In this document: one piece after another, positions 1 to 64,000 of the stretch
How the letters are laid out: each line of letters opens with the position of its first letter
Position numbering within the stretch: position 1 is the first letter of the stretch
Made by a program: the position numbers and the translations under genes
Assembly (NCBI RefSeq): GCF_010682065.1
Contig: NZ_JAAGWG010000024.1
Coordinates: 1 to 64,000, forward strand
Direction of reading: 5' to 3'
Length of the DNA stretch: 64,000 nt
Source of the DNA: Blastococcus saxobsidens
Lineage (GTDB): Bacteria > Actinomycetota > Actinomycetes > Mycobacteriales > Geodermatophilaceae
Notes under the pieces: generated by a model
Database searches by the model: none
The model's input: only the letters and a program-made list of their open reading frames with translations
What the model was told of the DNA's origin: nothing

Positions 1-28
1 AGCTGGAAGCGGTGGCGGTGGTGCTCAT
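1..28 (-). CDS. 5' end of a gene running off the left edge
   Basis: Reading the minus strand, an ATG at 28 follows a GGAG-type ribosome binding site about 9 nt upstream and opens a frame beginning MSTTATASS before the window ends. Nine codons are too few to identify a product. It is the next gene downstream of the histidine kinase on the same strand, but about 240 nt separate them, so it probably has its own promoter. A direct repeat near 118-139 lies upstream of it. Confidence 0.4.
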
Positions 29-117
29 GTCCTGTGTCTCCTGTGTCCGTGGGTGGCACCGGCGCTTCCGGTGACACCTAGGACTCTGGAGGGCCAACCG
101 CAGGCCACCCGCCACGG

Positions 118-139
118 TTCCGCAAGGATTACGCAAGGA
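118..139 (-). promoter_or_regulatory. Tandem direct repeat, possible regulator box
   Basis: On the minus strand the block TCCTTGCGNAA occurs twice in a row with an exact 11-bp period, so both copies face the same side of the helix. Such tandem boxes are typical sites for OmpR/PhoB-type response regulators. It lies about 90-110 nt upstream of the start at 28. The remainder of 29-266 shows nothing else I can name. No binding protein can be assigned; the receiver gene at 2039-2443 has no DNA-binding domain. Confidence 0.3.
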
Positions 140-266
140 ATCGGCCTGCTCGGCGCAGCTCCGCGCCTCCGGGGCCTGCTCCGCCGCGGACTCCGTTCCG
201 GACGCAGCGCGACCCCGCTCCCGGGTGGGAGGCGGGGGCACGCTGGGCTCGGGCATCGCGGCGGAC

Positions 267-2042
267 TCAGGCGGCCGGGGTCAGGGGCAGGGTCATGGTG
301 AAGGTGGTGCCCTCACCCTCCGCGCTGACCAGGTCCAGCGAGCCACCGTGGGCGGTGGTGATCGCCTTGGTGATCGTCAGCCCGAGGCCCACGCCCGGCA
401 CGGCGTTGCGCCGGGCGGTGGAGGACCGGAAGAAGCGCGTGAACAGCTCGCCCTGCTCGCCGGCCGGGATGCCCATACCGGTGTCGGCCACCGACAGCAG
501 GGCGACGGGGGCGGTGCCGGGGCGCTCGTCGTCGACGACCATGCCGTCCTCGGCCTGCCAGGCCTGGCGCAGCGTGAGCCGCACCTGCCCGCCGCCGGGG
601 GTGAACTTGACGGCGTTGGAGACGAGGTTGTCGCACGCCTGGCCGAGCCGGACGGCGTCGCCGGAGACGACCAGGCCGTCGGCCGGCACGTCCACGACGA
701 TCTCCACGCCGGCGGTGGACGCCGAGACCCGTGCCGTCTCCTCCGCGGCCCGCACGACGGCGGCGAGGTCGACGTCGGCCGGCTGCAGGGTGAACCGGCC
801 GCTCTCCACCTGGGCGGTGAACAGCAGGTCGCCGACCAGCCGGAGCAGCCGCTGCGCGTTGCGTTCCACGGTGGACAGGTACTGCCGCTGCTCGTCGGTC
901 AGCGGCTGGTCCTCGTCGTCCATGACCAGCTCGAGGTAGCCGAGGATCGAGCTCAGCGGCGTGCGCAGCTCGTGGCTGATCAGGCTGACGAACTGGTCCT
1001 TCATCCGTTCGGTGGCCCGGGTCTCGGTCATGTCGGTGCCCACGAAGTTCCAGCCGGCGTGCACGCCCCGGTCGTCGGAGCGGGGGGTGACGGCCACCGA
1101 CACCGTCCGCTCGGTGCCGTCGGCGGCCACGTACGTCCAGTCCCGGACGTCGCTGCCGGCTTCGCGCGCCACGTGCACGAGGGCCGCGAGGGGCGTCGGG
1201 GCCCCGGTGGCCTCCGCGGCGGCCGCGAGCTCCTCGGGCTGGTGGAAGTCGAGGATGGAGCGCTTGCGCACCACGTCGGGGCGCAGCAGCCCCAGCATCC
1301 GCTCGGCGCCGGGGTTCCAGACGCGGATCGTGCCGTCCCGGTCGGTGCCGATGATGGACTGCTGGGTGACCGCGTCGATGACGCTGGTCATGGTCTGGGC
1401 GCGTGCGGCCAGGATGCGCGAGGCGGTGTCGAGCTCGTCGGCCCGGCTGCGCACCTGCTCCAGGAGAGCGGCCTGCTCGCCGTGCAGCCGGACGATGTCC
1501 GCGCGCTGGGCACGCAGGCGGCGCTGGGTCTCGGAGACCGCGAGGCTGCCGACCGCGACCACCAGGGGGCCCAGGACCAGCGTCCCGGGCGCCGGGGCGA
1601 CGGCGCCGCCGGCGAGGAACGGCATCAGCAGCACCGCTTCGGTGCCGGCGACCGCGACGGCCACGCCTGCCCGGCCCCGGTACGTTGCCAGCGCCCACAA
1701 CGGGCCGGCCAGGAGGAACAGCATCGACGCCGAGGCGGTGCCGGCGTGGAGTGCGGCGACCCCGCCGAGCTGGACGGCCGGCAGGCCGAGGGCGGCGACC
1801 GCCGACGTCGAGCGGCGCGCGAGCCAGGGTGCGCCGGTGGCGACGAGGGCCACGGCCAGTCCGGCGTAGGTCAGCGTCCCGTCGACGACCGGGACGAGGC
1901 CGAGCAGGAGCAGCGCGGCGCCGGCCGCGAAGCCGAGCGCGCTGGGCACCGGCCCGTCGACGGCGATCTGCCTTCTGCGGGCGTCGGGGAGCCGCCGGGG
2001 GACCGGCTCGGCGCCGGGACGGTCGAGAACGGCCAGGCTCAT
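267..2042 (-). CDS. Membrane PAS sensor histidine kinase
   Basis: This 591-residue sensor kinase autophosphorylates on histidine and passes the phosphate to a response regulator. The N-terminal ~190 residues hold several hydrophobic membrane segments. A PAS domain follows (about 225-340, with the typical GTDRDGTIRVWNPGAE stretch). The kinase core has the H-box SHELRTP with phospho-acceptor His357, the N-box DNLVSNAVKFTP, and G-boxes DTGMGIP and VGLGLTITK, all intact. The ATG at 2042 overlaps the stop of the upstream receiver gene by 4 nt (ATGA), so the two are translationally coupled and probably act together. The signal is unknown; PAS could sense redox state or a small ligand. The longer open frame upstream overlaps the receiver gene and is not coding. 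Confidence 0.93.
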   Translation of the reverse strand: MSLAVLDRPGAEPVPRRLPDARRRQIAVDGPVPSALGFAAGAALLLLGLVPVVDGTLTYAGLAVALVATGAPWLARRSTSAVAALGLPAVQLGGVAALHAGTASASMLFLLAGPLWALATYRGRAGVAVAVAGTEAVLLMPFLAGGAVAPAPGTLVLGPLVVAVGSLAVSETQRRLRAQRADIVRLHGEQAALLEQVRSRADELDTASRILAARAQTMTSVIDAVTQQSIIGTDRDGTIRVWNPGAERMLGLLRPDVVRKRSILDFHQPEELAAAAEATGAPTPLAALVHVAREAGSDVRDWTYVAADGTERTVSVAVTPRSDDRGVHAGWNFVGTDMTETRATERMKDQFVSLISHELRTPLSSILGYLELVMDDEDQPLTDEQRQYLSTVERNAQRLLRLVGDLLFTAQVESGRFTLQPADVDLAAVVRAAEETARVSASTAGVEIVVDVPADGLVVSGDAVRLGQACDNLVSNAVKFTPGGGQVRLTLRQAWQAEDGMVVDDERPGTAPVALLSVADTGMGIPAGEQGELFTRFFRSSTARRNAVPGVGLGLTITKAITTAHGGSLDLVSAEGEGTTFTMTLPLTPAA

Positions 2043-2443
2043 GCCGGCACCCCCGCGGTCAGGGTCTTCACCTGCTGCACCAGACCGGCGACGGTGAACG
2101 GCTTCGCCAGGTACGCGTCGGCGCCGGCGGACAGCCCGCGCGCGACCTCGTCGAGGGATGCGCCGGCGGACAGCAGCAGGATCCGGATGCCGGCGGTCTC
2201 GGGCTCGGCTCGCAGCGCGGCGCAGATCTCCAGCCCGGTCGCCCCGGGCATGGACACGTCCAGCACCGCCAGGTCGGGCAGCTCGCTGCGGGCCGCCGTC
2301 AGGGCGAGGGAGCCGTCGGGCACGGAGACGACGACGTCGCAGCCCGCCTTGCGCACGGCCAGGCAGACGAGGTCGCGGATGTCGTCCTCGTCGTCGGCCA
2401 CCAGGACGCGGAAGGCGCCGGGGGAGTGCAGGGGCGAGTCCAC
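2039..2443 (-). CDS. Single-domain response regulator (receiver only)
   Basis: A 134-residue CheY-like protein consisting of one receiver domain. The acidic pocket VADDEDD, the phospho-acceptor Asp in LAVLDVSMPG and the conserved Lys in LAKPFTV are present. There is no output domain, so signalling must go through protein contact or a phosphorelay. Start is GTG at 2443 with a GGGAG ribosome binding site about 8 nt upstream. Its stop overlaps the ATG of the histidine kinase, its likely partner. In PAS-kinase plus orphan-receiver pairs the receiver may feed another kinase rather than DNA; that is inference. Confidence 0.9.
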   Translation of the reverse strand: MDSPLHSPGAFRVLVADDEDDIRDLVCLAVRKAGCDVVVSVPDGSLALTAARSELPDLAVLDVSMPGATGLEICAALRAEPETAGIRILLLSAGASLDEVARGLSAGADAYLAKPFTVAGLVQQVKTLTAGVPA

Positions 2444-2586
2444 GAGGGGCTCCCGTCGGTCGTGGCACGACCGCGGGGCGGGCGCGCCGGAATGGCGTCG
2501 TCCCCAGCAGGAACGGCGCCCCGAACGGGGCCCTGCAGCCGGCGTCGGGAGGGCTCACCCGTCGGGGTGAGGACCTCCGGACAGCA

Positions 2587-2619
2587 CTGCGCCCCGCCGG
2601 GTCGACCGGCGGGGCGCAG
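2587..2619 (-). terminator. Hairpin terminator after the DUF3618 cluster
   Basis: A perfect 14-bp GC-rich stem with a 5-nt loop (GTCGA) lies between the DUF3618 stop at 2653 and the response-regulator start at 2443. There is no clear U tract, as is common in actinobacteria. It probably ends the 4643-2653 transcript. Confidence 0.7.
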
Positions 2620-2652
2620 GTGGTGCGGTGGGTCGGAGAACCCACGGGTGTG

Positions 2653-3318
2653 TCAGCTGGAGGCCTTGCTCTGCACGCTCTCCTTGGACTGCTGGGCCTG
2701 GCCCTGCACGTCCTGGGCCGCGGACTGGCCCTCCTGCTTCACGGTGTCGGCCGCGTCCTGGGCGGTGGCCTTGACCTCTTCCATCGCGTGCTGGGCGGCC
2801 GGCTTGAGCTGGTCACCGATCTCCTGCGCGGCCTGCTTGGCCGGCTCGAGCAGCGTGTCCTTGTTCTCCCGCAGGGCCGTCTCGGCCTGCTGGGCCAGCT
2901 GCTGCTCCTTCTGCGAAGCGGGCAGCAGGCTGGAGATCAGCCAGCCGGTCCCGAAGGCGATCAGCCCGGCCGCGAGGGGGTTGCCCTGCGTCTGGCGGAT
3001 CACCTGGTCGGGCGCCTGCTGGACGGCACCCACGGCGGACGACGCCGCGGACTGCACGCTGTCGGCCGCGTTGGAAGCGGCTCCCTGCACGGAGCCGGCC
3101 GCGTTCGAGGCCATCCCCTGCGCCTGGTGGCTGGTGTCGTGGGCCGAACCCATCACCTTGTCCTTGAGGCCGCTGATGCGCCCCTTGGCCGCGGTCACTC
3201 GCCGGTCCATGACGCGGCTCGGGTTGACCTTCTCGTTGAGGGCGTCGACGTCGTAGCTGAGCTCGCGTCGCGTGTCCTCGATCTGCCGCCGGATGACGTC
3301 CGGGTCACTGCTGGTCAT
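2653..3318 (-). CDS. DUF3618 protein with amphipathic repeats
   Basis: The 221-residue protein starts with the DUF3618 signature (IRRQIEDTRRELSYDVDALNEKV). A long, low-complexity, Ala/Gln/Ser-rich region with apolipoprotein-like 11-mer character follows (for example GMASNAAGSVQGAASNAADS). One short hydrophobic segment, NPLAAGLIAFGTGWLISSLL, sits near residue 110. The C-terminal third again looks like a long amphipathic helix. DUF3618 proteins are small membrane-associated actinobacterial proteins without an assigned reaction. ATG at 3318 follows a GAGGAG site. It is the last of three co-directional genes encoding membrane proteins, all rich in amphipathic helices, which suggests a role at the envelope under stress. 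Confidence 0.85.
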   Translation of the reverse strand: MTSSDPDVIRRQIEDTRRELSYDVDALNEKVNPSRVMDRRVTAAKGRISGLKDKVMGSAHDTSHQAQGMASNAAGSVQGAASNAADSVQSAASSAVGAVQQAPDQVIRQTQGNPLAAGLIAFGTGWLISSLLPASQKEQQLAQQAETALRENKDTLLEPAKQAAQEIGDQLKPAAQHAMEEVKATAQDAADTVKQEGQSAAQDVQGQAQQSKESVQSKASS

Positions 3319-3343
3319 TGTGCGACTCCTCGCGGTCTGGGGG

Positions 3344-3865
3344 TCAGTTGGGCTTCAGGGCGCCGGGAACCTGGGACAGGGTCTCGACGGTGCGCTCGGG
3401 CTTGGGATTGACCTGTTCGAACTTCTTCTTGCCCATCAGGCCCGCCACCGCGGCGGCGATGCCCCACAGGATCGCGACGATCAGGGCGGACCAGCTGTGG
3501 CCGACCAGGTGGGACAGGGCCCACCAGAGGGCGATCGACAGGAAGAGGATCGTCATGAAGGCGGAGAAACCGGCGGCGCCGAAGAGCCCGGCACCCGTTC
3601 CCGCCTTCTTCGCCTCGGCCTTGAGCTCCACCTTGGCCAGCTCGAGCTCCTGGCGCATCAGGGTGGACATGTCCTTGGCGACCTCGCCGATCAGGGCACC
3701 GACGGAGACGCCTTCGACGTCCGGGTGTCCCGACTCGGTCGTGGGGGTCCCCATGGCGCCGCTGTGCGGGCCCTGCGAGTAGTCGGCCGCGTAGTTCTGG
3801 GCGGCCGGCTGGGCGTAGTCCTGCGGCGTTCCCGCCGAGGTCGCCCCGGTGTAGGGGGAGCTCAC
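3344..3865 (-). CDS. Phage-holin-like (superfamily III) membrane protein
   Basis: A 173-residue protein of the putative actinobacterial holin-X/holin superfamily III group. A disordered Gln/Ala/Tyr N-terminus (~55 residues) is followed by the family block VGALIGEVAKDMSTLMRQELELAKVELK and two adjacent membrane segments (LFGAAGFSAFMTILFLSIAL and SALIVAILWGIAAAVAGLMG). Despite the name, such chromosomal genes are not lysis proteins as far as known; they usually sit beside DUF3618 genes, as here. GTG at 3865 begins one base beyond the end of the upstream gene (stop at 3867), so expression is probably coupled. Function unknown. Confidence 0.85.
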   Translation of the reverse strand: MSSPYTGATSAGTPQDYAQPAAQNYAADYSQGPHSGAMGTPTTESGHPDVEGVSVGALIGEVAKDMSTLMRQELELAKVELKAEAKKAGTGAGLFGAAGFSAFMTILFLSIALWWALSHLVGHSWSALIVAILWGIAAAVAGLMGKKKFEQVNPKPERTVETLSQVPGALKPN

Positions 3866-3866
3866 G

Positions 3867-4643
3867 TCAGCTCACCTCACCGGGCCGGCGAGCCGGGTCG
3901 TCCCAGCCCGCGGGCGTGGTCGGGGGGACCATGCTGCCGCTCGGCGGCACCGTGCCGTACGGGGGCGGGGGCAGCGGCGCACCGGTGCCCGTCCCCGTGC
4001 CGGTGGTGGCGCTGGAGTAGTCGGAGTAGGTCGGCGTCGGGTCGACGTAGTTGGTCGTGCCCGGGTAGGTGCCGGTGCCCGACTGACCCGAGTCGCTGTG
4101 CGCGGCCCTGACGCCACTGGTCAGGCGACCGGCGACGACGCCCGCGACGGCGGCACCGAGCAGGAACATCCCGGGCTTGCGACGGGCGAAGCTGCGCACG
4201 TCGTCCAGCAGCTGGGCCGGCTCGCGGTTCTGCAGCTTGTCGGCGAAGCCCTCGACCATGCCCGAGGCCTGCTGGAGCAGGTCACGGGCGGGGCCGGGGG
4301 CGCCCTCGCTGGTGCCGTCGGCGAGGCTGCGCAGCTCCTGGGCCAGCGCGGTCAGTCCGGTGGCAGCCTTCTGCTGCTGGCTGATCGCCTGGTCCTTGAG
4401 CTGGGAGCGGCCCTGGTCCAGCAGGTCCTTGGCCTGGCGCTGGGTCTCGCCCACCACCTGCTTGGCCTGGTCGCTCGCGGTCGCCGCGACCTGGCCACCG
4501 GCCTGCGCGGCGGTCTGCCCGACGTTGCGGGCCTCGTCCTTGGCCACGTCGGCCTTCGACTGGCCGGACGTCGAGCTGGGGGAATGGGCACCCGTACCGG
4601 CGGGAGCCGGCGGGGGGAACGGGGTGTCGATGGAGTGAGTCAT
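3867..4643 (-). CDS. Amphipathic-helix membrane protein, first gene of DUF3618 cluster
   Basis: A 258-residue protein. The Pro/Ser-rich N-terminus leads into a long helix-prone Gln/Ala/Lys region (residues ~25-115, LEA/apolipoprotein-like). A block with QQASGMVEGFADKLQNREPAQ and one membrane segment near 165-185 (GMFLLGAAVAGVVAGRL) follow. The Pro/Thr/Gly/Tyr-rich C-terminal tail is likely disordered. I chose ATG at 4643 because a strong GAGGA site precedes it; an in-frame upstream start at 4724 lacks one. No enzymatic motif is visible. Candidate stress-type promoters lie upstream at 4681-4705 and 4910-4936. Confidence 0.75.
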   Translation of the reverse strand: MTHSIDTPFPPPAPAGTGAHSPSSTSGQSKADVAKDEARNVGQTAAQAGGQVAATASDQAKQVVGETQRQAKDLLDQGRSQLKDQAISQQQKAATGLTALAQELRSLADGTSEGAPGPARDLLQQASGMVEGFADKLQNREPAQLLDDVRSFARRKPGMFLLGAAVAGVVAGRLTSGVRAAHSDSGQSGTGTYPGTTNYVDPTPTYSDYSSATTGTGTGTGAPLPPPPYGTVPPSGSMVPPTTPAGWDDPARRPGEVS

Positions 4644-4680
4644 CGGTCCTCCTCGGCATGCATCGTGGTTGGTGGAAGCG

Positions 4681-4705
4681 CTACCCCAGCGACATCGCGG
4701 CACAC
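4681..4705 (-). promoter_or_regulatory. Candidate sigma-B/F-type promoter, proximal
   Basis: On the minus strand GTGT, 15 nt and GGGTAG fit the stress-sigma consensus GNNT-N14-16-GGGTA. The -10 element ends about 38 nt before the ATG at 4643, which would leave a leader of roughly 30 nt. This fits a cluster with stress-envelope character. Sequence match only. Confidence 0.35.
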
Positions 4706-4909
4706 ATCCGGCCGGTTTGCTCACCTGGCCGGAGGGCCATCCTGACGGAGGGTCAGCGCCGCTGTACTCGGGCGGCTGAGCTGACGAAAGTCCACCCGGC
4801 GCATCCGTGCGGTCCGGGGCGGGATCGGGGGAGACAGGGGAGTGCAGCGATGCACGCTGCGCCGTCCTTCTGCCGCTCGGCTAGAGCGCCGTTCCTCGCA
4901 GAGGGTCCG

Positions 4910-4936
4910 GTACCCCGCTACCGGGTGGTGCGAAAC
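4910..4936 (-). promoter_or_regulatory. Candidate sigma-F-type promoter, distal
   Basis: Minus-strand GTTT, 17 nt and GGGTAC, a good match to the actinobacterial stress-sigma pattern GTTT-N15-17-GGGTA. It lies about 265 nt upstream of the ATG at 4643, inside the 300-nt gap 4644-4944. Apart from a small GCAGCG hairpin at 4844-4860, that gap shows nothing else. The long leader makes it less certain than the proximal site. Confidence 0.3.
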
Positions 4937-4944
4937 GGGAAAGA

Positions 4945-5724
4945 TCAGTTCGGCCACGGGAACCGCGGCGCGCGGCGCTCGCCGAAGGCCCGCACGCCCT
5001 CGGCCAGCTCGCCCGTCGCGATCGTCTCGAGGTACCGCGGCGCGGCGACGGCCTCGCCGTCGTCACCCAGTGTGAGCGCCGCGACGACCTCCTTGGTCGC
5101 CCGCTGGGTGAGGGCCGACCGGGAGGCCAGCACGTCGGCGAAGCGGCGCACCGCCGGCTCCAGGTCGCCGGCCTCCACCAGCTGGTCGACCAGCCCGGTG
5201 CGCAGCGCCGTCGGCGCGTCCAGCAGCTCACCGCTGTAGAGGAGGTACTTCGTGGTCGCCGGTCCGACGAGGTCCAGCAGCGCACGCGTCGAGGAGGGCG
5301 TGTAGACGATGCCGACCTTCGCCGGGGTGACGCCGAAGACCGCGGTCGGGTCGGCGAACCGCAGGTCGCAGCAGGTGGCCAGCTCCACGCCACCGCCGAT
5401 GCAGTGGCCCCGCACCATCGCCACAGTCGGCTTCGGGAAGTCGCGCAGCGCGGCCTGGGCGGCGAGGTTGTGCCGCCGGACGTCGGCCATCGGGTCGGCC
5501 GGGTCCTCCCCGCGCAGCAGGTCGGTGATGTCCGCGCCGGCGCAGAAGCTCGGTCCCTCGCCGGTCACGACGAGGACGCGGACGGCCGGGTCGTCCGCCA
5601 ACGGCGCCAGCACCCCGGGAAGCGCGGACCACATCCCGAGGGTCATCGCGTTGCGCTTCTCGGGCCGGTCGATGGTCAGCGTCGCGACGTGCCCGTCCCG
5701 GGTGACGCGCAGGTGGTCGGTCAT
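4945..5724 (-). CDS. Enoyl-CoA hydratase/isomerase (crotonase) family protein
   Basis: 259 residues with the crotonase fold: PEKRNAM near the N-terminus, the oxyanion-hole stretch SFCAGADI, and the core RGHCIGGGVELATCCDLRFAD. The first catalytic Glu of true hydratases is kept (GGVELA). The second, normally FGQPE, is replaced in FGVTPAKVG by Pro, so water addition across enoyl-CoA is doubtful and another crotonase reaction is likely. ATG at 5724 shares one base with the metallopeptidase stop (TGATG), giving coupled translation; the upstream in-frame starts lie inside that gene. Confidence 0.88.
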   Translation of the reverse strand: MTDHLRVTRDGHVATLTIDRPEKRNAMTLGMWSALPGVLAPLADDPAVRVLVVTGEGPSFCAGADITDLLRGEDPADPMADVRRHNLAAQAALRDFPKPTVAMVRGHCIGGGVELATCCDLRFADPTAVFGVTPAKVGIVYTPSSTRALLDLVGPATTKYLLYSGELLDAPTALRTGLVDQLVEAGDLEPAVRRFADVLASRSALTQRATKEVVAALTLGDDGEAVAAPRYLETIATGELAEGVRAFGERRAPRFPWPN

Positions 5725-6650
5725 CAGCCGAGGTCGTCCGTGGCGAAGGTGTCGCACGCTCGCGGGTCGCCGGTCTCATACCCCGTGCGGAACCAGAGCT
5801 GGCGCTGCTCGGAGGAGCCGTGGGTGAAGGCGTCCTGGTCGACGGTCCCACCGCCCAGGTTCTCCTGAATGAAGTCGTCGCCGATGCGGCCGGCGGCGTC
5901 GAGGGCCCGGTCGATGTCGTCCTCGGTGATCTCGGCGATCAGCGGCTGGCCGGACTCGTCGGGCACCGTCTCGGCGTGGTTGGCCCACGCCCCGGCGTAG
6001 CAGTCGGCCTGCAGCTCCAGGCGCACCGTCCCGCTCGTCGGACCGGTCTCGCCCGGGGTGACCTGCCGGTTGGTGCCCAGCAGGTTCTGCACGTGGTGGG
6101 CGTACTCGTGGGCGACGATGTAGGCGTTGACGAACAACCCGCCCTGCGCGCCGAACTGCTGCTCCAGCTGGTCGAAGAAGCTCAGGTCGATGTACACGAG
6201 CTGGTCGGCCGGGCAGTAGAACGGCCCCGACCCGCTGGTCGCCCCACCGCAGCTGGTCTGCACCGAGCCGGAGAAGAACACCGTCTCGGTGCGGACGTAG
6301 CGCTCGCCGAGCGTCTGCGTCCAGAAGTCCTGGACGCTCTCGATGTCGGCGACGACGGCGCACTCGACCGACTCGTTGGCGTCCGCGCCGGTGCGGCAGT
6401 TCTGCTCCAGCCGCCCGTTGTCGGTGGTCTGCCCGTCGCCGAGACCGTTGAAGGTGCTCAGGCCGGGGCCCGATCCGCCGCCACCACCGCCGCCCAGCAC
6501 CTGGATGAGCACCACGACGACGAGGCCGACGAGACCGAGCCCGCCACCGCCGACCGCCACGCCGCGGCGGCCGCCGAACCCCCCGCCGCCGCCGCCACGT
6601 GCGTCCCGGACGCCGGACGTGTCCAGGCTGCCGCCTTCGCTGTACCGCAT
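5724..6650 (-). CDS. Neutral zinc metallopeptidase (YpfJ/KPN_02809 family)
   Basis: 308 residues. A Gly-rich cytoplasmic N-terminus is followed by one membrane anchor (GLGLVGLVVVVLIQVLGG, ~residues 38-55) and an extracytoplasmic peptidase domain. The zinc motif HEYAHH (HExxH) lies in the middle, followed by ELQADCYAGAW, which supplies the third ligand, and by FTHGSSEQRQLWF, the usual C-terminal signature. ATG at 6650 has a GGAGGAAC site. Substrates are not known for the family. Overlaps the crotonase start by one base, although no shared pathway is apparent. Confidence 0.92.
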   Translation of the reverse strand: MRYSEGGSLDTSGVRDARGGGGGGFGGRRGVAVGGGGLGLVGLVVVVLIQVLGGGGGGGSGPGLSTFNGLGDGQTTDNGRLEQNCRTGADANESVECAVVADIESVQDFWTQTLGERYVRTETVFFSGSVQTSCGGATSGSGPFYCPADQLVYIDLSFFDQLEQQFGAQGGLFVNAYIVAHEYAHHVQNLLGTNRQVTPGETGPTSGTVRLELQADCYAGAWANHAETVPDESGQPLIAEITEDDIDRALDAAGRIGDDFIQENLGGGTVDQDAFTHGSSEQRQLWFRTGYETGDPRACDTFATDDLG

Positions 6651-6759
6651 CCCCGGTGTTCCTCCTGTCGATCAGCCGCACGAACCGTGCCACCGGACCC
6701 GGGGTGGCCGCGACTCGGGTCGCCGAGCCGGGGAGCCGTCGCAGCCCTAGATTCGGGGC

Positions 6760-7206
6760 ATGCCGCTGGAGGGTGAGTACGAGCCGAGTCCGCAACAGTG
6801 GGTCCGCGACCAGGTGGAGCGCTACGAGGCGACGGGGGGCCGGGAGGCCAACACGCTGCTGGACACCGGGCTGCCGGTGGTCATCTTCAGCACCCGTGGC
6901 GCGAAGAGCGGGAAGGTGCGCAAGCAGCCGCTGATGCGGGTCGAGCACGAGGGCGTCTACGCGATGGTCGGCTCCCAGGGTGGCGCGCCGACGGACCCGG
7001 CCTGGGTGGGCAACCTTCGCGCGCATCCCGACCAGGTCACCGTGCAGGACGGGCCGGAGCCGTGGGACGGCGCGGCGCGGGAGATCTCCGGCGAGGAGCG
7101 GGCCCAGTGGTGGGAGCGCGCGGTCGCGGCCTACCCGCCCTACGCCGAGTACCAGCAGAAGACCGACCGGCAGATCCCCGTGTTCCTCGTCGAGCGGCGG
7201 GGCTGA
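6760..7206 (+). CDS. F420H2-dependent nitroreductase-family reductase (DDN-like)
   Basis: 148 residues of the deazaflavin-dependent nitroreductase family (Ddn/Rv3547-like split beta-barrel). Typical stretches are LPVVIFSTRGAKSGKVRKQPLMRV near residues 37-60, where the Lys/Arg bind F420, then the WVGNLRAHP motif and a C-terminal YAEYQQKTDRQIPVFLVERR. It would transfer hydride from F420H2 to quinones or nitro compounds. It is apparently leaderless: TAGATT at 6748-6753, a 6-nt gap, then ATG. Divergent from the metallopeptidase. Confidence 0.93.
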   Translation: MPLEGEYEPSPQQWVRDQVERYEATGGREANTLLDTGLPVVIFSTRGAKSGKVRKQPLMRVEHEGVYAMVGSQGGAPTDPAWVGNLRAHPDQVTVQDGPEPWDGAAREISGEERAQWWERAVAAYPPYAEYQQKTDRQIPVFLVERRG

Positions 7207-7215
7207 CCCCTCGGT

Positions 7216-8277
7216 TCAGGGCAGCGCCGCGGCGAGCCCGGGGACGACGGCGGAGAGGCCGTCGTCCCGGGGCCCGAACAACTCCGCCGTGGCGGCCCGC
7301 CGGCGACCGGTCCCGGTCCACCGCCAGGTGCCCACGATCCGTCCGTCGCTGACCACGGTCGGCCGGAAGACGCCGTTGCGGCCCGGCACGATCAGCTCGG
7401 CGAAGCGCGGGTCGAGGACCGCGCCGCGGTCGGCATAGCCCAGGACGTACTCGTCGAAGCCGGGCAGCAGCCGCACGGCCCGGGCCTCCTCGCGGTGCGC
7501 CCGAAGCCGGTCGGGGAGCTCGGGGTCGAGGAGGTACTCGGTGCCCCCGATCTCGAGCCTGGCCAGCCGGTCGCCGACGACCGCCAGCCCGGCGCGGACG
7601 TCGCGCACCGTGCTGCCGGCCCAGCGGACGAGGTCGGCGACCGTGGCCGGGCCGTGCCCGCGGAAGTACCGCAGCGCCAGTTCCGCCAGCGCCTCCTCGC
7701 GCTGCAGCCGCCGGGGTGCGGGCACCCACTCGTCGAGCAGCACGAACTGCTGCTCGCCGCCGTCGGTGGGCCCGAGGCAGAGCGTCCCCGTCTGGGCCAG
7801 GAACCACAGCAGGTGGTACCCCCGCTGACCGGTGGTCGCGACGCCTCCGCCGTCGATGGCCGCCAGCAGGGCGGCGCGGGACAGCCGCCCGCCGCCGGAG
7901 AGGGCGGCGACCGCGATCTCCCGGGCCCGTTCGGCCTGGGCCTCGGTGAGCTCCAGGGCCGCGCGCCGCGACGCCAGCCCCGCGAGGGCCCGCGGGCCGA
8001 GCAGCTCCAGCAGCCAGGGCAGGTCCTCGGCGAGCAGCAGGTGCAGCGTGCCCCGCATCGGCCAGGACCGGACGATCGTGCCGCGGTCCAGCGCGCTCAG
8101 CACGTCCTCGCGCCGACGGCCCGCGGTGCGCAGGGCCACGGAGGTGACCGCGCCGGGGAAGTCCTGCCCCTGAGCCGCGGCCAGTCGGTGGACGGCGGCC
8201 GCCGGGTCCTCCGCCGGCGGGCCCGCGAGGTGCTGGGCCACCAGCCGCATCAGGGCGAGGTCGTGCACGGTGGTCAC
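7216..8277 (-). CDS. Winged-helix DNA-binding protein, AlkZ/YcaQ-like
   Basis: 353 residues matching the HTH_42 family that contains the interstrand-crosslink glycosylase AlkZ. The signature SWPMRGTLHLL and an N-terminal LVAQHLAG...HRLAAAQGQDFPGA helix pair are present, with a long winged-helix region behind. The AlkZ catalytic QxQ-type motif has a possible equivalent in AAAQGQDF near residue 30, so base excision is plausible but unproven. I place the start at GTG 8277; CACCGT six nt upstream fits leaderless initiation. The much longer upstream frame overlaps the TrkA-C gene and is not coding. Confidence 0.82.
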   Translation of the reverse strand: MTTVHDLALMRLVAQHLAGPPAEDPAAAVHRLAAAQGQDFPGAVTSVALRTAGRRREDVLSALDRGTIVRSWPMRGTLHLLLAEDLPWLLELLGPRALAGLASRRAALELTEAQAERAREIAVAALSGGGRLSRAALLAAIDGGGVATTGQRGYHLLWFLAQTGTLCLGPTDGGEQQFVLLDEWVPAPRRLQREEALAELALRYFRGHGPATVADLVRWAGSTVRDVRAGLAVVGDRLARLEIGGTEYLLDPELPDRLRAHREEARAVRLLPGFDEYVLGYADRGAVLDPRFAELIVPGRNGVFRPTVVSDGRIVGTWRWTGTGRRRAATAELFGPRDDGLSAVVPGLAAALP

Positions 8278-8320
8278 GCCCCCACGGTGGCAGGTGGGTA
8301 CGACGATCGCCGGTGGCGGG

Positions 8321-9085
8321 CTAGCGGCGGCGCTCGACGACCTCGACCGGCGGCGTCGCGGCGTGCCACGCCCGCGACCGCTCGCTGGCCTGCTCGCCCT
8401 CGTCGCCGTGCAGCCGGTCGGTGATGTCGTCGAGCATCGCCTGCCGGCCGTAGAGCACGACCACGTCGCCGCTGCGCAGCCGGAGGTCGTCGCCCGGCGC
8501 GCCGACCCAGGTGCCGTCGTCCCGTTCGACCCCCAGCACGGCGACGCCCTCCTCGGGCAGCCGGAGCCGGCCGAGGGGCCGGGAGGCGATCCAGTCGTCG
8601 TCCTCCACCGGGATCTGCACCACCCGCCAACGGCCCCGCAGGTGCAGCAGGGCCGCGTAGTCCCGGACGTCGAGGTCGGTGAACCGGCGCAGGACCCGCT
8701 CGATGACCCGGCGGAGGGCGCGGTCGACGTACTGGTTGCGCGCCAGCCAGAGCAGGGCCGCCAGCGAGCCCACGATGACCGCGGCGCGCTGGAGGCCACC
8801 GCCCGTGGAGTCCACGCCGGCGAAGCTGAGGATCAGCGTGCCCAGCACCGACACCGCCCCGGCGCCGCTGACCAGCATCAGCGCCATCACGATGCGCCGG
8901 CGCGCCGGGTGCGAGACGACCGCCTCCGCCTCCGACGTCGTGAACCCCGTGCCGGTGAAGGCCGAGCGGGCCTGGAAGCGGGCGTGCGCCAGCGACATGC
9001 CGGTCATGGTCAGCGCAACGGTCGCGACGCGGGTCACGAGCAGGCCGAGCGTGACGATGACGACGAGCGAGATGACAGCGGCCAT
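8321..9085 (-). CDS. Membrane protein with TrkA C-terminal (RCK_C) domain
   Basis: 254 residues. Three hydrophobic segments (MAAVISLVVIVTLGLLVTRV; RIVMALMLVSGAGAVSVLG; a third near 100-120) come first. An RCK_C domain follows (~residues 165-240: GVAVLGVERDDGTWVGAPGDD, then RSGDVVVLYG). RCK_C domains bind small ligands such as c-di-AMP and gate ion transport, so ligand-controlled cation handling is likely. A stretch LAHARFQARSAFTGTGFTTSE resembles a channel or transporter pore loop. ATG at 9085 is the first start that begins directly with the membrane helix; the ribosome site is weak. Confidence 0.8.
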   Translation of the reverse strand: MAAVISLVVIVTLGLLVTRVATVALTMTGMSLAHARFQARSAFTGTGFTTSEAEAVVSHPARRRIVMALMLVSGAGAVSVLGTLILSFAGVDSTGGGLQRAAVIVGSLAALLWLARNQYVDRALRRVIERVLRRFTDLDVRDYAALLHLRGRWRVVQIPVEDDDWIASRPLGRLRLPEEGVAVLGVERDDGTWVGAPGDDLRLRSGDVVVLYGRQAMLDDITDRLHGDEGEQASERSRAWHAATPPVEVVERRR

Positions 9086-9191
9086 GCCGGAAGCCTTACC
9101 GCCGGCCGGGTGGCGGTGAAACCGGCCGGGCGCGGAGCCGGCCGGCGCGCGCACCGCTCCGCGACGGCCGTGGCCGGGCTAGCCTGCCGAC

Positions 9192-9317
9192 ATGATGGGG
9201 ATGGGTGGGGCGGGCGGTCCGCGCGCGGACCGGCGACGACGGCTGGTGGCCGCGCTCGTCGTCCTGGCGATGCTGCTGGCCGCGGGCGCCACGGTCGTCG
9301 CGATCACCCTGGGCTAG
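9192..9317 (+). CDS. Small single-span membrane protein (41 aa)
   Basis: A 41-codon frame: ATG at 9192, a Gly-rich start, the basic patch ADRRRRL, then a hydrophobic helix (VAALVVLAMLLAAGATVVAI) and TAG at 9317. TAGCCT at 9180-9185 followed by 6 nt gives perfect leaderless spacing, matching many neighbours. Positive charge before the helix suggests the N-terminus is inside. Too small for family assignment; its appearance as a stand-alone gene rests on the promoter and codon bias. Confidence 0.55.
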   Translation: MMGMGGAGGPRADRRRRLVAALVVLAMLLAAGATVVAITLG

Positions 9318-9431
9318 GGCCCGGGAGGCGGGCAGGCCTTTGGTCCCTGGCGCGCGGCGCCCGGGCGCGGGAGCGTGTGGAACCGCCACGGACACCAGCG
9401 ATCGTGGCCCGCGCTGGAGGAGGACCACCGC

Positions 9432-9719
9432 ATGACACTGGTCGTCCCGCCGAGCTCCGGACCCGCCGCCGAGGATCCCGCGGCGCCCGTCGACGCCGAG
9501 GGGCTGCTGCCGGCCGTCGGGCGGGACGAGGCGGCTGACGACGCCGTCGTCGGGGCGGTGGACCGGCTCAGGTCCGAGTTCTCCGGACGCGTCGGGCCGC
9601 ACGTGCTGGTCCGTGTCGTGCGCGACTGCCGGCGGGAGCTGGGCGGGTCCCCGGTCGGGGCGATGCCCGAGCTGGTCGAGCGGCTGGCCCGCTACCGGCT
9701 GGACCGGCACATCGGCTGA
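9432..9719 (+). CDS. Small hypothetical protein with C-terminal helical bundle
   Basis: 95 residues. A Pro/Ala/Asp-rich N-terminal half is followed by a helical part (VVGAVDRLRSEFSGRVGPHV and RELGGSPVGAMPELVERLARYRLD). The latter resembles the short three-helix-bundle domains found in actinobacterial dimerising proteins, but I cannot assign a function. ATG at 9432 is preceded by a GGAGGAGG site; an upstream in-frame ATG at 9375 lacks one. It sits just ahead of the ABC-F gene on the same strand. Confidence 0.6.
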   Translation: MTLVVPPSSGPAAEDPAAPVDAEGLLPAVGRDEAADDAVVGAVDRLRSEFSGRVGPHVLVRVVRDCRRELGGSPVGAMPELVERLARYRLDRHIG

Positions 9720-9756
9720 CCGCGAATGCGGTTGCCGGGCACGGGAGGATGTCGGC

Positions 9757-11376
9757 GTGGGCTACGTCGACGTCAGTGCGGTCCGGCACACCCTCTCCGA
9801 CGGGCGGGTGCTGCTGGACGACGTGAACTTCCGCGTCGGCGACGGAGCGCGCGCCGCGCTGGTCGGTGAGAACGGCGCCGGCAAGACGACGCTGCTGCGG
9901 ATCATCGCCGGTGACCTGACCCCGGAGGCCGGCTCGATCGCGCGGACCGGCGGGCTCGGGGTCATGCGGCAGTTCATCGGCTCGGTCCGGGACGACACCA
10001 CGGTCCAGCGGATGCTCGTCGACCTCTCGCCGCCGGCCGTCCGGGCGGCCTGGGACGCCCTGGAGGCCACCGAGCTGACGCTGATGGAGACCGACGACGA
10101 GCGCTCGCAGATGGCCTACGCCGACGCGCTGGCCCAGTGGGGAGACGCCGGCGGCTACGACGCCGAGGTCACCTGGGACACCGTCACCGTCGCCGCTCTC
10201 GGCGTGCCCTACGACCGCTGCAAGTACCGCGAGCTCAGCACGCTCTCCGGCGGCGAGCAGAAGCGGCTGGCCCTCGAGGCGCTGCTCCGCGGCCCCGACC
10301 AGGTCCTGCTGCTCGACGAACCGGACAACTACCTCGACGTCCCGGGCAAGCGCTGGCTCGAGGAACGGCTGCTCGAGACGCGCAAGACCGTGCTGTTCGT
10401 CAGCCACGACCGCGAGCTGCTGGCCCGGGTCGCCGACCGGGTGGTGACCGTCGAGGGCGGGACGGCGTGGGTCCACGGCGGTGGCTTCGCCAGCTACCAC
10501 GACGCACGGACGGCGCGGCACGAGCGGCTGGCCGAGCTCCGCCGCCGTTGGGACGAGGAGCACCAGCGGCTCGTGGACCTGGTGCGCACGCTCCAGCAGC
10601 AGGCGGCCAACTCGCCGGACATGGCCAACCGCTACCACGCCATGCAGACCCGCCTGGCCAAGTTCGAGGCGGCCGGTCCGCCGCCGGAGCGCCCGCCGGA
10701 GCAGAAGGTGGCGATGCGGCTGCGGGGCGGGCGCACCGGGGTGCGCGCCGTCATGGCCGAGCAGCTGGAGCTGACCGGTCTGATGAAGCCCTTCGACCTC
10801 GAGGTCTGGTACGGCGACCGCGTGGGTGTCCTCGGCGCCAACGGCGCCGGCAAGTCGCACTTCCTCCGGCTGCTGGCCGGGCAGGACGTCGCGCACACCG
10901 GCGAGTGCCGGCTCGGCGCCCGCGTCGTCCCCGGGTTCTTCGCCCAGACGCACGCCCATCCGGAGTGGCAGGACCGGACCCCCGTCGACCTGCTCTGGCA
11001 CGGCGAGCCGGGCCGGCCGGGAGTGGACCGCGGGCGGGCCATGGCCGCCCTGCGCCGCTACGGCCTGGCCGCGGCGGGCGACCAGATGTTCCGGACCCTG
11101 TCGGGTGGGCAGCAGGCCCGGTTCCAGATCCTGCTGCTGGAGCTGTCCGGGGCCACGCTGCTCCTGCTCGACGAGCCCACGGACAACTTGGACGTGCTGT
11201 CCGCCGAGGCGCTGGAGGAGGCGCTGGCCGCCTTCGACGGCACGGTGCTCGCGGTGACCCACGACCGCTGGTTCGCCCGCTCCTTCGACCGGTTCCTCGT
11301 CTTCGGCTCCGACGGCCGGGTCTACGAGTCGACCGAGCCGGTGTTCGACGAGACCCGGGTGGCCCGCGCCCGCTGA
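9757..11376 (+). CDS. ABC-F family ATPase
   Basis: 539 residues with two nucleotide-binding domains in one chain and no membrane segments, the ABC-F layout. NBD1 has Walker A GENGAGKTTLL (near residue 45), signature LSGGEQKR and Walker B VLLLDEPDNYLD. NBD2 has Walker A GANGAGKSHFL, signature LSGGQQAR and Walker B LLLLDEPTDNLD. A charged linker (~residues 245-330) corresponds to the P-site tRNA interaction motif region. Such proteins act on the ribosome in translation control or antibiotic protection. GTG at 9757 has a GGGAGGAT site. No antibiotic cluster is nearby, so housekeeping translation is likelier than resistance. Confidence 0.93.
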   Translation: MGYVDVSAVRHTLSDGRVLLDDVNFRVGDGARAALVGENGAGKTTLLRIIAGDLTPEAGSIARTGGLGVMRQFIGSVRDDTTVQRMLVDLSPPAVRAAWDALEATELTLMETDDERSQMAYADALAQWGDAGGYDAEVTWDTVTVAALGVPYDRCKYRELSTLSGGEQKRLALEALLRGPDQVLLLDEPDNYLDVPGKRWLEERLLETRKTVLFVSHDRELLARVADRVVTVEGGTAWVHGGGFASYHDARTARHERLAELRRRWDEEHQRLVDLVRTLQQQAANSPDMANRYHAMQTRLAKFEAAGPPPERPPEQKVAMRLRGGRTGVRAVMAEQLELTGLMKPFDLEVWYGDRVGVLGANGAGKSHFLRLLAGQDVAHTGECRLGARVVPGFFAQTHAHPEWQDRTPVDLLWHGEPGRPGVDRGRAMAALRRYGLAAAGDQMFRTLSGGQQARFQILLLELSGATLLLLDEPTDNLDVLSAEALEEALAAFDGTVLAVTHDRWFARSFDRFLVFGSDGRVYESTEPVFDETRVARAR

Positions 11377-11416
11377 GGTCTTGCCCACCGCCGGCGGGCG
11401 GCGCAACCATGGCGTC

Positions 11417-11746
11417 ATGGAGCGAGCCGCCGACCTGGTCCTCGTGCCCGACGTGGTGGGCCTGGAGCTCGGGCAGGCCAACCGCACCGCCCAGGGTGCG
11501 GGACTCGCGCTGGCGCAGCCCGACCCCGACGGGCCGCCGTTGGGCGCGCTGACCTGGCCGGTGGTGCACCGGGTCGTCCGGCAGCGGCCGGCGCCCGGGG
11601 CGGTGCTGCACCGCTGGGACAGCCTGGTGGTGGAGACGGTGCCGCTCGACGACGGCGCCGCCGGCGACCGGGAGCCCGGCCGTCCCCGTCCTGATCCCGT
11701 GGCGGCGGCTGCCGATCAGCCGAAGGCCCGCCCCTCGCCGCGGTAG
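11417..11746 (+). CDS. Small protein with one PASTA-like domain
   Basis: 109 residues. The segment VPDVVGLELGQANRTAQGAGLAL matches the start of a PASTA domain, which elsewhere binds peptidoglycan muropeptides. PGAVLHRWDSLVVETV fits the domain end. There is no signal peptide or membrane anchor, so it appears cytoplasmic, unlike kinase or PBP PASTA proteins. The Pro/Ala-rich tail overlaps the convergent gene by 31 nt. AACCAT six nt before the ATG suggests a leaderless message. Confidence 0.7.
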   Translation: MERAADLVLVPDVVGLELGQANRTAQGAGLALAQPDPDGPPLGALTWPVVHRVVRQRPAPGAVLHRWDSLVVETVPLDDGAAGDREPGRPRPDPVAAAADQPKARPSPR

Positions 11747-12936
11747 GTGGGGACGGAGCCGACCAGCTCGCCGCCGGAGACGGTGTGCAGGGCGTCGACG
11801 TGCTCGCACACCTCCCCGGCCTTGGCGTGCCGGAACCACACCCGGTCGCCCACTCGCAGGCCCTCGGTGCCCGGCCCGCGCAGGGGCGTCTGCACCTCGC
11901 CTACCCCCTCGGTGGGGAACCAGCGGAGCCCGGCCGGGTACGTCGGTGGGGGCAGCCGGTCCGCGCCCGGCGGGCCCGAGGCGATCCAGCCCCCGCCGGC
12001 CACGGTCACCACCCCCGGAGCGGGCAGCCGGGTGACGGGTACCGCGAAGAAGGTGGCGGGCCGGCCGGTGAAGGCCCGGTACCCGTCGAACAGGGCGGGG
12101 GAGTAGAGGCCCGACCCGGCCGCGACCTCGGTGACGGCGTCCTCGGCCGCGGTGCGCTCGAGGCTGCCGGTGCCCCCGCCGTTGACGAACTCCAGCGGCG
12201 CCACCGCGGTGACCGCGGCGACCACCGCGGCCCGGCGTGCGGCGAGCTCCCGGGCGGAGACCGCCTGCAGGCCGCGGACCGCCAGGCCGCGCAGCGGCCG
12301 GCCGGCCGGTGCGTCCTGCACCCCGGCGATCTGCGCCTCGTAGGCCATCAGCCCGGTGAGCCGCACCCCGGGGCGGGCGAGGACCAGCCGGGCCAGCGCG
12401 ACGGCGTCGTCGGGGGTGTGCAGCGGGGACCGCCGGACTCCCACGTGCAGGCGCCCACCGGCGGAGCGCAGCGAGGCGTCGACGTCGAGGCAGACGCGCA
12501 GCTCCGGTCGCCGGCCGGGCGGGACGACGTCGTCGAGCAGGTCGAGGTGGTCGGCCGAGTCGACCATCAGCGTGATCCGGGACGCGGCCTGCTCGTCCCC
12601 GGCGAGCGCGCGCAGCGCCGCCCGGTCCACCGACGGGTAGCCGACGACGACGTCGGTGCTGACGGGGTCGTCCCCGCCGGCGAGCCAGAGCGCCTCGGGG
12701 AGGGAGTAGGCGAGCACGCCGGCGAACCCGGGTCCGGCCAGCACCCGGCGCAGGACGTCGCGGCAGCGCACCGACTTGCTGGCGACGCGGACCGGCTTGC
12801 CCGCGGCCCGCGCGACGAGGTCGCGGGCGTTCGCGTCGAGCGCGTCGAGGTCCAGCGCGGCGAACGGCGGGTCCAGATCGGCCGTCGCGCGCTCCAGGAA
12901 CGCGTGCTGCCGTCCGGCCGGGGAGTCGGCGGTCAT
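11716..12936 (-). CDS. PLP-dependent amino-acid deaminase/aldolase (alanine-racemase fold)
   Basis: 406 residues of the D-threonine aldolase/D-serine dehydratase type. The alanine-racemase barrel begins after ~30 residues with the PLP-lysine motif VRVASKSVRC. FVNGGGTGSLERT lies near the phosphate site. The C-terminal beta-domain has WFRHAKAGEVCEHVD, where His and Cys/His would hold the divalent metal used by this group. It would deaminate or cleave a D-hydroxy amino acid; the exact substrate cannot be read. ATG at 12936 was chosen because homologous sequence starts there and the long upstream extension opposes the oxidase gene. Divergent from that oxidase, which may share its physiology. Confidence 0.85.
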   Translation of the reverse strand: MTADSPAGRQHAFLERATADLDPPFAALDLDALDANARDLVARAAGKPVRVASKSVRCRDVLRRVLAGPGFAGVLAYSLPEALWLAGGDDPVSTDVVVGYPSVDRAALRALAGDEQAASRITLMVDSADHLDLLDDVVPPGRRPELRVCLDVDASLRSAGGRLHVGVRRSPLHTPDDAVALARLVLARPGVRLTGLMAYEAQIAGVQDAPAGRPLRGLAVRGLQAVSARELAARRAAVVAAVTAVAPLEFVNGGGTGSLERTAAEDAVTEVAAGSGLYSPALFDGYRAFTGRPATFFAVPVTRLPAPGVVTVAGGGWIASGPPGADRLPPPTYPAGLRWFPTEGVGEVQTPLRGPGTEGLRVGDRVWFRHAKAGEVCEHVDALHTVSGGELVGSVPTYRGEGRAFG

Positions 12937-13041
12937 CCGCCGCAGCGTGCCCGTCCCGAGGGCCGTCGGCAAGATCACCGGCGTGGGTTGACCGGGAGCG
13001 GCCCGGCCAGCAGAGTGCGCGCTCGACGGAGGGAGACCGGG

Positions 13042-14370
13042 GTGGCCGAGGTGCCGGACGAGCGCACGCGCTGGCGCAACTGGGCGGGCAACCAGCGTGC
13101 CGACGTCCCGGTGGCCCGTCCCGGCTCGGTGGACGAGGTCGCCGCGCTGCTGGCCGGTGCCGCGGCGGCCGGACGCCGGGTGCGGCCGATCGGCAGCGGC
13201 CACTCCTTCAGCGGGATCGGCCGGCCCGAGGACGTGCAGCTGGTCTGCGACCGGCTGGCCGGCATCCGCTCGGTCACCGACGACGGACTGGTCACCGTCG
13301 GCGCGGGGACGACGCTGCACCGGCTGAACCTCGAGCTGCAGCGGCGCGGGTGGTCGCTGACCAACCTCGGCGACATCGACCGCCAGACGGTGGCCGGGGC
13401 GCTGGCGACCGGCACGCACGGCACGGGGGCGGCCTTCGGCGGGCTGGCCACCCAGGTGCGCGCGCTGCAGCTCGTGCTGCCCTCGGGCGAGGTGCTCGAC
13501 TGCGACGCGTCCCGCAACGCCGAGGTCTTCACCGCGGCCCGGGTCGGCCTGGGCGCGCTCGGCGTCGTGACGGCGGTGACCCTCCAGGCAGAGCCCGCGT
13601 TCGCGCTGCGGGCCGTGGAGGGGCCCGGCACCCTCACCGCCGCGCTCGAGGGCTTCGACGAGTTGATGACCTCGACCGACCACGTGGAGTTCTACTGGTT
13701 CCCGCACACCGACGCGACGCTGCTCAAGTGCAACACCCGGGTCCCGCTGGCCGAGGGGCTGGCGCCGCTGCCGCGGTGGCGGGCGGTGTGGGACGACGAG
13801 CTGCTGGCCAACGCCGCGTTCGCCGGTGTGGTCGCCGCCGGTCGACGGATGCCCGCCCTGGTGCCGCCGCTGGCCCGCGTCTCCGCCCGGGCGCTCGGCG
13901 CCCGCACCTGGACCGATCACGCCCACCGGGTGCTCGTGAGCCGACGGCGGGTGCGGTTCCTGGAGATGGAGTACGCCGTCCCGCGCGCGGAGGCGCCCGC
14001 GGTGCTGGCGGAGCTGCGCCGGGTGCACGAGGCGGCGGACTGGCGGTCGGCCTTCCCGGTCGAGGTGCGGCTGGCGGCGGCCGACGACATCCCGCTGTCG
14101 ACCGCGTCGGGCAGGGAGACCGCCTACATCGCCGCGCACGTCCCCGCCGGCACCGACCCCGGCTGCTGGTTCGGCGCGCTGGAGCAGATCGCCGGAGCCG
14201 TCGGCGGGCGGCCGCACTGGGGCAAGCTGCACGGCCTGGACGCCGACGCGCTCGCCCAGCGGTACCCCCGGTTCGAGGAGTTCACCGGGCTGCGCAGGCG
14301 GCTGGACCCGACGGGCGTGCTGACCAACGACCACCTCGACCGCGTGCTGGGACCGGTCGGGCGGAGCTGA
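13042..14370 (+). CDS. FAD-linked aldonolactone oxidase (gulonolactone/alditol oxidase type)
   Basis: 442 residues. An N-terminal FAD_binding_4 domain has RWRNWAGNQRAD, the IGSGHSFSGIG motif (often the covalent His-FAD site) and GTHGTGAAFGGLATQV. A C-terminal ALO domain ends with PHWGKLHGLDADALAQRYPR, the family hallmark. It oxidises an aldonolactone or polyol, passing electrons to oxygen or a dye-like acceptor. GTG at 13042 has a GGAGGGAG site 7 nt upstream. The length suits the actinobacterial alditol/lactone oxidases. Confidence 0.92.
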   Translation: MAEVPDERTRWRNWAGNQRADVPVARPGSVDEVAALLAGAAAAGRRVRPIGSGHSFSGIGRPEDVQLVCDRLAGIRSVTDDGLVTVGAGTTLHRLNLELQRRGWSLTNLGDIDRQTVAGALATGTHGTGAAFGGLATQVRALQLVLPSGEVLDCDASRNAEVFTAARVGLGALGVVTAVTLQAEPAFALRAVEGPGTLTAALEGFDELMTSTDHVEFYWFPHTDATLLKCNTRVPLAEGLAPLPRWRAVWDDELLANAAFAGVVAAGRRMPALVPPLARVSARALGARTWTDHAHRVLVSRRRVRFLEMEYAVPRAEAPAVLAELRRVHEAADWRSAFPVEVRLAAADDIPLSTASGRETAYIAAHVPAGTDPGCWFGALEQIAGAVGGRPHWGKLHGLDADALAQRYPRFEEFTGLRRRLDPTGVLTNDHLDRVLGPVGRS

Positions 14371-14391
14371 ACTCCGGCCCGACCGGGCGTC

Positions 14392-15285
14392 TCAGAGGTC
14401 GACGTCGGGCTCGCCGGTGCCGCCGATGCGGTCCAGCTCGGCCAGCTCCGCGGGGCCCAGGACGCGGGCCGCTGCCTGCAGGTTCTCCTCCAGGTGCGCG
14501 ACCGACGACGTGCCGGGGATGAGCAGCAGGTTGGGGGAGCGGGCCAGCAGCCACGCGAGGGCCACCTGCAGCGGCGTCGTCTCCAGCCGCCGGGCGACCG
14601 CGTCCAGGGCCGCGGACTGCAGCGGCGTGAAGCCGCCCAGCGGGAAGAAGGGCGTGTAGGCGACGCCGTCCCGGGCGAGCGCGTCGATCAGCGGGTCGTC
14701 GGCGCGGTGGACGAGGTTGTAGTGGTTCTGCACGCAGGCCACCGGCGCGATGGCGGAGGCCTCGGCGTACATCTGCGGCGTCACGTTGCTGACGCCCAGG
14801 TGGCGGATCAGGCCCTCCTGCTGCATCGCCGCCAGCGCCTCGAACGGCTCGGCCAGTGAACGCTCGACCGGCTCGGCGAACCCGGGCATGCGCAGGTTCA
14901 CGACGTCGAGCGCGTCGACGCCCAGGTGGTCGATGTTCTCCTGCACCGCGCGGCGCAGGTCGTCGGGCTCGAGGGCCTCGGGCCAGCCGCCGTCCTCGGT
15001 CCGGCGGGCGCCGACCTTGGTGACCAGGACGAGGTCCTCCGGATAGGGGTGGAGGGCCTCGCGGATCAGCTCGTTGACCACGGTCGGGCCGTAGTAGTCG
15101 CTGGTGTCGATGTGGTCCACGCCGAGCTCGACGGCGCGCCGCAGCACGGCGATGGCGGCGTCACGGTCGGCGGGCGGCCCCATGACGTGCGGGCCGGCGA
15201 GCTGCATGGCGCCGTAGCCGAGCCGGCGCACCTCCCGGTCGCCGAGGCGGTAGCTGCCGGACTTCTCCGCGGTGGTGGTCGTCAT
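14392..15285 (-). CDS. Aldo/keto reductase with variant active site
   Basis: 297 residues of the AKR TIM-barrel family. The catalytic Asp and Tyr are in HIDTSDYYGP and the Lys in LVLVTKVGAR. The usual catalytic His (LIQLHR in the paralogue at 45561) is replaced by Arg in DVVNLRMPG, a variant shared by a subgroup of actinobacterial enzymes. NADPH-binding GTSSVAHLEENL is at the C-terminus. ATG at 15285. It follows the zinc alcohol dehydrogenase on the same strand, but a strong hairpin lies between, so separate transcripts are likely. N-terminal sequence is close to the second AKR in this window. Confidence 0.9.
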   Translation of the reverse strand: MTTTTAEKSGSYRLGDREVRRLGYGAMQLAGPHVMGPPADRDAAIAVLRRAVELGVDHIDTSDYYGPTVVNELIREALHPYPEDLVLVTKVGARRTEDGGWPEALEPDDLRRAVQENIDHLGVDALDVVNLRMPGFAEPVERSLAEPFEALAAMQQEGLIRHLGVSNVTPQMYAEASAIAPVACVQNHYNLVHRADDPLIDALARDGVAYTPFFPLGGFTPLQSAALDAVARRLETTPLQVALAWLLARSPNLLLIPGTSSVAHLEENLQAAARVLGPAELAELDRIGGTGEPDVDL

Positions 15286-15320
15286 GGTGGGCCCGTACCC
15301 GTCCTCGGGTGGACATGTGC

Positions 15321-15351
15321 GGCGGGGCCGGCGGGATCCGCCGGCCCCGCC
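15321..15351 (-). terminator. Hairpin terminator after the zinc alcohol dehydrogenase
   Basis: A perfect 14-bp GC stem around a 3-nt loop, 8 nt beyond the dehydrogenase stop at 15359 and before the AKR start at 15285. No T tract. Confidence 0.7.
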
Positions 15352-15358
15352 TGTCCGG

Positions 15359-16540
15359 TCAGGGCTGCAGGAGCACCTTGACGGCGCCTTCCTTCTTCTC
15401 GCGGAAGTTGGCGTAGGCCTCCGGCGCCTGCTCCAACGGGACGCGGTGGGTGGCGAAGTCGTCCACGCCCAGCGGGTCGCCGTCGAGGAGCAGCGGCAGG
15501 ATGTCGGGCACCCAGCGCCACACGTTCGCCTGGCCCATGCGCAGCTGGATCTGCTTGTCGAACATCCGCATGAGCGGCATCGGGTCGGTCGCCCCGCCGT
15601 AGACGCCCGACAGCGAGATCGTGCCACCGCGGCGGACGGCCTCGATCGCGGTGTTGAGCGCGGCGAGCCGGTCGACGCCGACCACCTGCATGACCTTCTC
15701 CATCACGGCGTCGGGGACGATCGCCGTCGCCTTCTGCAGGGCGGCGGCGACGGGTGAGCCGTGCGCCTCCATGCCCACCGCGTCGATGACGGCGTCCGGG
15801 CCGCGGCCGTCGGTCAGGTCGCGCACCCGGGCCACGACCTCGGCCTGGTCGGTGGAGTCGATGACCGTGATGCCGTTGCGCCGGGCGCGGGCGAGCCGCT
15901 CGGGGACGACGTCGGAGGCGATGACCTGGCCGGCGCCGAGGTGCTTGGCGATGCGGGTGCACATGTCGCCGATCGGGCCGAGCCCGAGCACCAGGACGCT
16001 GCCGCCCTCGGGGATGCCGGCGTACTGGACCGCCTGCCAGGCGGTGGGCAGCACGTCGGAGAGGTAGACGAACCGGTCGTCCAGCGGGGCGTCGGGCACC
16101 TTGATCGGCAGCGTGTTGCCGAAGGGCACGCGCAGGTACTCCGCCTGGCCGCCGGGGACCTGGCCGTAGAGCTTGGTGTAGCCGAACAGTGAGGCGCCGA
16201 AGCCCTGCTCGCGGTTCTGCGTGGTCTCGCACTGCGACTGCAGCCCCTGCGAGCACATCCAGCAGGTGTTGCAGGAGATGTTGAACGGGACGACGACGCG
16301 GTCGCCGGCCTTGACGGCAGTGACCTCGCGGCCCACCTCGCGGACGATCCCCATGGGCTCGTGCCCCATCACGTCGCCGACCGACATGAACGGCGCCATG
16401 ACCTCGATGAGGTGCAGGTCCGAGCCGCAGATCCCGCTGGAGGTGATCTCCACGATGACGTCCGTGGGGTCCTGGATGACCGGGTCCGGAACCGTGTCCA
16501 CCCGGACGTCGGCCCGGCCGTGCCAAGTCACTGCGCGCAT
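15359..16540 (-). CDS. Zinc-dependent alcohol dehydrogenase (formaldehyde-dehydrogenase-like)
   Basis: 393 residues of the medium-chain dehydrogenase superfamily. The catalytic zinc site is in SSGICGSDLHLIEV and GHEPMGIV. A structural-zinc-like cysteine cluster is CNTCWMCSQGLQSQC. The NAD-binding turn is LVLGLGPIG, followed by an Asp (IASDVVPER) typical of NAD preference. The architecture is that of glutathione-independent formaldehyde dehydrogenases and related alcohol dehydrogenases. ATG at 16540 has a GAGGGAG site. Likely role is aldehyde/alcohol interconversion; the substrate is not readable. Confidence 0.92.
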   Translation of the reverse strand: MRAVTWHGRADVRVDTVPDPVIQDPTDVIVEITSSGICGSDLHLIEVMAPFMSVGDVMGHEPMGIVREVGREVTAVKAGDRVVVPFNISCNTCWMCSQGLQSQCETTQNREQGFGASLFGYTKLYGQVPGGQAEYLRVPFGNTLPIKVPDAPLDDRFVYLSDVLPTAWQAVQYAGIPEGGSVLVLGLGPIGDMCTRIAKHLGAGQVIASDVVPERLARARRNGITVIDSTDQAEVVARVRDLTDGRGPDAVIDAVGMEAHGSPVAAALQKATAIVPDAVMEKVMQVVGVDRLAALNTAIEAVRRGGTISLSGVYGGATDPMPLMRMFDKQIQLRMGQANVWRWVPDILPLLLDGDPLGVDDFATHRVPLEQAPEAYANFREKKEGAVKVLLQP

Positions 16541-16685
16541 GCGAAATCTCCCTCGATCGGACCGTGGATGTGGGCCTCGCCCTCGTTCGTGACCCGGATC
16601 GCGCAACTCTCAACCATCCACGGCGCGTCAGTGACGCTCTGTCCAACAGCGTGTACGGAGCGCGTAGCAGACCGGTGGTAATCAG

Positions 16686-16734
16686 GTGATCGGGTTCACA
16701 GAACCAGAGGTCCGTAACCCGTTCCGCAGATCAC
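16686..16734 (+). other. Nested inverted repeat in the ADH/M23 divergent gap
   Basis: GTGATC (16686-16691) pairs with GATCAC (16729-16734), and CGGGTT pairs with AACCCG inside, giving a bracketed two-stem structure about 85-130 nt upstream of the M23 gene. A further palindrome, CACGTCGTG, lies at ~16743-16751. The 276-nt gap 16541-16816 is otherwise unassigned. It could be a protein operator or part of an untranslated leader. I could not match it to a known riboswitch such as the c-di-AMP element that precedes many actinobacterial cell-wall hydrolases. Confidence 0.3.
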
Positions 16735-16816
16735 GAAACCATCACGTCGTGTTTACATGGGCCCCGCTCCTCTCCCCGGGAGCCCTGTGCAATGTCCGCC
16801 GACGGAAGTCAGGTGC

Positions 16817-18664
16817 ATGAGTCAGCTCCACCACGACCGCCTCCTCGCAGAGGGTGCGGCGCCGGCCGGTCAGGCCGCCACGGCGCCCGCTCCTTCCCGC
16901 CGGACGAGCACCTCGTCCAGCGGGATCCGCGAGGAGAAGGCCGAGTCCACGGTTCCGCCGCAGCGCCAGGGGAAGGCGCAGCAGGGCGGGGTCGGCAGGA
17001 CCTCCGACTCGACCACCCGGACGACGGCGACCCGGGGCGCCGGCACCGGTCAGCCCTCGGTCCGCACCACCGGCGGCCGCGCCACGGCCGGCGCGGCGGG
17101 GAGCATCGTCGCGAAGGCGAAGGCGGCCCGCACCGTCACTGCGAAGGCGGCGAACTCCAAGGCCGTGACCGTCACCGCGGCGACCGCGAAGGCTGCCTCG
17201 GCCAAGGCGGCGACCGCGACGGTCGCCGCGACCCGCAAGGCCGCCACCGCGGCCCGAGCGGCCGCGGCCGCCAAGCGCGCGACGGCGAAGGCGGAGGCGA
17301 GCACCGCGGCGGCAGAGGCGACCGTCGCGAAGCCCGCCACCGCGAAGGCCGCCGCCGCGAAGGCCACCGCGGCGAAGCCAGTGGCCGGCGTGCCGGCGAC
17401 CGCGAAGCCCGCCGCCGCGAAGCCTGCGGCTGCGAAGGCCACGACAGCCAAGGCCACGGTCGCGAAGGCCACTGCGGCGAAGCCTGCGGCTGCGAAGGCC
17501 ACTGCGGCGAAGCCTGCGGCTGCGAAGGCCTCGGCGGCGAAGCCTGCGGCTGCGAAGGCGACCACTGCGAAGGCGGCGACCACCGCCGGCACGACGGCGA
17601 CCACGCCCGCCACCGCTCGGGCGCGTAGCGGGGGACGGCACCGCGCCGAGACGCCGCGGTCGGTGCGGATCGCCGCCGCGCGGAGCGCCGTCGCCCAGCC
17701 GGCCGCGCCGGCCATCCGCCGCCCCACGCCGTACAAGCGAGGCGTCACGACGGTGCCGCTCACCGACGTCGCGGCCCTCATCGAGACCACGGTGCCGGCG
17801 CCGGACGAGGTCGTCGTCGTCAAGGAGGCCCCGGCCCGGCCGGCCACCGTGGCGGCACCCGTCGAGCCGGCGCCCTCGACCGACGCGTCCGCAGCCGACC
17901 CGGCCGAGGTCGTCGCCGCGCTCGCCGGCGGTCGCCGGGGACTGCTCGCCCGTCGTCCGGCGCCGCGCCGCAGGCCCGCGCTCTACCTCGCCGCCGCGCT
18001 CCTGGGTGCGATGAGCATCAGCGGGGCATCCACCGGCGCGCCGACCGAGGTCGCGACCACGACGGTCAGCCACTCGGTCAGCGTGGCCGAGCAGCTCGGG
18101 CTGCGGGCCGACGAGCCGGCTCCCGAGATCGTCGCCGCCGACGCCACCGACCGGCTGAGCGAGCTGGTGGCCAGCCGCAACCAGCGCGACGCCGACCGGA
18201 CCGCCGCCGCCGACGCCCAGGCCGAGGCCGACCGTGTCGCCGCCGAGGCGGCCGCGGAGGCGGCGCGGCCCAAGGTGGTGCACCCCGTGGAGGGCGCGCG
18301 GCTGACGAGTGGCTTCGGTGCCCGGTGGGGCACGCTGCACGCCGGTATCGACCTGGCCGCGCCGATGCGCACGCCGGAGTACGCAGTCATGGACGGCGTC
18401 GTCCTCGAGGCGGGCCCCGCCAGCGGGTTCGGTCTTGCGGTCTACATCCAGCACGGCAACGGCGACGTGACCGTCTACGGCCACATGGACGAGATCCTCG
18501 TCGAGGCCGGCCAGATCGTCCGGGCCGGCGACATGATCGCCCTGCTCGGCAACCGCGGTCAGTCCACCGGCCCGCACCTGCACTTCGAGGTGCACGTCGG
18601 CGGGCTCGACGGCACCAAGGTCGACCCGCTGCCCTGGCTCCGGGAGCGCGGCGTCGACATCTGA
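16817..18664 (+). CDS. M23 (LytM) endopeptidase with Lys/Ala histone-H1-like domain
   Basis: 615 residues with unusual order. Residues 1-98 are Ser/Thr/Arg-rich. Residues ~99-258 are almost pure Ala/Lys/Thr repeats (AKPAAAKATAAKP), resembling histone H1 tails, HupB and AlgP. A basic linker and one membrane helix follow at ~387-405 (ALYLAAALLGAMSISGA). A coiled Ala/Asp/Arg stretch leads to a C-terminal M23 domain with zinc ligands HAGID (His508, Asp512) and HLHFE (His587, His589), complete and so probably active on peptidoglycan cross-links. The positive-inside rule puts the Lys/Ala region in the cytoplasm and the peptidase outside. ATG at 16817 follows an AGG ribosome site; an upstream ATG at 16757 is possible. 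Confidence 0.9.
   Translation: MSQLHHDRLLAEGAAPAGQAATAPAPSRRTSTSSSGIREEKAESTVPPQRQGKAQQGGVGRTSDSTTRTTATRGAGTGQPSVRTTGGRATAGAAGSIVAKAKAARTVTAKAANSKAVTVTAATAKAASAKAATATVAATRKAATAARAAAAAKRATAKAEASTAAAEATVAKPATAKAAAAKATAAKPVAGVPATAKPAAAKPAAAKATTAKATVAKATAAKPAAAKATAAKPAAAKASAAKPAAAKATTAKAATTAGTTATTPATARARSGGRHRAETPRSVRIAAARSAVAQPAAPAIRRPTPYKRGVTTVPLTDVAALIETTVPAPDEVVVVKEAPARPATVAAPVEPAPSTDASAADPAEVVAALAGGRRGLLARRPAPRRRPALYLAAALLGAMSISGASTGAPTEVATTTVSHSVSVAEQLGLRADEPAPEIVAADATDRLSELVASRNQRDADRTAAADAQAEADRVAAEAAAEAARPKVVHPVEGARLTSGFGARWGTLHAGIDLAAPMRTPEYAVMDGVVLEAGPASGFGLAVYIQHGNGDVTVYGHMDEILVEAGQIVRAGDMIALLGNRGQSTGPHLHFEVHVGGLDGTKVDPLPWLRERGVDI
17420..17559 (+). repeat. Exact internal repeats coding Lys/Ala-rich region
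   Basis: The 20-mer AAGCCTGCGGCTGCGAAGGC occurs exactly at 17420, 17480, 17510 and 17540, spacing 60, 30 and 30 nt, so each unit codes ten residues of the AKP-type repeat. Exact DNA identity, rather than merely similar protein, points to recent unequal exchange and likely length variation among strains. Confidence 0.85.
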
Positions 18665-18685
18665 TCGCCCGCCGTACGACCCCTG

Positions 18686-18722
18686 CGATGCCCCCTGCCG
18701 ACGGTTCCGGCAGGGGGCATCG
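18686..18722 (+). terminator. Strong hairpin terminator after the M23 gene
   Basis: A perfect 15-bp stem with a 7-nt loop, about 20 nt past the stop at 18664 and ahead of the CDF gene. Confidence 0.85.
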
Positions 18723-18771
18723 TGCATGGGGGAGACTGGAGGGACCGTCTGCAGAGGCCGAGGAGCGATCG

Positions 18772-19689
18772 ATGGGTCACGGCCACGCGCACGGGCCGGG
18801 AACGGCCGCGGGTCCGCAGCGGCGACGGCTCGCCGTCGTCCTGGTGCTCACCCTCGCCGTGCTCGCCGCCGAGGTCGTGGGGTCCCTGGTCTCCGGCTCG
18901 CTGGCGCTGCTGGCCGACGCGGGGCACATGGCCACCGACGCCGCCGGCATCGCCCTGGCGCTGGGGGCGGTCACGCTCGCGCAGCGGCCGGCCGCCGGCC
19001 GCCGGACCTTCGGCTGGCAGCGTGCCGAGATACTGGCCGCCGTCGCCAACGGGCTGCTCCTGCTGGCCGTGGCCGGTTACGTGCTGGTCCAGGCGGTCCG
19101 CCGGATCGGGGACCCGGTGCAGGTCGACTCCGGTCCGATGCTGGTCATCGCGCTGGTCGGCCTCGGCGTGAACCTGGCCGGGCTGCTGGTGCTGCGGCAG
19201 GGCCAGGGGCGGTCCCTCGCCGTGCGCGGCGCCTACCTCGAGGTGCTCGCCGACGCCCTGGGGTCGGTCGCGGTGATCGTCGCCGCCGTCGTCATCGCGA
19301 CGACCGGCTGGACGCCGGCGGACACCGTCGCGTCGCTGGCCATCGGCTGCCTGGTGCTGCCCCGCGCCTGGCACCTCCTCCGCGAGGCGCTGGACGTGCT
19401 GCTGGAGGCGGCGCCGCGCGGGGTGGACCTGGACCGGGTGCGGTCGCACATCCTCGGCGTCGACGGCGTGCTCGGGGTCCACGACCTGCACGCCTGGACG
19501 ATCACCTCCGGGCTGCCGGTGCTCTCCGCGCACGTGGTCGTGTCCGACGAGGCGCTGGCCGGCGGGCACGGGGGACGGGTGCTCGACGCGCTCTGCTCCT
19601 GCCTGGGGGACCACTTCGACGTGGAGCACTGCACGTTCCAGATCGAGGCGGAGGCGCACGCCGGCCACGAGGCCCCCGTCCACGACTGA
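18772..19689 (+). CDS. Cation diffusion facilitator (CDF) metal exporter, CzcD/ZnT type
   Basis: 305 residues. The His-rich start MGHGHAHG is followed by six membrane segments. Transport-site motifs HMATDAAGIAL (helix II; preceded by LLADAG) and EVLADALGS (helix V) are present, although the helix-V motif is E-x-L-A-D rather than H-x-x-x-D, which may alter metal preference. A C-terminal cytoplasmic domain contains GVLGVHDLHAWTITSG, the usual dimer/metal-sensing fold. It would expel Zn2+ or a related ion in exchange for protons. ATG at 18772 has a GAGGAG site; the upstream frame lies in the terminator. Confidence 0.93.
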   Translation: MGHGHAHGPGTAAGPQRRRLAVVLVLTLAVLAAEVVGSLVSGSLALLADAGHMATDAAGIALALGAVTLAQRPAAGRRTFGWQRAEILAAVANGLLLLAVAGYVLVQAVRRIGDPVQVDSGPMLVIALVGLGVNLAGLLVLRQGQGRSLAVRGAYLEVLADALGSVAVIVAAVVIATTGWTPADTVASLAIGCLVLPRAWHLLREALDVLLEAAPRGVDLDRVRSHILGVDGVLGVHDLHAWTITSGLPVLSAHVVVSDEALAGGHGGRVLDALCSCLGDHFDVEHCTFQIEAEAHAGHEAPVHD

Positions 19690-19697
19690 ATGAGGAA

Positions 19698-19746
19698 CCC
19701 CCTGCCCCCCACCGCTCGCGAGCTCGCGGCGGGACCCTGCAGGGGG
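19698..19746 (+). terminator. GC-rich hairpin element after the CDF gene
   Basis: CCCCCTGC pairs with GCAGGGGG, with a second inner stem (CCGCTCGCGAGCTCGCGG region). It begins 8 nt after the stop codon. The layout GAGGAaCCCC...GGGGCCG resembles the hairpins after 30833, 32279 and 33967. Confidence 0.65.
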
Positions 19747-19813
19747 GCCGCCGTGTCGGGTTGCGGCGGTGGGACAGTGGGGGAGGCAGAGCGGCCGGCA
19801 GGAGGAGATCGCG

Positions 19814-20773
19814 GTGGAGCACGGGCACCACTCGGGCATGTGGGTCCCCGAGGACCCGCCGACGGCGGGCCGGCTGTTCCTGCCGCACCTCGACGGCTGG
19901 TCCGTCCTCGCCGTGCTGAGCCTGGTCGGCGTGGTCGTCTACCTCGCCGCGGTGATCCGGCTGCGCCGCTCCGGGGTCTCCTGGCCGTGGTGGCGGAGCG
20001 TCGCCTGGATCGGCGGGTGCGTGTCGCTGTTCGCCGTCACCGGCACCTGGTTCAACGGCTACAGCATGGTGATCTTCAGCATCCACATGGCGCAGCACAT
20101 GGTGCTGTCGCTCATCACCCCGCTGCTGCTGCTGCTCGCCGCGCCGATCACCCTGGCGCTGCGCACCCTCCCGCGCGGGCAGGGGGCCTCGGGGGCGCCA
20201 CGCGCCCTGCTGCTGGACCTGCTGCACAGCCGGTTCGCCCGGTTCGTCGCCCACCCGCTGTTCAGCGTCCCGCTGTTCATCGCCAGCCTCTACGGCGTCT
20301 ACTTCACGTCGCTGTTCGACACCCTCATGGCCAGCCCGGTCGGGCACCAGTTCATGCTCGCCCACTTCGTCGTCACCGGGCTGCTGTTCTTCGGCCCCAT
20401 CGTGGCGCAGGACCCGTGGCCGCGGACCATGAGCCACCCGGGACGGATGGTCGAGCTCTTCCTGCCGGTGCCGTTCCACGCGTTCTTCGGCGTGGCGATC
20501 ATGATGGCCGGCTCGCTCGTCGTCGACACCTTCGCCGAGCCCCCGGCCGGCTGGGACGTCGACCCGCTCGCCGACCAGGGCGTCGCCGGGGCCATCGTCT
20601 GGGCCTTCGGCGAGCTGCCCACGGTGCTCGTCCTCGCCGTCGTCTTCTTCTCCTGGGTGGGCTCGGACGAGCGTCAGGCACGCACCCTGGACCGCACGGC
20701 GGACCGCACCGGCGACGCCGAGCTCGCCGCCTACAACGCACGGCTGCGCGCGCTGGCCGACCGCCAGGCCTGA
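19814..20773 (+). CDS. CtaG-like cytochrome c oxidase assembly protein (caa3_CtaG family)
   Basis: 319 residues, about seven membrane segments, of the actinobacterial/Bacillus CtaG type (not the Cox11 type). The motifs MVIFSIHMAQHMVLSLITPLLL, GHQFMLAHFVVTGLLFFGPI and PFHAFFGVAIM carry conserved membrane His residues thought to handle copper for the CuB site of the aa3 oxidase. GTG at 19814 has a perfectly placed GGAGGAG; the longer ATG frame at 19769 does not. The oxidase subunit I gene ctaD lies 3 kb downstream on the same strand. The Lys-poor, Asp/Arg-rich C-tail is cytoplasmic. Confidence 0.9.
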   Translation: MEHGHHSGMWVPEDPPTAGRLFLPHLDGWSVLAVLSLVGVVVYLAAVIRLRRSGVSWPWWRSVAWIGGCVSLFAVTGTWFNGYSMVIFSIHMAQHMVLSLITPLLLLLAAPITLALRTLPRGQGASGAPRALLLDLLHSRFARFVAHPLFSVPLFIASLYGVYFTSLFDTLMASPVGHQFMLAHFVVTGLLFFGPIVAQDPWPRTMSHPGRMVELFLPVPFHAFFGVAIMMAGSLVVDTFAEPPAGWDVDPLADQGVAGAIVWAFGELPTVLVLAVVFFSWVGSDERQARTLDRTADRTGDAELAAYNARLRALADRQA

Positions 20774-20787
20774 GCCCGGAGACGCGA

Positions 20788-20819
20788 GCGGCCCGTGCCC
20801 CCGGAGGGGCGCGGGCCGC
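20788..20819. terminator. Bidirectional hairpin between convergent genes
   Basis: A 13-14 bp GC-rich stem with one bulge sits between the CtaG-like gene (ends 20773) and the opposite-strand MFS gene (ends 20835). Confidence 0.7.
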
Positions 20820-20834
20820 GCGTGCGTCCGGGGC

Positions 20835-22421
20835 TCAGCCCACGTGGACGACGGCGTCGCCCTCGGCGGGGAGGTCCTCCTTTGTCGCCTTGATCAGGAA
20901 GGCGGAGACCAGGGCGCCGGCCACCAGCAGGACGGAGGCCCACGTGAAGGCGGTCGTGTAGCCCTCGACCTGGGCGGCGAGGCCGGCGGCCTGCGGGTCC
21001 GAGCCCGAGGCCAGCGCGTCGGCGGTGTACGCGCTGATGGCGGACACCGAGAGGGACGCGAGAACGGCGGTGCCGATGGACGCGCCGACCTGCTGGGTGG
21101 CGTTGAGCATCGCGCTGGCCGCACCGGCGTCGTTCGGTCCGGCCCCGACCAGGGCGAGGTTGGACAGCGGCACGAACGTGAAGCCGAGGCCGAGGCCCAG
21201 CAGGAGCTGCCCCGGGAAGGGGAGCTGCCAGAACCCGGTGTCCAGCCCGACGAAGGACAGCGTGAACAGCCCGGCCGCGGCGAGCAGGCCGCCGGCGACC
21301 ATGAGCGGCTTCGGCCCGATCCGCGGGACCAGGACGCTGGCCGCACCGGCCGAGATGAAGACACCGAGGGTGGTGGGCAGCGAGGCCAGCCCCGCCACCA
21401 CCGGCTCGTAGCCCAGCACCTGTTGGAAGTACAGGCTCAGGAAGAAGAACGCCCCGATGAGGCCGGCGCCCACCAGCGTCGAGGTCAGGTAGGCACCGCC
21501 GCGGTTGCGGTCCAGGACGATCCGCATGGGCAGCAGCGGGTTGCGGGTGCGCAGTTCGAGGGCGACGAAGAGCGCCACCAGGACCAGGCCGGCGACGATG
21601 AACAGCCAGGCGAGGCCGTCGGCCCAGCCGCTCTCCGGCGTCACGAAGGGGCCGCCCTGGGCGGCCACCGCGGCGTTCGCGGCCCCGGCCTCCGCCGCGT
21701 TGGTCTGCGCGGCCTCGGCGACCCGGGTGAAGCCGTAGACGATCGAGCCCAGGCCGAGGGTCACCAGGACGGCGCCGGGGATGTCGTAGCTGGTGTCACC
21801 CGGGGCCTTGCTCTCCGGGACGATCGGGATGGCCAGCACGATGGCGAGCAGCGCGACCGGCAGGTTCACCCAGAAGCACCAGCGCCAGTCGGCGTACTCG
21901 GTCAGCACGCCGCCGAGCAGGAGCCCGACGGCGGAGCCGCCGCCGGCGATGGCCCCGTAGACGCCGAAGGCCTTGGCGCGCTCCTTCGGGTCGGTGAAGA
22001 GGACGGTCAGGAGCGCGAGCGATGCCGGGGCCAGCAGGGCACCGAAGACGCCCTGCAGAGCGCGGGCGCCGAACAGCATCGCCTCGTTCTGCGCGATGCC
22101 GCCCAGCGCCGAGGCGACGGCGAAGCCGGCCGCGCCGACCAGGTAGGTGCGCTTGCGGCCCCAGAAGTCGGCGATCCGCCCACCGAGGAGCAGGAAGCCG
22201 CCGAAGGTCAGGGTGTAGGCGGTGACGATCCACTGCTGGGAGGCCGCGCTGATGCCGAGGTCGGTGGTGACGGCGGGCAGGGCGATGTTCACGATGGTGG
22301 CGTCGAGGATGACCAGCAGGACGGTCATGGCGATGACGCCCAGCGCCAGCCAGCGCTTCTCGTACGGTTCGTCGGTGCTCGCGCCGTCGGGCGCGGCAGG
22401 GGAGGTCCGGGGTTCCGTCAC
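20835..22421 (-). CDS. DHA2-family MFS drug exporter (EmrB/QacA type)
   Basis: 528 residues with about 14 membrane segments. The first helix carries ILDATIVNIALPAVTTDLG, the DHA2 motif D1 block; GGRIADFWGRKRTYLVG is motif A; GALLAPASLALLTVLF fits motif C. The large loop between helices (NAAEAGAANAAVAAQGG) is as in QacA types. It is likely a proton-driven exporter of hydrophobic cations or antibiotics. GTG at 22421 has a GAGGAAT site; a longer frame to 22535 lacks one. No dedicated regulator adjoins. Confidence 0.92.
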   Translation of the reverse strand: MTEPRTSPAAPDGASTDEPYEKRWLALGVIAMTVLLVILDATIVNIALPAVTTDLGISAASQQWIVTAYTLTFGGFLLLGGRIADFWGRKRTYLVGAAGFAVASALGGIAQNEAMLFGARALQGVFGALLAPASLALLTVLFTDPKERAKAFGVYGAIAGGGSAVGLLLGGVLTEYADWRWCFWVNLPVALLAIVLAIPIVPESKAPGDTSYDIPGAVLVTLGLGSIVYGFTRVAEAAQTNAAEAGAANAAVAAQGGPFVTPESGWADGLAWLFIVAGLVLVALFVALELRTRNPLLPMRIVLDRNRGGAYLTSTLVGAGLIGAFFFLSLYFQQVLGYEPVVAGLASLPTTLGVFISAGAASVLVPRIGPKPLMVAGGLLAAAGLFTLSFVGLDTGFWQLPFPGQLLLGLGLGFTFVPLSNLALVGAGPNDAGAASAMLNATQQVGASIGTAVLASLSVSAISAYTADALASGSDPQAAGLAAQVEGYTTAFTWASVLLVAGALVSAFLIKATKEDLPAEGDAVVHVG

Positions 22422-22499
22422 GGGGCATTCCTCGGGTCGTGCGGAGCGGGCCGAGTCGTCGGCCGATCCAGGAACGTAGTGGCCTGCGACCATGTCGTC

Positions 22500-23009
22500 G
22501 TGCCTGTTTCGATGGTGTTCACCTCCGACACGCACGTACCGAAGCGGGCGCGTGACCTACCTCATGCCCTGTGGGGTGAGATCGAGGTCGCGGACCTCGT
22601 CGTGCACGCCGGGGACTGGGTGGACGTCGCGCTGCTGGACCAGCTGGAGCGGCGCGCCCGGCGGCTCGAGGCGGTGTACGGCAACAACGACCACGGGGCA
22701 CTGCGGGAGCGGCTCCCGGAGATCGCCCGGTTCGAGGTCGAGGGACTGCGCTTCGCCGTGGTGCACGAGACCGGGGACGCCAAGGGGCGCGAGGCGCGGT
22801 GCGCTGCCCGCTTCCCGGACGCCGACGTCCTGGTGTTCGGGCACAGCCACATCCCCTGGGACACCACCGCCGGCTCCGGGCTGCGGCTGCTGAACCCCGG
22901 TTCGCCGACCGACCGGCGTCGTCAGCCGCACGGCACCTACGTCACCGCCGTCGCCGACGACGGACGGCTGCGCGACCTGACTTTCCACGCCGTCCCGCCG
23001 CGTCGGTGA
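22500..23009 (+). CDS. YfcE/MJ0936-type metallophosphoesterase
   Basis: 169 residues. Metal-site motifs are SDTH near the start, HAGDWVD, GNNDH, HETGD and GHSHIP, the complete set for a small dinuclear phosphodiesterase. I prefer GTG at 22500 because VPVSMVFTSDTH supplies the first beta strand; the ATG at 22512 would leave only three residues before the metal ligand. Its stop overlaps the start of the methyltransferase by 4 nt (GTGA). Substrate unknown; family members hydrolyse simple or cyclic phosphodiesters. Confidence 0.9.
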   Translation: MPVSMVFTSDTHVPKRARDLPHALWGEIEVADLVVHAGDWVDVALLDQLERRARRLEAVYGNNDHGALRERLPEIARFEVEGLRFAVVHETGDAKGREARCAARFPDADVLVFGHSHIPWDTTAGSGLRLLNPGSPTDRRRQPHGTYVTAVADDGRLRDLTFHAVPPRR

Positions 23010-23869
23010 GCGCCCCGCCGCTGGACCCGCGGGCAGTCGGGCTGCTGGCCTGCCAGGTGTGCGGGGCGTCCTTCTCGCCGGAGGGCGACGGGGCGGGGGT
23101 GCGGTGCGCCGCCGGGCATCGGGTGGACCGCGCGCGTCAGGGTCACCTCTCCCTGCTGCCCCCGGGCCGCCGCCCGCCGGCCGGCGACTCGGCGGAGATG
23201 GTCGCCGACCGGGTGGCCTTCCTCTCGGCCGGCCACTACGACGGGCTGAGCTCGGCGCTGCGCGCAGCCGTCGCCCCGCCCGACGCCGCCCCGCCGGCCG
23301 CGCTGCTCGACCTGGGCGGCGGTACCGGCCACCACCTGGCCCGGCTGCTGGACGACCTGCCCGAGGCCGTGGGGGTGGTGCTCGACGCGTCTCCCTATGC
23401 CGCCCGCCGGGCCGCTCGCGCCCATCCGCGCGCTCTCGCCGTGGTCGCGGACGCCTGGGCGCGGCTGCCGGTGCTCGACGGCGTCGCCGACCGGGTGCTC
23501 GTGGTCTTCGCCCCGCGGAACGGACCCGAGATCGCCCGCGTGCTCCGCCCCGGGGGGCGGCTGGTGGTGGTGACGCCGGCGCCCGACCACCTCGCCGAGA
23601 TCGTCGGCCCCCTCGGGCTGCTGCGGGTGGACCCCGACAAGGCCGAGCGGCTGGCCGCCACGCTGGAGCCGCACCTGACCCGCGGAACCGCCTCCGCGCA
23701 CCGGTGGACGGTGGCGCTGGAGCGTGCCGACATCGCCACCCTGGTCGGGATGGGACCGCACGCCCGCCACCTGACGACGGCCGGTCTGGCGGCCGCGCTG
23801 GCTCGTCTACCTGCGTCGACGCGGCTCACGATCTCGGTCGACGTGGCCACCTACGCGCGGGCCCGGTGA
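23006..23869 (+). CDS. RlmA-type 23S rRNA (guanine-N1) methyltransferase
   Basis: 287 residues. The N-terminal zinc finger is CQVCGASF followed by RCAAGHRVD (Cys-Cys-Cys-His), with [12 protein letters not shown] next; this is the RlmA(I/II)/TlrB signature. The SAM-binding motif is [16 protein letters not shown]. The C-terminus has [16 protein letters not shown] and the dimer-like helix. Members methylate G745 or G748 in 23S rRNA helix 35; the latter can protect against tylosin-like macrolides. GTG at 23006 overlaps the phosphoesterase stop. Which guanine is modified cannot be read. Confidence 0.88.
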
Positions 23870-23933
23870 TCGTTCCGCCACGCCCGCCACGCCCGTCCTG
23901 AGCCGACGGCCGGCACGGTCTAAGCTGCGACCC

Positions 23934-25691
23934 GTGACGATTGCACCGGCGCCCATCGTGAGTCGGCCGAGCCCGGCTCATGTGGTCGAGAAGGGGTCGC
24001 GGCTGTCGAATCTGCTGCGGACCACCGACCACAAGACCATCGGTCTGATGTACATGACGACGTCGTTCGTGTACTTCATCCTGGGCGGGCTTATGGCCAT
24101 GCTCATGCGCGGGGAGCTGGGCCGTCCGGGCCTGCAGTTCCTCTCGCCCGAGCAGTACAACCAGCTGGTCACCATGCACGGCACGGTCATGTTGCTGATG
24201 TTCGCGACGCCGCTGTTCTTCGCGTTCGCGAACCTGATCATGCCGCTGCAGATCGGTGCGCCCGACGTCGCCTTCCCGCGGCTGAACGCGTTCTCGTTCT
24301 GGCTGTTCTTCTTCGGCAGCCTGATCGCGGTGTCAGGCTTCCTGACGCCGGGTGGCGCCGCCGATTTCGGCTGGTACGCCTACGCACCGCTGTCCAACGG
24401 CGTGCACTCGCCCGGCCCTGGGGCGAGCCTGTGGTTCGCCGGCCTGGCCGTCAGCGGTCTGGGCACGATCCTCGGAGCGGTCAACTTCATCGCCACGATC
24501 GTCTGCCTCCGGGCGCCGGGCATGACGCTGTTCCGGATGCCGATCTTCGTCTGGAACACGCTGATCACCAGCGTGCTCGTCCTCTTCGCGTTCCCGATCC
24601 TGACCGCCGCGATCTTCGGCATGCTGGCCGACCGTCACCTCGGCGCCCTCATCTTCTCGGATGAGAATGGCGGGCCCATGCTGTGGCAGCACCTGTTCTG
24701 GTTCTTCGGGCACCCCGAGGTCTACATCATCGCGCTGCCGTTCTTCGGCATCATCACCGAGATCATCCCGGTCTTCTCCCGCAAGCCACTGTTCGGCTAC
24801 AAGGGCATGGTCTTCGCGACCTGCTCCATCGCTGCGCTCTCCGTCGCCGTGTGGGCGCACCACATGTACGCCACCGGCGCGGTGCTGCTGCCGTTCTTCG
24901 CCTTCCTGACGTACCTGATCGCCGTGCCCACCGGCATCAAGTTCTTCAACTGGATCGGCACCATGTGGCGCGGGCAGCTCACCTTCGAGACGCCCATGCT
25001 GTTCGCCGTCGGGTTCCTGGTCACCTTCCTCCTCGGCGGTCTCACCGGCGTGCTGCTGGCCAGCCCGCCGCTGGACTGGCAGCTCAACGACAGCTACTTC
25101 GTCGTCGCGCACTTCCACTACGTGGTCTTCGGCACCGTCGTCTTCGCCGCCTACGCCGGCATCTACTTCTGGTTCCCGAAGATGTGCGGCCGGATGATGG
25201 ACGAGCGACTGGGCAAGCTGCAGTTCTGGCTGACCTTCATCGGCTTCCACGGCACGTTCCTCGTGCAGCACTGGGTCGGGTCCCAGGGCATGCCGCGCAG
25301 GTACGTGGACTACCTCGCGACCGACAACTTCACGACCCTGAACATGATTTCGACGATCTTCTCGTTCGTCCTCGGCGCCTCGGTCATCCCGTTCATCTAC
25401 AACGTGGTGAAGTCCTGGAAGTACGGGAAGCTCGCACTCCGTGACGATCCGTGGGGCCACGGCAACTCTCTGGAGTGGGCGACGTCGTCCCCGCCGCCGC
25501 GGCACAATTTCGTGGAGATCCCGAAGATCCGGTCGGAACGTCCGGCGTTCGAGGCGCACTACCCGCACCTCATCGAGCGGCTGCAGGACGAGGCGCACGC
25601 CGGCAAGCGGCACGCGCCCTACGCCGGTGTCAGCGAGCTCGGTGGGACCGCCGGTCGCCGGCAGGGTCCGAACGACCCCGACCCGACCTGA
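23934..25691 (+). CDS. ctaD: Cytochrome c oxidase subunit I (aa3 type)
   Basis: 585 residues, about 12 membrane helices. Heme a ligand His is in [11 protein letters not shown]. CuB site and Tyr crosslink are in [14 protein letters not shown], the CuB pair in WAHHMYATG, and heme a3/a His in [11 protein letters not shown]. It reduces O2 and pumps protons in the aerobic chain. GTG at 23934 lies 7 nt past TAAGCT (23921-23926), so the message may be leaderless. The next gene is serB, the same order as ctaD-serB2 in Mycobacterium tuberculosis. A CtaG-like assembly gene lies upstream. Confidence 0.97.
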
Positions 25692-25717
25692 TCGCCGAGT
25701 TCCGGCGCTGATCGGCA

Positions 25718-25748
25718 GAGGCCCAGAACCGTTCCGGTTCTGGGCCTC
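25718..25748 (+). terminator. Hairpin terminator after ctaD
   Basis: A perfect 14-bp stem with a 3-nt loop, 27 nt after the ctaD stop and 38 nt before serB, so serB needs its own promoter (CACGAT at 25774-25779). Confidence 0.85.
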
Positions 25749-25785
25749 TCCCGTCGTGCGAGGAGCGGTCAGGCACGATGGCGCC

Positions 25786-27051
25786 GTGTCGCCCGACCCC
25801 ACGCCCCGCCAGCCGTCGGCCCTCGGAGCCGGGACGGCGCGCGCCGTGCTCACCGTCACCGGCGCCGACCGTCCCGGGGTGACCGCGCAGCTGTTCGGCG
25901 CGCTGTCCGCGGTCACCGACGACAGCCCCGTGGTGGAGGTCCTCGACGTCGAGCAGGTGGTCGTGCACGGGCACCTGGTCCTCGGCGTGGTCGTGGGGGC
26001 GCTGGCCGCCGACGGTCGCCCGCCGGTGGGAGAAGCGGCCCTGCTGGGCCACCTGGCACGCGTGGCCGGTGAGGTGGAGTCCGCGGTGGGGGTCCAGGTG
26101 ACGGTGGAGTCGGCCGGTGGAGCCGCACCCGCACCGGTCCCGGTGGGGCGGCCGCACCATGTGATCGTGCTGGGCCGGCCGGTCCCGCCCGAGGCCGTGG
26201 CCGGTGCGGCCCGCGCCGTCGCCGGCATCGGCGGCAACATCGACGCGATCCGTCGGCTGTCGGACTACCCGGTCACCAGCTTCGAGCTCACCGTCTCCGG
26301 GGCCGAGTCGACCGCCCTGCGCACCGCACTGGGGTCCGTGGCCGCCTCGACCGGGGCCGACATCGCCGTCGAGCAGGTGGGGGTGGCCCGGCGCAGCAAG
26401 CGGCTGATCGTGCTGGACGTCGACTCGACCCTGGTGCGGGGCGAGGTCATCGACGAGCTGGCGGCCCGTGCGGGGCGGGCGGCGGAGGTCGCCCGCATCA
26501 CCGCCGCGGCGATGAACGGTGAGCTGGACTTCGCCGAGTCGCTCCGCGCCCGGGTCGCGGTGCTGGCCGGCCTGCCCGAGGAGGTCCTGGACGAGGTGCG
26601 CGAGCACCTGGTGCTGACCCCGGGGGCGCGCACCCTGATCCGGACGCTCCAACGGCTCGGCTTCCGGTGCGGCATCGTCAGCGGCGGCTTCACCCAGATC
26701 ACCGACCCGCTGGCCGAGAGCCTGGGCCTGGACTTCGCGGCGGCCAACACGCTGGAGGTCGTCGACGGGCGGCTCACCGGTGGCCTGGTGGGAGAGATCG
26801 TCGACCGGCCGGGGAAGGCGCGGGCGCTGGCCCGGTTCGCCGAGCAGTACGGCATCCCGCTGGACCAGACGGTGGCCGTCGGCGACGGCGCGAACGACCT
26901 GGACATGCTCAACACCGCGGGCCTGGGCATCGCCTTCAACGCCAAGCCGTTCGTGCGCGAGCAGGCGCACACCGCGCTCAACCAGCCCTACCTGGACGCC
27001 GTCCTGCAGGTCCTGGGCTTCACCCGCGACGAGGTCATCGACGCGGTGTGA
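25786..27051 (+). CDS. serB: Phosphoserine phosphatase with tandem ACT domains
   Basis: 421 residues, the length of mycobacterial SerB2. Two ACT domains occupy ~1-190 (AVLTVTGADRPGVTAQLFGAL; IVLGRPVPPEAVAGAARAVAGIGGNIDAI). The HAD phosphatase core has the nucleophile motif LDVDSTLVRGEVIDEL, the SGGF motif and the acidic GDGANDLDML. It converts phosphoserine to serine, the last step of serine synthesis, and ACT domains allow serine feedback. GTG at 25786 is placed six nt after CACGAT, consistent with leaderless initiation. Phosphoserine is also the substrate of CysM encoded 4 kb away. Confidence 0.96.
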   Translation: MSPDPTPRQPSALGAGTARAVLTVTGADRPGVTAQLFGALSAVTDDSPVVEVLDVEQVVVHGHLVLGVVVGALAADGRPPVGEAALLGHLARVAGEVESAVGVQVTVESAGGAAPAPVPVGRPHHVIVLGRPVPPEAVAGAARAVAGIGGNIDAIRRLSDYPVTSFELTVSGAESTALRTALGSVAASTGADIAVEQVGVARRSKRLIVLDVDSTLVRGEVIDELAARAGRAAEVARITAAAMNGELDFAESLRARVAVLAGLPEEVLDEVREHLVLTPGARTLIRTLQRLGFRCGIVSGGFTQITDPLAESLGLDFAAANTLEVVDGRLTGGLVGEIVDRPGKARALARFAEQYGIPLDQTVAVGDGANDLDMLNTAGLGIAFNAKPFVREQAHTALNQPYLDAVLQVLGFTRDEVIDAV

Positions 27052-27062
27052 TCTGTGTGATC

Positions 27063-27090
27063 CGTCGTCCTCCGGACGACACCGCGGCCA
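27063..27090 (+). repeat. Dispersed 28-bp intergenic repeat, copy 1
   Basis: A 28-bp sequence containing the hairpin GTCGTCC-TCC-GGACGAC and then ACCGCGGCCA recurs identically, inverted, at 59252-59279. It begins 11 nt after the serB stop. Similarity continues weakly (CCGTCCCCC versus CCGTTCCCC). See the finding on this repeat. Confidence 0.7.
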
Positions 27091-27122
27091 GGTGCCGTCC
27101 CCCGACCGATGAGCCGCTTCGT

Positions 27123-27160
27123 CACGCCTGCGCGGGGCCCTTCGGGCCCCACTCGGCGTG
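27123..27160. terminator. Bidirectional terminator between serB and pncA
   Basis: The inner stem GGGGCCC-TTC-GGGCCCC lies within an outer CACGCC/GGCGTG pairing, between two convergent stops (27051 and 27165). Confidence 0.7.
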
Positions 27161-27164
27161 ATCC

Positions 27165-27737
27165 CTAGCCTCGAGTGCCGTGCACCGTGCCTTGCATCTC
27201 GACGCCGGCCGTCCGCAGCTGGTCCAGGGCGGCCTCGACCGTGGCCTCGGCGACGCCGGCGGTGAGCGGCAGCAGCACCCGGGTGGCGAAGCCGTGGGCG
27301 ACGGCGTCCAGCGCGGTGGCCCGCACGCAGTGGTCGGTGGCGATGCCGACGACGTCCACGGCGTCCACCTCGCGGGCCCGCAGCCAGTCGGCGAGCGACG
27401 TGCCGTCCGACGTGCCCTCGAACCCGGAGTAGGCGGCGGCGTACTCGCCCTTGTCGAACACCGCCTCGATCGGGCCGCGGTCCAGCGCCGGGTGCAGCTC
27501 CACCCCGTCGGTGCCGACGACGCAGTGCGCCGGCCACGTCTCGACGAAATCCGGTGCCTGCGCGAAGTGCCGGCCCGGGTCGATGTGGTGGTCGCGGGTG
27601 GCCACGACGTGGTCGTAGCCGGCCGTGCGCACGTGCTCGGTGACGGCGGCTGCGACGGCCGTGCCTCCGGCCACCGCGAGGCTCCCGCCCTCGCAAAAGT
27701 CGTTCTGGACGTCGACGACGATCAGCGCGCGTGACAT
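27165..27737 (-). CDS. pncA: Nicotinamidase
   Basis: 190 residues of the cysteine hydrolase fold. The triad is Asp9 (VVDVQNDF), Lys96 (FDKGEY) and Cys137 (ATDHCVRAT). Metal-site residues are in TRDHHIDPGRHF. It converts nicotinamide to nicotinate for NAD salvage; in mycobacteria the same enzyme activates pyrazinamide. ATG at 27737 has a GGAGG site. It lies 14 nt downstream of pncB on the same strand, so the two consecutive Preiss-Handler salvage steps are co-transcribed. Confidence 0.95.
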   Translation of the reverse strand: MSRALIVVDVQNDFCEGGSLAVAGGTAVAAAVTEHVRTAGYDHVVATRDHHIDPGRHFAQAPDFVETWPAHCVVGTDGVELHPALDRGPIEAVFDKGEYAAAYSGFEGTSDGTSLADWLRAREVDAVDVVGIATDHCVRATALDAVAHGFATRVLLPLTAGVAEATVEAALDQLRTAGVEMQGTVHGTRG

Positions 27738-27751
27738 GGCGGTCCTCCGGC

Positions 27752-29035
27752 TCAGGTGGTCAGGGTCTCGAGGGCGGGCTCGCCGCGGGACAGCGCCCAC
27801 GCCTCTGCGGGAAGGGCGTGGCGCACCCGGGCGTGGTGCTCCCTGGCGGTGCGCAGCGCATCGGCGGGGGAGGCGGGCGCGCACAGCTCGCCGGCGCGCA
27901 CCAGCGGGACCACGAGGTCACGGTCACCGCTGCGCGGCTCGATCGGCGCGCTGCTCACCACCTCCGCGGTCGCGGTGCCGTCGGCGGCGTGCCGGCGGAC
28001 CGCGGACTTCCGCCCGCCGACGGAGTTCTTGCCCTCCGACCGCTTGGCCACCGGCACGCCGTCCCGTTCGACGAGCTTGTAGACCATCCCGGCCGTCGGC
28101 GCCCCCGAACCGGTCACCAGGGAGGTGCCCACGCCGTAGCCGTCGACCGGCGCGGCCATGAGCCCGGCGATGGCGTACTCGTCCAGGTCGCTGGTCACGA
28201 TGACCCGGGTCCTCCTCGCGCCCAGGGAGTCCAGCAGCTCCCGGGCGCGGGCGGCCAGGGTCGGCAGGTCACCGGAGTCCAGCCGGATGCCACCGAGCTC
28301 CGGGCCGGCCACCTCGACGGCGGTGCGGATCCCCTGCTCCACGTCGTAGGTGTCGACGAGCAGGGTGGTGCCCACGCCGAGGGTGTCGATCTGGGCGCGG
28401 AACGCGGCCCGCTCGTCGTCGTGCAGCAGGGTGAACGCGTGCGCGCTGGTGCCGGTGGTGGGGACGCCGTACCGGCGACCGGCCTCCAGGTTGGAGCTGG
28501 CGCCGAAGCCGACCAGGTGGGCGGCGCGCGCCGCGGCCACCGCGGCCTCCTCGTGCGTGCGGCGGGAGCCCATCTCGATGCACGGCCGCTCGCACGCGGC
28601 GGCCACCATGCGCGCCGCCGCCGACGCGATCGCCGAGTCGTGGTTGAGGATCGACAGCGCCAGGGTCTCCAGCAGCACCCCCTCCGCGAAGGAGGCCCGC
28701 ACCGTGAGCACGGGGGAGCCGGGGAAGAAGAGCTCGCCCTCGGCGTAGCCGTCGATGTCGCCGGAGAACCGGAAGTCGGCCAGCCAGCCCAGGAGCCGCT
28801 CGTCGGTCAGACCCTGCGCGCGCAGCGCGGTGAGCTCCCCGTCGCCGAAGCGGAAGCCGGGTAGCGCCTCCAGGAGCCGCCCGGTGCCGGCCAGCACGCC
28901 GTAGCGGCGGCCGTGGGGGAGCCGGCGGGCGAAGACCTCGAACACGCAGTCCCGGGCCGCGGTGCCGTCGGCGAGCGCGGCTGCCAGCATCGTCAGCTCG
29001 TAGCGGTCGGTGAGCAGCGCGGTAGCCGTCGGCAT
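27752..29035 (-). CDS. pncB: Nicotinate phosphoribosyltransferase
   Basis: 427 residues. LLTDRYELTM at the N-terminus binds nicotinate; SILNHDSAIASAAARM, EMGSRRTHEEAA, GTSAHAFTLL (catalytic His) and GGIRLDSGDL are family motifs. The reaction makes nicotinate mononucleotide from nicotinate and PRPP, using ATP. ATG at 29035 is preceded by TACGCT with an 8-nt gap. It is divergent from clpS, just as pncB1 (Rv1330c) is in M. tuberculosis, and precedes pncA in the same operon. Confidence 0.95.
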   Translation of the reverse strand: MPTATALLTDRYELTMLAAALADGTAARDCVFEVFARRLPHGRRYGVLAGTGRLLEALPGFRFGDGELTALRAQGLTDERLLGWLADFRFSGDIDGYAEGELFFPGSPVLTVRASFAEGVLLETLALSILNHDSAIASAAARMVAAACERPCIEMGSRRTHEEAAVAAARAAHLVGFGASSNLEAGRRYGVPTTGTSAHAFTLLHDDERAAFRAQIDTLGVGTTLLVDTYDVEQGIRTAVEVAGPELGGIRLDSGDLPTLAARARELLDSLGARRTRVIVTSDLDEYAIAGLMAAPVDGYGVGTSLVTGSGAPTAGMVYKLVERDGVPVAKRSEGKNSVGGRKSAVRRHAADGTATAEVVSSAPIEPRSGDRDLVVPLVRAGELCAPASPADALRTAREHHARVRHALPAEAWALSRGEPALETLTT

Positions 29036-29094
29036 GGAACCGGAGCGTAGGCGGGCCGCCGTGCGCGGGCAGCGCCGCACCTTAAGCTGGACCC

Positions 29095-29391
29095 GTGGCC
29101 GGACCCATGGCGCCGACATGGACGCCCGAGAGCACCGTCGAGGAGCGCAGCGACCTCGACCGTCCGTGGGTGACGATCGTCTGGGACGACCCGGTGAACC
29201 TCATGACCTACGTGACCTTCGTGCTGCAGGAGCTGTTCGGCTACGACGAGCCGACGGCGACCGCGCTCATGCTCGAGGTGCACCACGAAGGCCGCGCCAT
29301 CGTCAGCTCCGGGCCGCGCGAGCGGATGGAGCACGACACCAGCCGGCTGCACGCCTACGGGCTGTGGGCCACGTACCAGATGGACTCATGA
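29095..29391 (+). CDS. clpS: ATP-dependent Clp protease adaptor ClpS
   Basis: 98 residues. The N-degron-binding core [42 protein letters not shown] is intact, including the Asp-Asp-Pro-Val-Asn turn. ClpS delivers proteins with destabilising N-terminal residues to ClpA/ClpC-ClpP. The GTG at 29095 lies 6 nt after TAAGCT, so initiation is probably leaderless; an internal ATG at 29107 is the alternative. Conserved order with the DUF2017 gene and mec-cysO-cysM. Confidence 0.95.
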
Positions 29392-29452
29392 CGCGGCAGC
29401 CGAGCGGGGTGCGGTGGGGAGCCGAGACGGCGGTTGCCGGCGGAGGAGGGTC

Positions 29453-29950
29453 ATGAAGCCGTTCCGTGCCCGCGGGGGCCGGCTGGTCGCCCGTCTGGAC
29501 CGCGCCGAGGCGGGCATCGTCGGGCTGCTGCTGGACCAGCTGGAGCAGCTGCTGGCCGCCGACGCCACCGATGTCGCCGACGACCCCGTGCTGGGGCGGC
29601 TGTTCCCGGCCGGGCACCGCTCCGACCGCGACATCGCCGAGGACTACCGGGGCCTGACCGAGGAGTCGTTGCGCAGCGGCAAGGCCGACGACCTGGCCAT
29701 GGTGCGGGCCACGCTGCCGGCCGACGGGGGAGAGGTGCGGCTGGACACCGACCAGGCCGGCGCCTGGCTGCGCACCAGCAACGACCTGCGGCTGGCGCTG
29801 GGCACGCGGCTGGACATCGGCGAGGACACCGAACCGCCGGAGGAGATCGTCGACGAGGCCGACCACCAGCTGGCGGTCTACTACTGGCTCACCGCCGTGC
29901 AGGGCTCGCTCGTCGACGCACTGGTCGCCGCTCGAGCCGGCCGAAGGTGA
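29453..29950 (+). CDS. DUF2017 protein
   Basis: 165 residues matching DUF2017, an acidic helical protein nearly always found between clpS and the mec/cysO genes in actinobacteria. Visible blocks are AGIVGLLLDQLEQLL, DPVLGRLFPAGHRSD, DDLAMVRATLP and DHQLAVYYWLTAVQGSLVDAL. No catalytic motif is seen. Its constant position suggests a link to ClpS-dependent proteolysis or cysteine supply, untested here. ATG at 29453 has a strong GGAGGAGG site. Its last 62 nt overlap the opposite-strand membrane gene. Confidence 0.9.
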   Translation: MKPFRARGGRLVARLDRAEAGIVGLLLDQLEQLLAADATDVADDPVLGRLFPAGHRSDRDIAEDYRGLTEESLRSGKADDLAMVRATLPADGGEVRLDTDQAGAWLRTSNDLRLALGTRLDIGEDTEPPEEIVDEADHQLAVYYWLTAVQGSLVDALVAARAGRR

Positions 29951-30242
29951 GCAGGGCCAGCGCGGCCATCAGCAGGTCGAGGACGAACAGCACGTAGACC
30001 ATGCCGTGCAGCTCGACGCCCACGACCAGGGCGCCGATCGTCGACAGCAGCACCACGGCCGAGACGACCAGCAGCAGCAGCAGGAGCAGCGAGCGCAGCA
30101 GCACGATCGTGACGACCGAGGCGCGGTCGCCCGGTTCCGCGGCGTTGTACCCGCGGTGCCGGAAGAGCCCCTTGCCCCCGAGGACGAGGGCGGGCAGCGC
30201 CAGCAGCACGACGCCGGCGATCAGCAACGAGGGGACCCACAC
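29889..30242 (-). CDS. Small three-span membrane protein
   Basis: 117 residues with three hydrophobic segments (WVPSLLIAGVVLLALPALVL; VVTIVLLRSLLLLLLLVVSA; GMVYVLFVLDLLMAALALL) and a basic C-tail RLERRPVRRRASPARR. I take GTG at 30242 as start because TACGGT lies 7 nt upstream, as in other leaderless genes here. The frame continues further upstream without a convincing start. It overlaps DUF2017 by 62 nt at the 3' ends. Function unknown. Confidence 0.6.
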   Translation of the reverse strand: MWVPSLLIAGVVLLALPALVLGGKGLFRHRGYNAAEPGDRASVVTIVLLRSLLLLLLLVVSAVVLLSTIGALVVGVELHGMVYVLFVLDLLMAALALLTFGRLERRPVRRRASPARR

Positions 30243-30347
30243 GACGGCGACCGTATCGCTCGTCGCCGCTCGGCCCTGATGCAGGGACCCGGCCGCGAGC
30301 TTGCGAGGGGTCGGGGGGCAGCAGGGTCCTTCTACTAGACTGGCGGC

Positions 30348-30833
30348 GTGCTGCGCATCGACCGCGCGACCTACGACGCCATCGTGGCCCACGCCCGGAA
30401 GGACCACCCGGACGAGGCCTGTGGCGTCGTCGCCGGTCCCGAGGGAACCGATCGCCCCGAGCGCATCGTCCCGATGCTGAACGCGGCGCGCTCGCCGACG
30501 TTCTACGAGTTCGACAGCGGCGACCTGCTGGCCCTCTACCGCGACCTGGACGACCGGGATGAGTGGGCCGTGGTCGTCTACCACTCGCACACCGCCACCG
30601 AGGCCTACCCGTCGCGGACCGACGTCGGTTACGCCTCCGGCCCGGCCGCGGACCCGCGCACCCACTACGTCCTGGTGTCGACGCGCCACCACGGGCCGGA
30701 GACCGGTCTGGCCGGCGACGACGTCGAGTTCCGCAGCTACCGCATCGTCGACGGGGAGGTGTCGGAGGAGGAGGTCGAGATCGTCGAGACCCACCTGTTC
30801 GGGCACTCGCCGACGACAGTCGTCTACGACTGA
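30348..30833 (+). CDS. mec: Mec-type JAMM (Mov34/MPN) metallopeptidase
   Basis: 161 residues of the JAMM family. The catalytic Glu lies in HPDEACGVVAG and the zinc motif is VVVYHSHTATEAYPSRTDV (HxH...PSxxD). In M. tuberculosis the orthologue Rv1334 (Mec) cleaves the CysO-cysteine adduct to release cysteine and regenerate CysO. TAGACT six nt before the GTG gives a leaderless promoter. It is followed by cysO and cysM, although a hairpin separates it from cysO. Here the substrate tail is unusual because cysO itself encodes Gly-Gly-Cys. Confidence 0.93.
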   Translation: MLRIDRATYDAIVAHARKDHPDEACGVVAGPEGTDRPERIVPMLNAARSPTFYEFDSGDLLALYRDLDDRDEWAVVVYHSHTATEAYPSRTDVGYASGPAADPRTHYVLVSTRHHGPETGLAGDDVEFRSYRIVDGEVSEEEVEIVETHLFGHSPTTVVYD

Positions 30834-30846
30834 AGAAGCAGAAGGA

Positions 30847-30895
30847 CCCCGTCCTCCCCGCCCCTCGCACGCTCGGGGCGGTGCCCTGGACGGGG
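30847..30895 (+). terminator. Double-stem hairpin between mec and cysO
   Basis: CCCCGTCC pairs with GGACGGGG and, inside it, CCGCCCC pairs with GGGGCGG. It starts 14 nt after the mec stop. It may terminate or attenuate before cysO, whose start is 168 nt from the mec stop. Confidence 0.65.
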
Positions 30896-31000
30896 CCACC
30901 CGCGGAATGACCCGTCATGCGCGGGCGTTGCCCGGTCAGACGCACCACCGCTGCCTTCCGCAGCGCCCCCTCCATCCCACGTCCCGAGGAGAAGCACGCC

Positions 31001-32279
<1,279 letters not shown>

Positions 32280-32286
32280 GGGAGGA

Positions 32287-32336
32287 CCCCCTCGCCGCCA
32301 CCGGCCGCATCTTCGCGCCGGATCCCTCCGAGGGGG
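32287..32336 (+). terminator. Hairpin element after cysM
   Basis: CCCCCTCG (32287-32294) pairs with CGAGGGGG (32329-32336) around a 34-nt loop with weaker internal pairing. It starts 8 nt after the stop, like the other GARGGACCCC-type elements. A separate promoter for murI (TAGCCT at 32378) follows. Confidence 0.55.
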
Positions 32337-32393
32337 CCGTTCGTTCCCGCCACCACGCGGCCGTCGGAGGCGACGGCTAGCCTGACCGGCGAC

Positions 32394-33227
32394 ATGGGGA
32401 CGACGGCAGCCGGGCGCGGAGCAGACGCGCCGATCGGCATCTTCGACTCGGGCGTCGGTGGGCTCACCGTCGCCCGCGCCGTGCTGGACCAGTTGCCGAA
32501 CGAGGCGGTCCGCTACATCGGCGACACCGCGAACGGCCCCTACGGTCCGCTGCCCATCGCCGAGGTGCGCCGGCACTCGCTGGCGGTCATGGACGAGCTG
32601 GTCGACAGCGGCGTGAAGATGCTCGTCGTCGCGTGCAACTCGGCGAGCGCGGCCTCGCTGCGCGACGCGCGGGAGCGCTACGACGTGCCGATGGTCGAGG
32701 TGGTGCTCCCCGCCGTCCGCCGGGCGATCGCGGCCTCCCGCAGCGGCCGCATCGGCGTCATCGGCACGCAGGCCACCGTCACCAGCGGCGCCTACGACGA
32801 CGCGTTCGCCGCCGCTCCGCAGGTCGCCGTCACCTCCGCGGCCTGCCCGAGCTTCGTCGACTTCGTGGAGCGGGGCGTCACCAGCGGGCGCCAGCTCGTC
32901 GGCCTGGCGCAGTCCTACCTCGACCCGCTGCTCGCCGCCGGTGTCGACACCGTCGTCCTGGGCTGCACGCACTACCCCCTGCTCACCGGCGTGATCTCGC
33001 TGGTGATGGGCGACGACGTCACGCTCGTGTCGAGCGCCGAGGAGACGGCCAAGGACGTGTACCGGGTGCTCACCACCGCGGACCTGCTGCGCGAAGAGAC
33101 CGCCCCGCCGCCGGTGCACGCGTTCCTGGCCACCGGGGACCCCGAGCCGTTCGCCCGGCTCGGTCGGCGGTTCCTCGGGCCCGAGATCGGCTCGGTGCTG
33201 CAGGCGGGAACGGTGGGTGCCGCGTGA
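32394..33227 (+). CDS. murI: Glutamate racemase
   Basis: 277 residues. [17 protein letters not shown] is the hallmark start. The two catalytic cysteines are Cys81 (VVACNSAS) and Cys191 (LGCTHYPLL). It supplies D-glutamate for peptidoglycan. TAGCCT lies 10 nt before the ATG, leaving at most a few bases of leader. Its stop overlaps the start of the next gene by 4 nt (GTGA). In M. tuberculosis a rhomboid gene (Rv1337) separates cysM and murI; it is absent here. Confidence 0.96.
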
Positions 33228-33967
33228 AGCTGACCGTCATCGGCTGCTGCGGCAGCGGCCCGGGCCCCGACTCCCCGGCGTCCTGCTACCTGGTGGAGCA
33301 CAAGGGCTTCCGGCTGCTGCTGGACCTGGGCAACGGCGCCTTCGGGGCGCTGCAGGGGGTCGTCGACCCCGGATCGCTGGACGCTGTCTTCCTCTCCCAC
33401 CTGCACGCCGACCACTGCCTGGACGTGGCGCCGCTCGTCGTCTGGCACCGCTACTCGGGTCGCTCCCGCCGGTCGCTGGTGCCGCTGTACGCACCGGTCG
33501 GCGCCGAGCGACGCCTGGCGCTGGCCTACGACATGGACGGCGACGGGCTGACCGACGTCTTCGACTTCGTCCCGGTGGGCCCCGGAGCCCTGCGGATCGG
33601 CCCCTTCGAGGTCGAGCTGGCGCGCACGGCGCACCCCGTCGAGTGCTACGCCATCCGGCTCACCGCCGGCGGGCGGTCCCTCGTCTACACCGGCGACACC
33701 GGCCCCAGCGACCGGGTGGTGGAGCTGGCGCACGGCGCCGACGTCCTGCTGGCCGAGGCCGCGCACCCCGACAACGCGCCCGAACAGCCGCCGGGGCTGC
33801 ACCTGACCGGGCGGCAGGCCGCCCAGCACGCGGCCGCGGCGGGCGTCGGGCGGCTGCTGCTGACGCACGTGCCGGCCTGGGTCGACCACATCGGCCAGCT
33901 CTTCGCCGCCAGCTCCGTCTTCTCCGAGACCGAACTGGTGCAGCCGGGCGGGGTCTACGAGATCTGA
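33224..33967 (+). CDS. MBL-fold metallohydrolase (Rv1339-like)
   Basis: 247 residues of the metallo-beta-lactamase fold. Metal motifs are [32 protein letters not shown] and [11 protein letters not shown]. The position directly after murI matches M. tuberculosis Rv1339, reported as an atypical class II cAMP phosphodiesterase that also affects drug tolerance. A cAMP role here is therefore a reasonable inference, while RNase-Z-like activity remains possible. GTG at 33224 is coupled to the murI stop. Confidence 0.9.
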
Positions 33968-33974
33968 AGGAGGA

Positions 33975-33998
33975 CCTTCCTGCCCCCCTGCAGGAGGG
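33975..33998 (+). terminator. Short hairpin after the MBL-fold gene
   Basis: CCTTCCTGC pairs with GCAGGAGGG (one wobble), loop CCCCCT, 8 nt past the stop. Same GGAGGACC-type lead-in as the hairpins after the CDF and cysM genes. Confidence 0.6.
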
Positions 33999-34038
33999 CC
34001 GCTTGCCATGCGTCGGTCCGGGCGGCAGCGTGCACCTG

Positions 34039-34992
34039 GTGAGCGATGAGGAACGCGACGGCGTCGCGCTGAGCAGCCTGGACGCAGCCCTGGGCGACGG
34101 GCTGGACGTGCCCAAGCGCGCGCTCGTCGACCACTTCGACGCCGTCGCCGACCGGTTGGTCCCGCTGCTGGCGGGCCGGCCGCTGTCGGTGAAGCGGGTC
34201 CGGCCCGGCCAGCCGCCGTTTATGCAGCGCAACGTCAGCAAGGGCGCGCCCGAGTGGGTCCGCACCGTGCCGGTCTGGTCGGAGGGGTCGCACCGGGAGA
34301 TCCACCAGGTGCTGTGCGACGACCGTCGCACCCTGCTCTGGCTGGGCAACCAGCGCGCCGTCGAGCTGCACGTCCCGTTCCACGTCGCCGGGTCCGCCGA
34401 GCCCACCGGACTGGTGCTGGACCTCGACCCGCCGGAGGGCGCGGACTTCCCCGTGGTCGTCGCCGCGGCGCGGTTGGTGCGCCGCGCACTGGAGGAGGCC
34501 GGGCTGGGCGGAGCGGTGAAGACCAGCGGGTCCAAGGGGCTGCACGTCGCCGTCCCGGTGCACGGTTCGCCACCGGAGGACGTCGCGGCAGCCACCCGGG
34601 CGCTGGCCGTGCGCACCGCCGCCCTCGCCCCCGAGCTGGCGACCACCGCCTACCTGCTCGAGGACCGCGGTGGCCGTGTGTTCGTCGACTCCACCCGGTC
34701 GGGGCAGGGCACCATCGTCGCCGCCTACAGCCCGCGCATCCGCCCGGGTCTGCCGGTCTCCTTCCCGGTGGCCTGGGACGACCTGGACGACGTCCGGCCC
34801 GGCGACTTCACGGTGGCGACGGCTGCGGGGCTGCTGGGGGACCGGGACCCGTGGGCCGAGGCGCTGCCGTCCCCGCAGCGGCTGCCCGAGGAACTGGTGA
34901 ACCAGGGGCACACCATCCCGGTCGCCCGCGTGCAGGCGATGCACGAGGGCAAGCGGCGAAAGCGTGCTCGAGAGGCCGCCGAGGAGGTCTGA
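34039..34992 (+). CDS. LigD-type polymerase (archaeo-eukaryotic primase domain)
   Basis: 317 residues, a stand-alone PolDom of the LigD family. Visible motifs are SVKRVRPGQPPFMQRNVSKG near the 5'-phosphate pocket, the catalytic LVLDLDPPEG (DxD), KTSGSKGLHVAVPV and RVFVDSTRSGQGTIVAAYS. Such proteins fill gaps with ribonucleotides during non-homologous end joining, usually together with Ku and a ligase; neither gene is in this window. The start is uncertain (GTG 34039 or GTG 34030), and no good ribosome site is visible. C-terminal tail is Lys/Arg-rich, suiting nucleic-acid binding. Confidence 0.88.
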   Translation: MSDEERDGVALSSLDAALGDGLDVPKRALVDHFDAVADRLVPLLAGRPLSVKRVRPGQPPFMQRNVSKGAPEWVRTVPVWSEGSHREIHQVLCDDRRTLLWLGNQRAVELHVPFHVAGSAEPTGLVLDLDPPEGADFPVVVAAARLVRRALEEAGLGGAVKTSGSKGLHVAVPVHGSPPEDVAAATRALAVRTAALAPELATTAYLLEDRGGRVFVDSTRSGQGTIVAAYSPRIRPGLPVSFPVAWDDLDDVRPGDFTVATAAGLLGDRDPWAEALPSPQRLPEELVNQGHTIPVARVQAMHEGKRRKRAREAAEEV

Positions 34993-35148
34993 CCAGGCCG
35001 ATCCGACGCGAGCGAGGTCCGCACGACTGCGGTGGGCGTCTCGTGCGTCGGACGGGTCCGAGCGGCCCCCGTCCCCAACGGAGGTGCCCGTCCACAGGTC
35101 GCGCCGGTGGCTCGCCGGTCGTCGGTACCCGGGAGCACGCTCTCGGGC

Positions 35149-35631
35149 ATGACCGATCCACGGACGATCGCCTGGCTGGACCAGGAGGACGCCCACCTCA
35201 CCAGGACCATCCGTGCCCACCAGTGGGCGGTGCAGTACGTCGGGGCCGGCGAGGACCCCGGCGAGCCGCCGTTCGGCTACACAGTCGGGCTGTACGGCCT
35301 CGGCCACCCCGAACTCGTGGTCGTCGGACTGGAGGCGGGCGCGGCGCACGACATCCTGGGCCGCCTGGCCGGTGAGGTCCGCGACGGTCGCGACCTGGTG
35401 CCCGGGGAGCTCGTCCGCTGGCCCGACTGGCCGGAGCTCCGGCTCACCGTCGAGGTGCTGCCGAACCCGGGTGACGTGGTGCTCGTGGCCAACCGGTTCT
35501 ACCGGCGGCCCGTGGAGTACTCCGTGCCGGCCCACCAGCTCACCTGGGCCGTCCCGGGCCACGACTTCCCGTGGGAGGGGCAGGAGATCGAGCCGGACGT
35601 GCAGCCCCGGCCGGGGACCTGGCGGGCGTGA
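35149..35631 (+). CDS. DUF4262 protein
   Basis: 160 residues with the DUF4262 pattern: WAVQYVGAGEDPGEPPFGYTVGLYGLGHPELVVVGL near the start, later PNPGDVVLVANRFYRRP and HQLTWAVPGHDFPWE. No reaction is established for the family. CACGCT seven nt before the ATG suggests leaderless expression. Its stop is two bases from the stop of the convergent bcp gene. The 156-nt gap before it (34993-35148) shows no clear element. Confidence 0.82.
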   Translation: MTDPRTIAWLDQEDAHLTRTIRAHQWAVQYVGAGEDPGEPPFGYTVGLYGLGHPELVVVGLEAGAAHDILGRLAGEVRDGRDLVPGELVRWPDWPELRLTVEVLPNPGDVVLVANRFYRRPVEYSVPAHQLTWAVPGHDFPWEGQEIEPDVQPRPGTWRA

Positions 35632-35633
35632 CC

Positions 35634-36122
35634 TCAGTCCAGGCCGAGGTCGCGCCGCAGCTTGGCCACGTGCCCCGTTGCCTTCACGTTGTAGGAGGCG
35701 CGCTCGATGCGGCTCTCGGCGTCGATGACGAAGGTCGACCGGATGACACCGACGACCTCCTTGCCGTACAGCTTCTTGGTGCCGTACGCGCCGTAGGCCC
35801 GCATCACCTGCTTGTCCGGGTCGGACACCAGGGTGATGGCGAGCTTCTCCTTGTCCAGGAAGCGGAGCAGCTTGTCCACCGGGTCGGGGGAGATGCCGAT
35901 GATGTCCAGCCCGGCCTGGGCCAGCTCGCCGGCTGCCGCGGTGAAGTCGACCGCCTGGGTGGTGCAGCCCGGCGTCATCGCTGCCGGGTAGCAGTAGACG
36001 ATCACCCGGCGGCCGCGGTAGTCGGAGAGCGAGACCTGGTTGCCCTGGGCGTCGGGCAGCGTGAAGTCCGGCGCGGGGTCGCCGGCGGTGAGGCGGACGG
36101 GTGCGGCGTCGGTCTCGGTCAT
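35634..36122 (-). CDS. bcp: Bcp/PrxQ-family peroxiredoxin lacking the usual resolving Cys
   Basis: 162 residues of the AhpC/TSA fold. The peroxidatic motif is PAAMTPGCTTQ with Cys53. The resolving Cys five residues on in E. coli Bcp is Val58 here (CTTQAVDF), so this is a 1-Cys type or uses another partner; Cys44 in VYCYP sits before the active site. It would reduce H2O2 or organic peroxides with thioredoxin or a low-molecular-weight thiol such as mycothiol. ATG at 36122, with CAGGAT 7 nt upstream. Confidence 0.93.
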   Translation of the reverse strand: MTETDAAPVRLTAGDPAPDFTLPDAQGNQVSLSDYRGRRVIVYCYPAAMTPGCTTQAVDFTAAAGELAQAGLDIIGISPDPVDKLLRFLDKEKLAITLVSDPDKQVMRAYGAYGTKKLYGKEVVGVIRSTFVIDAESRIERASYNVKATGHVAKLRRDLGLD

Positions 36123-36205
36123 GGGCTGAATCCTGCCGTGTCCCCGGTGGGAGCCCGCAAGGGGGCGGCGATGATCGGGCGCGGCGGTCGACCGGCGAGG
36201 AACGG

Positions 36206-36610
36206 TCAACCGGCGAGGAAGGAGAAGCGCACCTGGCGCTGGTGGTTGTCGGTGTTGGTGTCGACCAGGCAGATCCGCTGCCAGGTGCCCAGCATCAGCC
36301 GCCCCTCCAGGACCGGCACGCTGGCGTGCGGCGGCACGAACGCCGGCAGCACGTGGTCGCGGCCGTGGCCAGGGCTGCCGTGCCGGTGGCGCCAGCGGTC
36401 GTCGCGGGGGAGGAGCTCGTCGAGCTGGGCGAGCAGGTCGTCGTCGCTGCCGGAGCCCGTCTCCAGGATGGCCAGCCCGGCGGTGGCGTGCGGCACGAAC
36501 ACGTGCAGCAGCCCGTCACCCTCCTGCCGCACGAAGTCGGCGCACTCCTCGGTGAGGTCGACGACGACGGGGACGGCACCGGTCCGGACGGCGCGCAGCT
36601 CCGATCTCAT
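36206..36610 (-). CDS. YjbQ family protein (UPF0047)
   Basis: 134 residues. The family signature is VFVPHATAGLAILETGSGSDDDLLAQLDELLP with conserved His, then PPHASVPVLEGRLMLGTWQRICLVD. YjbQ proteins have been linked to thiamine-phosphate-synthase-like activity and bind a metal through conserved His residues; the physiological role is unsettled. ATG at 36610 lies 6 nt past CAGGAT, so it appears leaderless. Confidence 0.9.
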   Translation of the reverse strand: MRSELRAVRTGAVPVVVDLTEECADFVRQEGDGLLHVFVPHATAGLAILETGSGSDDDLLAQLDELLPRDDRWRHRHGSPGHGRDHVLPAFVPPHASVPVLEGRLMLGTWQRICLVDTNTDNHQRQVRFSFLAG

Positions 36611-36680
36611 GCCCCGATCCTGCCCTCGGGGGCGGGACGACGGCACGCCGGCGGGTGCACGACCTCAGCCGGTCCGGCCC

Positions 36681-37448
36681 TCAGCCGGTCCGGTCCGCGC
36701 CGGCCCGTTCCGCGTCCGTGCGCTCGGCCACGAGCGCGCGCAGCCGCGCGACCTCCTCGGTGAGCGCCCGCAGGTCGCTGCGGGTGACCGACTCGGTCTC
36801 CTCGCCGATCTGCTGCACCCGCTCGACCAGCCAGGAGGCGAAGGTCGCCGTGATGACGCCGAGCAGGGCGATGCCGGTGAGCATCAGGCCGGCGGCGACC
36901 GCCCGTCCCTCGACGGTGACCGGGAAGCGGTCGCCGTAGCCGACCGTCGTGACGGTCGCGAAGGCCCACCAGATCGCATCCCCGAACCCGTCGATGTTCC
37001 CGTCGGGGTGCCCGCGCTCGGCGTCGAGGACGGCGAGCGCGGCGACGAACATGAGCAGGCCGGTGGCGCCCACGACGAACACCACCACGCGGCCGCGCAG
37101 CGACTGGCCGGCGTGCCGGTTCAGCGCGTGCAGCAGGGTCACCAGCCGAAGCAGTCGCAGCGGTCGGAGCAGCGGCAGGACGATGACCGCCAGGTCGACC
37201 AGGTTGGTGCGCACGAACGCCCGGCGGTGCCGGGCCAGGCCCAGGCGCACGAGGTAGTCGACGGCGAACCACGCCCAGGCCAGCCAGGTGACCCAGCGGC
37301 AGACGGTGGGCCACGGGGAGGCGAGGTCGGGGTCGATGATCGGCCACGCGTAAGCGGCCAGGAACAGGAGCGCCGCGGCGGTGAGGAACCCGCCGGTCAC
37401 GCTCTCCCACCGGTGCAGACGCGGATTCTCCGGAGTCGTGGCGGACAT
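36681..37448 (-). CDS. Voltage-gated-type potassium channel subunit
   Basis: 255 residues. An S1-S4-like hydrophobic region has Arg-rich spacing around LPLLRPLRLLRLVTLL (~91-106). A pore helix follows with the selectivity filter TVGYGD at 168-173 and a final helix (AAGLMLTGIALLGVITATFASWL). The C-terminus is a coiled coil (VQQIGEETESVTRSDLRALTEEVARLRALVAE) that could drive tetramerisation. It would pass K+ across the membrane; no RCK domain is attached. TAGCGT lies 8 nt before the ATG at 37448. Confidence 0.93.
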   Translation of the reverse strand: MSATTPENPRLHRWESVTGGFLTAAALLFLAAYAWPIIDPDLASPWPTVCRWVTWLAWAWFAVDYLVRLGLARHRRAFVRTNLVDLAVIVLPLLRPLRLLRLVTLLHALNRHAGQSLRGRVVVFVVGATGLLMFVAALAVLDAERGHPDGNIDGFGDAIWWAFATVTTVGYGDRFPVTVEGRAVAAGLMLTGIALLGVITATFASWLVERVQQIGEETESVTRSDLRALTEEVARLRALVAERTDAERAGADRTG

Positions 37449-37520
37449 GGCGAGCGACGCTAACGGACCCGGCGGCAGCCCCGCGGGAGGCCGGAGGCCC
37501 GCGCACTACCCTCGGGAGCC

Positions 37521-38258
37521 GTGACTCGCCCCGACGGCCGCACGGCCGACCAGCTCCGCCCGGTGACCATCACCCGCAACTGGCTCGACCACGCCGAGGG
37601 ATCGGTGCTGGTGGAGTTCGGGCGCACGCGGGTGCTGTGCGCCGCCAGCGTCACCGAGGGGGTGCCGCGCTGGCGGAAGGGCTCGGGCCTGGGCTGGGTC
37701 ACTGCCGAGTACTCGATGCTGCCGCGCGCCACCCACACCCGCAGCGACCGCGAGTCGGTGCGCGGCAAGATCGGTGGCCGGACGCACGAGATCAGCCGGC
37801 TCATCGGCCGCTCGCTGCGCGCCTCGATCGACCTGGGCGCCCTGGGGGAGAACAGCATCGCCATCGACTGCGACGTCCTGCAGGCCGACGGCGGCACGCG
37901 CACCGCGGCCATCACCGGTGCCTACGTGGCGCTGGCCGACGCCGTCTCCTGGCTGGGGGAGCGCGGGAAGCTGGCCAAGAAGGAGCCGCTCGTGCAGTCG
38001 GTCGCGGCCGTCAGCGTCGGTGTCATCGACGGCGAGCCGCGGCTGGACCTGGCCTACGAGGAGGACGTGCGCGCGGGCACCGACATGAACGTCGTCTGCA
38101 CCGGGGACGGCGGCTTCGTCGAGGTGCAGGGCACCGCGGAAGGGGCGATCTTCGACCGGCCCACCCTGGACGCGCTGCTGGACCTGGCGGTCGCCGGGTG
38201 CGCCGACCTCACCCGGCTCCAGGTCAAGGCACTGTCCTCAGCCGCGGCGCATCGGTGA
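37521..38258 (+). CDS. rph: Ribonuclease PH
   Basis: 245 residues. [22 protein letters not shown], the phosphate-site sequence [30 protein letters not shown] and [13 protein letters not shown] are all typical. It trims tRNA 3' ends phosphorolytically as a hexamer. GTG at 37521 is preceded by TACCCT with an 8-nt gap. Coupled to rdgB by a 4-nt GTGA overlap, the rph-rdgB order found across actinobacteria. Confidence 0.97.
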
Positions 38259-38866
38259 CCACCCGGCTGCTGCTGGCGACCCGGAACGCCGGCAAGCTCG
38301 CCGAGCTCCAGCGGCTGCTGGAGAGCGCGGTGCCCGGCGTCGAGGTGGTGGGGCTGCGCGACGTCGAGGACTACCCCGAGGCGCCCGAGACCGGGGCGAC
38401 CTTCGCGGAGAACGCGCTGCTCAAGGCCCGCGAGGCCGTCCGGTACACCGGGCTGCCCGCCGTGGCGGACGACTCGGGGATCACCGTGGACGCCCTGAAC
38501 GGGATGCCGGGCGTGCTGTCGGCCCGCTGGTCGGGTCGGCACGGCGACGACGACGCCAACACCGCCCTGCTGCTGGGCCAGCTGGCCGACGTCCCGGACG
38601 GGCGTCGCGGGGCGGCCTTCGTCTGCGCGGCGGCACTGGTCACCCCGGACGGCACCGAGCGGGTGCTGGAACGGCAGTGGCGCGGCGCGGTGATCCGGGA
38701 GAAGCGGGGCGGCAACGGCTTCGGCTACGACCCCGTCTTCGTCCCGGAAGGGCTCGAGCTCACCTCCGCGGAGCTGACGTCGGCCGAGAAGGACGCGCGC
38801 AGCCACCGGGGCCAGGCGTTCGCCGCGCTGGTGCCGGTCCTGGCCGAGGTGCTGACCGCCCGCTGA
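38255..38866 (+). CDS. rdgB: XTP/dITP diphosphatase (RdgB/HAM1)
   Basis: 203 residues. The starting motif is [30 protein letters not shown], the acidic [13 protein letters not shown], and [14 protein letters not shown] with SHRGQAF at the end complete the fold. It hydrolyses deaminated purine nucleotides such as dITP and XTP. GTG at 38255 overlaps the rph stop. Confidence 0.96.
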
Positions 38867-38875
38867 CCCGGCAGG

Positions 38876-39094
38876 TCAGCGGAAGCGGAAGCCCAGCCAG
38901 TCCAGCGAGTCCTCCTCCTCGGGCTCGGCGTGCCGGCCCGGCCGGACGAGCTGCTCCTGGGTCGCGACCTGGGTCTCGAACTCCGGCGCGCGGTGCCGTC
39001 CACGGGCCGGTGCTGCGGCGGTCGGGTGCACGACGGCGGCACGGACCATCGCGGCGGACAGCCAGGTGGCGTTGGGGGAGGCGCTGGAGGTCAT
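38876..39094 (-). CDS. Possible small hypothetical protein (72 aa)
   Basis: A 72-codon frame beginning MTSSASPNATWLSAAM with an acidic/aromatic end EPEEEDSLDWLGFRFR. Its ATG overlaps the stop of an even smaller minus-strand frame (39091-39193, ending LDRAMLGITGPWTDQDA) by 4 nt. That, and the convergent arrangement with rdgB (10 nt apart), make a real pair of mini-genes plausible. No ribosome site is clear and no family is recognised; a chance frame in GC-rich DNA remains possible. Confidence 0.4.
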   Translation of the reverse strand: MTSSASPNATWLSAAMVRAAVVHPTAAAPARGRHRAPEFETQVATQEQLVRPGRHAEPEEEDSLDWLGFRFR

Positions 39095-39219
39095 GCGTCC
39101 TGATCGGTCCAGGGGCCGGTGATCCCGAGCATCGCGCGGTCGAGCCCACCCGACTGGGTGAACGCTGCGTGGTCGAAGGGTGGCTCAGCGCACACCGGCG
39201 CGCTCAGTAGCCTGCCGGC

Positions 39220-39594
39220 ATGGAGCTCGTGCGCCTTCTCCTCGTCGTCGTCCACATCTTCGGTCTGTCGCTGATCATCGGGCCGTTCCTGTTCCAGGTG
39301 AGCCGCAAGGCGGACTTCGAGCCCCGGCTGATGCAGATCGGCGCGCTCGTGCAGCTGGCCTCGGGACTGGCGCTGGTCGGCGTCCGGGAGGCCGGCGACC
39401 TGCCCGTCGACCACGCCAAGATCGGCGTCAAGCTCGTGGTCACCGTGCTCGCCGTCGTCACCGTGTTCCTGGCCGCGCGCAAGCAGCGGGCCGCAGCCGC
39501 CGGGCAGGCCGACCCGAAGTCGCCGCTGCCGTTCTTCCACACCACCGGTGCGCTGGCCATCCTGAACGTCTTCATCGCCGTCCTCTGGACCTGA
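39220..39594 (+). CDS. Small four-span membrane protein
   Basis: 124 residues with four hydrophobic segments (ELVRLLLVVVHIFGLSLIIG; LMQIGALVQLASGLALVG; IGVKLVVTVLAVVTVFLA; TTGALAILNVFIAVLW). It resembles short heme-protein-like or DoxX-type four-helix membrane proteins, with His in VHIFG and FFHTTG, but I cannot assign a family. TAGCCT 6 nt before the ATG gives a clean leaderless start. Confidence 0.8.
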   Translation: MELVRLLLVVVHIFGLSLIIGPFLFQVSRKADFEPRLMQIGALVQLASGLALVGVREAGDLPVDHAKIGVKLVVTVLAVVTVFLAARKQRAAAAGQADPKSPLPFFHTTGALAILNVFIAVLWT

Positions 39595-39637
39595 TCACCG
39601 CTGACAACGTCCGCCGCCGGCGCTAGCGTCCGGCGGC

Positions 39638-40153
39638 GTGACCATCCCCGCACGCGTGCGACCGGCCGGCGACGGCGACGAGCGGACCCAGCTGCTGGGC
39701 TGGCTGAACCTGCAGCGGTCGCTGGTGCATCTCAAGTGCGAGGGGCTGGACGACGCCGCCGCCCACCAGCCGTTGGTGCCGACGTCCCCGCTGATGACGG
39801 TGGCCGGGCTGGTGTCGCACCTGCGGTGGGTGGAGCACTGCTGGTTCCAGGTGCTCTTCCTCGACCGGGACATGGCGGCCAACCCGCAGTTCGATGACGT
39901 GGCGGACGCCGACTTCCAGGTGGACGGGGTGCCGCTGGCCCAGCTGCTGGAGGAGTACGCCCGGGAGTGCGCGGCGTCCGAGGCGGTGGTCGCGGCTGCC
40001 GCTCTCGACGACCGCGGGCGCAATCGCGAGCACCGGGCCGACACGCTCACGCTGCGCTGGATCCTCGGGCACATGGTGGAGGAGGTCGCCCGACACGTCG
40101 GTCACCTCGACCTCCTGCGCGAGATGCTGGACGGCCGGAAGGGCTACTACTGA
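39638..40153 (+). CDS. DinB/DUF664 family protein
   Basis: 171 residues of the DinB-like four-helix fold (mycothiol-dependent group). The putative metal-binding His residues fall in GLVSHLRWVEHCWF and MVEEVARHVGHLDLLRE, and MTIPARVRPAGDGDERTQLLGWLNLQRSLVHLKCEGL is the usual start. Members act as mycothiol or bacillithiol S-transferases. TAGCGT eight nt before the GTG. Not linked to neighbours in an obvious way. Confidence 0.85.
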   Translation: MTIPARVRPAGDGDERTQLLGWLNLQRSLVHLKCEGLDDAAAHQPLVPTSPLMTVAGLVSHLRWVEHCWFQVLFLDRDMAANPQFDDVADADFQVDGVPLAQLLEEYARECAASEAVVAAAALDDRGRNREHRADTLTLRWILGHMVEEVARHVGHLDLLREMLDGRKGYY

Positions 40154-40195
40154 GCCCTGCGCGTGAGCGGGGCGCCGCGAGGGCACTGCCCGCGG

Positions 40196-41116
40196 ATGCG
40201 GGTCTTCGTGGACAGTGCCAGGACGCTCCGGTTCGACGACGGGTCGCCGGTCACCGCAGCCTCGGGGGTCGCGCCCCTGGGGGAGGGGTGGCTGATCGTG
40301 CAGGACGACTCCGTGATCGCCGCCTGGCGCCGCGACGACGGCGTGCGGCCGGTCCGCGTGCTGCCGGCGGTCGAGGGCCACGACACGTTCAGCGAGGCCG
40401 CGGGCACCAAGCACCTCAAGCCCGACCTCGAGGTGGCCTGCCCCGCCGAGGTCGACGGCGAGCCGGCGGCCCTGCTCCTCGGTTCGGGCTCCTCGCCGCG
40501 GCGCATGCGTGGGGTGCTGGTGCGGTTGGAGGGCGGCGAGCCGGTCGTGCGGGCCGCCGAGCTGGGCCCGCTGTACGAGGTGGTGGCCGCCCGCCTCGGC
40601 CTGCCCATGGACCACCTGAACCTGGAAGGGGCCAGCCGCCACGGGGACGTCGTCCGGTGGTTCAACCGGGGCAACCTCAACGCCGGCGTCCGGTCCGGCA
40701 GCGTGGACGTGCCGTTGGAGGACCTGGTAGCCGCCGTCCTCGGCCGGGCGGAGGCCGCCGAGGCCCGGGTGGAGCAGCCGCGGGAGTACGAGCTCGGCGA
40801 GGCCGACGGCGTCGGGCTGGCCGTGACCGACGCGATCGCGCTGCCCGACGGGCGGACGCTGCTGAGCGCCGCCGCGGAGGACACCCCGAACGCGGTCGAC
40901 GACGGGCCGGTGGTCGCCACCGCGATCGCGCTGCTGGACGGCGAGACGGTGCTGGCGGTCGCGCCCATCCCGGAGGTGGACGGCCACGTGCACAAGGTGG
41001 AGGGGCTGGCGCTGCGCCGCGTCGAGAGGGACGAGGTGCACCTGCTCGCCGTGGTGGACGACGACGACCCGGCGACGCCGGCGGCCGAGCTGGAGCTGCG
41101 CGTCGAGCTGGGCTGA
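40196..41116 (+). CDS. Conserved hypothetical, probable beta-propeller-like protein
   Basis: 306 residues, no signal peptide. Repeated beta-rich blocks (GVAPLGEGWLIVQDDSVIAAW; DGEPAALLLGSGSSPRRMRGVLVRLEGGEPVV; LNLEGASRHGDVVRWFNRGN; VDGHVHKVEGLAL) suggest a beta-propeller such as those of esterase-like or phytase-like proteins. I do not recognise a named enzyme. ATG at 40196 starts the conserved block MRVFVDSARTLRFDDG; GTG at 40163 is an alternative. Ten nt separate that GTG from the DinB stop. Confidence 0.7.
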   Translation: MRVFVDSARTLRFDDGSPVTAASGVAPLGEGWLIVQDDSVIAAWRRDDGVRPVRVLPAVEGHDTFSEAAGTKHLKPDLEVACPAEVDGEPAALLLGSGSSPRRMRGVLVRLEGGEPVVRAAELGPLYEVVAARLGLPMDHLNLEGASRHGDVVRWFNRGNLNAGVRSGSVDVPLEDLVAAVLGRAEAAEARVEQPREYELGEADGVGLAVTDAIALPDGRTLLSAAAEDTPNAVDDGPVVATAIALLDGETVLAVAPIPEVDGHVHKVEGLALRRVERDEVHLLAVVDDDDPATPAAELELRVELG

Positions 41117-41265
41117 CCGCCTCCGGCAGCCGGGCGCCCGCGCCCGCTGTCGTGCCTCGGCGCCGCCGGCGGGAGCACCAGGTGCTCGCGCGTCCGGGCG
41201 ATGAGTCCGCGGGCGTGCACTGGTCCACCCCCTGGCAGAACGACCGATCCCCTCAGGAGCCAGGC

Positions 41266-41910
41266 ATGGGACTCATCCACCTCGAGATGTTCGCGACCCT
41301 CGACCTCGTCGGCCAGGCACCGGGAGGCCCCGACGAGGACCCGGAGGGGTTCCCCTTCGGCGGCTGGCAGGCGCCCCTGTTCGACGAGGTCGCAGGGGCG
41401 CAGGTCGGTGCCGCGTACGAGGGCACCGACGCACTGCTGCTCGGACGGCGGACGTACGACATCTTCGCCGCCTACTGGCCGCACCAGGAGGGTGGCGAGG
41501 ACGGCGGGATCGCCGCGCTGTTCAACAGCGTGCCGAAGTACGTGGCCTCCCGCGGCCGGCCCGACCTGTCGTGGGCCGGGTCCACTCAGCTCGGCGCGGA
41601 TCTGGCCGGCGCGGTGCGCGAGGTCCGGGTCCGGCACGAGCACGTCAAGGTCGTGGGCAGCCTGGACCTGGTGCAGACGCTCCTGCGCGAGAGGTTGTTC
41701 GACCGCCTCGACCTGTGGGTGCACCCCGTCGTGCTCGGCGTCGGGAAGAAGGCGTTCGACGGTGGCGCGGTGCCGACGAACATCACGCTCCTCGAACCGC
41801 CGGTCGCGAGCCCGAAGGGCACCGTGTACCTGCGCTACGGGCTCGCCGGGGGCACGCCTGCGACGGGGGACATGAGCGCACCCGACCGCGGTGTCCGGCA
41901 CGACGGCTGA
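41266..41910 (+). CDS. Dihydrofolate-reductase-like protein (RibD C-terminal family)
   Basis: 214 residues. FATLDLVGQAPGGPDED near the start, then ALLLGRRTYDIFAAYWP, VPKYVASRGRPDLSWAGS and VKVVGSLDLVQTLLRERLFDRLDLWVHPVVLGVGKKAF show the RibD_C/YyaP-type reductase fold with an NADPH-site Gly. The true substrate of stand-alone members is mostly unknown; folate or riboflavin roles are not implied. ATG at 41266 has an AGGAG site. The 149-nt gap before it shows nothing further. Confidence 0.87.
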   Translation: MGLIHLEMFATLDLVGQAPGGPDEDPEGFPFGGWQAPLFDEVAGAQVGAAYEGTDALLLGRRTYDIFAAYWPHQEGGEDGGIAALFNSVPKYVASRGRPDLSWAGSTQLGADLAGAVREVRVRHEHVKVVGSLDLVQTLLRERLFDRLDLWVHPVVLGVGKKAFDGGAVPTNITLLEPPVASPKGTVYLRYGLAGGTPATGDMSAPDRGVRHDG

Positions 41911-41951
41911 CCCGGACGGACCCGCTGCTCGGTGTGGCGCACACTCGGTGG

Positions 41952-42449
41952 ATGCGTGCACCCCGTCCCGACCCGGTGGGCCCCGGCCAGGAGTCCGTGT
42001 GGGACTACCCCCGGCCGCCGTCGGCCGAGATCACCAGCCGCCGGGTGGAGGCCGTGCTCGGCGGCCGGGTCGTCGCCAGCACCGACCGCGCCGTCCGGGT
42101 CTGCGAGACCAGCCACCCGCCGGTCTACTACGTGCCGGTCGCCGACGTCGTCCCCGGTGTCCTGGAGCGCGGTCAGGGCGGTTCGTGGTGCGAGTGGAAG
42201 GGGGCGGCGACCTACTGGGACGCCGTCGTCGACGGGGTGCGGCATCCCTCGGTGGCCTGGTCGTACGAGCAGCCGACCGCGGGCTACGAGCACCTGAGCG
42301 GGGCGGTCGCCTTCTACCCCAGCCGGCTGGAGTCGGCGACGGTCGACGGGGAGCCGGTGCGCGCCCAGGCCGGTGACTTCTACGGCGGCTGGATCACCTC
42401 CGACGTCGTCGGCCCGTTCAAGGGGGAGCCGGGCACCCGCGGCTGGTGA
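41952..42449 (+). CDS. DUF427 protein
   Basis: 165 residues with two half-repeats of the DUF427 barrel: RRVEAVLGGRVVASTDRAVRV then SHPPVYYVPVADV, followed by SWCEWKGAATYWDAVV and the end AGDFYGGWITSDVVGPFKGEPG. No reaction is established. CACACT six nt before the ATG fits leaderless initiation. Confidence 0.9.
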   Translation: MRAPRPDPVGPGQESVWDYPRPPSAEITSRRVEAVLGGRVVASTDRAVRVCETSHPPVYYVPVADVVPGVLERGQGGSWCEWKGAATYWDAVVDGVRHPSVAWSYEQPTAGYEHLSGAVAFYPSRLESATVDGEPVRAQAGDFYGGWITSDVVGPFKGEPGTRGW

Positions 42450-42557
42450 CCGGTGTGCCGGCCCCACGGGGGACCCGAGCGGCCCGTCACGAGCGAGGCG
42501 CTCCACGTGCACGCCGCTGTCGCCAGACGCTGGACGAGGCCCGGGGTCGGCCGTACG

Positions 42558-42638
42558 TGCGGGAGGGGGGACTCGAACCCCCACGCCCGAAGGCACCAGA
42601 TCCTAAGTCTGGCGTGGCTGCCGTTACACCACTCCCGC
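42558..42638 (-). tRNA. tRNA-Leu (anticodon UAG)
   Basis: Reading the minus strand, acceptor GCGGGAG pairs with CTCCCGC. The anticodon stem is CCAGA/TCTGG with loop CTTAGGA, so anticodon UAG reading CUA/CUG. A long class II variable arm (TGCCTTCGGGCG) is followed by the T arm GGGGG-TTCGAGT-CCCCC. The discriminator base is A and CCA is not encoded. Length 81 nt fits leucine tRNA. Confidence 0.95.
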
Positions 42639-42761
42639 GCGGTCGCCGAGTCTAGGAGCCGCACCCCTCGGGCGTCGTCGCCGCATCCGGGAGTAGCCCG
42701 GCCGGGTGCTCCGGTGGACCGTCCCCGCGCTGATCGGCGCGGCGTCTGGCAGGCTGACGCC

Positions 42762-42992
42762 GTGCCTCGCGACCCACGACAGATTCAGCTGGAGATCGAC
42801 TCGGCCCGGGAGTCGCTGGCCGCCACGCTGGACCAGATCGCCTACCGGACCAGCCCGACGCGCCTCAAGGCGCAGGGCAAGAGCGCCGTGCAGCGGTTCC
42901 TCCAGACGCCGGCCGGTCAGGCGACCGTCGGCGCCGTCGGCCTCCTGGTCACGTTCGTCGTCGTCCAGAAGGTCCGGCACCGCAAGCGCTGA
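42762..42992 (+). CDS. Short DUF3618 membrane protein
   Basis: 76 residues. DUF3618 helix DPRQIQLEIDSARESLAATLDQIAYRTSP, then a linker and one membrane segment (ATVGAVGLLVTFVVVQKV) ending RHRKR, so the tail is probably cytoplasmic. This is the compact form of the family; the gene at 2653-3318 is the extended form. GTG at 42762 follows CAGGCT by 6 nt. Followed by a very strong terminator. Confidence 0.88.
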   Translation: MPRDPRQIQLEIDSARESLAATLDQIAYRTSPTRLKAQGKSAVQRFLQTPAGQATVGAVGLLVTFVVVQKVRHRKR

Positions 42993-43003
42993 TCCCCCCG
43001 CTC

Positions 43004-43055
43004 CGAACGACGGAGGCCGGTCCACCCCGCGGGGTGGACCGGCCTCCGTCGTTCG
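43004..43055. terminator. Very long perfect palindrome, bidirectional terminator
   Basis: A 52-nt perfect palindrome (26 bp per arm, centre CCCCGCGGGG) lies between the DUF3618 stop (42992) and the convergent TetR stop (43065). As RNA it forms a hairpin in either direction. Its length is well beyond what termination needs. Confidence 0.85.
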
Positions 43056-43064
43056 ATCAGCTGG

Positions 43065-43679
43065 TCAGACGGACGCCCGCACCAGCGGCATGATCACGGT
43101 GTCGAGCACCTGGTCGGCGTAGGCCTCGTCGACGGGGCGGCCGGTGAGCAGCCAGCGCTGCACCAGCAGGGCGCTGATGGTCTCGGCGGCCACCGAGGTG
43201 CGGAAGCCGGGACCGATCTCTCCGCGCGCCTCGGCGTGCTCCCAGATCGTGCCGAAGGACTGCTGCCAGACCGACAGCGGGCCGTTGCGGAACGCCTCGG
43301 CCAGCGCCGGGTGTCGCGGCACCGTGGACAGCAGCGACAGCGTCGCCGCCCCGGTCGGGCCGTTCACGACGCCCACGAGCGCGTGCAGCATCTCCCGCAG
43401 GTCGCCCTCGAGCGAGCCGGTGTCGGGGTTGTTCGCCTCGGCGGCGTTCAGGTCGGAGATCGTGTCGACCACGAGGTCCTGCTTCGTGCGCCACCGGCGG
43501 TAGATGGTCGCCTTGCCCACGCCCGCCTCCGCAGCGACGGCGTCCATGGTCAGCGCGCCGTACCCCACGTCGGCGAGCAGCTGCAGGATGGCGGCGCGGA
43601 TGACGCCGTCCCGGCTGGGGTCGCGCGGCCGGCCGCCGCGACTGGGTCGGGCTTCTTCGACAGTGGGGAGTGCGGCCAT
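43065..43679 (-). CDS. TetR-family transcriptional regulator
   Basis: 204 residues. The N-terminal helix-turn-helix is VIRAAILQLLADVGYGALTMDAVAAEAGVGKATIYRRWRTKQDLV (~27-71), closely typical. A C-terminal ligand domain follows, containing RTSVAAETISALLVQRWLLTGR. Probably represses itself and/or the divergent EAL gene, whose start lies only 62 nt away. ATG at 43679, six nt after TAAGGT, so leaderless. Confidence 0.93.
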   Translation of the reverse strand: MAALPTVEEARPSRGGRPRDPSRDGVIRAAILQLLADVGYGALTMDAVAAEAGVGKATIYRRWRTKQDLVVDTISDLNAAEANNPDTGSLEGDLREMLHALVGVVNGPTGAATLSLLSTVPRHPALAEAFRNGPLSVWQQSFGTIWEHAEARGEIGPGFRTSVAAETISALLVQRWLLTGRPVDEAYADQVLDTVIMPLVRASV

Positions 43680-43741
43680 GGGCAAACCTTAGACATTCAA
43701 GTTGTGGAGTGGCTGAAGATCCCCTGTCCGTACCCTCGGAA

Positions 43742-44914
43742 GTGGGTTCCGATACCGCCGCGCGCCTGTCCCGCGTGTCCGCTCCGGTGAGTCACCCTCT
43801 GCCTGTGGGAACGATCTGTGGCGGGGCCTGCGGCTGCCGCCAGCACTGGGAGGTGCCGGGCCGCGCCACGCGGGCGCTGCTCGCCACCTCGATCGGGCAC
43901 GTCCTGCCGCACGTCGCCCGGACCGCCAAGGCGCTCGGCCTCACCGTCTACTCCGCCCCGCAGCTGGTCGACGTCGTCGACGACCGGGGCGGGCACGGTC
44001 TGGAGAGGCTGTTCCAGCGGCTGGCCCGCGAGCTCACGGCCGCCGAGACCGAGGCCGTCCGCGTGGCCACCGACCCGCCGGACGACGGCGCCGCCCTCAC
44101 CGCGCGCCTGCTCACGGCACCCACGCTGGCCGTCGAGCTCGCCCGGCGCGGAGTCACCGTCGAGGTCGGGGTGCTGGCCGAGGCGGAGTTCTGGTCGGTC
44201 TACCAGCCGATCGTGTCGCTGGCCGACCGTTCCGTGGTCGCGCACGAGGCGCTGCTGCGCGGGCTGGTCGACGGCCGCGAGGTGGGCGGCGGTGACCTCT
44301 TCTTCGTCGCCGAGTCCGCCGGCTGGCTGCACCGGCTGGACCGCATCGGTCGCGAGTCGGCCATCTCCGGCGCCATGCCGTGGCTGGGCGGCGACGACCT
44401 GTTCGTGAACTTCAACCCGACGTCGATCTTCCGGCCGCAGGTCTGCCTCGCCAGCACCGAACGCGTCGCCCACGAGGTCGGCATCGAGCCCGAGCAGCTC
44501 GTGTTCGAGGTCGTCGAGTCGCACGCCATCGCCGACCGCGGGCACCTCGTGTCGATCCTCGAGCACTACCGCTCGCTGGGCTGGCGGGTCGCGCTGGACG
44601 ACGTCGGGGCGGGCTGGTCGAGCCTGTCGCTGCTGGCCGCCGTCCGCCCGGACGTCGTGAAGCTCGACAAGGGGCTGGTCCAGGAGCTGCCGGACGACGG
44701 CGCCCGCACGGTGCTCAAGGCCGTCACCGACCTGGCCCACCAGCTCGGCGCCGTCGTCGTCGCCGAGGGGATCGAGACCGAGCAGCTGGCCGAGGAGGTC
44801 ACCGCGCTCGGGGCGGACATGGGTCAGGGCTGGCTGTTCGGCCGCCCGGTGCGGCCCGAGCCGCCGGTCGAGGAGCCCGAGGGCCGCTGGCAGCCGGTGG
44901 AACGCGCCCGCTGA
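43742..44914 (+). CDS. EAL-domain c-di-GMP phosphodiesterase with Cys-rich N-terminus
   Basis: 390 residues. The EAL motif is HEALLRG (Glu169); VNFNPTSI, the Glu in EVVESHAI, ALDDVGAG, the Lys in VVKLDKGL, AEGIETE and GQGWLFGRP supply the other metal and catalytic positions, so it should linearise c-di-GMP. The N-terminus has a Cys cluster (TICGGACGCRQHW) and a ~110-residue helical domain of unknown type, possibly a redox or metal sensor. GTG at 43742 lies 5 nt after TACCCT; a start at 43778 is the alternative. Divergent from TetR. Confidence 0.88.
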   Translation: MGSDTAARLSRVSAPVSHPLPVGTICGGACGCRQHWEVPGRATRALLATSIGHVLPHVARTAKALGLTVYSAPQLVDVVDDRGGHGLERLFQRLARELTAAETEAVRVATDPPDDGAALTARLLTAPTLAVELARRGVTVEVGVLAEAEFWSVYQPIVSLADRSVVAHEALLRGLVDGREVGGGDLFFVAESAGWLHRLDRIGRESAISGAMPWLGGDDLFVNFNPTSIFRPQVCLASTERVAHEVGIEPEQLVFEVVESHAIADRGHLVSILEHYRSLGWRVALDDVGAGWSSLSLLAAVRPDVVKLDKGLVQELPDDGARTVLKAVTDLAHQLGAVVVAEGIETEQLAEEVTALGADMGQGWLFGRPVRPEPPVEEPEGRWQPVERAR

Positions 44915-44920
44915 ACCGCC

Positions 44921-45502
44921 TCAGCCCAGCGCCCATCCGCTGAGCACCGGCCGGCCGTGCTCGTGGCCGAGGATCCCGTACCGCCCGGCGGGGAGCGCGA
45001 ACATCGCCCCGGCCTCGGGCGGCAGGCCCAGCCAGCGGGCGGTCAGCACCCGGAGCACGTGGCCGTGCGCGACGAGGGCGACGTCGCCGTCGGAGAGCCT
45101 GGCGCGGGCCCGGTCCAGCACCCGGTCCACGCGGACACCGACGTCGGCCAGCGACTCACCCGGCTCGTCGGCGTCGACCGTTCCGTCCCGCCAGATCGAC
45201 CACATCCGGCCCAGCTCCTCGCTGATCTCGGCCGTCGTCCGGCCCTCGTAGCCGCCGTAGTCCAGCTCCACGAGGTCGCGATCGACGTCGGTCGCGGTCA
45301 GGCCGGCGAGCTCCGCCGTCCTGCGGGCCCGCTGCAGCGGGCTGACGCGCACCTCGACGAACTCCCGCCCGGCCATCGCCGCGCGCAGCGAGCGGGCCTG
45401 CTCCTCGCCCTCGGGCAGCAGCGGCAGGTCGGTCGCCCCGGTGTGCTGCCCGGTCCGGCTCCACTCGGTCTGCCCGTGCCGCAGCACGATGATCTCGCCC
45501 AT
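44921..45502 (-). CDS. Histidine phosphatase (phosphoglycerate-mutase-like)
   Basis: 193 residues. The phospho-His motif LRHGQTEWS near the N-terminus, the second SPLQRARRTAEL, acid ELDYGGYEGRT and the C-terminal His in VALVAHGHVLRVL form a complete catalytic set. The substrate class is broad (phosphosugars, acid phosphatase-like), so no specific name is given. Start ATG 45502 or GTG 45517. Convergent with the EAL gene, 6 nt apart. Confidence 0.9.
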   Translation of the reverse strand: MGEIIVLRHGQTEWSRTGQHTGATDLPLLPEGEEQARSLRAAMAGREFVEVRVSPLQRARRTAELAGLTATDVDRDLVELDYGGYEGRTTAEISEELGRMWSIWRDGTVDADEPGESLADVGVRVDRVLDRARARLSDGDVALVAHGHVLRVLTARWLGLPPEAGAMFALPAGRYGILGHEHGRPVLSGWALG

Positions 45503-45560
45503 CCCGACATCGAACACGCACCGGGGAACACACGCGCGGGATCGTGCGCTGGCCCTTCAC

Positions 45561-46415
45561 ATGACCACCGCACAGATCAGCGACACGTTCAGCATCGGCG
45601 GAGACCTCCCCGTCCACCGGCTCGGCTACGGCGCCATGCAGCTCCCCGGGCCCGGCGTCTGGGGCGAGCCGGCCGACCGCGCCGCCGCCGTCCGCGTGGT
45701 GAAGGCCGCGATCGAGCAGGGCGTCGACTTCATCGACACCGCCGACTCCTACGGCCCCGAGGTCAGCGAGCAGATCATCGCGGAGGCGCTGCACCCCTAC
45801 CCCGAGAACCTGGTCATCGCGACCAAGGCCGGGCTGACCCGGCAGGGCCCCGGCATCTGGACGCCGGTGGGCCGGCCGGCCTACCTCAAGCAGCAGGTCG
45901 AGCTCTCCCTGCGCCACCTCAAGGTCGACCGCATCGACCTCATCCAGCTGCACCGGATCGACGCCGAGGTGCCCTTGGCCGATCAGCTGGGCGCCTTCGC
46001 CGAGCTCAAGGACGAGGGCAAGGTCCGCCACATCGGCGTCTCCGAGGTCTCGGTCGAGGAGCTGAAGGCTGCCCGCGAGATCACCGAGATCGTCAGCGTG
46101 CAGAACCTCTACAACCTCACCACCCGGCAGAGCCAGGACGTACTGGACTACGCGACGGCCGAGAACATCGCCTTCATCCCGTGGTTCCCGATCGCGACCG
46201 GTGACCTGGCCTCGCCGGAGAGCCCCGTGGCCGACATCGCCCGCGAGCTCGACGCCACGCCGTCGCAGGTCGCACTGGCCTGGCTCCTCCAGAAGTCCCC
46301 GGTCATCCTGCCCATCCCGGGCACCAAGTCGGTGGATCACCTGACCGAGAACCTGGGCGCCGCGCGCCTCAGCCTCTCCGACGAGGACATGGCCCGCCTG
46401 GACGCCCTCGCCTGA
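45561..46415 (+). CDS. Aldo/keto reductase
   Basis: 284 residues. Catalytic Asp/Tyr in FIDTADSYGPE, Lys in VIATKAGL and His in LIQLHRID, all present. NADPH motif PGTKSVDHLTENL. It is a paralogue of the gene at 14392-15285, sharing RLGYGAMQL and EALHPYPE blocks, but keeps the His that the other lacks. Substrate unknown; sugar-like or quinone carbonyls are common. ATG at 45561. Followed by a terminator. Confidence 0.92.
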   Translation: MTTAQISDTFSIGGDLPVHRLGYGAMQLPGPGVWGEPADRAAAVRVVKAAIEQGVDFIDTADSYGPEVSEQIIAEALHPYPENLVIATKAGLTRQGPGIWTPVGRPAYLKQQVELSLRHLKVDRIDLIQLHRIDAEVPLADQLGAFAELKDEGKVRHIGVSEVSVEELKAAREITEIVSVQNLYNLTTRQSQDVLDYATAENIAFIPWFPIATGDLASPESPVADIARELDATPSQVALAWLLQKSPVILPIPGTKSVDHLTENLGAARLSLSDEDMARLDALA

Positions 46416-46418
46416 TCC

Positions 46419-46449
46419 GCAGGGCCGAAGTGGCCACTTCGGCCCCTGC
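46419..46449 (+). terminator. Hairpin terminator after the aldo/keto reductase
   Basis: A near-perfect 15-bp palindrome around GGGCCGAAGTGG/CCACTTCGGCCC, 3 nt after the stop codon. Confidence 0.8.
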
Positions 46450-46520
46450 GCGCCGCGCGGCCGGGTTTCCTGACGGGGACCCGGCCGCCGTCGTCTCGCG
46501 GCATGCGCCACGATGGCCCC

Positions 46521-47675
46521 GTGGACGCCGAGGACTTCCGTCAGGTCAAGGACGCCGTTCGTCAGCTGATCCGTGGATCGGTCCTGCCCCGTGAGGAGCA
46601 GATCGAGGAGGAGGACCGCATCCCCGACGACCTCCGCGCGCAGGCCGCGGAGATGGGGCTGTTCGGTTACGCGCTGCCCGAGGAGTACGGCGGTCTGGGC
46701 GTGACCATGAGCGAGGACGTCGAGCTCGCCATGGAGTTCGGCTACACGACGCCGGCCTTCCGCTCGCTGTTCGGCACCAACAACGGCATCTCGGGCCAGG
46801 TGATCGCGCGCTTCGGCGACGAGGCCCAGAAGAAGAAGTACCTGCCGGGGCTCTCCGCCGGTGAGCTGATCGGCTCCTTCGCCCTCACCGAGGCCGAGGC
46901 CGGCTCGGACCCCTCGGCCCTGCGCACCAGCGCCCGCCGCGACGGCGACTCCTGGGTGATCAACGGCAGCAAGCGCTACATCACCAACGCGCCGATGGCC
47001 GACCTCTTCGTGGTCTTCGCGCGGACCGACCCGGCCGAGAAGGGCGGGCGCGGCATCTCCAGCTTCGTCGTCGAGACCACGACGCCGGGCGTCACCGTGG
47101 GTCCCCGGGACAAGAAGATGGGTCAGGCCGGCGCCTGGACCAGCGAGGTGTTCTTCGACGACGTCCGGGTGCCCGCCGACGCCCTCATCGGCGAGGAGGG
47201 CCGCGGCTACGCCAAGGCGCTCACCGTGCTCTCCCGCGGCCGGCTGCACATCGCGGCGCTGTGCGTCGGCATGGCGCAGCGGGTGCTCGACGAGTCCGTC
47301 GCCTACGCCGCCTCCGCCAAGCAGGGCGGGGCGCCCATCGGCCGCTTCCAGCTGGTCCAGGCGATGCTGGCCGACATGCACGCCGAGCTGCTCGCCGGCC
47401 GGAGCATGGTGCGCGACGTCGCCGCCCGCTACGACTCCGGCGAGGACACCTCGGTCGGCCCGTCGTCGGCCAAGCTGTTCTGCACCGAGATGGTCGGCCG
47501 GGCCGTGGACACGGCCGTGCAGGTGCACGGCGGGATGGGATACCTGCGGACGACGCCGGTCGAGCGCTTCTACCGCGACGCCCGGCTGTTCCGCCTGTAC
47601 GAGGGCACCAGCGAGGTGCAGCGCGTGATCATCGGGAGCTCGCTGCTGCGCGAGGCCGGCATGGCCCGTGGCTGA
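46521..47675 (+). CDS. Acyl-CoA dehydrogenase
   Basis: 384 residues. LPEEYGGLGVTMSEDVELAMEFG, the FAD motif LTEAEAGSDPSALRTSA, WVINGSKRYITNAPMAD and the C-terminal VQVHGGMGYLRTTPVERFYRDARLFRLYEGTSEVQ with catalytic Glu in YEGTSE. It introduces the alpha-beta double bond in acyl-CoA and passes electrons to ETF. GTG at 46521 lies six nt past CACGAT. The downstream thioesterase overlaps by 8 nt, so they form an operon. Confidence 0.95.
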   Translation: MDAEDFRQVKDAVRQLIRGSVLPREEQIEEEDRIPDDLRAQAAEMGLFGYALPEEYGGLGVTMSEDVELAMEFGYTTPAFRSLFGTNNGISGQVIARFGDEAQKKKYLPGLSAGELIGSFALTEAEAGSDPSALRTSARRDGDSWVINGSKRYITNAPMADLFVVFARTDPAEKGGRGISSFVVETTTPGVTVGPRDKKMGQAGAWTSEVFFDDVRVPADALIGEEGRGYAKALTVLSRGRLHIAALCVGMAQRVLDESVAYAASAKQGGAPIGRFQLVQAMLADMHAELLAGRSMVRDVAARYDSGEDTSVGPSSAKLFCTEMVGRAVDTAVQVHGGMGYLRTTPVERFYRDARLFRLYEGTSEVQRVIIGSSLLREAGMARG

Positions 47676-48363
47676 CCGCCCCGACCTGACCGGGGAGGAG
47701 CGGGCCCTCCGTCGCGACGCCGTCGGGGAGCTGGGGGAGGCGCTGCGCGCGCTGGTCGACGCCGCCGTCCGCACCGAGGTGCCGCTGGACCGGCTGACCG
47801 AGGCCACCGTCGCGGCCCGCGAACTCACGGCGCTGCTCTCGGCCGACCTGCGCGAGGTGCACGAGATCGCCTCGGTCGACGACCCCGACAGCGGGCAGCG
47901 CTGGTACAGCCCGGTCTACGGGCCGGGCAGCCCGGTGGCCCCGCCGATGGTCGTCGAGGACTTCCCGGACGAGGGTCGGTGCGTCGGCCGCGTGACCGTG
48001 GGCAAGAAGCTCGAGGGACCGCCCGGGCTGGTGCACGGTGGGGTCGTCGCCACGTTGCTGGACCACGTGCTCGCCCGCTCCGCGCGCGGCGCCGGGCACG
48101 GCGGGCTCACCGCCTCCCTGACCGTCACCTACCGGCGGCCGGTGCACCTCGGCGTGCCGCTGGTGGTCACCGGCGAGCTGGTCTCCGTCGAGGGGCGGCG
48201 GGCCACCGCGACCGCCCGGCTCGTCGCCGAGGACGACCCGGAGACCACGCTGGCCGAGGGCGAGGCGCTGCTGATCGCGCTCCGGGCCGAGCGCGCCAGC
48301 GAGGTCTTCGCCCGGACCGGCCGGGTCGTCGGCGCCTGGACGACCCGAACGGGTGAGGACTGA
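47668..48363 (+). CDS. PaaI-type hotdog-fold thioesterase
   Basis: 231 residues. The N-terminal ~85 residues are helical. The hotdog domain has PPGLVHGGVVATLLDHVLARSA, the 4HBT/PaaI signature where a His-Gly-Gly turn precedes the active helix, followed by LTASLTVTYRRPVHLGVPLVVTGEL. It would cleave acyl-CoA or aryl-CoA thioesters. GTG at 47668 overlaps the dehydrogenase stop, suggesting a joint role in acyl-CoA turnover. Confidence 0.9.
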   Translation: MADRPDLTGEERALRRDAVGELGEALRALVDAAVRTEVPLDRLTEATVAARELTALLSADLREVHEIASVDDPDSGQRWYSPVYGPGSPVAPPMVVEDFPDEGRCVGRVTVGKKLEGPPGLVHGGVVATLLDHVLARSARGAGHGGLTASLTVTYRRPVHLGVPLVVTGELVSVEGRRATATARLVAEDDPETTLAEGEALLIALRAERASEVFARTGRVVGAWTTRTGED

Positions 48364-48389
48364 GTCTCGTAACTGAATAGGATCCCTGG

Positions 48390-50864
48390 GTGACCACTGG
48401 CGGACCCGACGAGGCCGATACCTGTCGGGACCACGTGCGGCCGGCCGTGGCCCGTGCGGGATGGGCCGACGACCAGGTCCACGAGCAGTTCCGCGTGCAG
48501 GCTGACCTGCCCGGCGGACGGCTGCCGCCTGCCGACCAGCGCAAGCGGCGTGCGGACTACGTCCTGGAGATCGATCCCGGCGTGCCCCTCGTGGTGATCG
48601 AGGCCAAGCGGCTGTGGGCGCGCCCGGGTGACGGGATCCAGCAGGCGGTCCGGTACGCGGACAGGCTCGGTGCACCACTGGCTCTCTCCACCAACGGCCG
48701 GGGATGGGTGTCGTACAACGCCGTCACCGGCCTGCAGTCGGAGGTAGACGGCGTGCCAACGCCGGTCGAGGCGTGGGATCTGTTGGTGTCCTCACGTCAG
48801 CTCGGCGAGCAGGCCCAGGAGTACCTGCGGTCGCCGTTCAACCGTGAGCACCTCAACGCCGATGGCAGCGTGAAGGAACTCCGCTACTACCAGCGGCGGG
48901 CCATCCACGAGGTCCTGTGCGCGATGGCCGGCGGTCGGCGCCGCCTGCTCCTGGTCATGGCCACCGGATCGGGCAAGACGTTCACCGCTCTCCAGCTGGT
49001 GTGGAAGCTCTGGAACCACCGACGGCGCACGCAGCAGACCACCGGGGAGCGCAACTTCCGGGTCCTGTACCTGGCCGACCGTGACGTCCTGGTCAGCGAT
49101 CCGATGCGCAAGAACTTCCAGCGGGTCTTCGGTGACGCTGTCGTCAGGGTCAGCACCAAGGACGCCCGGCACTCGCCGGACATCTACTTCGCGACCTACC
49201 AGGGATTGACCACGGCCCACCAGGACCCCGACGTCCCTCCTGACGCGTCCGAGGCGCGTGAGCTCCTGCGGAACTATCCGCCGGACTTCTTCGACCTGGT
49301 GATCGTCGACGAGTGCCATCGCGGCAGCGCCCGGGCGAACTCGGAGTGGCGCGGCATCCTCGAGCACTTCGATGCGGCGGTGCAGCTGGGGCTGACCGCG
49401 ACCCCGGTCGACCACGGTGGTGTCGACACTTACGAGTACTTCGGCAACCCGGTCTTCTCCTACAGCCTCAAGAAGGGGATCGAGGACGGCTTCCTCGCCC
49501 CCTACACGATCCGCCGCGTCGTCTTCGACGTCGACGCCGAAGGGCTCGACGTCGTGGATGGCCAGCGGGACAGCCATGGCCAGCTCATCCCGGCGGGGAC
49601 GTACGGCACCCGCGACTACGAGCGGCGCCTCCGGTTGCCGGACCGGACGGCGGCCATGGCGCGGCGGATCGTCGACGTCATCGGCGACACCGAGGACCGC
49701 GCCGTCGTCTTCTGCGTCGACGCCGCGCACGCCCTCACCATGTGCGCGGAGCTGCGCAATCTCCGGCCCGAGCGGACCCGTCGGGACCCGGAATGGGTGG
49801 CTCGGATCATGTCGGCCGAGCGGGAGAAGGACCGGCTGCTGGAGCAGTTCACGGACCCGGAGCGGGACGTGCCCCAGATCGCCGTGACGTCGAGCCTGCT
49901 CTCCACCGGCGTGGACATCGAGGACCTCAAGTACGTGGTCCTCGCCCGGTCGATCGGCTCGATGGCCGAGTTCAAGCAGATCATCGGTCGCGGCACCCGG
50001 CTCTATCCCGAGAAGGGCAAGACGGAGTTCGAGATCATCGACTTCGTCGGCGCCACTGAGCTCTTCCGCGACCCGACGTTCGACGGGCCGCCGCTCCGTG
50101 CGACTGCTACCGAGACGGTCAGCCCGGAAGGCGAGGTCGAGGAGCGTGCCGTCGCATCCTCGGACGTCGGTTCCGAGGGGGAACCGCTGGAGCCGTCGGT
50201 CACCGTCGCCGAGCCCGAGCCGGAGTACCGCGGCGGCGGCTCCTCGGAGGGCGACGAGCCCGAGTCCGGCGAGGCAGCCCCACGGGAGAAGTTCGAGCTG
50301 CGCGGCGTGCCGGTGACGCTGACCAGCGAGGGCTTCTGGGTGCACGACGTGACCACCGGGCGGCCGCGACTGGTGAGTTACGTGGACTGGGCCGGCGAGC
50401 GGGTCCTGGAGCGCTTCGAGGAGCCCGAGGCACTGCTCCGGGCGTGGGCCGATCCGCGCTCCCGGTCGGAGGTGGTGACCTTCCTCGGCACCAACCACAT
50501 CGACCCGGTGCGGTTGGCCGAGGAGTTGAGCCGAGGCGGGGACGGGCAGGTCGACACCGTTGACCAACTCCTGCACCTCGCATGGGGGTTGCCCACCATG
50601 ACGCGAGCCGAGCGGGCGAGGCGGGCCCTTTCCGGCCACCGGGCAGAAATCGACGCCTACCCGGAGCAGGCCCGCGACGTCCTGACCTTGCTCCTGGACC
50701 GGTATGCCGTCGCGGGGATCGACGAGATCGCCGCGCCCTCGGTCGTGCAGGTTCCGCCGCTGTCCGCAGTCGGCTCTCCGGCACAGATCGCGAGCCGGTT
50801 CGGCGGTGCAGAGGCCTGGCACCAGGCGCGAGCCGCCGTCCAGGAGTGGCTGTACACGGCTTGA
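48390..50864 (+). CDS. hsdR: Type I restriction enzyme R subunit
   Basis: 824 residues. The N-terminal PD-(D/E)xK nuclease has Asp56 (RADYVLEI) and Glu71-Ala-Lys73 (VVIEAKRL). The superfamily 2 translocase has Walker A MATGSGKTF (Lys196), DECH (Asp307), LTATPV and the C-terminal motif IGRGTRLYPEKGK. An acidic Glu/Pro-rich linker (~575-635) precedes the C-terminal domain that contacts the methylase. It cuts unmethylated DNA after translocation. GTG at 48390 is six nt past TAGGAT. hsdM and hsdS lie 1.5-3 kb downstream, beyond an inserted abiE pair. Confidence 0.95.
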   Translation: MTTGGPDEADTCRDHVRPAVARAGWADDQVHEQFRVQADLPGGRLPPADQRKRRADYVLEIDPGVPLVVIEAKRLWARPGDGIQQAVRYADRLGAPLALSTNGRGWVSYNAVTGLQSEVDGVPTPVEAWDLLVSSRQLGEQAQEYLRSPFNREHLNADGSVKELRYYQRRAIHEVLCAMAGGRRRLLLVMATGSGKTFTALQLVWKLWNHRRRTQQTTGERNFRVLYLADRDVLVSDPMRKNFQRVFGDAVVRVSTKDARHSPDIYFATYQGLTTAHQDPDVPPDASEARELLRNYPPDFFDLVIVDECHRGSARANSEWRGILEHFDAAVQLGLTATPVDHGGVDTYEYFGNPVFSYSLKKGIEDGFLAPYTIRRVVFDVDAEGLDVVDGQRDSHGQLIPAGTYGTRDYERRLRLPDRTAAMARRIVDVIGDTEDRAVVFCVDAAHALTMCAELRNLRPERTRRDPEWVARIMSAEREKDRLLEQFTDPERDVPQIAVTSSLLSTGVDIEDLKYVVLARSIGSMAEFKQIIGRGTRLYPEKGKTEFEIIDFVGATELFRDPTFDGPPLRATATETVSPEGEVEERAVASSDVGSEGEPLEPSVTVAEPEPEYRGGGSSEGDEPESGEAAPREKFELRGVPVTLTSEGFWVHDVTTGRPRLVSYVDWAGERVLERFEEPEALLRAWADPRSRSEVVTFLGTNHIDPVRLAEELSRGGDGQVDTVDQLLHLAWGLPTMTRAERARRALSGHRAEIDAYPEQARDVLTLLLDRYAVAGIDEIAAPSVVQVPPLSAVGSPAQIASRFGGAEAWHQARAAVQEWLYTA

Positions 50865-50870
50865 ACCGGA

Positions 50871-50915
50871 CGAAACTGTAGTTTCGGTCGAGCGTGGTCC
50901 AGTCAAACTAAAGTT
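50871..50915. promoter_or_regulatory. Paired palindromic operators for the abiE operon
   Basis: The 10-mer AACTNNAGTT occurs twice: AACTGTAGTT at 50874-50883, inside the perfect 16-bp palindrome CGAAACTGTAGTTTCG, and AACTAAAGTT at 50906-50915. Centres are 32 bp apart, three helical turns. They lie about 40 and 72 bp before the abiE start at 50950, where AbiEi antitoxins of other systems bind paired inverted repeats to repress their own operon. The stretch is visibly AT-richer than its surroundings. Confidence 0.7.
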
Positions 50916-50937
50916 CCTATTGAGTTCAGCAGTCCTG

Positions 50938-50943
50938 TAGGGT
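50938..50943 (+). promoter_or_regulatory. -10 element of the abiE operon (leaderless)
   Basis: TAGGGT lies exactly 6 nt before the ATG at 50950, the spacing found at most leaderless genes in this window. The proximal operator sits roughly where a -35 region would be, so a bound repressor would block polymerase. It gives the toxin-antitoxin pair transcription independent of hsdR. Confidence 0.6.
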
Positions 50944-50949
50944 CTTGGC

Positions 50950-51546
50950 ATGTCCGCTCGCCTCGACCTGCGCCGCAGGCTCCACGAGGTCGCGTTTCGG
51001 CAGGCCGGCTACGTCTCGGCCGCGCAGGCGCTCGGGGTCGGGTACAGCTACCAGGCCCAGAAGTACCACGTCGACCGCGGAAACTGGGTGAAGGTCGACC
51101 GTGCCCTGTTCCGGCTCGCCGGGTGGCCGGCTGCTGCCAACGACGGCTACGCCCGGTGGGCGGTGTGGTCCGAGGGGCTGGGTGTCGTCTCCTTCCAGTC
51201 AGCTGCGGATGTGCACGACCTCGGGGAGTTCGATCTCGGGGATGTGCACCTGACCGTTCCGGCGCCTCGGCCGGCGACCCCAGGAGTGGTCCTGCACGTC
51301 GCTGAGCTGGACGACGGCGACATCGACGACCGTGGCTCCTTCCGCGTGACGACCGTGACGCGCACGCTGCTCGATCTGGCGACCACCAGCGTCAGCCAGG
51401 AGCAGCTCAGCTCTGCCGTCGGCGATGCCCTGTCGGCGGGCTCGGCGAGCCGCGGCACCCTGCAGCGCCGGATGGATGCCTTCGGCCCCGCCGCAGCCCT
51501 CCGGCTCGAACGCGCGCTGACCGCGCCGCCCGAGGCCCACGCATGA
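50950..51546 (+). CDS. AbiEi-type antitoxin/autorepressor (type IV TA)
   Basis: 198 residues. The N-terminal winged helix (LRRRLHEVAFRQAGYVSAAQALGVGYSYQAQKYHVDRGNWVKVDRALFRLAGWP) is the AbiEi wHTH. The C-terminal antitoxin domain has the typical VSFQSAADVHDLGEFD and TTVTRTLLDLAT stretches. AbiEi neutralises the AbiEii nucleotidyltransferase without binding it stably, and represses its own promoter. Its stop overlaps the toxin start by 4 nt (ATGA). The tandem palindromes upstream are its likely sites. Confidence 0.88.
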   Translation: MSARLDLRRRLHEVAFRQAGYVSAAQALGVGYSYQAQKYHVDRGNWVKVDRALFRLAGWPAAANDGYARWAVWSEGLGVVSFQSAADVHDLGEFDLGDVHLTVPAPRPATPGVVLHVAELDDGDIDDRGSFRVTTVTRTLLDLATTSVSQEQLSSAVGDALSAGSASRGTLQRRMDAFGPAAALRLERALTAPPEAHA

Positions 51547-52391
51547 CCCCCGCGACACCGGCCGCCATGCGCGCGGCGCTGGAGGCGCGCCTGGTGAACC
51601 AGGCCGCGAGCCTCGGCATCGAGGCGGGCCGTCTTCGGCGGCGGCTGGTCTTCCAGCGGATCGTGCGGCGGCTGTCGGGTGACGACCGCTGGGTTCTCAA
51701 GGGTGGCTACCTCCTGGAGGCGCGCCTGGAGCACCGCGCCCGGACGACCCGGGACCTCGATCTGGCGAGCGCTCTGGCTGCAGGAGTGGAGCCGCTCCGC
51801 GATGCCTTGGCGACCGCCCTCGATCAGGACCCGGAGGGCGACTTCTTCCGGTTCTCCATCACCGGTGCGGCGGCGCTCCGACCTGATGACGCCGGGCAGG
51901 GCGGGTGGCGGTTCAGCGTGGAGGTCCGGATCGCGGGGAGGGTCTTCGACCGCGTGCGGGTCGACGTCGTCGCTCGCGTCGCCGAGACCTCCGGTTCCAC
52001 GGAGCTGATCGACCTGCCGGCACCTGTGGACGGCGTCGACCTCGGGCCGGCGCAGGTGTTGGCCGTCGATGTCGCCCAGCACGCGGCGGAGAAGTTCCAC
52101 GCGATCTGCCGCACCTACGCGGGGAACCGACCCAGCACCCGGGTCAAGGACCTGGTCGACGTGGTGCTGCTCGTCGAGGCCGGGCTCCTACCCGATCCTC
52201 GGCTGCCCGAGCGCCTGCGGATGGTCTTCGCGGCACGGGACGGGCAGGAACCGCCACTGGACCTGCCGGAGCCGCCGGCGTCCTGGGCACGCGACTACGA
52301 AGCGCTCGTCACCGACGTCGGCGCCGCTACCGGAACCCTGCCGGCGGCCATGTCGGTCGCCACCGCGGTGTACCAGCAGGCCCTCGCCTGA
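51543..52391 (+). CDS. AbiEii-type nucleotidyltransferase toxin
   Basis: 282 residues of the AbiEii/AbiGii family. Motif I is WVLKGGYLLEARLEHRARTT with Lys53. The metal-binding motif is TRDLDLA (Asp71, Asp73), and RVDVV further along may give the third acid. The C-terminal motif STRVKDLVDVVLL has Lys202-Asp203. All key positions look intact, so the toxin should be active. Relatives block growth by adding nucleotides to tRNA 3' ends (MenT) or using GTP, and abort phage infection. ATG at 51543 is coupled to the antitoxin; hsdM follows 39 nt later. Confidence 0.9.
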   Translation: MTPATPAAMRAALEARLVNQAASLGIEAGRLRRRLVFQRIVRRLSGDDRWVLKGGYLLEARLEHRARTTRDLDLASALAAGVEPLRDALATALDQDPEGDFFRFSITGAAALRPDDAGQGGWRFSVEVRIAGRVFDRVRVDVVARVAETSGSTELIDLPAPVDGVDLGPAQVLAVDVAQHAAEKFHAICRTYAGNRPSTRVKDLVDVVLLVEAGLLPDPRLPERLRMVFAARDGQEPPLDLPEPPASWARDYEALVTDVGAATGTLPAAMSVATAVYQQALA

Positions 52392-52430
52392 CTCCTCGCC
52401 ACTGCTCGTCCTCCACCAAGAAAGCAGCGC

Positions 52431-53915
52431 ATGCCCGCAGCGAAGCCCACCGCCAGCCTGTCCGCCGTCATCAAGCGGGCCCGTGACGTCATGCGCAAGG
52501 ACGCCGGGCTCAACGGGGACGCCGACCGCATTCCACAGTTCGCCTGGCTGCTCTTCCTGAAGGCCCTCGACGATCTCGACGAGTCCCGCGAGGTGACCGA
52601 CCCTGAGTACCGGCCGGCGCTCGCGTCGCCCTACCGGTGGCGGGACTGGGCAGCGGACTCCACCACCCGCCGCAGCGGTGACGCACTGCTCACGTTCGTC
52701 AACCAGAACCTGCTGCCTCACCTGGCGGGGCTGACCGGCAGTGGCGCAGCGGGCGACACCCGCGAGACGGTGGCCGCGATCTTCCGGGACACGCGGAACC
52801 GGATGCTGTCGGGCTACCTGCTGGCCGACCTCGTCGACGAGGTGAACAAGGTCAGCTTCGTGTCGGCCGACGACGTGCACACCATGGCGCACCTCTACGA
52901 GTCGATGCTCCGGGAGATGCGCGACGCCGCCGGTGACGCGGGCGAGTTCTACACCCCGCGGCCGGTCATCCGGTTCATGGTCAACATGCTGGACCCGCGT
53001 CCGGGCGAGGTGGTGATGGACCCGGCCGCAGGAACCGGCGGCTTCCTGGTGGAGGCCTGGGACCACATGGTTCGGGCAGCCGATGCGTCGGAGACGCCGG
53101 CTCAGCAGCGTGCGGCGCTACGCGGAACCCTGCGCGGGTTCGAGAAGAAGCCCATGCCGTACCTGCTCGGGCAGATGAACCTGCTGCTGCACGAGGTCGA
53201 CTCGCCCCGCATCACTCGGGGCAATGCGCTCACCTTCTCGGCGGCCGATCAGCGCCGCGACGGCGTCGACGTCGTGCTGACCAACCCGCCGTTCGGCGGC
53301 GAGGAAGAGGTCGGGGTCAAGGATTACTTCAAGACCGACTACCGGACGGCGGAGACGTCGTGGCTGTTCCTTCTGTCGGTGATGGAGCGCATCGCCAAGT
53401 CGAAGACCGGACGGGCCGCGATTGTCGTACCCAATGCCGTACTTTTCGACGAGGGAATCGGGGCCCGGATCAAGGCGAGGTTGTTGGAGGAATTCAATCT
53501 GCACACCATCGTGCGTCTCCCTATTGGTACGTTTTCCCCCTACACCCTCATTTCGACCAATATCCTCTTCTTCGAGCGGGGCGGTCCGACGAGGAGCATC
53601 TGGTTCTACGAGCATCCGCTGCCGCAACGGCGTAGGAGCTACACCAAGACCAAGCCGCTGCGCTACGAGGAGTTGGCGGATTGTGAGGCGTGGTGGGGTA
53701 GTGACGGCCGAGTTCACCGTGTCGAGACGTCGAACGCTTGGAACGTCCCCGTGACAGACCTCAACAACTTCGACCTTGACCTACACAGTCCGAACCGACC
53801 AGACGATCTTGCCCATCGACCACCTGTCGAGTTGATCGCCGAGCTGATCGACACGGAGACGCAGATCCTCGGTCTGCTGGAGCGGATGCAAGCTGAGATG
53901 GCGGGCCGGCAGTGA
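52431..53915 (+). CDS. hsdM: Type I restriction-modification methylase subunit M
   Basis: 494 residues. The N-terminal HsdM helical domain has DADRIPQFAWLLFLKALDDL. Then come GEFYTPRPVIRFMV, SAM motif I MDPAAGTGGFLVEA (Asp197) and catalytic NPPFGG (Asn285), giving N6-adenine methylation. The end VTDLNNFDLDLHSPN and a helix EIDTETQILGLLERMQAE-like stretch contact HsdS. ATG at 52431 has an AAGAAAG-like site. Codons in 53400-53700 are noticeably less GC-ending than the neighbours, a sign of acquisition. hsdS overlaps by 4 nt (GTGA). Confidence 0.95.
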   Translation: MPAAKPTASLSAVIKRARDVMRKDAGLNGDADRIPQFAWLLFLKALDDLDESREVTDPEYRPALASPYRWRDWAADSTTRRSGDALLTFVNQNLLPHLAGLTGSGAAGDTRETVAAIFRDTRNRMLSGYLLADLVDEVNKVSFVSADDVHTMAHLYESMLREMRDAAGDAGEFYTPRPVIRFMVNMLDPRPGEVVMDPAAGTGGFLVEAWDHMVRAADASETPAQQRAALRGTLRGFEKKPMPYLLGQMNLLLHEVDSPRITRGNALTFSAADQRRDGVDVVLTNPPFGGEEEVGVKDYFKTDYRTAETSWLFLLSVMERIAKSKTGRAAIVVPNAVLFDEGIGARIKARLLEEFNLHTIVRLPIGTFSPYTLISTNILFFERGGPTRSIWFYEHPLPQRRRSYTKTKPLRYEELADCEAWWGSDGRVHRVETSNAWNVPVTDLNNFDLDLHSPNRPDDLAHRPPVELIAELIDTETQILGLLERMQAEMAGRQ

Positions 53916-54493
53916 CCGTCCGGCACGTTCGCGTGGGGGACGTGCTCCGGCTGGAGCGGACGAAGATCACTCCTGACCCGGCGGCGGCGTATCGCCAGAT
54001 CGGTGTCTACTCGTGGGGCAAGGGAATCATTGAGAACGAGGCGATCCCCGGTGCGGAGCTGAGCAAGGTCACCTACTACCGTTTCCCGCCCAACGCTTTG
54101 ATCCTGAGCAACATCCAGGCATGGGAGGCGGCGATCGCCGTATCGACCGAGCGTCAGGCGGAGGAGTTCATAGCCTCACAGAGATTTCTTCCGTACGTGC
54201 CGATCCGTGAAGGTGAAGTCGAGGCTCGCTACCTGCTGCACTTCTTCTTGAGTGATCCCGGGATGGTGCTCATTCGCAAGGCGTCGCCTGGCACGGTTAC
54301 CCGTAACCGCACCTTGGGCATGAAGGCGTTCGAGGACCTTGTGGTTCCTTTGCCAGATGTCACTGCCCAAAGCGTGATGGTTGGCCGATTGGATCAACTG
54401 GCGGACATCGCCACGTTGATCGAGCGCCAACGCGCGGTCGCTGTGGCGCTACCTCAGGCGGCACGGAACGAGATCTTTTCGAAGCTTGTCTGA
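53912..54493 (+). CDS. hsdS: Half-size specificity subunit S of the type I system
   Basis: 193 residues, about half the usual ~400, with one target-recognition domain (~1-150: YRQIGVYSWGKGIIENEAIPG, YYRFPPNALILSNIQAWEAAIAV, LIRKASPGTVTRNRTLGMKAFEDLVVPLP) and one terminal coiled helix (RLDQLADIATLIERQRAVAVALPQAARNEIF). A single TRD with one conserved helix can dimerise and would then read a palindromic bipartite site. It ends in a proper stop and is not visibly truncated. GTG at 53912 overlaps hsdM. Lower GC than the flanks. Confidence 0.85.
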   Translation: MTVRHVRVGDVLRLERTKITPDPAAAYRQIGVYSWGKGIIENEAIPGAELSKVTYYRFPPNALILSNIQAWEAAIAVSTERQAEEFIASQRFLPYVPIREGEVEARYLLHFFLSDPGMVLIRKASPGTVTRNRTLGMKAFEDLVVPLPDVTAQSVMVGRLDQLADIATLIERQRAVAVALPQAARNEIFSKLV

Positions 54494-54499
54494 CGCGGC

Positions 54500-55165
54500 T
54501 CAGATCGCACGCCAGTGGTCGCCGGCGACGATGAGGTGGTCGAGGAAGCGCAGCCCGCACGCCTCGGCGGCGGCGCGTACCTGAGCCGTCGCCGTGCGGT
54601 CGGCAGGGCTCGGTTCCAGCGATCCACCGGGATGGTTGTGCGCCAGGGCGAACGCCTGGCCGCCTCGGGTGAGCACTGCCCGCAGCACGTCACCGACCGG
54701 GGCGGCGGCGTGCGCCGTCGTCCCTTCGGCAATCGGAACTACGTCCACCACGCGCAGGCGCCTGTCCAGCACGGCAACCATCATCCGTTCGCGCTGCCGG
54801 TCCTGCAGGTGCGGCAGCACCGCCGCCGCCACACCCGCCGAGCCGGACACCCCCGACGCGGGCTCGGTGAGGGCGGCCCGGCGGCGCAGCTCTGTCGCAG
54901 CCGCGATGCGGGCCGATGCCGCCGGGCCGAGCCCCCGGATGCGCTCGATCTCCTGCACGGTCGTGGTGGCCAGCCCGGCGACTCCGCCCGTCGACGCGAT
55001 GAGCCGGTGCGCGAGATCGATCGCGTTGTGCTCGCGATTCCCGGCGCCGATGAGGATGGCCACCACCTCGGCGTCCGTCAGCGCGTCCGGGCCGAGCCTC
55101 CGGAGGCGTTCCCGCGGGCGCTGCTCCACCGGCAGATCGGTGATGCGCATCGGTCGGCGGGGCAC
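54500..55165 (-). CDS. radC: RadC/JAB-domain protein
   Basis: 221 residues. An N-terminal HhH-like helical region has LTDAEVVAILIGAGNREHNAIDLAHRLI. The C-terminal RadC/JAB metal site is ALAHNHPGGSLEPSPADRTAT. RadC's role is unsettled; the family is widespread in genomic and defence islands. GTG at 55165 is six nt past TAGCCT, a clean leaderless start. It is convergent with hsdS, with 6 nt between the stop codons. Confidence 0.92.
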   Translation of the reverse strand: MPRRPMRITDLPVEQRPRERLRRLGPDALTDAEVVAILIGAGNREHNAIDLAHRLIASTGGVAGLATTTVQEIERIRGLGPAASARIAAATELRRRAALTEPASGVSGSAGVAAAVLPHLQDRQRERMMVAVLDRRLRVVDVVPIAEGTTAHAAAPVGDVLRAVLTRGGQAFALAHNHPGGSLEPSPADRTATAQVRAAAEACGLRFLDHLIVAGDHWRAI

Positions 55166-55245
55166 CAGCCGAGGCTAGTGAGACGCCTGACTGGTCGATG
55201 CCCCTCGGTCGGATCTGTGGACAGCTGGAGGAGAGGATGTGCTGC

Positions 55246-55593
55246 ATGGGGACAGGACCGCCGCCGGAACTCGAAGTCGCCCGTGTCGAGCGGTGGTGCC
55301 GGGAGCAGGTGCCCGCTGCCGTCCGGGACGCGCTCCGCATCGAGTGCGAGATCTCCGGCCGTGACAACACCATCGTCGAGCGACGGCCACCGTGGAACGG
55401 TCAGTCCCGGGGGGAGTGGATGAGCACCCCGGTGGCTCGGCTCCGCCATCTGAAGTCGCGGAGCATCTGGCGGCTCTACTGGCGCGGCAGAGACGGACGC
55501 TGGCGTGAGTGCCCCTCGCTGCCGTATGCCGCGTCGGTGGATCAACTCCTGGAGGAGCTCGAACGCGACCAGGATGCGCTCTTCTGGGGCTGA
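55246..55593 (+). CDS. DUF3024 protein
   Basis: 115 residues: LEVARVERWCREQVPAAVRDALRIECEISGRDNTIVERRPPW, then WMSTPVARLRHLKSRSIWRLYWRGRDGRWREC and a final ELERDQDALFWG, matching DUF3024. No function is known; it is a small alpha-beta protein with many Trp/Arg. ATG at 55246 has a GGAGAGG site at proper spacing; the ATG at 55237 is too close to it. Confidence 0.85.
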   Translation: MGTGPPPELEVARVERWCREQVPAAVRDALRIECEISGRDNTIVERRPPWNGQSRGEWMSTPVARLRHLKSRSIWRLYWRGRDGRWRECPSLPYAASVDQLLEELERDQDALFWG

Positions 55594-55655
55594 CAACTCT
55601 GCTGGACAGCCGAACGCCATGACCCGCCCTGCTCGGCAGCGCGCCGGACAGGTCC

Positions 55656-56774
55656 CTAGTTGGCGCGCGGGCCCGGGGCGTTCGCGACGTCGCCGGCCGG
55701 GTCCAGCGTCGGCCCGCCCGCCGGGCGGAGCAGCGGTCCCGGCGCGCCCACGCCGTCGCCCAGGGCGGCGACGAACTGGCGGAGCACCTCGTCGCCACGG
55801 TGGAACGGCGCCCAGTCCAGCAGCTTGCGGGCACGGGTGGTGTCCAGCGCCGGCACCTGGGTGCCGATGTCCAGCCACCCCGGCTCGGTGGGCACGACGT
55901 GCGCGGCGTGCGCGGCGGCCAGGCCGGCCCGCAGCAGCAGCGCGGGGGTGGGCACCCGGAAGGTCCCGAGCGCGCGGGCCAGCGCGTCGGCGTCCATCAG
56001 CGGTTCGGCGGCGAGGTTGAACGGGCCGGGAGCCCGCCGGTCGATCATCCGCTCGATCGCGTCGGCGACGTCGTCGGCGTGCACGAAGGAGATCGCCAGC
56101 GCCGGCAGCGGGAGGGGCAGCATCCTGGCCACCGGACCGGGAAGCATCCGTGCCGCCCCGAAGAGCAGCGGGCCGAGGAAGTAGCGGCCGATCTCGCTGC
56201 TGGCCTCCGGCTGCAGCACCAGCGTGGGCCGGACGACGGTCAGCGCGGTGTCGCGGTGGCGGCCGAACACCCCGCGCACGACCTGCTCGGCGGCGGACTT
56301 GTCCCGGCTGTACTGGGCGCTGGGGATGCCGGTGGTGGGCCAGTCCTCGGTCACCCGGTGCCCGCGGGCTCCACCGGCGTAGGCGCCGATCGAGCTCATG
56401 TGCACGAACTGGTCGACCCCGGCCGCGGCAGCCGCCCGGGCGACCCGGCGGGTGCCCTCGACGTTGACCTCGTGCAGCGCCTCGGGGTGCCGGCCCGGCT
56501 GGAGTGCCCAGGCCAGGTGGACGACGGCGTCGGCGCCGTCGACGAACTCGGCCACCTCCCGTTCGCTGGCCGCCTCGCCGAGGTCGGCGAGGTGCCAGCG
56601 CACTCCCTCGTAGGGCGCGACCGCCGGCGGGCGACGGCGGGCCAGTCCGCGGACCTCCGCCACGCCGGCCTTCGGGTCGGTCAGCCGGCGCAGCAGCGCG
56701 GTACCGACGTTGCCGCTGGCGCCGGTGACGGCGACCGTCTTGCCGGCGAGGTGACCGGGGGAGAAGTTCGGCAT
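55656..56774 (-). CDS. NAD-dependent epimerase/dehydratase family (extended SDR)
   Basis: 372 residues. The nucleotide motif is VAVTGASGNVGTALL; AVVHLAWAL and the catalytic pair in SAQYSRDKSAAE (Tyr-x3-Lys) follow SSIGAYAGG. Substrate binding residues around GPFNLAAEPLM are as in atypical SDRs. The Pro/Gly-rich last 40 residues are probably disordered. The reaction (sugar nucleotide, steroid or lactone) cannot be read. ATG at 56774; TAGCGG at the usual distance is a poor -10. Confidence 0.9.
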   Translation of the reverse strand: MPNFSPGHLAGKTVAVTGASGNVGTALLRRLTDPKAGVAEVRGLARRRPPAVAPYEGVRWHLADLGEAASEREVAEFVDGADAVVHLAWALQPGRHPEALHEVNVEGTRRVARAAAAAGVDQFVHMSSIGAYAGGARGHRVTEDWPTTGIPSAQYSRDKSAAEQVVRGVFGRHRDTALTVVRPTLVLQPEASSEIGRYFLGPLLFGAARMLPGPVARMLPLPLPALAISFVHADDVADAIERMIDRRAPGPFNLAAEPLMDADALARALGTFRVPTPALLLRAGLAAAHAAHVVPTEPGWLDIGTQVPALDTTRARKLLDWAPFHRGDEVLRQFVAALGDGVGAPGPLLRPAGGPTLDPAGDVANAPGPRAN

Positions 56775-56868
56775 GACCTGCCGCTACCCGGCTCTCCTCC
56801 GGGCAACCGAGGTCAGGTGGCCCGGATCGCCGGACGCCGCCGGCCGGTGGCCCCCGTCCGCGCGGTCC

Positions 56869-58233
56869 TCAGCGGGCGCGCGGGGCGGATGTCGGTCCGT
56901 GGGCGACGCCCTGGTCCAGGGCCTGCCCGCGCAGTTCGGGCAGGCCGAGGGCGGCGACCGCGGCCAGCAGGAAGAAGGCGGCGAAGACGCCGAACACCAG
57001 GCCGGTGCCGCCGGTGTCCACCAGCAGCGGCACGCACAGCGGGGCGATGATCGAGGCGATCCGGCCGAAGCCCGCAGCGGCGCCCGCGCCGGTCGCGCGG
57101 AGGGCGGTCGGGTAGATCTCCGGCGTCACCGCGTACAGGGCGCCCCAGGCGCCGAGGTTGAAGAACGACAGCACCATGCCGGTCACCAGGATCGCGGTGT
57201 CGGCCTCGGCGGCGGCGAACATCCCGGCGCCGACCGCGGACCCGACGAGGAAGGTGGCCAGCGTGGGACGCCGGCCCCACTTCTCGATCAGGTAGGCCGC
57301 GACCGCGTACCCGGGCAGCTGGGCCAGCGTGATGATCAGCGTGTACTGGAAGGACTTCACCAGCGAGAAGCCGTCGTTGAACAGCAGCGTCGGGAGCCAG
57401 ATGAAGGCGCCGTAGTACGCGAAGTTGATGCTGAACCACACCACCCAGAGCGCCGCCGTGCGGGAGCCGGTCCCGGCCGCCCACAGCGCACCCACCCGCG
57501 CCGGCCTGGCCGGGGGTGCCGGCGGCGGCGACGGCACCGGTTCCACGTCGGCCGACCGCTCGAAGCGGCGGACCGTGGCCTCGGCCTCCTCGGTGCGGCC
57601 GCGCAGCTCGAGGAAGCGCACCGACTCCGGCAGCCCGCGCCGGACGACGACGGCGTACAGCGCCGGCACCGCGCCGATCGCCAGCGCCCACCGCCACCCG
57701 TCGTCGCTGCTCGGGACGACGAAGTAGCCGATCAGCGCGGCGAGCGTCCAGCCCACCGCCCAGAACGCCTCGAGCAGCACGACCACCCGCCCGCGGACCC
57801 GGGCCGGGGCGAACTCGCTCACCAGCGTGGAGGCCACGGGCAGCTCGGCGCCCAGGCCGAGGCCGATGAGGAAGCGGAAGACCAGCAGCGCACCGACCGA
57901 CCAGGACAGGGCGGCGGCGCCGGTGGCCACCCCGAAGACCAGCAGGGTGAGGGCGAACACCTGGCGGCGGCCGTACCGGTCGGCCAGCAGCCCGCCCAGG
58001 GTGGCGCCGAGCGCCATCCCCACGAAGCCGATGGACCCGATCAGCGACACCTCGCCGTTGGAGAGCCCCCACTGCGCGACGAGCGCCGTCATCACGAACG
58101 AGATGAGGCCGACGTCCATGGCGTCCAGGGCCCAGCCCATCCCGGAGCCGACGACCAGCCGGCCGTGCTCGCGGGTGAAGGGCAGGCGGTCGAGGCGCTC
58201 GGCGCGGGTGAGCCGGGACGTCGTGTCCTTCAT
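56869..58233 (-). CDS. MFS transporter, metabolite:H+ symporter type
   Basis: 454 residues, 12 membrane segments. GLLADRYGRRQVFALTLLVFG is the MFS A motif; LGLGAELPVASTLVSEFAPARVRGRVVVLLEAFWAVG is the sugar/aromatic-acid symporter signature. EKWGRRPTLATFLVGS is the second A-like motif, and YAVTPEIYPTALRATGAGAAAGFGRI gives the second half of the family pattern. It probably imports an organic acid or aromatic acid. ATG at 58233 is preceded by GGGAG. Confidence 0.9.
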   Translation of the reverse strand: MKDTTSRLTRAERLDRLPFTREHGRLVVGSGMGWALDAMDVGLISFVMTALVAQWGLSNGEVSLIGSIGFVGMALGATLGGLLADRYGRRQVFALTLLVFGVATGAAALSWSVGALLVFRFLIGLGLGAELPVASTLVSEFAPARVRGRVVVLLEAFWAVGWTLAALIGYFVVPSSDDGWRWALAIGAVPALYAVVVRRGLPESVRFLELRGRTEEAEATVRRFERSADVEPVPSPPPAPPARPARVGALWAAGTGSRTAALWVVWFSINFAYYGAFIWLPTLLFNDGFSLVKSFQYTLIITLAQLPGYAVAAYLIEKWGRRPTLATFLVGSAVGAGMFAAAEADTAILVTGMVLSFFNLGAWGALYAVTPEIYPTALRATGAGAAAGFGRIASIIAPLCVPLLVDTGGTGLVFGVFAAFFLLAAVAALGLPELRGQALDQGVAHGPTSAPRAR

Positions 58234-58259
58234 GCGGGGAAGTCTCCCAACCGGTGTGG

Positions 58260-59087
58260 TCAGGCGCGCACGTGGGCGGTGACCAGCTCGGCGGTGCGCT
58301 CGGCGGCCAGCTCGGGGATCCAGTGCGTCACGTCGTCGAGGACCTCCAGCCGGTAGAAGGCGTCGACGAAGCGGGCGGTGTCCTCGGTGGCGGCGCGGCC
58401 CAGGAAGGCGTCGCCGGTGCTCCAGACGTGCAGGGTCGGCACGTGCACCGTGCCGACCGGGTCGCGCCCGCTCCACGGCAGCGCGCGGTACCAGTTGATC
58501 GCCGCCGTCAGCGCGCCCGGCTCCTGCATCCGCCGCACGTACCGGTCGACGTCGGCCCCGGGCAGCCCGCCGTGCTCGAGCATCCGGCGCATCGCCGCGC
58601 CGTCCCCGGCGAGCAGCAGCCGCTCGGGCACGACCGGCAGCTGGAAGAGCCCCATGTAGTAGGAGCGCAGCCCCTGGTCGCTGGTCACCACGGCCCGGGC
58701 CATCGCGCCGGGGTGGGGCACCGACAGGGCCGTCAGCGTCCGCACGCGCTCGGGGTACCAGGCACCCAGCGCCCAGCCGACGATGCCGCCCCAGTCGTGG
58801 CCGACGACGTGTGCGGAGTCGAGGCCGGCGGCGTCGAGCAGCGCCAGCACGTCCTGCGCCGTCTCGCGCAGCCGGTAGGCGCCGCGTCCGCGCGGACGGG
58901 CCATGGGGGAGTAGCCGCGCTGGTCGGGCGCGAGCGTGCGCAGCCCGTGCTGGTGCAGCGCCGGTGCCATCCGGTCCCAGGCGGAGGAGTCCTGCGGGAA
59001 GCCGTGCAGCAGGACGACGGGTTCGCCGTCGTCGGGCCCGGCGTCGCGGACGTCGAAGGTGAGGCCGTCCCGGCGGTAGCTGTCCAC
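58260..59087 (-). CDS. Alpha/beta hydrolase, epoxide-hydrolase-like
   Basis: 275 residues. The oxyanion motif is VVLLHGFPQDSSAWD. The nucleophile elbow is VVGHDWGGIVG, with Asp rather than Ser, as in epoxide hydrolases and haloalkane dehalogenases. Acid near VWSTGDAFLG and the His in VLDDVTHWIPE complete the triad. Cap-domain Tyr residues (INWYRALPW) favour epoxide hydrolysis. GTG at 59087, with CAGCAT 7 nt upstream. It is 26 nt upstream of the MFS gene on the same strand, so the two are probably co-transcribed. Confidence 0.9.
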   Translation of the reverse strand: MDSYRRDGLTFDVRDAGPDDGEPVVLLHGFPQDSSAWDRMAPALHQHGLRTLAPDQRGYSPMARPRGRGAYRLRETAQDVLALLDAAGLDSAHVVGHDWGGIVGWALGAWYPERVRTLTALSVPHPGAMARAVVTSDQGLRSYYMGLFQLPVVPERLLLAGDGAAMRRMLEHGGLPGADVDRYVRRMQEPGALTAAINWYRALPWSGRDPVGTVHVPTLHVWSTGDAFLGRAATEDTARFVDAFYRLEVLDDVTHWIPELAAERTAELVTAHVRA

Positions 59088-59130
59088 GAAGCTGATGCTG
59101 CCTCGCGCGGAGCGCGATGTCGCGACGAAG

Positions 59131-59279
59131 GGGGCCCGGAGGGTCCGCTGAGGAGCGACAGGAGCCGCCCCGCGAGGCGGTACGAGGAGCGGGGCCCGGA
59201 GGGTCCCCGACGAGGACCGGAAAGGGCTCCACGCAGCCGGGGAACGGTAGGTGGCCGCGGTGTCGTCCGGAGGACGACG
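59131..59279. repeat. Intergenic repeat block, includes copy 2 of the 28-bp repeat
   Basis: The 213-nt gap 59088-59300 contains GGGGCCCGGAGGGTCC twice, exactly (59131-59146 and 59191-59206, 60 bp apart). At 59252-59279 it holds the inverted identical copy of the 28-bp repeat at 27063-27090. No open frame here looks coding. The element may be a REP-like or small non-autonomous repeat family; only two copies can be seen. Confidence 0.6.
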
Positions 59280-59300
59280 AAGTAATGGACAATCCCTCCC

Positions 59301-59825
59301 ATGGAGCTGATCGTGCTGGTCGACGACGACGGGCGGGAGATCGGCACGATGCCCAAGCCCGAGGTGCACCACGGCGAGACGCCGCTGCACCGGGCCTTCT
59401 CCGCCTATCTGTTCGACGAGGCGGGCCGGCTGCTGGTCACCCGGCGCGCGGCGGACAAGCAGACCTTCCCCGGCATGTGGACCAACACCGTGTGCGGCCA
59501 TCCCGGTCCGGGCGAGGGCGACGACGCGGCGATCGCCCGCCGGGCCGGCTTCGAGCTGGGCCTGGGCGTGGCCGACCTGCGCCCCGCGGTGCCCGGCTAC
59601 CGCTACCGGGCGGAGTTCCTCGGCGTGGTCGAGAACGAGATCTGCCCGGTGTACATCGGCCGGTTCACCGGCAGCCCGGCGCCCGACCCCAGCGAGGTGG
59701 GCGAGTGGGAGCTGCTCGACTGGGCCGCCTTCCGCCGTCGCCAGGAGACCGAGGGTGACGCCTGGTCGCCCTGGTGCCGGGAGCAGGCGCGGCTGATCGA
59801 GGACGCCGGGCTGCACTCCGTGTGA
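59301..59825 (+). CDS. idi: Isopentenyl-diphosphate delta-isomerase, type I
   Basis: 174 residues of the Nudix fold. The catalytic Cys lies in WTNTVCGHPGPGE and the Glu in VVENEICPVYIG; HRAFSAYLFDEAGRLLVTRRAADKQTFPGMW is the preceding block. It interconverts IPP and DMAPP for carotenoids, quinones and hopanoids. GACAAT seven nt before the ATG fits leaderless expression. Confidence 0.96.
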   Translation: MELIVLVDDDGREIGTMPKPEVHHGETPLHRAFSAYLFDEAGRLLVTRRAADKQTFPGMWTNTVCGHPGPGEGDDAAIARRAGFELGLGVADLRPAVPGYRYRAEFLGVVENEICPVYIGRFTGSPAPDPSEVGEWELLDWAAFRRRQETEGDAWSPWCREQARLIEDAGLHSV

Positions 59826-59828
59826 CGC

Positions 59829-62450
59829 TCAGGCCGGGGCCAGCTCGTCGGCCGGGCCGCTCCGGTGGGCCGCCAGCGCCTGGGTGCTGCGCCGCACCGC
59901 TGACGCCGCCATGACGGCGCGGACCGCGTCCGCCTCGATCGGCTCGCTGAACAGGTAGCCCTGCGCGATGTCGCAGCCGAGCGCGGCCACCATCTCCGAC
60001 TGCTGGGCCGTCTCGATGCCCTCGGCGACGGTGAGCAGGCCGAGGGTGCCGGCCAGCTCCACGATGGCGCGGGTGATCACGTCGTCGTGGGCGTCGCGGC
60101 CCAGGCCGTCGATGAACTCGCGGGCCACCTTGAGCATGTCGAGCGGGAAGCGGCGCAGGTAGGCCAGGGAGGAGTAGCCGGTACCGAAGTCGTCGATGGC
60201 GATCCGCACCCCGACGCCCTTGAGCGCCCACAGCCTGGCCGCGGCCGCCTCGCGGTCGTGCATCAGCACCGTCTCGGTGATCTCGAGGACGAGCCGGTGG
60301 GGCTCGAGCCCCGACGTGGCCAGTGCGGCGCAGACCTGGTCCACGATCCGGTCGTCGGCGACCTGCCGGGCCGACAGGTTCACCGTGACGAGGAAGTCGG
60401 CCCCCTCCGGGCTCTCCGCCACCCAGCGGGCGGCCTGCGTGCAGGCGTCGCGCAGCACGAGCTCGCCGATCTGCGTGATCAGTCCGCTGTCCTCAGCCAG
60501 CCCGATGAACTGGTCGGGCGAGCGCAGCCCGTCCACCGGGTGCTCCCACCGGACCAGCGCCTCGGCACCGATCGGGCGGCCCGTGCGCAGGTCGATCAGC
60601 GGCTGGTAGACCGTGCGCAGCTCGCCGGCCCGGATGGCGCGGGCCAGGTCGGCCGTCGAGTCCGCCCGGGAGGACGTGCTGTCGCCCAGCGCGGGGTCGT
60701 AGACCAGGAAGTCGTGGCCGCCGGAGCGCTTGGCCGTATACATGGCGACGTCGGCGTGCCGGACGAGGGTGTCGGCGTCGCAGTCCGCATCGCCGAGGGC
60801 GACGCCGATGCTGGCTCCCACGGTGGCGACGGCGTCGTCGCCGAGCAGCACGGGGACGTCGAACTGCGCGCGGATCCGGTCGATGACCCGGCTCACGCCG
60901 AACCGGTCGATCGGCCCGTCCAGCAGGACGACGAACTCGTCACCGCCCATGCGTGCGGCGGTGTCGGACGGCCGGAGGCAGCCGCGCAGCCGGTCGGCGA
61001 CGGTGCGCAACAGGATGTCCCCGGCCTCGTGGCCGTAGGTGTCGTTGACCGGCTTGAAGCCGTCGAGGTCGAGGTAGAGGACCGCGGGGAAGACCTGGGT
61101 GCGGCCGGCCCCGGCGACGGCGTGCCGCACGCGGTCCAGGAACAGCGTGCGGTTGGGCAGCCCCGTCAGCGGGTCGTGCAGCGCCTGGTGCCGCAGCTGC
61201 TCCTTGAGGTCGGTCACCTGCCGGAGGTTCTCCTCGAGGCGGCCACGCTCCAGCGACGTCGCGACGTGCCGGGCGAAGGTGTCCAGCAGGGCCAGGTCAC
61301 GGGAGGTGAAGGTGGTGACGTCGCCGATGCGGCCGCCGACGAGCAGCAGCCCGTGCACGCGGTCCTCGGTGCGCAGGGCGGCGGCGACGGCGTCCTTGAG
61401 CCCGCGGCCGGCGGCGTAGGTGTCCAGGGGGGCACCGCGTCCGTTGCCGGACCGGGTGATGAGCGCGCCGGAGGCGGTGGCCAGGCGGAGCAGCCGGTCG
61501 TGCTCGTCGGCGTCGTCGAGGGGGACCATGACCACGGCCTCGGCGCCCTCGCGGCTGCGGCTGACGGTGGCGCCGTCGGCGCCCTCGGGGCCGACCAGCA
61601 CGAGCTCGGCCATCTCGGCCCGGAACGCCGAGCGCACCGAGTCGAGGAAGTCGCCGAGTGCGGCCTGCGTGTCGCCGGCGTGCAGGAGCGAGGTGACCTC
61701 GTGGAGCAGCCGCAGGTTGTCCTGCTGCTCCCGGGCTCCGGTGTAGGCGCGGTAGGCCACGACGATGCCGATGGTCGGGAGGGCCAGCAGGGCCACCGCG
61801 GCGGGGTCGTGGACGGCGGTGCGGGCGACGAGCAGCCCCACGGCGGCAGCCGCGACCGCCGCGGGGACGGTCAGGGCGCACATCGCCACGAAGGCCTGGG
61901 TGTCGGACCGACCCTCGGAGATGCTCATGACCGCGAAGATGCAGGCGTTGCCGACCAGGGTGGCCACGACGACGGCGACGAGGGCCGCCAGCCATGACCA
62001 GGTGGCCGGGATGGGTGCGGACAGCAACGAGTGGACCGTGACCGCCACGGAGCCGGTGAGGGCGAACAGGGCGGTGTTGAAGGCGAGCTTCAGCCCCCGC
62101 TGGCGGCGGTGCAGGACCAGCGCGGCCGCCACCCCGACCACCTGGGCCAGCACCAGGGCCCCGGGGGAGACGAGCACCAGGCCGGCGGCCATGAAGAGGT
62201 CGCTCACGGAGAAGGTGTGCGCATCCCTGTTGACCTGGACGTGCACGGGAAAGATCTCGCTGACGGCGAAGGCCGCCGCCCAGAGCACCCACGGCAGGGC
62301 CATGGCCGTGGGTGCCACGGGGAGCGGGCGGACGACGATGACGAACAGCGCCACCGCAGTCGCGGCCAGCACGCCCGTCAGCAGCATGATCCGCTGGGGA
62401 ACGCTCAGCCGGTGCACACCGGACCGGTTCCCGGAGACACCGTTCGTCAT
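59829..62450 (-). CDS. Membrane GGDEF-EAL protein (c-di-GMP turnover)
   Basis: 873 residues. The N-terminal membrane sensor has about seven helices (~20-240, MASE-like). A GAF-like domain follows (~260-430), then GGDEF (MGGDEF at 501-506, intact), then EAL (Glu630 in GAEALVRWEHP, plus LVLEITETVL, AIDDFGTGYSSL, AEGIETAQ and AQGYLFSEPI). Both motif sets look active, so the protein may make and degrade c-di-GMP in response to a membrane or ligand cue. ATG at 62450 is 13 nt past the protease stop, with GAGGAG overlapping the junction; GTG at 62459 is too close to that site. Probably co-transcribed with the protease. Confidence 0.93.
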   Translation of the reverse strand: MTNGVSGNRSGVHRLSVPQRIMLLTGVLAATAVALFVIVVRPLPVAPTAMALPWVLWAAAFAVSEIFPVHVQVNRDAHTFSVSDLFMAAGLVLVSPGALVLAQVVGVAAALVLHRRQRGLKLAFNTALFALTGSVAVTVHSLLSAPIPATWSWLAALVAVVVATLVGNACIFAVMSISEGRSDTQAFVAMCALTVPAAVAAAAVGLLVARTAVHDPAAVALLALPTIGIVVAYRAYTGAREQQDNLRLLHEVTSLLHAGDTQAALGDFLDSVRSAFRAEMAELVLVGPEGADGATVSRSREGAEAVVMVPLDDADEHDRLLRLATASGALITRSGNGRGAPLDTYAAGRGLKDAVAAALRTEDRVHGLLLVGGRIGDVTTFTSRDLALLDTFARHVATSLERGRLEENLRQVTDLKEQLRHQALHDPLTGLPNRTLFLDRVRHAVAGAGRTQVFPAVLYLDLDGFKPVNDTYGHEAGDILLRTVADRLRGCLRPSDTAARMGGDEFVVLLDGPIDRFGVSRVIDRIRAQFDVPVLLGDDAVATVGASIGVALGDADCDADTLVRHADVAMYTAKRSGGHDFLVYDPALGDSTSSRADSTADLARAIRAGELRTVYQPLIDLRTGRPIGAEALVRWEHPVDGLRSPDQFIGLAEDSGLITQIGELVLRDACTQAARWVAESPEGADFLVTVNLSARQVADDRIVDQVCAALATSGLEPHRLVLEITETVLMHDREAAAARLWALKGVGVRIAIDDFGTGYSSLAYLRRFPLDMLKVAREFIDGLGRDAHDDVITRAIVELAGTLGLLTVAEGIETAQQSEMVAALGCDIAQGYLFSEPIEADAVRAVMAASAVRRSTQALAAHRSGPADELAPA

Positions 62451-62463
62451 CGTCGTCACCTCC

Positions 62464-64000
62464 TCAGGACCAGTCCGCGCCGGACCAGCTGACGCCGGAC
62501 CAGCTGACGCCGGACCAGCTGACGCCGGACCAGCTGACGCCGGACCAGCTGACGCCGGACCAGCTGACGCCGGACCAGCTGACGCCGGACCAGCTGACGC
62601 CGGACCAGGAGACGCCGCTCCAGCTCACGCCGGACCAGCTCACGCCGGACCAGGAGACCCCGGACCAGCTGACGCCGGACCAGGACACGCCGCTCCAGCT
62701 GACACCGGACCAGCTGACGCCGGACAGCTCGGCCTGCTCGGCGACCTCGGCCTGCTGCTCGTCGGGCAGCTCCTCGAGCACCGCGGCCTGCTGCGCGACC
62801 GGCAGCGCGGCGATCACCTCGACCTGCTCGACGGCAGGCAGCTCGGTGATGGCCTCGACCGTCTCCTGGGTGGACTCCGCGACGATCTCGGTGACGCCCT
62901 CGGCGAGCGAGGCGGCGTCCGAGGAGCCGATGGCCTGGCCGGTCACGTCCACCTCGCCGGTCACGGCCTCGCCGTCGACCTCGACGATGACCGATCCGCG
63001 CGCCTCGTCGAGCGAACCCGACCCGGTGGAGACCCGGTGGGTCTGCACCGCGTTCTCCGGCGTGGGGGTGGTCATCGCGGTGGCCAGGTCGATCAGACCT
63101 GCCCCCTGCTGCCGCTCCGTGGCGTCGGGGATGGCCTTCGCCGTCCCCATGAGCAGGGCCTTGACCTCGTCCGGCGTGATCTCCGGACGCTGGTCGATCA
63201 GCAGCGCCGCGGCGCCCGAGACGACGGCTGCCGCCTGCGAGGTGCCGTTGCCCCGGAACAGCTTCTCCCCGATGCGCGCACCCGGAGCCGTCTGGTCCAG
63301 GTAGGAGTTCGGGCTGCGGAGGCTGACCACGCGCTCGCCGGGGGCGACCACGTCGGGGTTGCGCGTGCCGTCGCCGTCGTTCGAGAACGAGGAGACGACG
63401 TCGTCGGCGGTGTCCGCCGTGCCGAACGTGGCGGCACTGCCGACGGCGATGACGTAGGGGTCGGTGGCCGGGTTGTTGACCTTCCCGGTGCCGAACCCGT
63501 CGTTGCCGACCGCGACGACGACCACGATGCCCTTGTGCCAGGCCTGCTCGGCCGCGTAGGCGAGCGGGTCGAGCTGGTAGCTCTGCACGCCGTCGGTACC
63601 GAACGACATGTTCACCACGCGGATGTTCAGGCCGTTCTGGTCCCCCTGCTCGGTGACCCAGTCGATGGCCGCGATCGCCTGCGAGACGTCGGTGTACCCG
63701 AGGGCGTCAGCCACCTTGATGCTGACGATCCGGGCGTCCGGCGCCATGCCGACGAAGTCGCTGGAGTTCCCCGGGTACGCCCCGGTCGCGGCGTCGTCCC
63801 GGCCGGCGATGATGCCGGCCATGTGGGTGCCGTGACCGTTGGTGTCCAGGTTCTCCAGCGGAGTCCCGACCTCGAAGGAGAGGTCCGGACCGAAGACGAG
63901 CTTGCCCGGCGCGGTGAAGCCGTCGACCGGGACGGCGCCCGAGTCGATGACGGCGACGTCGACGCCCTCGCCGGTGTAGCCGGCCTCCCACATCGCCGCG
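62464..64000 (-). CDS. Subtilisin-family (S8) serine protease, N-terminus outside the window
   Basis: At least 511 residues, open at the right edge. The catalytic Asp lies in VAVIDSG (~63943), the His in NGHGTHMAG (~63825) and the Ser in GNGTSQAAAVVSG (~63240), all intact. After the catalytic domain comes a ~60-residue Glu/Val/Ala-rich helical part (TELPAVEQVEVIAALPVAQQ). A Trp-rich tail follows: 16 exact SGVSW pentapeptides, then SGADWS. The signal peptide and propeptide must lie beyond 64000. A secreted or surface-bound protease is likely. The GGDEF-EAL gene begins 13 nt after its stop. Confidence 0.92.
   Translation of the reverse strand, partial: AAMWEAGYTGEGVDVAVIDSGAVPVDGFTAPGKLVFGPDLSFEVGTPLENLDTNGHGTHMAGIIAGRDDAATGAYPGNSSDFVGMAPDARIVSIKVADALGYTDVSQAIAAIDWVTEQGDQNGLNIRVVNMSFGTDGVQSYQLDPLAYAAEQAWHKGIVVVVAVGNDGFGTGKVNNPATDPYVIAVGSAATFGTADTADDVVSSFSNDGDGTRNPDVVAPGERVVSLRSPNSYLDQTAPGARIGEKLFRGNGTSQAAAVVSGAAALLIDQRPEITPDEVKALLMGTAKAIPDATERQQGAGLIDLATAMTTPTPENAVQTHRVSTGSGSLDEARGSVIVEVDGEAVTGEVDVTGQAIGSSDAASLAEGVTEIVAESTQETVEAITELPAVEQVEVIAALPVAQQAAVLEELPDEQQAEVAEQAELSGVSWSGVSWSGVSWSGVSWSGVSWSGVSWSGVSWSGVSWSGVSWSGVSWSGVSWSGVSWSGVSWSGVSWSGVSWSGVSWSGADWS
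62467..62724 (-). repeat. 15-bp tandem repeat coding SGVSW pentapeptides
   Basis: Seventeen consecutive 15-bp units at the 3' end of the protease gene. Most are the same unit (plus strand GGACCAGCTGACGCC). Variants at a few positions (GGA or GCT for Ser, CAC or GAC for Val) are nearly all synonymous. The protein repeat is thus conserved while the DNA has begun to drift, which points to selection on the peptide plus slippage-driven copy change. Confidence 0.95.

Follow-up and report, generated by a model that had tools for sequence, protein, structure and literature searches.

An AbiE toxin-antitoxin pair embedded in an actinobacterial type I restriction-modification operon, with a proposed role of its antitoxin in the expression of the modification genes

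The window, a 64,000-nucleotide stretch of DNA from Blastococcus saxobsidens, carries an AbiE toxin-antitoxin (TA) pair between the nuclease gene and the modification genes of a type I restriction-modification (RM) operon, and the two phage defences appear now to be one inherited unit. The anatomy of the locus points first to transcriptional coupling of an antitoxin-repressor with hsdM and hsdS. With confidence a little above even, we propose a two-transcript model in which AbiEi is an autorepressor that also sets the expression of hsdM and hsdS; promoter use, binding and repression by AbiEi, the two transcripts, a tRNA target and any phage trigger are what we infer from sequence within this model.

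The order hsdR-abiEi-abiEii-hsdM-hsdS, all on the plus strand between 48390 and 54493, stands as the original prediction described it, down to the 4-nt overlap of the two TA genes (51543-51546; Table 1). HsdR matches the NCBIfam model of the EcoAI/FtnUII R subunit with 727 bits (cut-off 550), and with HsdM and HsdS also present (NCBIfam, Pfam, PADLOC), the system is a type I RM of the EcoAI/FtnUII (type IB) family. Its HsdS consists of a first recognition domain fused to a second conserved tail, and thus has, in 193 residues, one target-recognition domain where two are the mark of a type I RM system. Among the measured relatives, hsdS is full length in 35 of 37, and one of the remaining two is truncated by a contig end. 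Half-size HsdS subunits that pair are known, and it is possible that the one in the window is active.

Table 1. Features of the nested locus, in window coordinates
Feature	Position	Strand	Description
Island	48343-55654		absent from same-genus genome G808, where the flanks on both sides align; bounds from G807 are 48348-55663
Putative leaderless -10 of hsdR	48378-48383	+	TAGGAT, 6 nt before GTG
hsdR	48390-50864	+	824 aa; GTG start; type I restriction subunit, EcoEI_R_C domain
Putative AbiEi operator	50875-50914	+	inverted 9-mers ACTGTAGTT (50875-50883) and AACTAAAGT (50906-50914), 31 bp apart
Putative leaderless -10 of abiEi	50938-50943	+	TAGGGT, 6 nt before ATG; presumed promoter of abiEi-abiEii-hsdM-hsdS
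abiEi	50950-51546	+	198 aa; ATG start; PADLOC AbiEi 8.6e-52; winged-helix antitoxin, presumed autorepressor
abiEii	51543-52391	+	282 aa; Pfam AbiEii 2.9e-26; nucleotidyltransferase toxin
hsdM	52431-53915	+	494 aa; N6_Mtase 3e-57; type I adenine methyltransferase
hsdS	53912-54493	+	193 aa; Methylase_S 3.3e-05; half-size specificity subunit
radC	54500-55165	-	JAB domain; convergent with hsdS
DUF3024 gene	55198-55593	+	PADLOC PDC-S43; within island

This order recurs well beyond the genus. A toxin-baited search of 84,980 genomes found hsdM directly after the toxin gene in 39 of the best 80 of 112 relatives that were retained, a count that describes a toxin-baited sample and is no frequency. All five genes share strand and order in 35 of these best 80, and the order hsdR-abiEi-abiEii-hsdM spans 12 named actinobacterial families. 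A fairer survey, baited with HsdM in genomes sampled irrespective of AbiE, yielded 12 systems of this HsdM clade, 10 of them with AbiE, a figure from a survey with at most three candidates scored per genome, the best 30 loci of one of its searches inspected and HMMs built on these same loci, some of its AbiE-bearing genomes being loci already named (four pairs with identical HsdM rows).

In the HsdM tree, whose final version excludes 17 distant HsdM rows, all 49 AbiE-bearing rows fall within a single clade (support 98/95), while rows without AbiE number two inside it (G573 and G675) and nine outside, with three changes in all for AbiE. A single insertion between R and M followed by long shared inheritance fits best; the absence of AbiE from the two rows inside the clade indicates that it is dispensable. 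Distances across 34 systems (six loci excluded: L106, L121, L075, L089, L081 and L099) are congruent between hsdM and abiEi (r 0.82), abiEii (0.73) and hsdR (0.89), and none of 2000 permutations was equally high. Both TA genes are under purifying selection, with dN/dS of 0.05-0.20 for abiEi and 0.17-0.32 for abiEii (nine pairs).

The pair is also found on its own. Of the 80 genome loci, 41 show no hsdM of the same family beside it; "lone" here means that no such hsdM was recognised, and a few of these contigs (L085, L114 and L132, for example) end near the pair. No hsd remnants were detected near the lone loci at E 1e-3. In the AbiEii tree, from which L106, L121 and L129 were excluded for their split frames, nested and lone toxins interleave, so the pair is not sealed into the operon. 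The original prediction of functional nesting is thus borne out as to recurrence in 12 families and a single AbiE-bearing HsdM clade, but is weakened by these lone, interleaved copies. The lone pairs, together with an HNH gene that occupies the slot between R and M in two sister-clade systems, would suit a pair that entered a defence island by chance or as a hitch-hiker and whose link to the RM genes is not selected. That explanation is very improbable, and we reject a chance neighbourhood, because the order recurs, the HsdM proteins form a clade, the distances are congruent and dN/dS is well below 1 for both genes. Two other homes considered for the pair were likewise rejected: 72,556 plasmid records gave two weak matches, and 50,697 phage records gave none, with one weak relative in viral contigs.

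The toxin appears to be intact, as had been predicted from its motifs. Residues K53-G54-G55, D71, D73, E183-K184, R200, D203 and D206 are invariant among 23 aligned AbiEii, and D141 is nearly so; we take these to be the catalytic motifs of the family, an assignment that agrees with the MenT3 alignment. Fold searches returned MenT3 (Rv1045) as the nearest solved fold of AbiEii (TM 0.81-0.83) and 6y8q, the S. agalactiae AbiEi, as the best for AbiEi (TM 0.63), for which a sequence search against solved structures had no relevant match. The AbiEi_4 domain is present in 27 of 30 aligned AbiEi sequences, the window protein not among them. T69 of the window AbiEii aligns with MenT3 S78, which is described as a phosphorylated residue (PMC11541572, PMC11375011).

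The original prediction had drawn a parallel with PrrC, according to which the toxin would be silent as long as the restriction complex is intact and would be released by phage inhibition of HsdR, HsdM or HsdS, or by loss of the complex. PrrC and PARIS are known precedents for such a guardian (PMC12707154), and the fixed place within the operon and the co-inheritance would suit it, as would L099, a metagenome-assembled genome (MAG) in which hsdR is gone save for a weak C-terminal match and the toxin frame is split too. We nevertheless regard it as unlikely, since the toxin possesses its own antitoxin and its nearest homologues also occur outside such operons. AbiEii is the sole domain that a Pfam search found in the toxin, and model searches with the two embedded proteins gave AbiEi and AbiEii but nothing of the PrrC type, which sets them apart from the PrrC/RloC anticodon nucleases. 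We know of no contact between AbiEii and RM proteins. The toxin is broken in L106 and L121 with R, M and S open, and hsdR has an internal stop in L075 with the toxin open, although these are single genomes or MAGs in which sequencing error is possible. Overall, three of the 39 nested loci (L099, L106 and L121) have a broken toxin frame, and none of the 38 that no contig end truncates has a broken antitoxin, counts too small for significance.

The case for transcriptional coupling comes from the sites upstream of the genes. TAnnnT lies exactly 6 nt upstream of the start in 29 of 38 abiEi, 16 of 37 hsdR and 0 of 38 hsdM genes of the relatives, with start codons placed by HMM alignment, independently of the -10, and some of them seemingly mis-set (L065, L071 and L073, for example). 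Starts could be set in 38 abiEi, 38 hsdM and 37 hsdR genes, but in only 14 hsdS and 8 abiEii. A general sigma-70 scan of 48200-55800 returned no promoter, so the promoter argument rests on the -10-like sites lined up across relatives; a simple terminator scan of the same interval found none, and read-through from hsdR into abiE-hsdM is therefore possible.

The two-site operator pattern fits one place only in the genome, 50875-50914. Of 38 nested loci, 27 carry an operator-like motif with at most one mismatch within 110 nt upstream of abiEi, against 0.1 expected from the loci background, and the other 11 lack it at this threshold, a count that describes the set and is no independent test, the motif having been chosen by eye from the same gaps. 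Elsewhere it occurs before 1 of 37 hsdR and 0 of 38 hsdM genes. The same motif precedes 16 of 22 lone abiE pairs (those of L061-L121 without hsdM, among them one Chloroflexia locus, L120; L122-L141 include one actinobacterial locus, L129), which makes it a property of the pair, and any control of hsdM could be no more than a consequence of where that gene lies. The interval from toxin stop to hsdM start ranges from a 53-nt overlap to a 7-nt gap in 36 of 38 loci; in the window the two are 39 nt apart, more loosely joined than in 37 of 38 relatives. Given the sites before abiEi, their absence before hsdM and the start of hsdM at the toxin's end in these 36 loci, the antitoxin probably controls the modification genes.

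According to the two-transcript model, hsdR would have its own leaderless promoter, and a second one, beside the AbiEi operator half-sites, would drive abiEi-abiEii-hsdM-hsdS. AbiEi would repress this second promoter, so that one protein would set the levels of both TA proteins, the methylase and the specificity subunit independently of the nuclease; S. agalactiae AbiEi and Rv2827c are described as autorepressing their own promoters via inverted repeats (PMC7319586). On entry into an AbiEi-free cell, a burst of methylase and antitoxin ahead of repression would protect the host DNA. In an infected cell with falling AbiEi, the same promoter would fire again, and AbiEii, as a MenT-like tRNA nucleotidyltransferase, would halt translation. 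Loss of the unit would leave the toxin unopposed.

Beyond the original prediction lie the half-size HsdS, the promoter- and operator-like sites in the hsdR-abiEi gap and the extension of the unit into radC and a DUF3024 gene. radC accompanies the five genes as a sixth partner in 32 of 39 related loci, and a DUF3024 match is found in 5 of 81 (L062, L064, L065, L067 and L106). More tentatively, and at somewhat less than even confidence, R-Ei-Eii-M-S-RadC may be one integrated defence of Actinomycetota, in which the antitoxin would repress M and S at steady state, entry or infection would lift repression, loss of modification would be tied to tRNA-targeted arrest and RadC would be a dedicated partner. 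Two genomes of the genus (G807 and G808) have a clean empty site in place of the island, and this HsdM occurs in 3 of 57 family genomes, a distribution that suits a pair serving addiction only, that is, stabilising a mobile restriction island with no functional tie to HsdM/HsdS expression, much as AbiE stabilises plasmids (PMC3985639). Addiction only would leave the fixed R-M slot unexplained, though it is compatible with the rest; we give it a minor share of the probability, as it needs neither that slot, nor a toxin and methylase joined within a few nucleotides, nor an hsdM lacking a -10-like site, all of which are nearly constant.

Coupling of AbiEi to hsdM and hsdS would bear on two open questions: by what means a type I system holds back cleavage until host DNA has been methylated, and whether an embedded TA pair acts as passenger, guard or regulator. 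The widely conserved fusion of RM and TA genes, with its predicted promoter and operator sites, opens both to experiment in cultured Streptomyces, of which S. griseofuscus DSM 40191 (L087) is a carrier. A tool that treats AbiE and type I RM as two separate systems would overlook the joint unit.

In the literature searched, no type I RM system with an AbiE pair inside it was found, but several known systems resemble the window in part. TgvAB of the Vibrio island VPI-2 is likewise a second defence inside a type I RM cluster; unlike AbiE, it is a GmrSD-like pair and no TA pair (PMC12409362). PrrC, within the EcoPrrI locus, is also a suicide enzyme that targets translation, as AbiEii presumably does, but it is an anticodon nuclease activated when T4 Stp inhibits EcoPrrI (PMC12707154), whereas AbiEii belongs to the nucleotidyltransferases and is paired with an antitoxin of its own. 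S. agalactiae AbiEi/AbiEii and M. tuberculosis MenA/MenT share with the window the folds, the two-gene order and the inverted repeats before the antitoxin gene (PMC3985639, PMC7319586, PMC11541572, PMC11375011); they are described as two-gene operons, whereas in the window hsdM and hsdS continue without a -10-like site of their own. Another example is the RptR-HsdMSR-DarTG2-M48 island of enteropathogenic E. coli, described as a TA pair within a type I RM operon (PMC12255303), with a repressor of the operon promoter, as presumed for the window. In that island DarTG2 separates hsdS from hsdR, and repression falls to a distinct small protein; in the window, AbiE separates hsdR from hsdM, and the antitoxin would double as the repressor.

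The five genes hsdR, abiEi, abiEii, hsdM and hsdS were all found in the unit, in the order put forward in the original prediction. HsdR is a member of the EcoAI/FtnUII family. AbiEii, the nucleotidyltransferase toxin, matches Pfam AbiEii, has a fold resembling that of MenT3 of M. tuberculosis, and is the single AbiEii found in the source genome (91% complete). The antitoxin AbiEi itself has no Pfam match; 27 of 30 aligned AbiEi sequences match AbiEi_4, and its predicted model (pLDDT 93) finds its best structural match in AbiEi of S. agalactiae. HsdS contains one recognition domain; alignment with the loci L061 and L106 shows this to be the first, fused to the second conserved tail. Between the hsdM and hsdS stops lie 578 nt in the window. 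Of 37 relatives measured, 35 have 1117-1181 nt here, L099 has 950 nt, and L104 is truncated where its contig ends. Another locus, L076 of Streptomyces olivaceoviridis, which retains hsdR, abiE and radC, carries an in-frame fusion of hsdM with a single-domain half HsdS and is a second halved specificity subunit in this restriction-modification (RM) family.

Features and their coordinates in the window or in the locus named
Feature	Sequence	Start	End	Strand
hsdR-abiEi-abiEii-hsdM-hsdS	window	48390	54493	+
radC	window	54500	55165	-
tRNA-Leu	window	42557	42638	
hsdM-half HsdS fusion	L076	7765	9963	
type III mod-res and AbiE pairs	L125 (Phycisphaerales MAG)	1126	7840	
AbiE pair, helicase and GmrSD genes	L123 (Chthoniobacteraceae MAG)	6218	14256	

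The arrangement recurs widely. A toxin-baited survey of 84,980 species genomes, from which the best 80 of 112 relatives were kept as loci and scored for gene order with HMMs made from the loci themselves, shows hsdM directly after abiEii in 39 of the best 80 (nested loci), of which 35 carry the complete five-gene order on a single strand. The four hsdM-bearing loci without the complete set miss hsdR or hsdS: in L081 and L089 the contig stops short, in L076 genes are fused, and in L099 the gene has been lost. Nested loci belong to 12 named families, every one actinobacterial, and nine more have no family, one of them labelled Acidobacteria. In a phylum sample of 396 genomes, hsdR-abiEi-abiEii-hsdM is present in five genomes of five families, among the 30 best toxin loci. 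Partly overlapping HsdM-baited samples (396 phylum and 394 class genomes) place 12 systems inside the window's HsdM clade, among the matches listed; AbiE is absent from two and present in ten, all with the five genes in order. That the AbiE pair stands here by chance is extremely improbable.

Downstream of hsdS, 32 of the 39 nested loci carry radC in convergent orientation; contig ends (L083, L089, L104) account for three of the seven exceptions. It was found in none of 42 lone loci, where no recognised hsdM lies alongside, and in none of 11 examined loci of AbiE-free systems, with L163, L166 and L173 too short to show it. The hsdS and radC stops are at most 30 nt apart in 27 of 31 measured loci and 1.3-1.8 kb apart in four. 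An AbiE-blind sample has radC in 7 of 10; radC is absent within 4 kb in genomes G289, G409 and G508. Among 57 genomes of the window's family, RadC (E ≤0.001) and window-type HsdM (E ≤1e-60) are present in the same three only.

In two genomes of the same genus (G807, G808), the window flanks at ~48,343 and ~55,655 lie only about 15-20 bp apart, and the interval is filled by seven genes, the five of the unit, radC and a DUF3024 gene, none of which matches an integrase. Three other same-genus genomes (L175, L176, L177) have ~1.5 kb of other sequence at this chromosomal site. A tRNA-Leu gene is located ~5.7 kb upstream, away from the island edge. The locus L062, from a MAG labelled Jatrophihabitans, shares an acyl-CoA dehydrogenase-thioesterase flank with Geodermatophilaceae loci, which raises the possibility that the label results from misbinning.

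On an HsdM tree of 60 rows, 49 rows with AbiE and two without form one clade (support 98/95), for which three changes suffice; the simplest reading of this tree is one gain of AbiE and two losses. Of the AbiE-free members, G675 also has a split hsdM, and neither hsdS nor radC was recognised in G573. The hsdR-hsdM gap of the latter (L147) holds a 12-bp inverted repeat without mismatches together with the hexamer TAGGAT, both seen by eye, and looks as if hsdM had acquired its own promoter. In sister and outgroup systems with the hsdR end visible, hsdR adjoins hsdM without AbiE. In two of these, L037 and L148, the place taken by AbiE in the window's clade is occupied by a small frame that, judged by eye, resembles an HNH endonuclease. 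Distances among 34 systems are concordant for all four genes compared. On the AbiEii tree, non-operon copies are mixed among nested ones (17 changes, at least ten forced by strong branches), and this interleaving counts against a sealed unit.

In 36 of 37 loci, 54-103 nt separate hsdR from abiEi; L075 departs from this because its hsdR is split. A putative operator motif, AACTAAAGT (at most one mismatch), lies in the 110 nt upstream of abiEi in 27 of 38 nested loci, and upstream of abiEi in 16 of 22 lone loci in L061-L121 and 5 of 17 in L122-L141 (mostly other phyla), with a background of 0.026 per kb and, for shuffled nested stretches, a mean of 0.9 loci and a maximum of 4; as the motif was picked by eye in those same gaps, these counts are descriptive, not a test. 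Two copies occur in the window, inverted and 31 bp apart, and no second site with this two-copy pattern was found elsewhere in the 91% complete genome. TAnnnT sites at a suitable spacing mark leaderless actinobacterial promoters. Exactly six bases upstream of the start, TAnnnT precedes abiEi in 29 of 38 loci, hsdR in 16 of 37 and hsdM in 0 of 38; in the window it precedes both hsdR and abiEi. From toxin stop to hsdM start, 36 of 38 loci range from a 53 nt overlap to a 7 nt gap, with L083 (-313) and L091 (+49) outlying, and the window has 39 nt. Since the hexamer is found before abiEi and not before hsdM, and the toxin-hsdM junction is tight, hsdM and hsdS are most likely expressed from the AbiEi promoter; read-through from hsdR into the downstream genes is possible.

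By homology to MenT3, tRNA is the likely target of AbiEii (PMC11541572). T69 of AbiEii aligns with MenT3 S78, the phosphorylation of which is described as silencing MenT3 (PMC11375011). Two tested AbiEi-family antitoxins repress their own promoters via inverted repeats, and for a third, Rv1044, binding to its own promoter was not seen (PMC7319586). From the MenT3 homology and these precedents we infer that AbiEi would probably repress the promoter of abiEi-abiEii-hsdM-hsdS, with hsdR under a separate promoter.

Over nine pairs, dN/dS is 0.05-0.20 for abiEi, 0.17-0.32 for abiEii, 0.07-0.18 for hsdR and 0.06-0.19 for hsdM. The toxin frame is disrupted in L106, L121 and L099, and abiEi in none of 38 loci free of contig-end cuts; intact abiEi beside broken toxins fits, in small numbers, a regulator that would be required even without the toxin. 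It is unlikely that the pair just stabilises the island by addiction, and quite unlikely that it acts as a guard, with PrrC-like release of the toxin when RM is inhibited or lost.

AbiE pairs also have other neighbours. In L125, the pair directly follows a type III mod-res pair, which is a separate association with another RM type. Downstream of the pair in L123 are an SNF2/NO VEIN helicase gene and a GmrSD gene. In three MAGs (L112-L114), a ResIII-HNH protein (typed in L112) and a protein of 685-689 aa, without a Pfam match in L112, are encoded upstream.

No report of AbiE inside a type I operon was found in the open-licence literature, judged by titles and abstract openings among the matches listed. 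A toxin-antitoxin pair within a type I RM operon is already known, namely DarTG2 with RptR (PMC12255303); PrrC (PMC12707154) is a suicide nuclease that is likewise embedded.
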